Below are positions 1 to 64,000 of a DNA stretch of 64,000 nucleotides, piece by piece. Source of the DNA: Glandiceps talaboti (Eukaryota; Hemichordata; Enteropneusta; Spengelidae). The notes under the pieces were generated by a model. The model searched no databases. It was not told where the DNA came from and saw only the letters and a list, made by a program, of their open reading frames with translations. Each line of letters begins with the position of its first letter. Position 1 is the first letter of the stretch. Location of the stretch: assembly GCF_964340395.1 (NCBI RefSeq), contig NC_135560.1:16598598-16662597 (forward strand). Reading direction: 5' to 3'. The position numbers were made by a program, and so were the translations under genes.

Positions 1-2320
1 TGAACAATGCGAAAAACATCCCCGATTTACATTTCTACAGAATACCAAGGGACAAAGTTCTTAAGAAACGGTACTATGGGATCATGATACCCCCAATGTG
101 AGTGAGGGCGCTGTATTTTCAATTTCCTGTTTGCAGTCTGGAACGGTCACATTGCCCCACTTTGTCGTGGTTCGCCTACACGGCTCGTCAGTCTCGTGTA
201 ACCGATGGGGGCGCACCATATGCCATACGAGTGAATTGAGCTGGTGAATTGAGACGATGACAGAGAGAGCGTCTAGGCAAATTTGATCCACCCATGGACC
301 ATGGCAGCCTCTTGAAACTGAAAAACCCAGTAGCACCATTCCACAGATCTGTACATTTAGTGAGAAAGATTTTCAATTAATCAAAACAACTCCACTATGT
401 TTTTCTAATTGAAAAAAAAAGTTAAACAGCATAGACCAAGTCTGTGTTTGTATCAAAAGATCAAAAGAGTGATTTGTATGGATTTGGGATTCAAAATTAT
501 AATTTCGCTCTGGGTTTTCAATAATTTTTTCAATATTTACAAAAAGATCTCCCTGGTCTTAAGTAGAGCGCCTACAACGGCAGATCTTTCATTCTACTTT
601 GTAGTCTGAGCTATGTCTCAATTTCGTCCTCCTCCTCCTCACCACGATCTTGATAAACGATTTTGATCATCACGAAGGGAAGACATCGACCATCCCCACC
701 AAATCTCACGATAATGGAATGCCCTTGTAACTTTTATATTTTTCACAATGTTGTCTCATCTTGTACAGACAGTGAGTACCGTATCCTGGCATTTTGCCCT
801 TGTTAAGAAATGCGAAGGATATTCCTTCCAAATAATGTCAATGGTTTTGTGCGATAATCCCGAACCATAGTTTGATCATTTAGTCTATGGTTTGATACTT
901 TTCGTGGTCTGAGATATGACAAGCCGTGGATAAATAAACTTACATCATCACTTATACGACGCATATGTTCACAAAATGTCGCGAATTTACAACTAGGATA
1001 TTTCCTTTATTATGCTTTGAAACTGAGAATTTCAAAGATTTGTACAGTGTTTATATTGTTCTGAACAGTTACTGTATAGTTTATGTCGTGTAAGTTCTTT
1101 GGACGTTCCGCCTTTCTTGCATATAAACATGCACCACTTGTAGTAGTTTGAATATAACATAATTTTTGTATCAACAAAGCATTTTATTTACAGTACTGTC
1201 ATGAATTCGTAATTACTGTGTTTGAGTTCAGACATGACACTGCTTATACATGTCGCCAACCACGTAGTCAGAGAAATGAATATGGCTCACATGGGTGTCA
1301 AGACAATAGATACACTAATATCGTATGTCTGGAGATGTCATTCAAGTTAAAGTTTAGTATCCTTTCTTTCTTCACCATGACGCTCATAATATGCATGACC
1401 TATTGTTTTCTTAAAAGCTCATCTCATTTGCGTGACTTATTGTAATTTAATTATTGTAACGACCATAGCGTCGCAGATACAGGACTTGGCTTTTGACCGT
1501 CGAGCTGTGAGCATCTGAGTCGACTTCTAGCTCTGGCCTTGGAGGGCCGAACTCATCAGGGCTTTGACAAATAAAGTCTATGGTTCCAGTTTAACACAAC
1601 ATATATCGTCTCATATGCAGTTTATCCTACAACAACAATACTGGCTGACCCAGAAAGATTTGATAGTACCGTAGGATAACATGTATACCCCACCTCCACC
1701 ACCACCACCACCCCCACCCCCACCCCTCCACTGTCCGCTGCTGCGTAGGTTTTGTTGTATATGATGTATAATCATGGTATCAAAACTTTAACTAATTCTT
1801 ATTCGCAAAAGGAATACTTCCCATTCTGTGCAGTATCATGATAAAATACGTGTCCGTATCCCCGGGTCCATGTGTCCTAATGTATCCAATTATATGTTAT
1901 GATACAAAATTTCGCTTAATTAGGCCGTAACGGTTCTAAAGTATACATCGGATATCGAGGGTACAATTACACGTACGCAATCTGATTAAAAGCTGAGTTA
2001 GGAGTATGGCTCTACTTCCTTCGTATACTGTCGTTTTATTTCGATTTCACAAGTTGTTGTTCCGTGAGTGATAGCCTCCTTATTTGCCATGGAGACGTTC
2101 ATTCACAGATCTCAGAGCAACAGAATCGAAAATAAAGGACAGTAGGCCTAGACCTATACGAAACAAATAGATAGAACTAAATAAAGTAATCAAGCCGTAT
2201 TCCTACATTTTAAATCAGATTGCCCAAGGTACTAGTATCGGGTTTGTTACCTTTCACCACCCAGGGTTTATTAATTAGCTCTGGAAAGATATGCTCCGTT
2301 CACTCCGACACCAGTCCGCC

Positions 2321-2390
2321 ACGATCCGCGTTACGATTTACACTACTTACGTGATGTGATAAACGCAGTGTAAATCGTAACTCGGATCGT
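2321..2390. repeat. Hairpin, 24-bp arms, 22-nt loop
   Basis: The arms are 2321-2344 and 2367-2390, with one mismatch over 24 bp. The core arm is GTTACGATTTACACT and its exact complement. It lies about 1 kb upstream of the FEM1B start. The length and near perfection exceed what chance gives in a few kb. It could be a solo foldback insertion or a transcribed hairpin; nothing nearby decides. Confidence 0.75.
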
Positions 2391-3276
2391 ATTGGAACTA
2401 GACTACTCATCAGAAACCGTCTTCGTTTCAACTCTAGAGTTGAAATGAACATGGTGACGAGATACATTGTATATTTCAGAATATAATAAAATATCGATAA
2501 TATTGACATATTTGGCCGATGATATGTGAATGGAGTAAAACAACACGGGTTTATTAGAACGGTGTCACAGCACTTGTTTCCCGAGATATGTATCAGAATG
2601 TTTCTATCAGAAAACAATAAAATGATAATAATGAAATTATTTGCTCTAATTCTCCTACACGGCGTCAAAAATCGGTCGATTCTTTGGTAGGTATGGTCCG
2701 ATTGTAACAACGACACGATTCATCGGAAGTTTATTAAATTTGGAAACTAGGAAGTGACGGAAGGTAAAATTTTCGAAATGTTTGCTGAGTGTGAGTATTT
2801 TAACGACAGGTTGAAAGTTCATGTTGCCGTACGGTAAATTGTGTTCTGTTGCAAACCTTGTCTATATCTCGCGGTGAGTAGAGTGGACTTGCGCGATCAC
2901 AGAAACAAGTGTTATTTTACCACTTTCGTATACAATTGGCTAAAACACGTCAATATGTAAAATATACCAGGTAATGTAACAGTCTGTGTTCAACTTCCAG
3001 AGCTAGGTTTGTTTTCACCACATTCCCGGCCACACTCGGGTACGTCGCCCTGTCCCTGACCCTGTTTCCATACATACGTCAAACCGCCGGGGCGGACGAT
3101 AGAGAGGGGGCTTGCAAATTATTCGGAGTTCGAATACTTGTTTACTCTGAAGGACATCCGGTGATTACACAGACATACATGTAAGCAGACAAAGTGAACA
3201 TTTGGCTCTCTGATATGGATAAACATTTGTGAGAAGGGTAACCTTTCGCCTCGTTTCCATGTCCATTGCTCACTTT

Positions 3277-3303
3277 GATTGGTGGTTCAATCACGCCTGC
3301 GCA
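3277..3303 (+). promoter_or_regulatory. Candidate FEM1B promoter elements
   Basis: An inverted CCAAT box (GATTGG, 3277-3282) and a TGCGCA half-site of the NRF1 type (3298-3303) lie 110 to 140 bp before the chosen FEM1B start, in locally CpG-containing sequence. No TATA box is evident. Short motifs occur by chance, so this rests on position and on clustering. Confidence 0.3.
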
Positions 3304-3385
3304 GTGGTGACGGGGAATTTCCTCCGTCAGGATGGCCTTGTTTATTTGGCAATGTGGAGGAGTTGTGGAAAATTCGCCTTTTTAA

Positions 3386-5320
<1,935 letters not shown>

Positions 5321-5321
5321 G

Positions 5322-5354
5322 TGTTTGTTTGTTTGTTTGTTTGTTTGTTTGTTT
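5322..5354 (+). repeat. (GTTT)n run directly after the FEM1B stop
   Basis: About eight GTTT units begin 2 nt after the TGA at 5318-5320. As RNA this is an uninterrupted series of the UGUUUGUUUGU GU-rich element that CELF1-type proteins bind in vertebrate 3' UTRs. It may simply be a microsatellite; the regulatory reading is inference. Confidence 0.8.
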
Positions 5355-7009
5355 AAATGGAAAAACTTTATTCTCTGTGTATCTTAGTCTACCAGTTTTT
5401 AATGCTGGCATGTTTTCATATTATGTTACAGTGAGCTATATTACTATTCGCAGCATCCAATGTATTGTGATTAGGAATCCAACTTCATTATTTCAGTATT
5501 TTACATATCTCTTTTAATGCTATCTTGTACAGTGTTCCGTCAACAAACTTTACTCTGAGAAATTTAGACTAAGAGTCTAGACATATTATGAGTGTATTTA
5601 AGGTATGGGGAAACTATTGTGAAAAGTAAAGAAAACTGTTACCATTGATAACATTTTATAGTGGTAACAAGATGAATGAGAATTTTAGAACATGTTATAC
5701 AGCAGTCTGTACTTCTTAACTCATCTTCTGTGCAATGAAATAAGACATAAGTACATGTACTGTATCTTCATGTGTAAATGAAACTTTCTTTACCAGGTCA
5801 TAAGATGTAAGTGGGTGACTTCAGACTAAACGAACACTAGTATTAGTTTCATTTGTCATAAACTATGAAATAATCACTGTCCAGTGAAATATTGATACAC
5901 ATATTATTCAGATGTTCATATCCTGAGGTTTGTACAAGTTTGTGAAGTCTTCCTCAGGGTTGCATCAGTGAAATCACAGAATAAACATCAAGTTAAGTCT
6001 TCATAGAGAAATTGCAACAAACCAAAGAAAATCACACTTTTAAATGTAGGGTTAGTTAGACTCTACAGTTTGTTTTGTACATGTAGTTGGGGGGGGGGGG
6101 ATACAAGTGTTGTGAGGAGCTACGTATGAGAGGTCCAAAGGAAATCTTTCCCATTTAATTTGACATCGGGTGATGCCTTTATTCCCATATAGTGCATAGC
6201 TACCTCCATAAAATACTTGATACATGTATATTGTATATCAGGGTACGTAGTCACAAATGTCAACTTGTACCAAAGATTCTTCTTGATAGCTTATAGTACT
6301 AATTGTCTGGTTAAAATGTCGTGCTCAGCTTCAGGTTAAAATCCCATATATACCCCATCTTTTTAGAACAACTGTTACTATGCGAGTATAATCTTGTATC
6401 ACTGAATTGTACATTGGTTGGTTAGGTTTAAAGTTTCAAGGGTCAAGTGGTCATGTTTACCGCTTTGTAGAATTGATACTTTGAGGAATCATGATTAAGT
6501 AATTCCACCAGTTCAGAACATGCAGTTAATATCAATTTTATTGTAAAATTTCTTATTAACATTTATTATGCAACAGAGTGAATGTTTCTCTTTGTTATTT
6601 CTATTGACTACATATGTATATTTTCACCTGACCCATTCCTGTTAGTAACTAGGGTAGCCTAGGGGGTCACGTGTTCTGGTATAAACTGAGCCACAACTTT
6701 TTGTGAACATTTGTTTCTAAACACTATTAAACTCGGCATAATGGTTAGAAGCAGTGTCCAAGACACACACAAACACTTTTACTTAGATAAAGTAAAAATT
6801 TTAATAGTGCCAAAATCCAAAGTTCAGAGGCGCTTCACAATGCATAACAATGAAGCAAAGTATGTCTTTGAAAAACACAAAACAATGAAGACACATGATT
6901 ATTCTAATATATATATACATATATTGTAATTGTGTGTAACCCATATATATGCATTACACATAGACACAGACACATACACAGACAGACACACACACATACC
7001 TACCTACCT

Positions 7010-7101
7010 ACATACATACATACATACATACATACATACATACATACATACATACATACATGTCATACATACATACATACATACATACATACATACATAC
7101 A

Positions 7102-7133
<32 letters not shown>

Positions 7134-7323
7134 GACATACATACATACATACATTCATACATACATACATACATACATACATACATACATACATACATAC
7201 ATACATACATACATACATACATACATACATACATACATACATACATACATACATACATACATACATACATACATACATACATACATACATACATACATAC
7301 ATACATACATACATACATACATA
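7010..7323. repeat. (CATA)n microsatellite, about 310 bp
   Basis: Nearly pure tetranucleotide repeat with interruptions near 7061 and 7131, preceded by CA-rich and CCTA units. It creates long artificial open frames (Tyr-Ile-His-Thr and Met-Tyr-Val-Cys repeats) on both strands that are not genes. Confidence 0.97.
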
Positions 7324-8339
7324 GAGAATTAAAACCAAGACACAGTTACTATGTTTAGTGACAGCTATAGTCGATCACAATAATGAGACTTCAAAATGAT
7401 TGAATAGAAAGCTAACAAACCTGCTGTAACAGTTAATCACAACTGTGCAACAGAATTAATTATGATAGTAATGGAAGTGATTTGTTTGTGTAGTGGTTAT
7501 ATCCACTCAGAATGTCATCAGAATATGCTGAAAACAGTAGTACACATCATAAGAAAGTACAAGAAGTATGAGAGGGACAAGTCAAGCTGTGAGATTCGGT
7601 GTCAATTTCTGTCTCAAGTTGTTTGATTCATATAGAATAGGTTTCCAGTAAAAAATTTTCTTGAATTTGTAATGCATTTTTGAAATCAAGTTGGCACCAT
7701 TTCATGTTTGCATTGTGACAACATCAGGCCTGGTATGCATATGATGTGTAGACTGGGACTAATCAATGGGCATTCTGTGTTATAATTTGTGTGTAAGCCA
7801 GTCTTCATGTACATTTGTATTTGTCAATCGTATGATAAGGACCAAAACAAAATGAATGAAGTGTAAATGGCACCATACCGACGTACCTAGAAGTAACACT
7901 TATAATACTCAGGTAGTCTTGCATCAGTGGAGTGTCAAAGTTGAACTACACTTGTTAAATTATAAATAGATTCCAAAACAAAACAAAATCACAGGATAAG
8001 TGTATTTGTGTTAAAATACTTATTTATTCAGTGCATGCTGTACAGATCACAAATATGTCTCATTAGTTTTTCAGAACATTGTTGTTACATTCTCAGAGCA
8101 CATTTTGCAATGGCAATTATGTGGCACATCTTGTACAGTTGCTGTAAGAGGACTGTGGTGGGTATAAAGTTAGGTTGTTGAATAACTTTCATGTATCAAC
8201 TAGTATATTTCACCTGTAATTGGTATCAGCCATGTATTTATTCTAGTACTACCAAGATTCATAATTCTTCACAACTTTCACTTCAATGACTCACCAGAGA
8301 AACCTAGTTTAGTTCGTTCTTTTACTATCACTGAACACT

Positions 8340-8740
8340 GGTTGTACGGTATTTTTGCTAAGAACCCTGGAAACAGAAAAGAGGAAAGGGATAAAAGTGG
8401 CAATGTTTTCCATACAATATACGGCATTTTTGTTTGGGAACCTGGCAAAATTAGTAGGGAACCCCTGATAGATTTTACCTTTGTGTACCCACTGCCCTTA
8501 GCAAATATATTGGTTGTATAGAAATCAGGGATTATTTTTCAGTGGATACACTAATGGTTTGTGTTATCATGAATCTTCTACCAGTGTATTTGTTTAGATT
8601 TGGTAACCCTGGTAACAGAGGAGGGAAATGTGTTAAAATTTGCATATAATGTTCTATCTACACCCAGTAATACCTTAATTTTGATAGGAAATCCTGGTAA
8701 AATTATCTCTGGAATTTCAAGTAGATTTAACTACTGCCCT
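8340..8740. repeat. Two degenerate copies of a ~245-bp unit
   Basis: AACCCTGGAAACAG (about 8363) recurs as AACCCTGGTAACAG (about 8605), and AACCTGGCAAAATTA (about 8439) as AATCCTGGTAAAATTA (about 8689), in the same order and at nearly the same spacing (242-250 bp). This is an old tandem duplication. Confidence 0.6.
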
Positions 8741-10450
8741 TCACTGACTTCTGTGTAGTAACCAATTACACATTCACATGTTGTAAGTGAAAAAGGCTTT
8801 TTGATAGCCTAGAGACTCATCCTTGGCTTTCAAATCTACATGTAGAGATAACAATCAACAACATTGCTTATGATAATGATTGCTAGATACTAGAAACAAA
8901 AGCCAACGACAAAACTCTAGCTACATTTTTTGTCATCTAGCAGCTGAACTGATTCACAAATATAAGTTAAAACACAATCTGTCCTTTTTTTCTTGAACAA
9001 CATTGTAAACCTGGACATTTTATTTTCACTTACTTCACTGGAAAACAAAAATAACTAGTGACGAAAATGCATGCCTTCTTGTAGTACATGAACAGTCTGG
9101 TAATTAGTAAAACTTAATCTGAGAACTAGCTGAAGATTAGAAAATCACAACATTTTCTCATGGCAAAAATGTCAAGGTTTACAGTGTATAGGTTAATTAG
9201 CATAACAATATAGTGTTTTGTTATGCAAATGAACAATGTTTTTATCAATCAGCTTATAGGATTATGTGGAATATTTCAAAAAGTAGGAGGCTGTATTTGA
9301 CTCGCACCATGAATTATGAATGAACGTAGTCAAGAAAGTGGACTGTCGTCTTTTTTTAGGTTGTTATGTTACAGTAACATCCCTGATCATTACTTACTTG
9401 GGAGTCCACTGCCTTGGTTTCAAGAGCATACTGGAAGTATTTATCCAAGAAAGACTGAAATAGTTATCTTCGTGTAAAGATAGGCGTACTGAAGTTTTTA
9501 ACTTCTTGAAGTAAGAGAATCAGAGCATTTTTTCTCCAGATATTTAAGTTTAAACAAAACATATTACGATATTTGAGGTTCTTTTTTTTTTTAAAGAGAC
9601 TGACAAGAGATTTGTAAAAAAAATAGTATTTAAGTAAAGTTTGATGAAAGGTACTCAGCTAGCTGTTTGTACAAGAATTCAAGTTCACACGTTTGTACTT
9701 GTTACTTGAATCTAAATCTACTTTTGACAACAGATGTGGTTATTGGAGGACTATCCTATATAGTATAACCTGTGTTTGTAATCTTATATATGTATCATTG
9801 ATAACTTGCATACATACATACACCAAAATACATTATTGCGTACCTTTGTGAAAACGAGCGCATGATCGTTCCATATACACAAAATCAAGTGAACGCACAG
9901 TTGTACCTTTTAATGAAATTTGTTGGTTGTATAAACACATGCCATGTTAACGGAACCCATGCATGATGCGTGGATATCAGTGTGGGTACCCAGGAATATT
10001 TGCACTTGTGTTTGTGGTATTTTCTGATGCATTCTCACCTGCTTTGGGCTGATGAGGACACTGCAAGCACTTGTGTAGATTACTCAAGCATGCCACACTG
10101 GCTTTCATGTGCCATAGTTCTGTAGTAGTCTTTGTATCAGAAATTCTGAATATTTGCAAATTCACATATTTTGTGTACACACTGAGTTGTCAGATCAGAA
10201 AATGGTTAATTTAACATGTAGCACATGTATTATTTTTTACTGTTTTTCTCTTTTATGTGCACTTTGAAATGACTAAGAAGTGTTCTATTGTGAGGTTTAT
10301 GTTTGCCATTTAATGTGCCATGCATGTTTGTTTTTTTCTTTTACTGCAAAAACACTCTCAAAAGCTGATAAGTTTTACACCAAGTGGAAGAATAGTTGTA
10401 GGTAATCTTGATGTTGTATCATGTTACAGATTTTTCCTATTTTGTATAAA

Positions 10451-10460
10451 AATAAATAAA
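10451..10460 (+). terminator. Poly(A) signal pair, candidate distal FEM1B end
   Basis: Two overlapping AATAAA hexamers, about 0.9 kb before the POLR3C start and on the same strand. No transcript evidence is available; the nearer signal at 5980-5985 is an alternative. Confidence 0.35.
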
Positions 10461-10590
10461 AGTTAAATGTTGAAGAATAGTGATGTTTGTATCTCTGCTG
10501 TTATTCACAATTATATGACAGACTTGGAACATATGCAATCTTCAATGTAGCCTGTCTATATCGCTATCTGTGATTTTACTTGGCCTCTAA

Positions 10591-10630
10591 TGAAACTGTA
10601 TTTTATTATTAATACTAAAATACAGTTTCA
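10591..10630. repeat. Perfect hairpin, 15-bp arms, 10-nt loop
   Basis: TGAAACTGTATTTTA (10591-10605) and its exact complement (10616-10630), about 130 bp after the distal poly(A) signal pair and between two genes on the same strand. Confidence 0.75.
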
Positions 10631-11259
10631 CAGTGTATAGCTGTGCACCAAATAATGGCGCTTATCAGCGTTCTTGTTTGTACACATTTACACATAATAG
10701 TAACCTACCGTTATGTAAATTATGTTGATGTTAAAAAGGGGAACGCCACTTATTTACTTTTGATGCACTGGTCTATGCCACAGACAAGGAAGAAATCTAT
10801 GTTTTTGCACACAAAAAATTGATAATAAATACTGCCCTCTAACGGCAAAATGTAGCTAGAAAGATACTTTTGTTTCTCCCAGGCTAGTGGCAATATATTG
10901 TAGCGTTATTTTTTGTGTTAGAGACTTTTGTCGTCACGGGGTTTAGTGCAAACCTCGGAACGAGAAAAGCTTTAAAAAAATGAAAAATAACTCCCGGTAG
11001 CAACCCAGGCATGAACCTTTCAAACGCTAGTCAGCTGTTGACCCATGATGACCCCAGCCTTATCACGAAGACACAAACCTAATTAGTACACGGTCATAGT
11101 ACCTGCCGAAGCAATGCAATCATCGATTATGGAACAACACTACTACTTCGTTTCTATATATATCATACAAAATATTGTAGCTTTCGGAAAAATATTGATT
11201 TATTTAAAAATATTGTTATTTCTTTAAGCGTTATTTCTTGACCGCGGAACGTATTAATC

Positions 11260-11268
11260 ACTTCCGGG
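11260..11268 (+). promoter_or_regulatory. ETS/GABP-type site in the POLR3C promoter
   Basis: ACTTCCGGG, a consensus ETS-family core common in housekeeping promoters, lies 109 bp before the POLR3C ATG. The surrounding sequence is CpG-containing and lacks a TATA box, which suits a constitutive gene. Confidence 0.45.
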
Positions 11269-11376
11269 TGTTGTACGGTTTGAGCAGATTGCACCATGTG
11301 TGTTTGTTGTTGTGGTAAGCTTTGACAGGCTGTAAGACTCCTTCATATTTCGCTGATACGTCGCTGTTCAATAACC

Positions 11377-14300
11377 ATGTCCAGTGTCCAGCTCCAGCTT
11401 GCTTCGTTGATACTGGGCGAAAATTATGGCGAAATAGTAAAACAGGTCTGTGCACATTTGATAAAGAATGGCGCAAGGCTGCTGAGATCTTTAGCAGCGG
11501 AGACGAAACTAAAACTTGACGAGGTAAGTACTAAGTTGTAACATGGACGTCTATGGTTGTAAGTGGTATTTTCACATGTTTTCATACTCTAGGCCACAGG
11601 CACTTGACAAAGGATATATCATATGAAAGAAATAAACATTTAAAAAAATTATGAAATTGATATATACGTACTAGTAATTCATAATTTTAATTTTTTCTGT
11701 CCCTTGCGCCAAGTGCCCGTGGCTCTAGCCCAATCTCAAGTTCAACAGTACATTTGTATTATAATCAGCAGAGATAGCAATAGGTATACCATTCCAACTC
11801 TGTTGCATTTCAGACATAGGTGTTTGATTGATGAAAGTTGTTTTCATAAAACTCAGAAAAGGGATGACTATATCATATATGTACATGTCTGTCCCACAGG
11901 CACGCTCCCCATGAGATCAGAGAGGAATGTAAATTAACAAACAGTAATAAAGAAAATATAAATAATATTATGTGCTCATGAAGCGTTTGTTTTTCCTATG
12001 TTCATTTCATGTAGGTCAGGAAGGCATTATGTATATTGATACAACATCATATGGTGACATTCACTGCTAGTAAACGTGGAATGGTGGAATACCAAGCTAA
12101 TGTTAAGAATATATTACTACACATTAGATATCCAAGGTGAGCTGTGTCAAAAATTGTCAGATTGTAAGAAGATAACTGAGTTAGAGGGACATTAGAGGGG
12201 TTCATGTGTGTTTTGGGAGTAACATTCAGGAAACATACTTACAGCACCAGTACTATCTAGAATATTTTTTAAAAAAAAGGTTTGTTTCAAAAAATAACTT
12301 AACAATAGAAATCCGTTCAGTTTTAGAACTACGTAAGAGGGATATATTGCACACTCTGTATCTGTATGAGTGTATCACATTGCTGCGGAACTGTCCAGGC
12401 TTTTGCACAGTCAGTTCACAGGCTAGCCCAGAGTCATCCAGGCCTGGCAACATATACCACCTACAGGTTCCGTGTGTGAAATTTTCCTCAACTGTTTAAG
12501 TCATTATTCCAGGAGTCCCCCAAAATTTGTACTCATTGTGTGAATGAGACATGACTGAGTGCTACAGCCTACCCATCGAGTCTGTAGAACACTCACCCTT
12601 GGTTTGGGTCAGTAACAGTAAAATCCCTTGTTTCCAGTGGAATTTGAAAGTAAGACCTCTCAACTACTAATCCTGAGCTTTGACCACTATATCATAGTGA
12701 GCTGGTTTTGGTACTTTTGCTGCGTTGCATACATTATATTACTTTTGTCTTACTATTAAAGTAAAATGGTATGTACTAGTATATTGATGTTGACTGTTTT
12801 TGAATTTTATATAAATTGTTGCAGGTACATCTACTGTGCTAAGACACTGTACGGGGACGCTGGAGAACTGATAGTTGAGGAAATGCTCCAACATGGACAA
12901 ATGTTAATGAGCCAAGCTATCAGTAAAGTAACAGAGAGACTGAATGAAGCAATAGAAGGTAGATTTCTGTCATTCATATGGAATCTTCATTCTATACAGT
13001 CTTGTATGGCTCTGTGTACACTATTATAAATGCAAATATCTACTCACAGTCAAAAAAAGTTTGGAAAGGGAATTACACATTTTTCTGGCCTCTCATTAGT
13101 TTGTCAGAATGTGTACTTGGGTGGACAGATGGCAGAGAACCCAACCTATGTTGGGATGCAGGTATAGATATCACCACTGTAGCTGTCAAACTTCCTTCAC
13201 ATGTGTCCCATAAATTACACCCAAAGGATCACTGACAAGATGTCAGCAAATGTTTAGGAAACTGTTTTGATTCTCTGTGTAGAAATTTTCATGTACAAAG
13301 TGTTTATGAAGTGAACTGGAGTGATACAGCTGGAATTTCAGTGCCAGCATCCAGACTGAGGTTAGGCCTTGGTGGATAGTTCAACCTCCGCCTATAGACT
13401 GTAACTGGTCTTCATTGTCCAAGAGTGTAACTTTCTTCATATCACATAAATGTCTTCACGATGTTCTCTTATCACCTTTGTTCTATAGACAGTAATATCT
13501 GTCTTATCTTAGATAGGCGCCACAGATATGTGAGACAGGTTGCCCTCTTCTATACAAGGATACTAACAGATTTTTTGTCTGTTTCTTATATAGGTGATCA
13601 GATTGTAGACCAGATATTTGTCAGAGATAAGTTCATTGACCTAGTCAACACACATTTCATAAAGAGAGTAGGCTATCCACAGTCAGATGGTGACATTGAT
13701 ACCAGGGCATCATCAGTTCCTGTGTTAGACATCGAAGAAGATGATTTGTATAAAATACCAATGTGTATGCAGAGTTCAGGAGGTAATATTTATTGATACT
13801 ATGTAGACATGTGTACAGAGTTCAGGTGAAATATATTGATCCTATGTAGACCATATATATTTATTCGTCATTTCATACTCTGTTAGTAGGAAAGCACTGT
13901 ATAAAAAACTAACATTACTATTATGATGCAAAGTGTGGTGTTTGGTGTGAGTATTGTGTCGTTGTCTGGTTTTCTAATAGCTGCAGTATTACCAGGAAAT
14001 AAAAGGAGGAGATCAAATGATGCAGCTGAGGGAAGCAGCAGCAAAAAAATGAGGACAGATTCTGGCATGTCAGAGGATGCTAAAGAAGTAAGTTGACTGT
14101 CGCTGACTCTCAGTCTGTGTACATTTGTGTTATCAGTGTCAATAACCACAAAATGTAGAAAGAAATAACTATGTATCTGGTTACCGTAGTGAAGGGTAAA
14201 TTGTACTCCAGTATCGATATCAGTTTGCTGAGAGTAGGCGCATTCATTTTCTTTATCAAATCTGACCACCAGGTTGAAATAGGCTTATTTGCATGAGGTC

Positions 14301-17300
14301 AGAGTTCACTTGAGGAAATATGAATTAATTATAGTTATAAGATTTATAAAGATGTTTTCCCCAATTGAACCCTGATGATATGCTAATGATCATAATTCAA
14401 TATGATGGATGAAATTTGGGATGTGTCAAAACTTACAAGATTGCAACGGAGCACTGTATGTTTGTCAACACACAGAAAGAATTTCATTTGCAAATGGCAA
14501 CTTATTGGATGATCATGGAATGATTAGTTTCATCAGATGCTGGTATTTAGTGTGTGTGTCAAGTTACAAAAACATTTCACCCACACATGTATAGTAGGTA
14601 ACCACTGAACTTTGATTGAATTAGTTTCCTTCTTCCCTTGTAGGTAGCACCAGATGATGGTATATATTGGTCAGTGAATTTCAACAGATTTCATCAACAT
14701 ATTCGAGATCAAATCATTATAGATACAGTATCTAGAAGAGTTGATAAAGTAGGTATACCCCAAGTTCATTACCCAGTCTTTTCAGTTGTATTGTAAGCAT
14801 ATCAAAGTTACCTACACCTTGAAAAAACAAAAGATTGTATAGTTTGGCCACTTGGGGTGCTGTTTGTCTGGAAGCAGAGCGGCAATGAGGGCCATATTTT
14901 ATCACTAGTAATAGTCTTGGTTATCTAGACTCATGTATCTGGTTAAAAACAGAACTGCCCTATATAAACAGGATTATGGCTAATCTATGCAAATACGGGA
15001 AATTCAAACTGCTGTACAGAGCACTAGCTTCTGGGTTGTGTTTTTCAGCATTTGTTTCTGTGCTCCGAGAAACACACAGGTCATGAATCATGTACAAATT
15101 GTTTGTGAATTTCATAGGATGGTAACTTGATACACAAATTAATTGAAAATCAATCTGTTTGTTTCATAGAATGAAAAAAACTTTCAAAATGAGACAAATC
15201 CCCCTGCAAACAGCTGTTTAGATTGTGTGTTACTAAGTATTCAAATATGCGGCATTTGCATGTGAACAACCCAGATAGGGAATGTTTATATTCTGTGATT
15301 ACTTGCCAGTGAGTCATCACAAGTTCTCCATCTCCAAACAATACAGTCAGTCATATGCAAAATAGGGTCCCAGACACGGGCTGCCCCTAGAGAGTCTGGG
15401 GAGATAGGACATAAAAAGTAAGCTACTACTATAGGTTAGGACACATAAATCATGTGAGTAAGGCCATAGATTGAGTTTGTAAAATGATATTATTTAAAAT
15501 TAATAGGTATCTGTTGCTTTAGACTGTCAAACATATGGCACAGGAACTTGAATTGCCTGGGATTACACTCGATGTCCCATTCATTCTTAGCAGTTTTCGT
15601 TACCATGATACAAAAGAATAGGTCAAAAATTTTGTTTGCTATTTCTTGAGACTCTCTCTGGGGGGTGATAGCGGTAAGTGAGAGCCCCAACAATAAGAGT
15701 CTGGGTAACTGAGGCTACACTCTTACAATGGTTTCTGTGCAAAACTTTGATGTTACAGATTGGTGCTGAAGTAGTACGGACTATGCTCCGTGTTAGTGAA
15801 CTTACAACAGATCCACAAGCTATGATGACAACTCCCATGTCAAGCTATGAAGTCTTTCAAGCCATGCCACAAGAACTAAATCTACCAAAACAAACCTTGG
15901 ACCAGTATCTAAAATTGCTAGCTGATGACCAGGTATAGAGTACAGAACAAAACTTGGGTTCAACTTTTAATCTAAATTTTTACATTAAAAATTTTTTTTT
16001 CCAATTACAGTCTTGTATAGTGGTGTTTCTTGATCCACCGTAAATATAAATGTCAATAACCTAAGCAAGAGGAGAAGCACTACTCTGGCAATCAAGGTCT
16101 CAGTTAACTGAGTAAGATAGACACAAACTAATACTATCGTTGTTCATTGTGGTAGGATTACTCAAGTGAGTGATAATTCAATCACCTGTGATCAAGATAG
16201 TGTAAACATTGGAAGTCCCCAAAGTTTACACTACAAGATAACAGTGTGAGTACGAACATCTATCTTAGTAAACCGAGACCTCGGTTGCCAGGGTAGTAAT
16301 TGTTGTGGTTTGATTGTAGATTTGTTTTAACTTATATAGTTGAAACAGTATTTGTGCCAAAATAAGTAAGCGTTATTCTGAATAATTGTAGTTAATATTT
16401 CAAATTAAAAGTAACATTAATAAAGTAATGTGGCTATAAGTACACTCTAGTGAACAATTATTTACCTGCCTAAATAAAGTGAAGAAAAAATTGTGAAAAA
16501 TTTTCTTTCCGCTAAAATGTTTGTGCACCTGAAATAAATATATTCACAGTGTAGTGAGGCATGTGTAAAGTTAGATTCAAACTGGATTAATTGATATCAA
16601 GGCACTTACCATATTTACTGGTTGATTGGATTCATATGTAACATTTGACCCCCCCCCCCCCCCCCCCCCCCTTGACTACTAAAATTCCACTTTTTACTCC
16701 TTTTTTCCCGTTACAGATGGAATTTATTACGAAAACTGGTGAAAGTGGTGGTGGCATGTATGCTATGAGTATCCTTTATGAATTCAATTCTTTCAGTTGG
16801 ATTTATATTGAAATTCCTGAATGATATTCAGTATGCAACTTAAATACATTATTTCTGTTTACTCCCACTCATATACACGCAATGTATCAGCCGTGTACCT
16901 ACAGCAATATATACAGTCATGTACACAGGTACTGTCATGTGTAGAAAAGACAGACACTGTGACATGCCTGTACACACATCAATGTATCAGTAGTATGCCT
17001 ACAGCAATGTATACAGTGATGTAGCCACACTTCTGTTGACAGGGCTGTGGTTACAGCACTGTTACAAACCTGTGCTGTCCTTGTAGACACAGACCTGTAC
17101 CATGGGCATGTTACAGGGTCTGCACAACACCAGTTACAGGGGCGAAATTTTGTTTGGGTGTGTAGTGATAGTGACACATTGCATTTGTCAACAAAGAATA
17201 ACCACTTTATTTTGGAAACACGTCATGGATGCCCAGTTGTTTCAAATGTTTGGGTGTATGGAATAAGTATGTAAACAGCACCATTTCCCCTTAACACACT

Positions 17301-20300
17301 TTCAGACATATTCAAAGTGATCAAGGTACTTTGCACAGCACATATAGAATCTGTTGTACAAGAGAGATTTGGTTCCAAGTGCTGTAGAATCTTTAGATTA
17401 CTGTTACTCAAGAAACACCTTGAACAGAAACAGGTGAGTGACATCCTTCACTATTATTATTATTATTATTTTTATGCCAAGGAAAAGATGAGTGACTTAA
17501 GGGGCCTTGTCCTTATGAATAAAAAGGTGAGTAGTGACTAAATCCTTAGCTCATCAACATTTTCCAATTGAGTGAAGGAAAACACAACAGATAAGAAACA
17601 GGCTTCCCACAGACCACTCAATACAAATATAAACAACATCATCCGACCCCTACTGATACACAGACACACACACATCATCCTTGGAACAAACAAGCATCAC
17701 ATTGCAGGCTCAGATTTTGACACAAGTGTATTGATTCAAAGAGACAAGTGATATGTGTGTGTACATACAGTGCCTTCTTGTCAGGCAGGCGTGTGATGTT
17801 GTTTATATTTTTAATGAGTGATCTGTGGGGAGCCTGTTTCTTATCTATCTAAATCTTTCTTAGGAAACATAAAATGTGTATGATACGCACAGTCCTTTGG
17901 CAATCCCTGATGTTTTAGCTGTATTGGGAAATGATAGCACTGAATGTGTTCAAGCTTAATTTTTGAAAAGAAAATGGAGAAAATAATGTGATTCTGAAAT
18001 TTAGTTCTGGATGCCAACATGGTATTGAATCATCTCTAACCCTAGCTGGTCAATGACCCTAGCTGGTCAATGACTCAATCATGAACCAAAAGGTTTACAT
18101 GCAAATGAGTAAAACCCCAACTATTATAATGATGTAAACAGTATATAAATAGTATCCTGATGTGTACCATATTTGGACATTACATAACTGCCCCCAATAT
18201 TAAAACACTAACATATTATGGTTAGAATTGTGTGTTACTGTGTGGGTGGCTGTGGTTGAATTTCAAATTTCATCTCATACATCTCAGGACTTCATTGAGC
18301 TAGACTGAAAGAGAGATCGATGAAGGATGGCACTAGACGTGAATTTTGTTATACATATTCAATCACTGTGACTGCATAGGTGTACATTGTCTACATTGTC
18401 AACTACTGAACTAGTGCTATATCATAATATATGCATGCAAAAGTAGTCATTTTTGCCCAGGAGTGTTTGAGCCAAAAGATTGCATATAGTATGCAAATTG
18501 CAAGCAGTCACACACAAAACATTAGGCAATTGTTTTTACAATAGTTAGAAGAGTCTATGGTTGGTCTTCATACAGTTGCAAACAATGATCAATCAAAGGC
18601 ATGAACACCTTCAAATCATTGAATGGCACCATTGTGAATAATTGGAATAAGTAGACTGTAACAACATGTAAGAAAATCAAAGCATTCGGATGGAAGAGTG
18701 TGTATGGGTAATTGTCCATTGTAGTACACCCCTAACGATGCTGACCAGACATCAACGATTATTTAGGATTCACTTTCAAGGATTTTTTTGACTGTGAGAA
18801 GAAATTTTCATTACTAAATAAAATGATAAATTGATGTTATCATCATAACACTTTCTATTCAATGAATGTAATGGTTGTAAGTCAGATTGTAACATCTTTA
18901 TCAATAGGTTGAAGAATTTGCAATGATCCCAGCGAAGGAAGCTAAAGAGCTGCTGTACAGAATGTTTTCAGAGCACTTTGTGGCATTACAAGAGATCCCA
19001 AGGACTCCAGACCATGCACCATCAAGAACCTTCTATTTGTTTTCTGTCAATCTGAATGAAGTTAGCCGAATGTTACTGGAGAGATGTTACAAAGCACAAA
19101 CTAATGTCATCTTTAGACGAGAACGTGAAAATAATGAAAACAAGTAAGATGCTAACTATGTTACTACCAGAGAGTGTGGTATGGTACAAATTTTTTGAAG
19201 AAAACCCAAAATGAAAATGAAAGGTTCACAATTGATAAAAAGTATACAATTTGCATACTCCAACTGATAGACCACTGGGATTCAATCCTGAGGTCTCACA
19301 TGAGTGTTACTAGCAGTGTCTTATCAGTGGAGCCATAAGATTTACTTATTTATTTTCTGCAAGTTTGTGAGACAACTCTTTTTTTCACAACTAATCGTAA
19401 TTTGAACTTGGCCTTTAAGATGAGAACATAAAGTAATAAATAGAAATAAATAGCTAACCATTTGCATATTTGAAATGAAAGATGAAGGTAGCATATTTTG
19501 AACAAGTTTCAAGTCTCCATCAATATGACATCATATCTCCACGTGCATGTCACTTTTTGTGATCATGTGAAATTTCCGTAGCTGGAAAATAGGTATTTTT
19601 GTTTTAAAAAATGTAAATGAGTTTGGGGATTTTTGTGTCTTCCATGGAGAATATTTTTTGTGTACATTGTACACCAAATTAAAGAGCATGTGACATGGCT
19701 TAAATTTCCATTGTAGCAATTTTGTCATATGTCAGAATAAATGTTTACATTAATAGCTTGAGACTTACCTAGGCCAAAACAGGAAAGTGCGCAATTCACC
19801 ATACTTTACCTTGTTTCCATTGATTTAGGAGAGTACTAGAGAAATCACAGAGAGTTGAGGCAATTGCTGCTTCATTGCAAAACAATGGTGCCGCCAATGC
19901 CGACCAAGCAGCTGAGATTGAAGAGATGATTACACCACCAGAAAGAACTCAGCTCAATAAACTCAAAAAGACATTTGCCAAGTATGTATAATACCTCACC
20001 TCAGTACAACATTATGACAGAAACACATGACACATTAATACAAGTGTGGCAATGCACATGCTAGTAATGCCCTCTGTGTCCTAATAATTTCATGAGTGTA
20101 GTGAATGAAGTGCAGTAGAAAACACTACAAGTATGATTTTTTATTCCAAATGACATTTGTAAAATATTAAATTTACCTGTAAGAAAGTTTTCAGCTAAAT
20201 ACAAGAAGAATGATGCCATCTTTCAATCTATGAAATACTTTCACAACTGTTGCCCTTTTTTTGTCTTTCAGATTGGAACATAGTGAGCTTCAGTTGGACC

Positions 20301-20344
20301 AGACTATTTTCATTCTAAACAGTTTTATCCACATAGTTCTTTGA
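11377..20344 (+). CDS. POLR3C: RNA polymerase III subunit RPC3 (12 coding exons)
   Basis: RPC3 is part of the Pol III RPC3-RPC6-RPC7 subcomplex needed for promoter opening and initiation in the nucleus. Exons: 11377-11523, 12015-12136, 12825-12958, 13594-13782, 13981-14087, 14644-14748, 15759-15932, 16717-16768, 17306-17433, 18908-19143, 19829-19981, 20272-20344. All introns are GT-AG and all phases join to 539 aa (human about 534). The protein is collinear with human RPC3. Family strings in the winged-helix repeats include KRGMVEYQA, RYPRYIY, TLYGDAGELIVEE, DDGIYWSVN and ESVVQERFGS. A basic stretch (KRRR, about 205-208, with KKMR shortly after) suits nuclear import. PAKEAKELLYRM and TPDHAPSRTFYL lie in the C-terminal half, and a coiled-coil segment closes the protein. 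The ATG at 11377 has a good context and aligns with the human N-terminus. No frame damage is seen. Confidence 0.96.
12636..12700 (-). repeat. tRNA-like relic or SINE head, POLR3C intron 2
   Basis: On the minus strand a TATAGTGGTCAAAGC stretch resembles a Pol III A box / D-arm. TTCAAATTCC, about 30 nt further, resembles a B box / T-arm (GGTTCAAATCC). The acceptor stem is not convincing, so this is a decayed tRNA-derived repeat and not a functional tRNA. Confidence 0.4.
16081..16295. mobile_element. Foldback/MITE, about 211 bp, POLR3C intron 7
   Basis: Imperfect terminal inverted repeats of about 36-40 bp lie at 16083-16122 and 16258-16293. The left arm starts CTCTGGCAATCAAGGTCTC and the right arm, reversed, CCCTGGCAACCGAGGTCTC, with a 4-bp indel further in. 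TA dinucleotides flank both ends, suggesting a TA target duplication as in Tc1/mariner-type MITEs. The inside is also partly self-complementary (AGTGTAAAC and its complement). Confidence 0.65.
16649..16671 (+). repeat. 23-nt poly-C run upstream of POLR3C exon 8
   Basis: An uninterrupted C run that ends 45 nt before the exon 8 acceptor. It could act as an extended pyrimidine tract or PCBP site, or be a neutral homopolymer. Confidence 0.9.
16881..17024. repeat. Direct duplication with 100-bp period, intron 8
   Basis: AATGTATCAG is followed by CCTACAGCAATATATACAGT-type sequence at 16881, and again 100 bp later at 16981 (CCTACAGCAATGTATACAGT), about 44 bp similar per copy. Confidence 0.6.
17589..17846. 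mobile_element. Foldback element with 53-bp inverted ends, POLR3C intron 9
   Basis: The arms 17589-17641 and 17794-17846 are complementary with about 4 mismatches in 53. The outer end is AGATAAGAAACAGGC. The internal 150 bp has no coding sequence. The architecture fits a non-autonomous foldback element; no clear target duplication was found, so the superfamily is unassigned. Confidence 0.7.
19262..19335 (-). repeat. tRNA-like relic or SINE head, POLR3C intron 10
   Basis: Read on the minus strand, TGGCTCCACTGATAAGACAC resembles a tRNA D-arm / A box (TGGCTCAGTGGTAAGACAC type). GGATTGAATCCC, about 40 nt later, resembles a B box. The acceptor stem is not preserved. It is probably a tRNA-derived SINE fragment. 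Confidence 0.45.
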
Positions 20345-20633
20345 TTTGAAATTCCCAGTCAACTTTTGTACATATTAAACTGAACATTGAATAGTAAAAT
20401 GCCTTGAGAACATCATATAATTGACTATAATCATATTGTGTGAATGTATGTGCACATACGTCCACCAGTTACTGGGATCACCACTTGAGGACGCTTGGTA
20501 ATTGATAATTAATAAGGTAGCCATAGTAAAGCCACAGAACAGTTAATATTAACATTAATTTAGAAAAAACAACACCAGCTTTTCAAATCGTTACTTTACT
20601 ACATGACATCTTGTAGACAAAAGATATTTTTAA

Positions 20634-20639
20634 AATAAA
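20634..20639 (+). terminator. Candidate POLR3C poly(A) signal
   Basis: AATAAA 290 nt after the POLR3C stop codon, the first canonical hexamer seen downstream of that stop. Confidence 0.4.
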
Positions 20640-21304
20640 ATGAAAAGTGAACACTAAAGAAAAAAATTAATATTTGTAAAGAAATAGAAAGGCCTTTTTG
20701 GTGTGAATGCTAAATGTGAAACAGTGGAGGGATTAAATTGAACTCAGGGTCCACCTTCTTTGTATTTTAATCCCTGAACTCTTTCATGTACTAAAACGAC
20801 ACGATTGAAACAAAATGATAAGGATACTTAGGTCTTGAAGAAAAGTAAATTATAATGACCTTTATGCTTGCGACGATGGCTTGAAGGGTGAGCGTGACTG
20901 TAGGAAGAGGGAGTACATGTAAGAGCCCCATTCACACCTAATACACATTACAGAATCAAGCCATTAGCTGAGGAAGTGGGTTTCTTATCTTTCTTATCAC
21001 TGAATAATGTTTGTTGGCAATATTTACAAATGTGATAAAGCACTATTACATAACACATCAGGCAAAGCTAAGCTCAATATCTAAGTGTGAAGCCCCTAAT
21101 GTCATATCAGTTGTTATCAGTTTTACTGACCCATTATCAGTGACATTGCAAATAGCTTTAGAGATGCAAACAATTTTTTATGACACCCGACTTGCTGGCT
21201 CACCAAGTTGGGAAAGTTGCACTTGAACTGCTAATGCAAAGAATCCGTCATGAATAGGCGTTTCAAGTCTTCTTTAGTGGTCTGAGGACAGTAATGGAGG
21301 TAAA

Positions 21305-21506
21305 ACCATAGACAATAGAGAGGGACCCTCTCTATTGTCTATGGTAAAACAACTAGTTTTACAATAGACAATTAACACATTACTTCGCAATGTGTTAATT
21401 GGGAAAATTAGAATGCATTTGTTCTAGGATTAGCAATCTGCTAATTAATGAATAGTTGGAAAACTCTGATAAGACCATGCATAGACCCTCCACCAGCGGG
21501 TCTATG
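21305..21506. repeat. Cluster of four successive hairpins
   Basis: Arms: 21305-21324 with 21326-21345 (20 bp, perfect, 1-nt spacer); 21369-21381 with 21389-21401 (13 bp, perfect, 7-nt loop); a 7-bp hairpin (ATTAGCA/TGCTAAT) near 21429-21446; 21480-21488 with 21498-21506 (9 bp, perfect). The first and last share the CATAGAC word. It may be one compound foldback element. Confidence 0.8.
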
Positions 21507-21649
21507 GACAATGGTAACAGTAGAAAATAGTGGGGGGGGGGGGGGGGGAAACAACAATAATAACAACTTTATTTGAAATGTAGAGAAAATAATATTAGAA
21601 ATCCGGAAAATCGCGAGAAGAAAATTGATTATTTGTCCTTTACCCTATG

Positions 21650-21651
<2 letters not shown>

Positions 21652-21712
<61 letters not shown>

Positions 21713-21715
21713 CGT
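21652..21715. repeat. (TG)n tract passing into (CG)n
   Basis: Alternating purine-pyrimidine dinucleotides for about 60 bp, first TG and then CGCGCG, a typical Z-DNA-prone sequence. A 17-G homopolymer lies about 100 bp before it. Confidence 0.9.
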
Positions 21716-22936
21716 GTCTGTGTATGTAAAATGTAATATACAAAATAATGTTACATGAATGCATGAAAATCAATGAATCAGTCATCCACAGTATCGCTAA
21801 TCTTTCTGTATTTGTATGAATACATATTAATATATGCCTTTATTCCAGATAAAAATAATAATACAAGTCAGTGAAGAGATCGTGAATAGTAAAGTGTGTT
21901 GTCTGCCAACTAATCTGGTTTGACTACATCAATACAAGTTAATGGTAATCAGACTACAAATTTAATCTAGGCATTTTCACCATTCTGTTCCAATAACTGG
22001 CACTTGGATGACAGAGAGTGGCTGCTAAGTAAAGAGAATCAAGTATTATTTTGAAGTGTATTTTCCACAGGGTTTCATTCTGGCAAACCAGAGTTGGTAT
22101 TTCTTCCTTGATACTGCCAAATATCTTAACGGGCGCGTCATGGACGGTGACGTAAAGGAGGCTGTCGTTTACGACGATGTAGGGTTTGTTCTGGCAAATT
22201 TCTCAAATTTTCTTGGATTTATGGGCCCACTTTGGTCGTTGTACTGTAGTGCAAACGGTAAGGTATTTGACAACAATAAAGGGGGGTATCAGGTCGTCCA
22301 AACCGATATAGATTACTATTTCTGATGGAAAATATTAATTCGGATATTCAAATATTCTTTGTACTACAGCAAACGGCATCGTCCATATTTAAGTTCCTCA
22401 AATTCCCTCTAACCTATATCTAGTAAAAGGGTACAAACTGGGTTTTTAAGGTATGGTTAATGCTATAAGTAGTCTGTAAGGTACGCCGTGACGGGGCGCC
22501 CTCAACCATCGGCCAACCCCTAACACGTATCTTATAGTCTATGCTATAAGGTACTCACAACATTGTACTTACGGGAGCACACTTTACTACCACATCACAA
22601 GTCAAACGTAGTATCAAGATATAATTTCATAATTTATAAACGATCCGATGACGTAATATATCATACGTCTCAAATATGTTCAGGAAATCCTTCCTATGCA
22701 ATCAACTGTTCTAACAATGTCAGAAGACAATCATAATGTTATTGAAAACATGCATCAATATTAAAACTATAGTTTCATCGAGGTTGTTATTTAAGAATTT
22801 CCAGTAAAAAAAACTTATAAACATTAAACTCAGTTTTCGATAAGGACCAACAACTTTTGCTACGTTTTGGTCGTTTAAATATGACCAACCAACAGGCAAT
22901 TTCACACACTACTATATCAAAATACAGAACTGAGTT

Positions 22937-22947
22937 TGCGCAGGCGC
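22937..22947 (+). promoter_or_regulatory. NRF1-type site upstream of the carotenoid oxygenase
   Basis: TGCGCAGGCGC matches the palindromic NRF1 pattern TGCGCANGCGC. It lies 300 bp before the oxygenase ATG in locally CpG-rich sequence. No TATA box is obvious. Confidence 0.4.
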
Positions 22948-23246
22948 GAGAAATCAATGTCTATGAAAACAAACGATCTTCACGGTACGCCACAGACTTG
23001 CTGTTACATGTAGCCTGACTATTGTAGTCAAACGTTGATTGCATATTAGCCAGTATTATAGTAAAAGGATAAACTGCATATGAGAAAGGGACTGTGCTAA
23101 AACATTATCTTGCTATTGTTGACACTCCGAGGCTCCGCCCCCTTACTAGTTACTCATGAATACCGCCTAATGCAAGTCGCATCCACTCTTCGTGAGATGC
23201 TCTACGTGCAGACTTCGTTCGATCTACACCAACTTGCAAGTATAGG

Positions 23247-44118
<20,872 letters not shown>

Positions 44119-44874
44119 ACTCAGTGGATTACGAACGTATATATGTACTGAACTAGAAGACATTGACAAATATCAACAATTCCTGGTCATCTCTTTATTT
44201 ACAGTCATATATACATGATAATGTTTGAAAAGAAAATTCCCTCAGCATTAGAAATTCACCACTATTATAACCCAGCGTATCATATACCTATGTCCATATC
44301 AATCACTCCTTGTGATGTTTAACACGAAATATCACTGCTGATATGGGACGCTAAACGTCATGAAATTCACGTTAAACGTTAAACGCTGGACTTAAATGGT
44401 ATTTAATACTATCAGCAGTGTTCGTGTCATATTGAAAATACCAATATTTAGAAAAATCATAAACAAAATTACAGTATTATATGATGTAGCCCCGAACGAA
44501 AATGTTTCCTTAGATGTTGATAGAATACTAGGTTTCCGTATTTGTCTCCACATTTACTACAACAGTGATATACACATTGTTGAAGTTACACTAAAACTTA
44601 ATATCAGCAATAAACACCAGCAGGGTACACACACCTTAGTAGTCGCCTTGTTTGGAAAATACTAATCTTATATGTATTTTTGAATGATATGGCTGCTGCT
44701 TTAAATATGTGCATTCTATCATACAGTAGATATAACTTACAGGTAGATTTGTATTTACATGGCCTCATTCAAACACAAAATTGTTGAACTTATATCTCTA
44801 AAAATTAAAGATAGCAAGACTTAGTAAAGGAAAAGCAGAAAACTCCTTGTATAAATGTTGTCGATATTCAGGCA

Positions 44875-44880
44875 AATAAA
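44875..44880 (+). terminator. Candidate poly(A) signal of the carotenoid oxygenase
   Basis: AATAAA 757 nt after the stop at 44116-44118. There is no transcript evidence. Confidence 0.35.
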
Positions 44881-45359
44881 ATGCATAGACGGCTTACGAG
44901 TATCCAACTAAGACAGATACTAACATCTCCCAAGTATTTTAAAGGTTCAAGTATTTATGTACTCTTCGGGTTTTTAAGGTGTATATTATGAACACAACAC
45001 GTCGTTTTGTCTGAAATCTCCCAAGACAATATTCAGAAAGACAACATGTTATAAGTTTGGCCGGCGGGAGCATTTCCCAATGCTGCACAGCAAAAGTTGG
45101 TTTTTATTCCTGTCAAAATATTTTGTTAACTTTATTTCAGATCACATAATTTTTTTGACCGTGTCATGTACCACTGATTTTAGCATTATTTTTGCCCCAT
45201 GTGGGTGCCCTCTAGTGATACCTTTGGGAAATGATTGCAAGGATGCTATAGTGTGTTCTGCTCATCACACAAAGGTGCGAGTTTTTTCGATTTGTGGGCT
45301 CTAGCACAGCACTAGTTACTTCTTTTGAGAAATTCCTGTCTTTTAGTATACTATAAAAT

Positions 45360-47420
45360 TATAGTAAATAATAATAAACTTTATTGTAGCCTTATCTATA
45401 ATTTCAGATATCAGTACAATACAATACAATAAAGTAAAAAAAGAAAATGCTTGTATTGACCACACACAAAAAGAGTAATTTCACAGTGTGAAAATCAACA
45501 CAGCATATTGATTATACAGATAGTGATGTAAATGTAATTGTCGAATGTATATCACGAGGCAGCTGGTATATTTTTGTTCAAATGATATTCTCGAATTTTG
45601 AATCCTTTTTGAATAAATTTGCTTATTTCAACTAATTTATTTGTGTCTTTTATTTTGAAAATCTTTATGAGATTATCCGTGCTTGTACCAGAATATATAT
45701 TTAATTTGTTAAAGAGTTCTTTCCTTTCATTTTGATATCCTGTACAGCGTAATAAGAAATTCTCCTCGTCTTCTATTTCACCTTGTTTACATATAGGGCA
45801 TGTCCTGCTTGATAAGGTGGTGTTTGTGTATCTTCCAGTTTCTATATGTAAAATATGTGCACTAATTCTAAGTTTTGTCATTGCTGATCTGTATTGTGGG
45901 GTTTTTAATGTCTTCTAAATAGTTTTCAAAGTTCATATCCGTTTTAATTTGTCTATATGTATGTAGTTTATTTTTATGTTGTTTGTCATTGTTGTCCTTC
46001 ATTGTGTCCATTATATTTTTGTGGAGAAACAACTATAACTTAGATATTAAATAGTAGGGGGCTGAGGCCATCCCCTTGTCAAATACCTCTCTGTATTGGA
46101 AATTGGCGGGTCAGCCCATTTTTTGTCTTAACACATCCAGTTGCGTTTGAATAGATAGATTTGATTACTTTATAGAAACGTCCTGTGATGCCATTGAGTA
46201 CCAATTTGTGGAAAAGCCCTTCATGCCAAATTGAGTCAAAGGCTTTTTTCAGGTCTATAAAGCAAGCAAAAATGTATTTATCTTTACTTCGGTATTTTGT
46301 AATTAACTGGTTTAGAACAAATATGTGATCACTAGTACTGAATTTAGGTAGAAAGCCAACCTGTTCTTTAATTATAATGTCATTTTTGTCGTTAAATTCA
46401 ACAAGCCTCTGTTTCAGGACTGAAGTGAATAATTTACTCAAACAATTTAAAAGTGTGATGCCACGATAGTTACTGGGGTCTGTCTTGTCTCCTTTTTTGT
46501 AGATAGGTGTAATTATACCCATATTCCAGCATCTAGGAAAATGGCCACTTTCGAGAATTAGATTGAACAGTTTTTGAATGTGTGTAATGAGAACGTTTCT
46601 ACAGGCTGTGATCATTTCATTGGTTATGTTATCTATTCCTGGTGATGTTTTGTGCTTGAGTGTACTTATTGTTTTTTTGAATTTCAAGCTGAGAGACTGG
46701 CCTATCTAATTCTATGGAATCGGCAATATTTTCTAGCCGGTTCTTTTTACGAACATAGGTGGTATCTGAAGTAAGTTTTACCTTGTTTGAACTGAGACTT
46801 TTAAAATGCTCGAACAGTTTTTATTTCTCAACAATTTCTCCATTACATGTCTTACCCTCTTGTGGCGCTCTTAAGTTCTTAATAAGTTTCCAGTATTCAT
46901 CGGGATGTGAACCACTCAGGTTTTCTAGTTTAGACAATATTTCATTTTTAAATTCTCGTTTCTTTTTTTTCACAGCCTTCTTGTAGTTTTTCTTTTGTTC
47001 ATAACAACTATTTCTCAGCTGATGGTTTAAATGGGTCGGTGCTCAGTTTAGTGGAAAGATTGTGTATCTCCTTTTTCATAAGAAGAAAGATTTTTTGTGT
47101 ACCATGTTTGCTTTCTGGTTTTCTTTTTCTTTTTTGTTTTTTTTAAAGAAGCGTTTTTTTAGGCTTTTACCAGCTGCCTCGTGATAGATGTCTGTAACAT
47201 AATGCCAGCCTGATCAACTGACTTTTTAGAATTATCAAAATGTTCTCTCTCAAAGTTCTTAGCCAGTACTATTACCTCCTGGCTCTGTAATGCATTGTAG
47301 AAATAATATTTTGAGTTTATATCCCATATGTATGAGAAGTTGGATTGACAATAGTTATTCAAGTCATCTGCTGTAGAATTAGGTGTAACTTTATCATCTT
47401 GTAGTATGTTAGTATTATCA
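45360..47420 (-). mobile_element. Broken non-LTR retrotransposon (linker, RT, zinc knuckle)
   Basis: Read on the minus strand from about 47420: an endonuclease-RT linker (47362-47159), a segment with LSGSHPDEYWKLI, then the reverse transcriptase (46687-46079) with SPGIDNITNEMI, YKKGDKTDPSNYRGI, FIDLKKAFDSIWHEGL and FPIQRGI. A stop interrupts the normal Q-G-D-x-LSP continuation, a further stop follows LLFN, and the F/Y-x-DD catalytic block is deleted. The C-terminal zinc knuckle survives at 45881-45552 (CPICKQGEIEDEENFLLRC) with the usual His replaced by Asn. The 3' end has AATAAAG and an ATT-rich tail near 45360-45390. The N-terminal endonuclease was not found. It is inactive and related in layout to the fragment at 30196-30660. 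Confidence 0.85.
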
Positions 47421-47966
47421 ACAACACTATGCCAATGTGGCCACGAATTTTAAATGTTACCGTGTGCACAGCACCTATAACCTTGCGAGACGAAAAGCAT
47501 TCAGGAATTTTAACAATATTTGTGGCCTTGCACTGACAAACATGATAAACACGAACGACAATAAAATTAGTTGCTATTTATACATAGGAAAAGTGTATTG
47601 TATTTGTTTCGTATAAGAAACGTTGATATTTTATTGCAGCGGTATACGTTGTTGTTCAAGTCTGTCATGTTATGTGTTGTGTGCGAGTGCTGATGATATT
47701 TTGTTGTTGTTTATTTGTTTCTCTATTTTAACGTAAACATAACCAATCCAAGTCTAGGGCCCAAGTAATGAAAACCAACCTTATTAACGTTTAAACATTT
47801 CTTGATGTGAGAGACGATAGATCCAGTAAGCTTACCATATTAAATTATGGCTAGCCCAAGACTAATATGACGGGTGTTATTGGGATCAGTCATCCAGCGC
47901 CGCAAATAGGCAAAATGTTGACAGATACATGTACTCACAACATTGCAAGTGCATTGTTTTACATTG

Positions 47967-48069
47967 TGACGTCACGTTCGAAACCTGCTTTACGCCTGAC
48001 GTCACGTTCGACGCCACGACAACGTCACTGTCACATGAGGGTGTTCGTTTGTTGGATTTTGTATATATA
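47967..48069 (+). promoter_or_regulatory. CRE-TATA promoter of the small acidic-protein gene
   Basis: Two perfect cAMP response elements TGACGTCA stand at 47967-47974 and 47997-48004, 30 bp apart (about three helical turns), each followed by CGTTCGA. A half-site CGTCA lies at 48023-48027 and a TATA-like box (GTATATATAA) at about 48060-48069. The start codon of the downstream gene is 113 bp after the TATA box. A short upstream frame (ATG CCT AAA ATG TAG) begins near 48069. Confidence 0.65.
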
Positions 48070-48181
48070 ATGCCTAAAATGTAGTTTATCACAGTTGGTA
48101 GTCGCTAATATTTCGGTATCGAAGCTTTGGAAAAGAAACTTGTTGACGCTATTAAAAGTAGATAAAACTACAGCGTCTGAA

Positions 48182-49121
48182 ATGCAGAACCACTCACCGA
48201 AGGAGCGGCCAGAAAGCGGCGGAGGAGATAGTGATGAAGATGACAGTAACTCGATGACGCATGACTTGTCTGAATCAGGAGAAGATGGAGATTCAACAAT
48301 GTAAGTATCCCAGTACCATATATACCCTGTTTATACCTCAACTGAAACGATGATCACAAAGAGTTTTTTGACCCGCTATCAAGTTTTATTCAGAAAGACC
48401 ATGAGAATTTATTTTTCATATTGAACAAAATTATACGCCCATTTTGTTCTTTCGTTGCACAGTCGACTTTTGAAATTTATATAGGAATTCCACAAATTGT
48501 CTACTTTTGAATATTAAAAGTCACTAAATTATCTAAATATGAGGGGGTGGTTGTGTTCCTCTCCACATATTCCTAACCCATTGGATCGATAAAGTTGATT
48601 ATGTATATCCTTTGCCAATTATAAAAATACGTCCCAATTCTTTGAGCAATTGCAAAATGATAAACCAGCAATCTACATTATACCAGCGGTGCCGGGGGGT
48701 GCAAGAAATAAACATAGATTCGAAACTGCCCAAACCTAGTCTTGCCTGTTAAGAAAGTCGTAATGAAGTATCAGCCTGCAAGTGGCATCTATTCTCACCT
48801 TATTTACCTTCCGGGGGGGTGCAAGAAATAAACATAGATTCGAAACTGCCCAAACCTAGTCTTGCCTGTTAAGAAAGTCGTAATGAAGTATCAGCCTGCA
48901 AGTGGCATCTATTCTCACCTTATTTACCTTAATCATATGTTTATTTCTTATGTTTTTTAGTCACTTTCAGTTTTCTTTTTTTTGTGACTTACAGACCCTT
49001 ATTGAGAAAGTACGGCCATCATCATATACAGCTTTTAGATAATGAAATGGACTTTGGTGGAGAGAGTGAGTCATATTGTGATGACGATGGTAAAAAAGTT
49101 GAAACTGTGACAGATCGATAA
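48182..49121 (+). CDS. Small acidic protein of unknown function (2 exons, 81 aa)
   Basis: I do not recognise the family. Exon 1 is 48182-48300 and exon 2 is 48995-49121; the GTAAGT donor and the acceptor (pyrimidine-rich, ending ACAG) join in phase to 81 aa. The first half is Ser/Glu/Asp-rich and probably disordered (GGGDSDEDD, LSESGEDGD, with CK2-like sites). The second half has a short possible helix (PLLRKYGHHHIQLLDNEMDF) and ends ETVTDR. There is no signal peptide or membrane segment. Support comes from the strong promoter just upstream, consensus splice sites, in-phase junction and a poly(A) signal at 49385-49390. The ATG at 48182 is the first in frame. The CRE sites suggest induction by cAMP/CREB signalling. 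It could also be a fragment of a longer isoform. Confidence 0.55.
48694..48930. repeat. Exact 120-bp tandem duplication
   Basis: 48694-48810 and 48814-48930 are identical over 117 bp, offset by exactly 120 bp, within the intron of the small gene. Identity implies a very recent duplication or an assembly error. The unit starts with a G run and contains GCAAGAAATAAACATAGATT. Confidence 0.95.
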
Positions 49122-52100
49122 CGTACTGACTAAAACAGGGAAACACCGTCAGATAATATTACATTTGTGTTTAACTTGGGTATGGGAACAATGAATCACA
49201 CAAGTTTGTCATTTACTGCTTACTGTGGTATCACAGCGATATTGTGAAATTGTGTGATACGTCGTACATACTAAAGTTACTGAGTGATGACTAGAATTCT
49301 GTCACTCCCATGATAACCACACAAAGAATGACTTCACAACGAAAATATGTATGATTCATGATTTATTCAAAGAGTTGTTTTTGAAATAAATGATTCTTGA
49401 AAAGAAGTTGGTTATGGATAAATGTAATTAATATGAAATATTTGGTAGAGTACAAGTATGCCATAGACATCAGTATATACAAAACAGCCACTTCTGCTAG
49501 CGATGCTCTCGAGGCTGTGAGAGTGTCTAGTGTGATATATAACCATTGCAACTCATAATAGATATTGCTTACAAAATAAAGAAAAGAACAAGGCAAAATA
49601 ACTTTCCCAGGTTACTAATTGTATGAAAATATAATATCCAAAAAAATGAATATCTGAAAATATGAATAAATATGATTTAAAACAGGCAAGAAATAGAACT
49701 GAGGGTGAGAAAGAAAATGTATGTAAGTAGAGCATACACGCAACATTGACAGTATCTACAGGATGGCTAAGGAGTTAATGCTGTAATGTTTACAAAAAGT
49801 GTGTTACAAACCAGTAAAGTTTACAAAGAAAATAAATGTAACTTAGAAAACATATAATATAACTTGTGTACAGTTACAATTACAAAAATTCTAATGTATG
49901 AATTACAGAAAAAAAGAGCTACATCTTTTTAAATAATTGTTGGTTATGTGTCGTACAATGACATTTTTGAATGTGTTGTCTGTGTAGAACAGTGTATCTC
50001 TCAGAGGATCATGTATGATTGAAAAGTACATCGAACAAAAAAATGACAGTTTTATAACCTGTATTTTGAAGTTTTACTGGCTATGAAATAGGAAAGAAGG
50101 CAATTGTGAGCTACCAAAATACTCCCTGCTCACTCTCATCTAAGGATTGTCAAAGTATGGTGGTACAATTAATATTTTGAAGTTTTTTTTAAAGATTACG
50201 GAAACTAATATTAATAAAAACATGATTATGAGTTGCAAACAATACCACTAGCTCACCCTCACGGATTGTCAAAAATGATAAAATATTTAAGATTATTATC
50301 TAAGGCATGGTTACAACTGAACTCACATGAGTGTTACAATTTGTTGGACAGTTTAAACCACAAAATTCTAGTGGTCTAGTGCGCTGGGACATAAGCTGGG
50401 TTGGTATGTTTTCTGGGTTATATTTGTAATTTTTGGAATCAATTTCACTTGTAAATTCTTTGTAACTACACACGGAATTATAATAGAGGCAGGTCACTCA
50501 GTATGACGCAATACATTTACTTACAAAAGTGATGTTTATCTCTCAAAATAAAGTTCAGAGAAAATGTAAAAAATTGTATGTCTGCTAAAATTTCATGGTA
50601 TGTTACAATGTTTAGTCAACAAGTCACAGTTTTGAATGATTATCTCCACATTTTAACGGTTTGGAAAATTGGCAAAATTATGTGATGGAGAAAGTTTTGA
50701 TGTAAATTTATGATTTCTTCGGTTGCACCATATTCATTGAATTGTAATGGTCATGTGACAACAGCTGTAATTTACAAGACAAGATTCAACAATGCATTGT
50801 GGGTGTACATAACTTTGAAGGGATCAACAAGACAGGAAGTATAGGTATTTTTGAAAAATTGGGGTTCTGGGAAGTCATTTCCAATAACATGACCTCAGAG
50901 ATTAGGTAGGTCAGGATTTTATTTTATCATTTTTATTTGTTTTTATTTTTGAAAAATGTTCCTTTGACTCAAAACCAAATGAAATGTTAGTCAGAATACT
51001 CCTATTATCATCATAGTCTTTGGTACAGTGTTGTAAAAATTGTGAAACGTTTAAAGCCAACATATTAGCAATTAAGCTATAGAAATAAAATAAGTAATGA
51101 TTTAAAAAAAATATATATATATTTGAACACAGCCTCTATAATAATATTTATACTGCAACTAGTATATGTTTATGAATATATGAATAATAACATCAAACCT
51201 AAATAAATTTACGATCAGTAATTATCAAAGTTTCATACAAAATAACTACACACTTCACGGCAAATCACATAAAGAAATACTGTAAGTTCCGTTTAACAAA
51301 TTATACATTTGAGATTAAAGATTAAAAAACGTTCACTCGTAATTCATTAATTTACAACTGATTTACATTTTCGTAATATATATACATGAATTAAAACAAA
51401 TTAAATTTACAAAATACTTGAAACTTGAAATCTTGTAACAAAAATAATTATTTTATAAAAGTAAATGTAATTTTCTGTGAGATCACTTTGCAAAAAATAA
51501 ATTACAAAAGTTGAATAATATTACAAAAATATTTGAAAATCAAATCAAATAATGTACATTATTTCTACAATCATGTAGCAATTAAAATCTATTTTAGAAA
51601 TTTGGGCATCAAAAGCATTATTTACATTTTTTCTAATTAAAAAACTTTGTATATTACTGTAGTGATAGATAACGGAATAGCTGGTTAGATACTGTATCTG
51701 TAACTGGGGCAATGTGGGCACATTTGTTACATATTATAACTCTTGTAAACCTACACTAGCTGAAACAGAAATGTGGTTTTTATGCGACTATTTTGTTAAA
51801 TATAATGACTTAATCATAATGTCCTACATACTGCAGAGTACTAAATCACCTGTAGGTAAACACATATACGTAGCAGTACACATAGTATGTTGCAATGTAG
51901 CCTATCAAATTATTATTTTGGGTCCATACCCAAAAAACAGCGCCCTCAACGAATCATGATTTGAACTTGTTACTGTTACTACTTATAGGTAAAATAGACC
52001 TCTAATTGACATGTATAATGTCTAATTATTGGCATTTCAACAATTTTAATTAAGTAAATTTATTGTTGGTTGTCTCATTTAAAAATTAATATGCCAGTGA

Positions 52101-52997
52101 CAGCTAGTACAGCTTTAACATCATGACTAATATTAAGTTATTATCTTTCTAAAATTATTACTATCATAAATACTTGTTTTGTTATTTTAGTAAGTATGTT
52201 ACCAATAATGCCTTCAACACATTAGCTTAATAAACATGTCACACTAATAATTTAAATGCATTGTCTATGTAATATACACACCTATGTATGTACAGTATAT
52301 GTACAGGTGATATTCCTATGAAATTATGTTACGATGGGATTAATGTAAGAATGACAACTAAATTGAAGGTTATGTTCCTATTTTGATCCTAATGTGCTAA
52401 TAATATACAGGTTGGGCTAAGAATAATCAGAAGGGTGATTTTATTTTAGTTGTACACATTTGTAGAAAATTTGATTTCTCTTACATTTTGTTAATGTTCT
52501 GAACATCTAGATTTTGGGGAGAATGGCATAAGAACACTATATTGAAAACAGATTATTATATACTATTACTATTTGTAAACATTTACATACTACAATATGA
52601 GAAACTGAACATTTAATTGTACATGTATAGCTAATAGCACAAATATTTAAAACAGTATACAAATTCTCGGTACCTGCAATTTACCACCTAGGTGTGTCAT
52701 AAAAAGTACAATTATTCAATTTCTTGGTTGATACTATGACTTCCGCTCCATATGTTACACATGAATTACTATAGGCACACATCCGAATAAGTCGACCTTC
52801 TTGTTCTATTTGACCCCCTAGCATAGATAAAATGTCATTGCAGGTGCTGAGAATTACTCACTACTATTACTCTCTTTGAGTATCAAATACAGCCAAATGT
52901 CTAGTTTTGAAGAACCACAACATTGACCTATTTTCCAACAAACTACCTGAAGGTATAGAAAGATCCATGTTGAAGAATATCAACAGACAGATTATTA
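49122..52997. other. AT-rich convergent intergenic region
   Basis: It lies between the 3' ends of the plus-strand small gene and the minus-strand ARM-TIR-SAM gene. The base composition is very AT-rich, with many stops in all frames. I see no gene and no clear mobile element. Part near 52997 should be 3' UTR of the minus-strand gene; a TTTATT (minus AATAAA) at 52440-52445 is one of several possible ends. Confidence 0.5.
49385..49390 (+). terminator. Candidate poly(A) signal of the small gene
   Basis: AATAAA 264 nt after the TAA at 49119-49121, on the coding strand. Confidence 0.4.
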
Positions 52998-55900
52998 CTA
53001 CAGCTGTAACTTCTCCAGTTCTTGGGCAAACTTGAGGATATCCAGCAAGTTCATTCCAAAATCTGTCTGCAAACTTTTGTAGAAGAACTCTGGGGCCTGC
53101 AAAGTTGTTAACAAAGATTGTAAATACATGTACATATACATTGGCCACTTTTTCATCACTGAATTAAAAATTCTATGCACTTCAGCATTTTATTTTCCCT
53201 GCTTCAGTATAAATACTAAAGTCACTGGCAGTTCAACAATCCACAATAGCACTGAAACACAAAATGTCATATTTATAGTATAAGAGTATTTTCACAAACA
53301 CAGTGCAATTGTTGTTCCTTACCTCTTTCCTCAAATTATGAAGTTGAACCAACGTTTGACCTGAAAGCTGGTTCAACATGTCTTCGTTATATCTGAAAAA
53401 TAACACATTGATGACTCTAATCAGTTTGAATTCACCTCATTATGATTTACTTCACCATTTCTCATTTTATTTCTCAGTTCTCTGTTTTAGTGTCATGTTA
53501 CTCTGCCCTCACTGGTCTGCTCTATCCATGAAAGGGTTGACTGATGTTTGAGGGCGCCCTATCATGGCGTACCTCACAGTCTATTTTTGTCTGTCTGTCT
53601 ATCCATCCATCAACCAAGTTGAACCAACCCATATCTCCATCTCCCCACTCACCTACCAGCCATTTCACCCAACCAACCAGCCAATCATTGTCCCACCCAA
53701 CCAACCATTGTTCCAACCATCAGTTCATCCATCCATCCATCCATCCATCCATCCATCCATCCATGCACACGCCCTACCAGCCATTCATCCATCCACAAAC
53801 ACACCCTACCAGCCATCCATCAATCCATCCATCCTTCCATGCACACACCCTACCATCCATCCATCCATCCAACCATCCACACACCCTACCTGCCATTCAT
53901 CCATCTATATATTGATGCGTATAAATTCATGATTGAAAGTAAATATATTCCTCCTTTATATTTGGTAACCTTACCGATTAATCTGACTATTCTTAAACCA
54001 ATTCTTGACATCCTCAACAGTCCATTTCTTCACCTTAGAACTAGTTGCTGATATTGGGGGTAGGGGAGAAGAACCAGTGGGAAATTCTCTCTCTGGAGTC
54101 ACTGCTCTGCTCTGTGAAAAAAACCCCAACAAATGTCAAAAATCAATTTCATGAAAAGATCTTATTTAGAATTAATGACTCTCTTCTTAGAGCAAATGAA
54201 GCCATATTCCAATAAAGCATGTCTGCTGCCATTTTGGCAAGACATGTACATAGACATAGACATGTCACATGAGAAAAACAAGGACTATAACATTTGTAAG
54301 TAGATCTAACAAGTTATTAACACAAGCTATCTGAATTATAATTAAAAAAGTGTAGACAGGAATAACAAAATGAATGCCACCGTTCTCCCTAGGAGAGATT
54401 GCAAAGATGGTGACTAATTTGCATATTACTTTACATATATAACATGTTAATTTGCATATTTGTTTACATAGTGATCAGCATATAATAAGCATGTCTTTAA
54501 CATTGAAAGATACTCTGACATGTTTGTATTTAATATATAAACACATGGCTATTGAGATCAGATATTTATCTTCATGTGAATGCATTGTATTATCATGATT
54601 TTGCCATTCAAAGATTACAAGGATGGTAGAACACTTTTGATGCATGGTAGAAACCTGTCAAGCATGACAGCCTGGGTGGTAAGGAGAGTGTTAGTGCCAT
54701 GCTTTCTCTATAGTGGGGAGAATACAGTGCATGTTCAAATCAAGTGCCAATGAATGAATGTTGTCTGCTGAAAATAAATAATTTCTTGAGTCACACAAAC
54801 ACAAAACATTACTTTTTGTAGACTTTTTGTAGCAATTCTTATACATTATGACATTTTCAACGGAACATTTTCGAACAGGAAAGAAGAAGACAGGTCATAC
54901 ATTGATGAAAGTTCATGGTAAGGTCAAAGGTACGAATATTTTAACAAAGAAAGTTCAAAGTTCACAGCTAGGTCACAAAACCACAATCTCAGGAAGGTTA
55001 CTAAGATTTCATTCCTTGTAAAATCACACAAAACTGGAAATGTATGTAAAGATAACAATACTACTAAACTAAACAAAGTTCAAAGTTCACATAGAAAGGT
55101 CATGATACAAGGGTATACCAAAAGTTCAAAGGTCACATTTACTATGAAGAACAACCACACCACATTTAGTGTAGGATATTTGTACCATACCATAGTAGTA
55201 GTATTGACAGCGTCACTACCTGTTGTTAAGCTATGTTTCTTCTGTGGAAATAAAATTTAGAACTTTTGGATTTAATTATAGATTTTAAGATTTTTATATA
55301 TTCTGTAATGACTTTAATCTCACTGAGGTTTATGGTGATTTTGTTTTTGCAAAATCATATATTTACATTACTTAGAGTGATAGTATAATGACTTCGATTG
55401 TTTGGTAGAAATGAATATTCTAGTAAATTTTCTGTTGATATGTTTGTGTCAAGTCACCATTGGTGTATTGTTTGACATTTTGTCCTATGTGTTGTTAAAG
55501 AACTCGGCTAAAGTGTCACTACTTAATTCTGAATCAAGGCGATCATTTTGAAAATAAGTTACTCTGTATGTAGAGAACAGCATCTTGGATGTACAATAAC
55601 TATAAACTGTCTAAAAGACTAATCATAAGGAGCAAAAACCAATAACAACAGTCTAAAGAAAATATTGGCAACAAAAAGGTTCAAACTACAGAAAAAATCT
55701 TAATCAATGTGTAAAATTTGCCATTGACAACTTGTGTTTTGAGCCGGCTGACATTGGAGTATTAGAACATTAGAACTGTCAATCAAATGTTAGCAACCAT
55801 TAATGCTGATAGCAGACAGTAATCAAACTCTAAAATAAACTTACCCCTGTATCAACTACAATGTCTTTGGAGTCTCTTTCTGTCAATGACGTCTACAAAT

Positions 55901-58900
55901 AAATAAAATATAAAGTTAAGAATGATCTATATATTGCTGTCTTCCCTTGGTATACATTATTTTACCATGCACAGGACAAGTTGAACAAAATAATATCATG
56001 GAATTTATACCATGGTCATTCTACGTCATGACAACTCGTGTCTACATTCCCTGGTTCTGCTGTGTTCGAAATATGAGTCAAAATGTTCAAAATTGCCATT
56101 GCTTTCCCCGATTTTTCTTTGATATTACTGGCAGGGGTATAATTATATTATTCTCCAATATTTGTCTTCATTCAGCTGAAAAATACTCATTACCTAAGGG
56201 TTCAAAACCTAACTTTTGTTCAAGATTTAAACGTACAGATAATATTGCCCACAAATTATCAGATACACCATATTTTTATAAGTTATTGACCAATTTTTAG
56301 TGAATACATCTTTATTTATTTGATGAATAAAATTTAACGTCTCTGTTTCAGCTAATGAAGGTTTAAAACAAACCTTTTCTTTGTTATTCCTCATCTCAAT
56401 CTGCTGAAGCAATAATTCCATCTTCTCCTCAAAAATTTCATCTCCTTCTGAGAAATCAACATACAACTGGTTTCCCAGGAATGCTCCCAACCAGTTGCCA
56501 GGTCTAAACTCTTCCATCTTCAAAGGAATAAAATCCTTCTTGAGCGAAAAGACGTATTCTCCTTCTGTAAATGGTACAAAATTGAAAAAGGAAAATTAAT
56601 AAAAACACAATGTATTTTATGCAGTTATTATCTGATATCCTCTCTTTGTTTCTTTGTATTACTCTCAGTTCTGTTTCTGTACAGGGACATGAGTTGGAAG
56701 ACAAAATGTCATGGTGTTGAAATGGCACAAATGTGAGAGATCCTGTTCTATACTGTAGAATTTATAACAGGAGGAATGAAAGGGTATTCACTTCTCCTTG
56801 GTGGGGAATACAAAAGATATACATGTAGATAAAACAGTCACTAAAAAGTAGTAAACTTAGCAATGTTTCAAGTTACTACAAATAGAGGTAATATTAGTGT
56901 CTAATAACATAACAGCCACTTGTGAAAGTTGTATGACTTTGTACCATGCAATGGCCACTTGTCCTTGGAGAAGGAGGCAAAAGGTGCTGGTACCTTATAT
57001 ATCATGTGCAAAGGAGAATGTGAATGTCAAACACAGGTAATGTGAAATTTAGTTAAAGGGGAACGCCTACATGTGAATGTCCTGGCAATGGTCCAGTGTT
57101 TCCTAGCTCATAAGAATTAGCATGAGCAATAACTTTTCATGGCTATTTATCTGAAGGTAATATGCACTTAGGAGGAATGAATATGTATTGCTCATCTAAT
57201 ACATATACATGTCTGCTGACTTCCATCCATGATGCAACACTGGATCAGTGCTATGTCAATGACTGTGAAACCTGAGTTTAATTTTGCGTTTCTTTGCATA
57301 TCGCATGCACACAATTTATTTGATGTGAAATCATGAAATGACTTTTCAGAACCCAAAGTTTACGAAAATGCCTTTATTTCCTGAAGTGGTGTTCCCCTTA
57401 AACAGAACAATTCAAGCCTTCTCCGTGTTCAGATTTTAACTGAAATGATAAGATTAAGAAGTTAATCAGAATTTACCAGTTCTGCAGTTTGGACTCTTTT
57501 GATAAGCCTTGCAGTAACACACCAGTACCAAGTAGGATTCCTGTACAGCATCTGCCATGGCATCCAGTATTGAACCAGACATATTCTCAACATCAATCCA
57601 TGTAACATAGCCCTTTGCTCTCAGTCGCTGATTAATTTTCAACACAAGTCTGTATAGGGAGAAATTACAATTTAATTTGTGTTCTTATGTCAGAAGCTGC
57701 AGATTTTATAGGTAGCAAATTATTGTACAAAAGTTCATAAAAAGATTTCTGTTAAATTCAGAAATAGAAGATCTTGTACTTGCCATTTTAGGTGGGGCAT
57801 GTTTATCTCACCTTTGTGCAAGGGTTGAATATACTAAATGTATGCATGGTTCAGACATGACTGTGTTAAGCCTTGTTTGCAGTCACATGGATAGATCCAA
57901 GCACACACACATGAAAGCACCACATATGAAAGTCACCACTCCTACAATGATTTAGCAAGGCAATACGGAGTTCACTTTGTGCCTGAAGGACCATGAAATT
58001 GCATTGAACATCTAGATGTACATCTGAGTGTTACCTATAAACTATAACAAGCTAATTGTCTTACTTTTGATATTTCCAGTTGTAACTCAACATAATATGA
58101 CCTTTCCTGATCCCAGGCAATGAATTGGGTGTTGCTGACATGCTTTTTGTTACTGTAGGTTGTCCGTCCTGCTGGGTCAACAATGGTGGGGGAGGGGGAG
58201 GTGGTGCTTCCCCTCCTGGTACAGAAGGTTGTGGTGGTGGTGGTGGGGGAGCTGCTTGGCTGACACTTGATGGTGGTGGGGGAGGGGGATGGCCTCCGTG
58301 TGAGAGAAGCTTTCTTGTATCTTGATCTGTAGTGTCAATGCCTGGCCCCTTTGCTGAACTTGGTCTGATAATAACAGCTTCATCATCACTATCGTCTTCA
58401 TCTACATCATGTGCTAAACCATTACTCTTTGTGATCTCAAATTCATCAGTAGCAATATCTGTCTGTTTACTCTCTTTTTTCTGATCACTTTGTAAAACAA
58501 ACAGTGCCCCCTCAGCGTTCTTCCTAATCCTCTCATCTGGTGATTGCATGAGCGTATACAGTGAGTTGATGATATCCCCTTCATCAACTTTTGCCTGTAG
58601 TAGTAATGCTCTGTTACTTTGAACAAATGCTAAGTTCCATATCAATTCCGTAGCTAGGACCTGCACTTCTGTTTGTTCTGACTTCAGGAATGCTGGTATG
58701 ATATCTTTTCCACCTTCCTCGCAGATCACTTTCTTGTTGTCGTCTGCCACAGCGTAGTTGATCAAACTCTGCAGTAAGTCATTTTCTGTCAGTTCTCCCT
58801 TGGTGTGACGGCTAGGAGGAATTAATCCTAAAAGCTGATTCAAAATTTGTGGAATTGCTTTTGATTTGTCAGCTGCTTGGCTGATATCCTTCACATCATC

Positions 58901-61900
58901 ACTATCAGTGACTAAGTAACTAAGTGCCATGACTGCCTTGGTTTTGGTCACTTCATCATCTGTTACATCAGGAATTTGTTGAAGTACACTAATTGTGGTC
59001 TCTGACTTCATAACTTTGTGATTCTTCTCCACTTTGGACATTTTAAATACTTCTGAAACTACATCTGGTAGTTCCTGATTTACGGAAAAAAATAAGAAAT
59101 TCACTATTAAAATAAGGTACTAATTTAATTTACATATTAATTCTTCTCTAAACAAAAACATTCAACTATTGTACACTTTTGTCACAAAAAATTGTGTGTG
59201 AAAACTCAAGTATTTAATCATTCCGATTTCAAAACATCATCTGTGATTTTGCATATTGTAAACTGATTTTCAGGGTCTTAGATACATATATAGACTTTGT
59301 CACTTTGTTACAGTAGTCTTGAGGCTATCTGTTGGGTTTGAATCTGAAGATCTCTTCACCCCACGTCTTGCTTAATGAGAAGCTGAACGAAAGTTAGTGC
59401 TTATTGGGGGGCAGTTACATAATGTCTAAATATGGTATATTTGTCATATCAAGACACTACTTTGTCTTATACACTGTTTATGTCATACTAACAGTTGGAG
59501 ATTTACTCATATGCATACACAACTTTGGGTTCATGATTTGAATTGAGCTAGATGTAAGGGGTAAAGAGATCAACAGCTCATAGCCTCTAGACTACTTTAA
59601 CAGTGCCATATATTAATATCAACAGTTACATATTTCCGTTGATATGCTCTATGTACCTAGATCCCATCAATGTGGTCAACTTTTATGTTGGGCAATAAAA
59701 CAATTTTCAGCCTTGTATTTTTGTGGACCATTCTTTGTCTTTTTATTCTACACAAACAAATAAAATTCATGTCAATGTTGTTTAGTAAAGTTCCACACTG
59801 ATAGTTTATCGTTTATCAACTTGACTCAAGAATAACAGTATACATGAGCAAAGCCCCCCCCCCCCCCCCCCCCCATCATAACACTGATTGGTATCCTGAT
59901 TACACTGTGGCTTTTTACAGCACACATACCATACTTCTACAAAATCAATTCCGATTAGAATTAAAGTATCTACTGTTGTCAGTCATTATGGATTCTTTGT
60001 GAAAGACAGCAAATATTTCTTATCAGCTGTGATGTTGCCCATAGCAACCTGCAAACAACCAAGTACTTTGAAGTAAACAATATAGATAAAGGTCAAGGAT
60101 GATTACCATGGTCACAATAATTACAGCGCATTTCATGTTAGTGTTCACAGGCTCTGTTACAGTGCATTTCATGTTAGTGTTCATGGGCTCTGTTTGATAC
60201 AACCATGCAGACACCAATAAGAAACTGCACTTGCTACCCTGTAAGATAGCAAGATTGAATGAACAAAGTTTCTTCAGATAATTTGCCTAAATGAAGTGAA
60301 CTGTCACCATGTAGATACAAATATAGAGACATCAAAACATTGGCTCCTGCATGTCTGGTCTAGTTGTGGTACATTTATAAATGGTTTATTTCATTTACAC
60401 AAAATGTAGAAAGAAACTGGAAATTGTGATCTTGCTATCTAAAACTTAAGAGTGTAGAATGTGTGGTTTCTTATTGGTTTCTGTGGTGTGGTTGAATCAA
60501 ACATAGCCAGTGAACACAAACATGAAACGGACGGCAGAAATCAACACAATTTTGATGGCATCATTTTTTATGTAGACTATTTCTTATTTCATATCAATAA
60601 ACAAATTTCTGTCTATCTTTTTGCGACATGAATTTTTTTTTTTTTTTAAAAAGAAAGTAAGAAAGAAAGACTGACGGACCATAAAGCTCACAAGCCTTGG
60701 ATTATTAAAATAAAAATACCATAAAAAATAAATTTTTTCAATCTGTGTATTCTTCTAAGCCAACTTTTGAAGATTTTTGTGATGAACTGTTTTTGTTTAC
60801 TTGATTTTTTAAAAAACAAAACGTAACCCTCTCAAACTTATTGTGACAGTCCTATCTAGGCTGCACTGATTTGTCAAATTGCGTCAAATAATTGAAAACC
60901 TGATGAACTCATGCCCTTTCCTTGGCATTGTTTGAATTACTCACTAGGATAACAAAGCAAGGATTCCAAAGTTGTGTACTACTACCACACTCTGTCTGTG
61001 TATGTTTCGTCTTTATTTCATTGTTAGTTACCATTAAGTGGACAATGCTGAAAGCATGAATTCTGGCATAATGCCAAGAGGCCGTAGCTTTTGCCGCCAC
61101 ATATATTCAATCATATCGTTTGCATGAAATTAATATCAACATTAGTTTTATTAGGATGGATAATATGACAACATACATGACCTCAAATCAATCAACCAAT
61201 CAATGTTAATCTTACTGACCTCTCATCCCATCAATTATTACATCCGACAAAAACAAGGCTGCCTTATTCAATATCTTGTAATTATATAAACTGTTTTATA
61301 TGTCAAATTTAAAATGTCTAATATTCTTTATATGCAACTATGCGAAGCAAACTTCACAAGAAAACTGAACAATTTTGTGACTTAGAGTGATGTAATGTTA
61401 AATCTTCTATAGTATTCTTTTTCTTAGCTTGTAATGATCTGCATTGGTCAACTCTTAATTAATGTTTTTTGGTCAGGTTTAAAGTAACTGCTACTGATAA
61501 TATACACTTCATTGAAAGCATACCTGTATACATACATACATACATACATACATACATACATACATACATACATACATACATACATACATACATACATACA
61601 TACATACACACACAATGGCATGTATACTAATAAACTGTCTGTTATCTTATCTGACTCATAACTTAATATATACCAAGTATTCAATAGATACACAAATATG
61701 CAGTGCATAAAAGTACAAACAATGGTTGTCAGAAAGGCAGCTACACAAAAGAATCTTGAATTGACAAAGCTGACAAGTTTATATATACAATGTGTACAGC
61801 CTCTTCAAGATTGACATATACAACCACTTGAGACATGTTTATCATTGAAGATCTCCTTCAATGCAGTTTTGCATACTCACCTCCTTTGAAGCTGTTTCTT

Positions 61901-62177
61901 TGCCACCATCAACACTATCAGTACTAATATCCATAGCAACGAGGACGGTCATCTTCTCTGTAATTTCTTGACATCTGGTTTTCCTCTGTGCAGATGCAGG
62001 TCTTTCCTGTTTGCTGGGTGCAGCATCGTGGCTTGTTTTTGATATAGATTTCCCTTCTTTGCTTCCAGCTGCACTGCCATGAATTTCAAGTGGTTGACCT
62101 TGATTTTGACTGGAACGAGAATCTGACTTTTGGTTTTCTCTTTCTTGGGTCTTTTTTTTCCTCAGAGTTCGCAACAT
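52998..62177 (-). CDS. ARM-like / poly-Pro / TIR / SAM protein (8 coding exons)
   Basis: The product is 674 aa. Exons in transcript order: 62177-61881, 59074-58065, 57649-57477, 56564-56374, 55892-55845, 54111-53975, 53392-53323, 53096-52998; all GT-AG, all phases join. Residues 1-100 are basic and disordered. About 100-310 form ARM/HEAT-like helices ([45 protein letters not shown]). An acidic patch ([10 protein letters not shown]) follows, then three proline runs (about 362-396). The TIR domain spans about 424-557: [11 protein letters not shown]-loop [29 protein letters not shown], and E494 in CRTEGEY at the position of the TIR NADase glutamate. The SAM domain is about 603-670 ([12 protein letters not shown] to [14 protein letters not shown]). 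SARM1 is ARM-SAM-SAM-TIR, so this is a rearranged relative or independent fusion. NAD cleavage is inference. ATG 62177 is preceded by an in-frame stop. Confidence 0.88.
53700..53915. repeat. (ATCC)n microsatellite and ~40-bp minisatellite
   Basis: A run of ATCC units at about 53725-53765 is followed by roughly four copies of a unit with CACACCCTACCAGCCATTC plus ATCC spacers (near 53766, 53799, 53843 and 53880). It lies in the intron between the two SAM-coding exons 6 and 7 of the minus-strand gene. The Pro/His/Ser-rich open frames here are artefacts. Confidence 0.85.
59390..59510. repeat. Dispersed repeat, copy 2
   Basis: Same family as 33560-33700: TTATTGGGGGGCAGTTA, ATGGTATATTTGTCA, then ACACTGTTTATGTCA. 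It lies in intron 1 of the minus-strand ARM-TIR-SAM gene. Confidence 0.6.
59854..59874. repeat. 21-nt poly-C run
   Basis: A homopolymer in intron 1 of the ARM-TIR-SAM gene; on the transcribed strand it is poly-G and G-quadruplex-prone. Confidence 0.9.
60121..60192. repeat. 36-bp tandem duplication
   Basis: 60121-60156 and 60157-60192 match with 3 differences (TTACAGCGCATTTCATG then TTACAGTGCATTTCATG). It lies in intron 1 of the minus-strand gene. Confidence 0.85.
61531..61606. repeat. (CATA)n microsatellite
   Basis: About 19 tetranucleotide units, 275 bp downstream of the exon 1 donor of the minus-strand ARM-TIR-SAM gene. Confidence 0.95.
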
Positions 62178-64000
62178 TTTGGAGCTGATGTGATAAATTG
62201 AAAGTGACCAATATTCACGTACTTTCACTTTTTTATTTATCTGTTTGGTTTATTCCTTCCCCTTCTTTCTGTAACAAATTCAAAAGGTTAAAAGTCGTTG
62301 ACCTGAAAGGCACTGAATGCTGTACAACATCAACCGTGTTCAAAATGTTCTGTTTTAACTGTTTCTGATTTATGTTCACCAGGTTTTGACTTCACTGATT
62401 ACAGCTACATTGAAAGTTTGGTCAAAAGAAAGCTTTATCTCACATCTTTTGTCTACTATGTTTAATATCCTTTGCTTTCTCTCTTCTGTCTTCTTGAGAG
62501 AAGGCAGTCACCTGATTTATAAACAAAGGTGAACACAAACAACAAGTGCAATGGACATACAAATTTTTTTCCTTGATCAAATTGTAGCTTCTTCCTCTGA
62601 AAGTCCTACACCCTATTTTAAAGGCCTACTTCAGCTTAGATTACAATCTCGGTGTGAAAACCTGTTGTTTGACAAAACTACTGAAAAAGATGGGCCAGAA
62701 CAAATAAAAAATGATCTTATGTAATTCTTATTGACAACACTAAAGTCTAATGTGAAGACCTGGGATACAAACATATTTAGATAAGAATACAAGTGATTCG
62801 TCAATATGATTTGTTGTGACAAAACTCCTAGGTCACATGTATTTACCAGCGGAATGAAGAAATATATTGGAGAAAAACAGTACACAATTTAACCAGAATA
62901 AGCATAAAGAAAAAAATTGGGGAATTACTGGTGACTGTGAAAGTTTTGACATAATTCATACACCACAAAACCAATGACAAAGATGAAAGCTATCACGATG
63001 TAGAAGATAAGACAATAATTTATTAAATCCCTAAAAGGGTAATTATAATGTCTGCTGTAAACAAACACACAATAACAGTGATAAAAAACCAAGACACAAC
63101 TTGCAGACTAAAATGGAAAACATATATAACTCAATAAATATTTACAGTCCAGAATGATCTGATAATACTGGTAAATCCTGTTAAATGATATTAATACTGG
63201 CATGTGTACAGCTTGGCTGTGTGTTATGTGTAGTATGAATTGTATGGACGTTTGACACATCAAGGATTATATGTTCTGCAAATTCAGTTGGTTTGAAATT
63301 AACTGATTTGATAATCAGTGAAACATATTGAACGCATGAATCTTTAATCAGCAATATATTGTAGTCGTTTTAATCAGTAAAGGGAATATCATTAATATGT
63401 GAGGTAGGGTGATCAGTCTCTTATATCATAATTTAGTTGACAATCTAATGCAAACTCTATGCACATCACTGTTTGGATTCATGTTAATTAATGTACAGAA
63501 AAATATTTCTGTGATATTTTATAGTTTGTATACATGTATATTTGGTCTATCTGTAATCTTATGTCACATCATGTTGTAACAGTAACCCCCTCCCCCTCCC
63601 CCTTAACACTGTCAGCCAACAAGATACGCATAATATAATACGATAAACGTTCAATTGAATCTTTGATGGCGACTAACGGTGCTAACACAGTGTAACAACA
63701 AACACAATAAAACTTTAAAAGTAATTGTTGAGATTTTGTCAACATTGCATTTGCAACTGTCAGAGAGTGGCGACAGCATACAGGTTTTCTGTTAATAACG
63801 GAACGCAATCACCACAACTATACCAGTATTACTTACTACTTAATTGAGTTACCAGCCCTCCGTTATATTCCAATATGTCACATTTTGAGCAAAGACCATG
63901 CAAATATGTCCTTTGGGTTGGCAGCTCAGAGGCTTTGTGTTTGTCACCTTCTAGATGTCTCTCTCCGGGAGCAAAGGCCAAAGGTTACAAGTCATGTGAT
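62178..64000. other. Upstream side of the ARM-TIR-SAM gene, no other gene seen
   Basis: It should hold the 5' UTR and promoter of the minus-strand gene. A plausible splice acceptor (CACATCAG on the minus strand) lies just before the ATG, so a non-coding first exon further up is possible. I see no convincing coding sequence. A C-rich stretch is at about 63586-63602. Confidence 0.45.

Follow-up and report, generated by a model that had tools for sequence, protein, structure and literature searches.

SARM1 is an axon-killing NAD+ hydrolase in which, as in TIR-1 of C. elegans, the modules run in the order ARM-SAM-SAM-TIR, and in which the ARM part holds the TIR domains apart. In a 2026 preprint, the TIRs of SARM1 stand apart from all other animal TIRs, and an oligomerizing amoeba TIR is credited with NADase activity (PMC13142454). 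Cytosolic TIR proteins are widespread in invertebrates according to excerpts of two papers on the ecTIR-DC class (PMC6321704, PMC6836662), whose family 6 carries ARM, Death and two TIRs (PMC6836662). ARM-TIR proteins appear among the immune adaptors in extracts on oyster (PMC4346834) and Aplysia (PMC9334734), and ARM occurs with TIR in choanoflagellates (PMC6040629), in passages of that paper, and of PMC8195603, that do not show an ARM-TIR-SAM layout. TIR-SAM hybrid genes, with a recovered cDNA, were published from amphioxus in 2008 (PMC2575513, excerpt). In a literature judged mostly by titles and abstracts, with the families of Gerdol 2017 outside the comparison, we found no description of the ARM-TIR-SAM layout, and we make no claim to its first description.

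The gene described here is, on the evidence of its sequence, probably a rearranged and non-orthologous counterpart of SARM1 within the invertebrate TIR expansion. It lies in the window, a 64,000-nucleotide stretch of Glandiceps talaboti DNA that belongs to the 590-Mb, 47-contig assembly in which we searched for relatives. Re-derived from the window, the gene is a 674-codon open frame plus stop in eight exons, on the minus strand from 62177 to 52998, with AG/GT borders and agreeing phases (Table 1), just as the original prediction had joined it. No stop interrupts the gene frame in any of the eight exons, and both other forward frames of exons 1-7 have stops; in exon 8 one of the other forward frames is open as well, and so are some of the reverse frames in exons 5 and 7. 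It is apparently an intact animal protein-coding gene. The TIR spans residues about 425-557 (box 1 at 425-430, SPNCRTE at 488-494, the WLG block at 518-524) and the SAM about 600-674 (from W603 to 674), and the coordinates, together with Pfam and the relatives, agree with the predicted succession of ARM, acidic patch, polyproline, TIR and a single SAM. Between exons 4 and 6 the sequence offers 52 in-phase open cassettes of 30-200 nt, and the small exon 5 is the only one that combines a GTAAG/GTGAG donor with a YAG acceptor.

Table 1. Features of the ARM-TIR-SAM gene, in window coordinates and residues of the 674-aa reading
Feature	Position	Strand	Residues	Description
Exon 1	62177-61881	-	1-99	Basic, Ser/Lys-rich N-terminus; ATG and donor GTGAGT
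Exon 2	59074-58065	-		ARM-type repeats, acidic patch, proline-rich linker, TIR start
ARM-type helical repeats	58457..59074	-	about 100-305	Exon 2; Pfam Arm, phmmer
Acidic patch DEDDSDDE	58379..58402	-	324-331	
Proline-rich linker	58181..58288	-	362-397	Read from sequence
TIR start (HIMLSY)	58065..58099	-	425-436	Exon 2 end; Pfam TIR_2
Exon 3	57649-57477	-	436-494	TIR, ending inside codon of E494 (SPNCRTE)
Exon 4	56564-56374	-	494-557	TIR second half (IPL, WLG block)
Exon 5	55892-55845	-	558-573	Linker exon of 48 nt; phase 0 at either end, can be skipped in frame
Exon 6	54111-53975	-	574-619	Linker, then SAM helix 1 ([10 protein letters not shown] from residue 603)
Exon 7	53392-53323	-	619-642	SAM middle
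Exon 8	53096-52998	-	643-674 and stop	SAM end (APEFFY...LDILKF)

Elsewhere in the window, a 644-aa single-frame ankyrin-repeat ORF at 3386-5320 (+) presumably encodes a FEM1-like protein, exons at about 12760-15938 (+) we take to be those of RNA polymerase III subunit RPC3, exons at 30844-44118 (+) presumably specify a carotenoid oxygenase of the BCO/RPE65 kind, and open frames at 45552-46705 (-) we take to be a LINE-type reverse transcriptase.

Exon 1 is the least certain of the eight. It is stop-free and scores +0.11 bits per codon in frame, and its residues 1-99 contain no recognized domain and have no match in the 20 stretches examined from relatives. Ten of these 20 stretches carry an additional ARM segment upstream, for which the window gave no match; the N-terminal side of the window gene, and exon 1 especially, may therefore be incomplete. 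Near 60046 a candidate upstream exon ([11 protein letters not shown]) with an acceptor was considered and rejected, because by eye its frame meets a stop. The missing ARM segment could also mean that the gene is a decaying family copy, either a pseudogene or an N-terminally truncated one, and its branch among the TIRs in the tree, which is fairly long (0.50; those of L030 and L037 are longer), points the same way. We regard decay as quite unlikely, however, given 674 stop-free codons over eight exons with intact splice borders.

The ARM part itself is recognized by Pfam Arm in the whole protein, in one stretch at residues 210-248 (4.1e-5; 23.9 bits against a cut-off of 20.6), and with 7.3e-7 when residues 100-302 are searched; phmmer matches it to designed ARM proteins, to Vac8 and, weakly, to importin alpha. 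An AlphaFold model of the exon-2 reading, computed without relatives, reached a mean pLDDT of 43.5 and is not usable for the ARM fold. The ARM part of SARM1 is longer than that of the window gene. Between ARM and TIR, the proline-rich linker that was proposed to stand in place of the SARM1 SAM pair is borne out in the window, where the prolines begin at residue 362, but within the family the linker varies: in ten relatives a single open frame runs from the final ARM repeat through a short linker into the beginning of the TIR. Nor is the long linker wholly the window's own, since an acidic run and the words RP-SAKG also follow the ARM part of L035.

The TIR has a Pfam TIR_2 match of 6.9e-20 over residues 426-545 (72.2 bits against a cut-off of 28) that places the protein in the TIR domain superfamily. 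In an alignment of the spliced TIRs of eight members (A3), made up of the window and relatives in which one exon encodes the first TIR half, all eight share S5, Y6, W8, W29, D31, N66, C67, R68, E70, W94, L95 and G96. Against the PDB, the family profile finds the TIR of bacterial Cat1 at 6e-6, SEFIR at 9e-5, RPS4 at 0.002, MyD88 at 0.004, tir-1 at 0.005 and SARM1 at about 0.1, a ranking by which Cat1 and SEFIR are nearer than SARM1. Beyond the assembly, viral contigs searched with the TIR contained no relative, plasmids gave two weak tblastn matches, and PADLOC reported distant bSEFIR and other TIR models only.

E494 aligns with a glutamate of Cat1, and the family profile aligns likewise with one of RPS4, both of which we take to be the catalytic residues of these proteins. 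All 21 relatives in which both exon ends of this intron-split codon are readable have, as judged by eye, the glutamate at this NADase position. The residue four before it is N, S, P, R, T or M, being Asn in the window, and the tryptophan of the WxxxE motif occurs in none of the 21. That tryptophan is used as a criterion for TIR NADases, in which it may be needed. A glutamate at the NADase position occurs in >70% of all TIRs and is not necessarily tied to reported activity, as stated in an excerpt of PMC7075850. The conserved residue is thus compatible with catalysis and is no proof of it; NAD cleavage by the window protein is plausible, with the missing tryptophan counting against it. The same absence, in 21 of 21 relatives, would suit a different role for the same family and mode of assembly, one in which the TIR has no catalytic part and serves as a scaffold, binding other TIRs (e.g. 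those of Toll-like receptors) as an adaptor or decoy, while the SAM clusters it and the ARM part engages partners. The many TIR genes of this genome, the presence of MyD88 among the profile matches, and the listing of the oyster and Aplysia ARM-TIR proteins as immune adaptors (PMC4346834, PMC9334734) are all consistent with such a scaffold, and we consider it a real possibility. Against a scaffold stand the glutamate retained in all 21 relatives and the high rank of Cat1 and RPS4 among the solved relatives, besides SEFIR and MyD88. On balance NAD processing seems to us slightly more probable than a role purely as a scaffold.

The SAM required the relatives for its recognition. Pfam reported no SAM in the whole window protein, and the window segment alone gave SAM_3 at E 0.021 and Cas9_a at 0.0016, both below the cut-off; phmmer with the same segment listed 12 PDB sequences within an E of 10, without one that falls under 0.1, and five of the 12 are SAM domains, led by those of sphingomyelin synthase 1 and neurabin. 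From the window alone, a SAM is likely and not secure. In an 11-row alignment of family SAMs, by contrast, Pfam matches at E 0.1 or better were obtained with SAM_3 in 10 of 11 rows, SAM_2 in 10 of 11 and SAM_1 in 8 of 11, with a best E of 4e-6. The SAM of L041 lies under the curated Pfam cut-offs, and its model (pLDDT 89.7) matches the SAMs of SARM1 (SAM1), Shank2 and DGK-delta; SARM1 SAM1 is nearest, in a near tie with the other two, and it is through this relative that the predicted SAM fold was recovered. As in window exon 8, the detected SAM part of L029 and L031 begins at APEFFY. Pfam SAM_2 searched against the genome found 32 places, with none of the family's 13 SAM places (below) among them, so the family SAM is too divergent for this profile at E 0.001.

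A rival reading is that an ARM-TIR gene and a SAM gene have been wrongly read as one. The 1.7-kb intron ahead of exon 6, the small size of exon 5 and the existence of relatives without a detected SAM would all allow for this. Nonetheless, when the L043 SAM alone was searched against the genome it found 13 places, all in L034 and L038-L049, and each of the 13 is preceded on its own strand, at a distance of no more than about 1.3 kb, by the second TIR half; an ARM match accompanies it in 12 of 13, the exception being L047. The exon phases agree, and a TIR-SAM cDNA has been published from amphioxus (PMC2575513). Two genes read as one is accordingly the reading to which we give the least credence. 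TIR and SAM were predicted to form one gene, which the recurrence of the same order in relatives supports; the joining of exons 6-8 is supported likewise, by ten relatives that hold the whole SAM in one open frame. A 298-aa frame of L041 across TIR and SAM was considered as proof of a one-exon arrangement and dropped, as it contains a simple repeat and may cross an intron.

TIR_2 matches the assembly at no fewer than 150 places; by hand count, about 85 of these lie in open frames > 850 aa. A search with residues 100-674 gave 68 places, window exons included, from which 20 stretches were chosen and to which two more were added, making 22; places on C10 (11.3, 19.8, 20.06, 20.34 and 24.6 Mb), C12 (22.538 Mb), C14 (18.72 Mb) and C17 (15.82 Mb) were left out. 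The iterated profiles were made from the examined stretches themselves, and their E-values are therefore inflated. By these profiles and domain searches, 15 of the 20 stretches have ARM, first TIR half, second TIR half and SAM following one another along a single strand (L029, L030, L031, L034, L036, L038-L046 and L048), and L049, from the added pair, is the sixteenth relative with ARM, TIR and SAM in that order. L029 and L030 overlap, yet they are two different genes on opposite strands, and in L029, L030, L031, L034 and L036 the SAM is detected in its C-terminal part only. Other arrangements comprise ARM-TIR without a detected SAM (L033, L037, both L035 genes and the first L036 gene), ARM with the first TIR half (L032), TIR-SAM with no ARM match in the stretch (L047), TIR alone (the second L038 gene) and TIR pieces only (L050). 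Ten SAM-bearing members (L038-L046, L049) lie within about 0.44 Mb, at C9:14.51-14.95 Mb. In an unrooted tree of 14 TIRs, that of the window groups with L033 and L037, both without a detected SAM. With so many relatives so built in the same genome, the window gene is a family member and no one-off. The proposal that it has a layout of its own is thus not supported, in view of at least 16 other genes of this genome and, for TIR and SAM, of the amphioxus cDNA of 2008 (PMC2575513).

Two further observations on the assembly may be recorded. L034 contains, at 5602-6180 (-), a tandem array in which the first TIR exon piece (VISYQWGSQ...) is matched six times, with a spacing of 82 bases at three of the five steps; this array is a minisatellite of a coding exon. 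Contig C40 (51 kb) carries mitochondrial COX1 three times at a spacing of 15,435 bases, likely an assembly artefact of a circular molecule; 600 bases of this COX1 contain no AAA codon, which leaves the mitochondrial code uninformative about the phylum.

The three module types are identical to those of SARM1 and the SAM fold is nearest to SARM1 SAM1, if only in a near tie with Shank2 and DGK-delta, so it is fair to ask whether the window gene might be a SARM1 orthologue with rearranged modules. This is very unlikely. The order ARM-SAM-SAM-TIR was not found; the window gene and 16 relatives have ARM-TIR-SAM, with one SAM instead of two and the TIR before it, the contrast with SARM1 that was drawn at the outset. 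The TIR profile, moreover, scores better with Cat1 and SEFIR than with tir-1 and SARM1, and SARM1 TIRs are set apart from all other animal TIRs in PMC13142454. Given its module order and TIR profile, the window gene is probably not a SARM1 orthologue. Its TIR seems to fall outside the SARM1 group, and our guess is that it may belong to one of animal TIR clades 10-13, called uncharacterized in the preprint (PMC13142454). In the search for SARM1 itself, a SAM/TIR pair on C15 (L051, L052) looks by eye like a different SAM and TIR-like gene, and a degenerate 18-base pattern based on a SARM1 motif matched at two places, as many as its reversed control, neither of them SARM1-like by eye.

Overall, we tentatively favor a reading in which the window gene belongs to an expanded ARM-TIR-SAM family in a TIR-rich genome and encodes an ARM-gated, SAM-assembled TIR of immune type that most likely processes NAD+. 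In a protein that would presumably reside in the cytosol, the ARM part would sense or bind a partner and keep the protein quiet. The C-terminal SAM, once released, would drive assembly, presumably by polymerization, after which the clustered TIRs would become active; NAD+ processing that relies on the conserved glutamate is their most likely action. The outcome might be a signal of infection or damage, or the killing of the cell, and an immune function is likely for the family as a whole.

Regardless of the specific mechanism, the family raises the question of whether the ARM-gated, SAM-assembled TIR switch of SARM1 evolved more than once. It may be, although we think it somewhat unlikely, that the family represents a second, independently assembled SARM1-like design, in which a TIR from outside the SARM1 group, with ARM before it and a SARM1-like polymerizing SAM behind it, has been multiplied into differently tuned NAD-processing immune sensors. 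At least 17 family genes, with differing linkers and some seemingly without a SAM, constitute a natural series in which the roles of the individual modules can be compared.

Among known systems, amphioxus Brafl1_131196 resembles the window gene in having TIR with SAM in one gene, documented by a cDNA, and differs, in a comparison by description only, in that ARM is not mentioned in the excerpt (PMC2575513). The ARM-TIR proteins of oyster, Aplysia and one ecTIR-DC family likewise unite ARM and TIR in one protein, but with no SAM after the TIR mentioned in the extracts concerned (PMC4346834, PMC9334734, PMC6836662). The closest solved TIR by sequence is that of Cat1 (PDB 9mud; E 6e-6), a CRISPR-associated TIR effector that forms filaments, according to the PDB title; Cat1 differs in that its WxxxE tryptophan is present, and the match to the window is confined to its TIR. 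Set against SARM1 and C. elegans TIR-1, finally, the window protein has a single SAM placed after the TIR, the 21 relatives read lack the tryptophan four residues ahead of the glutamate, and the family TIR profile is closer to Cat1 and SEFIR than to SARM1.
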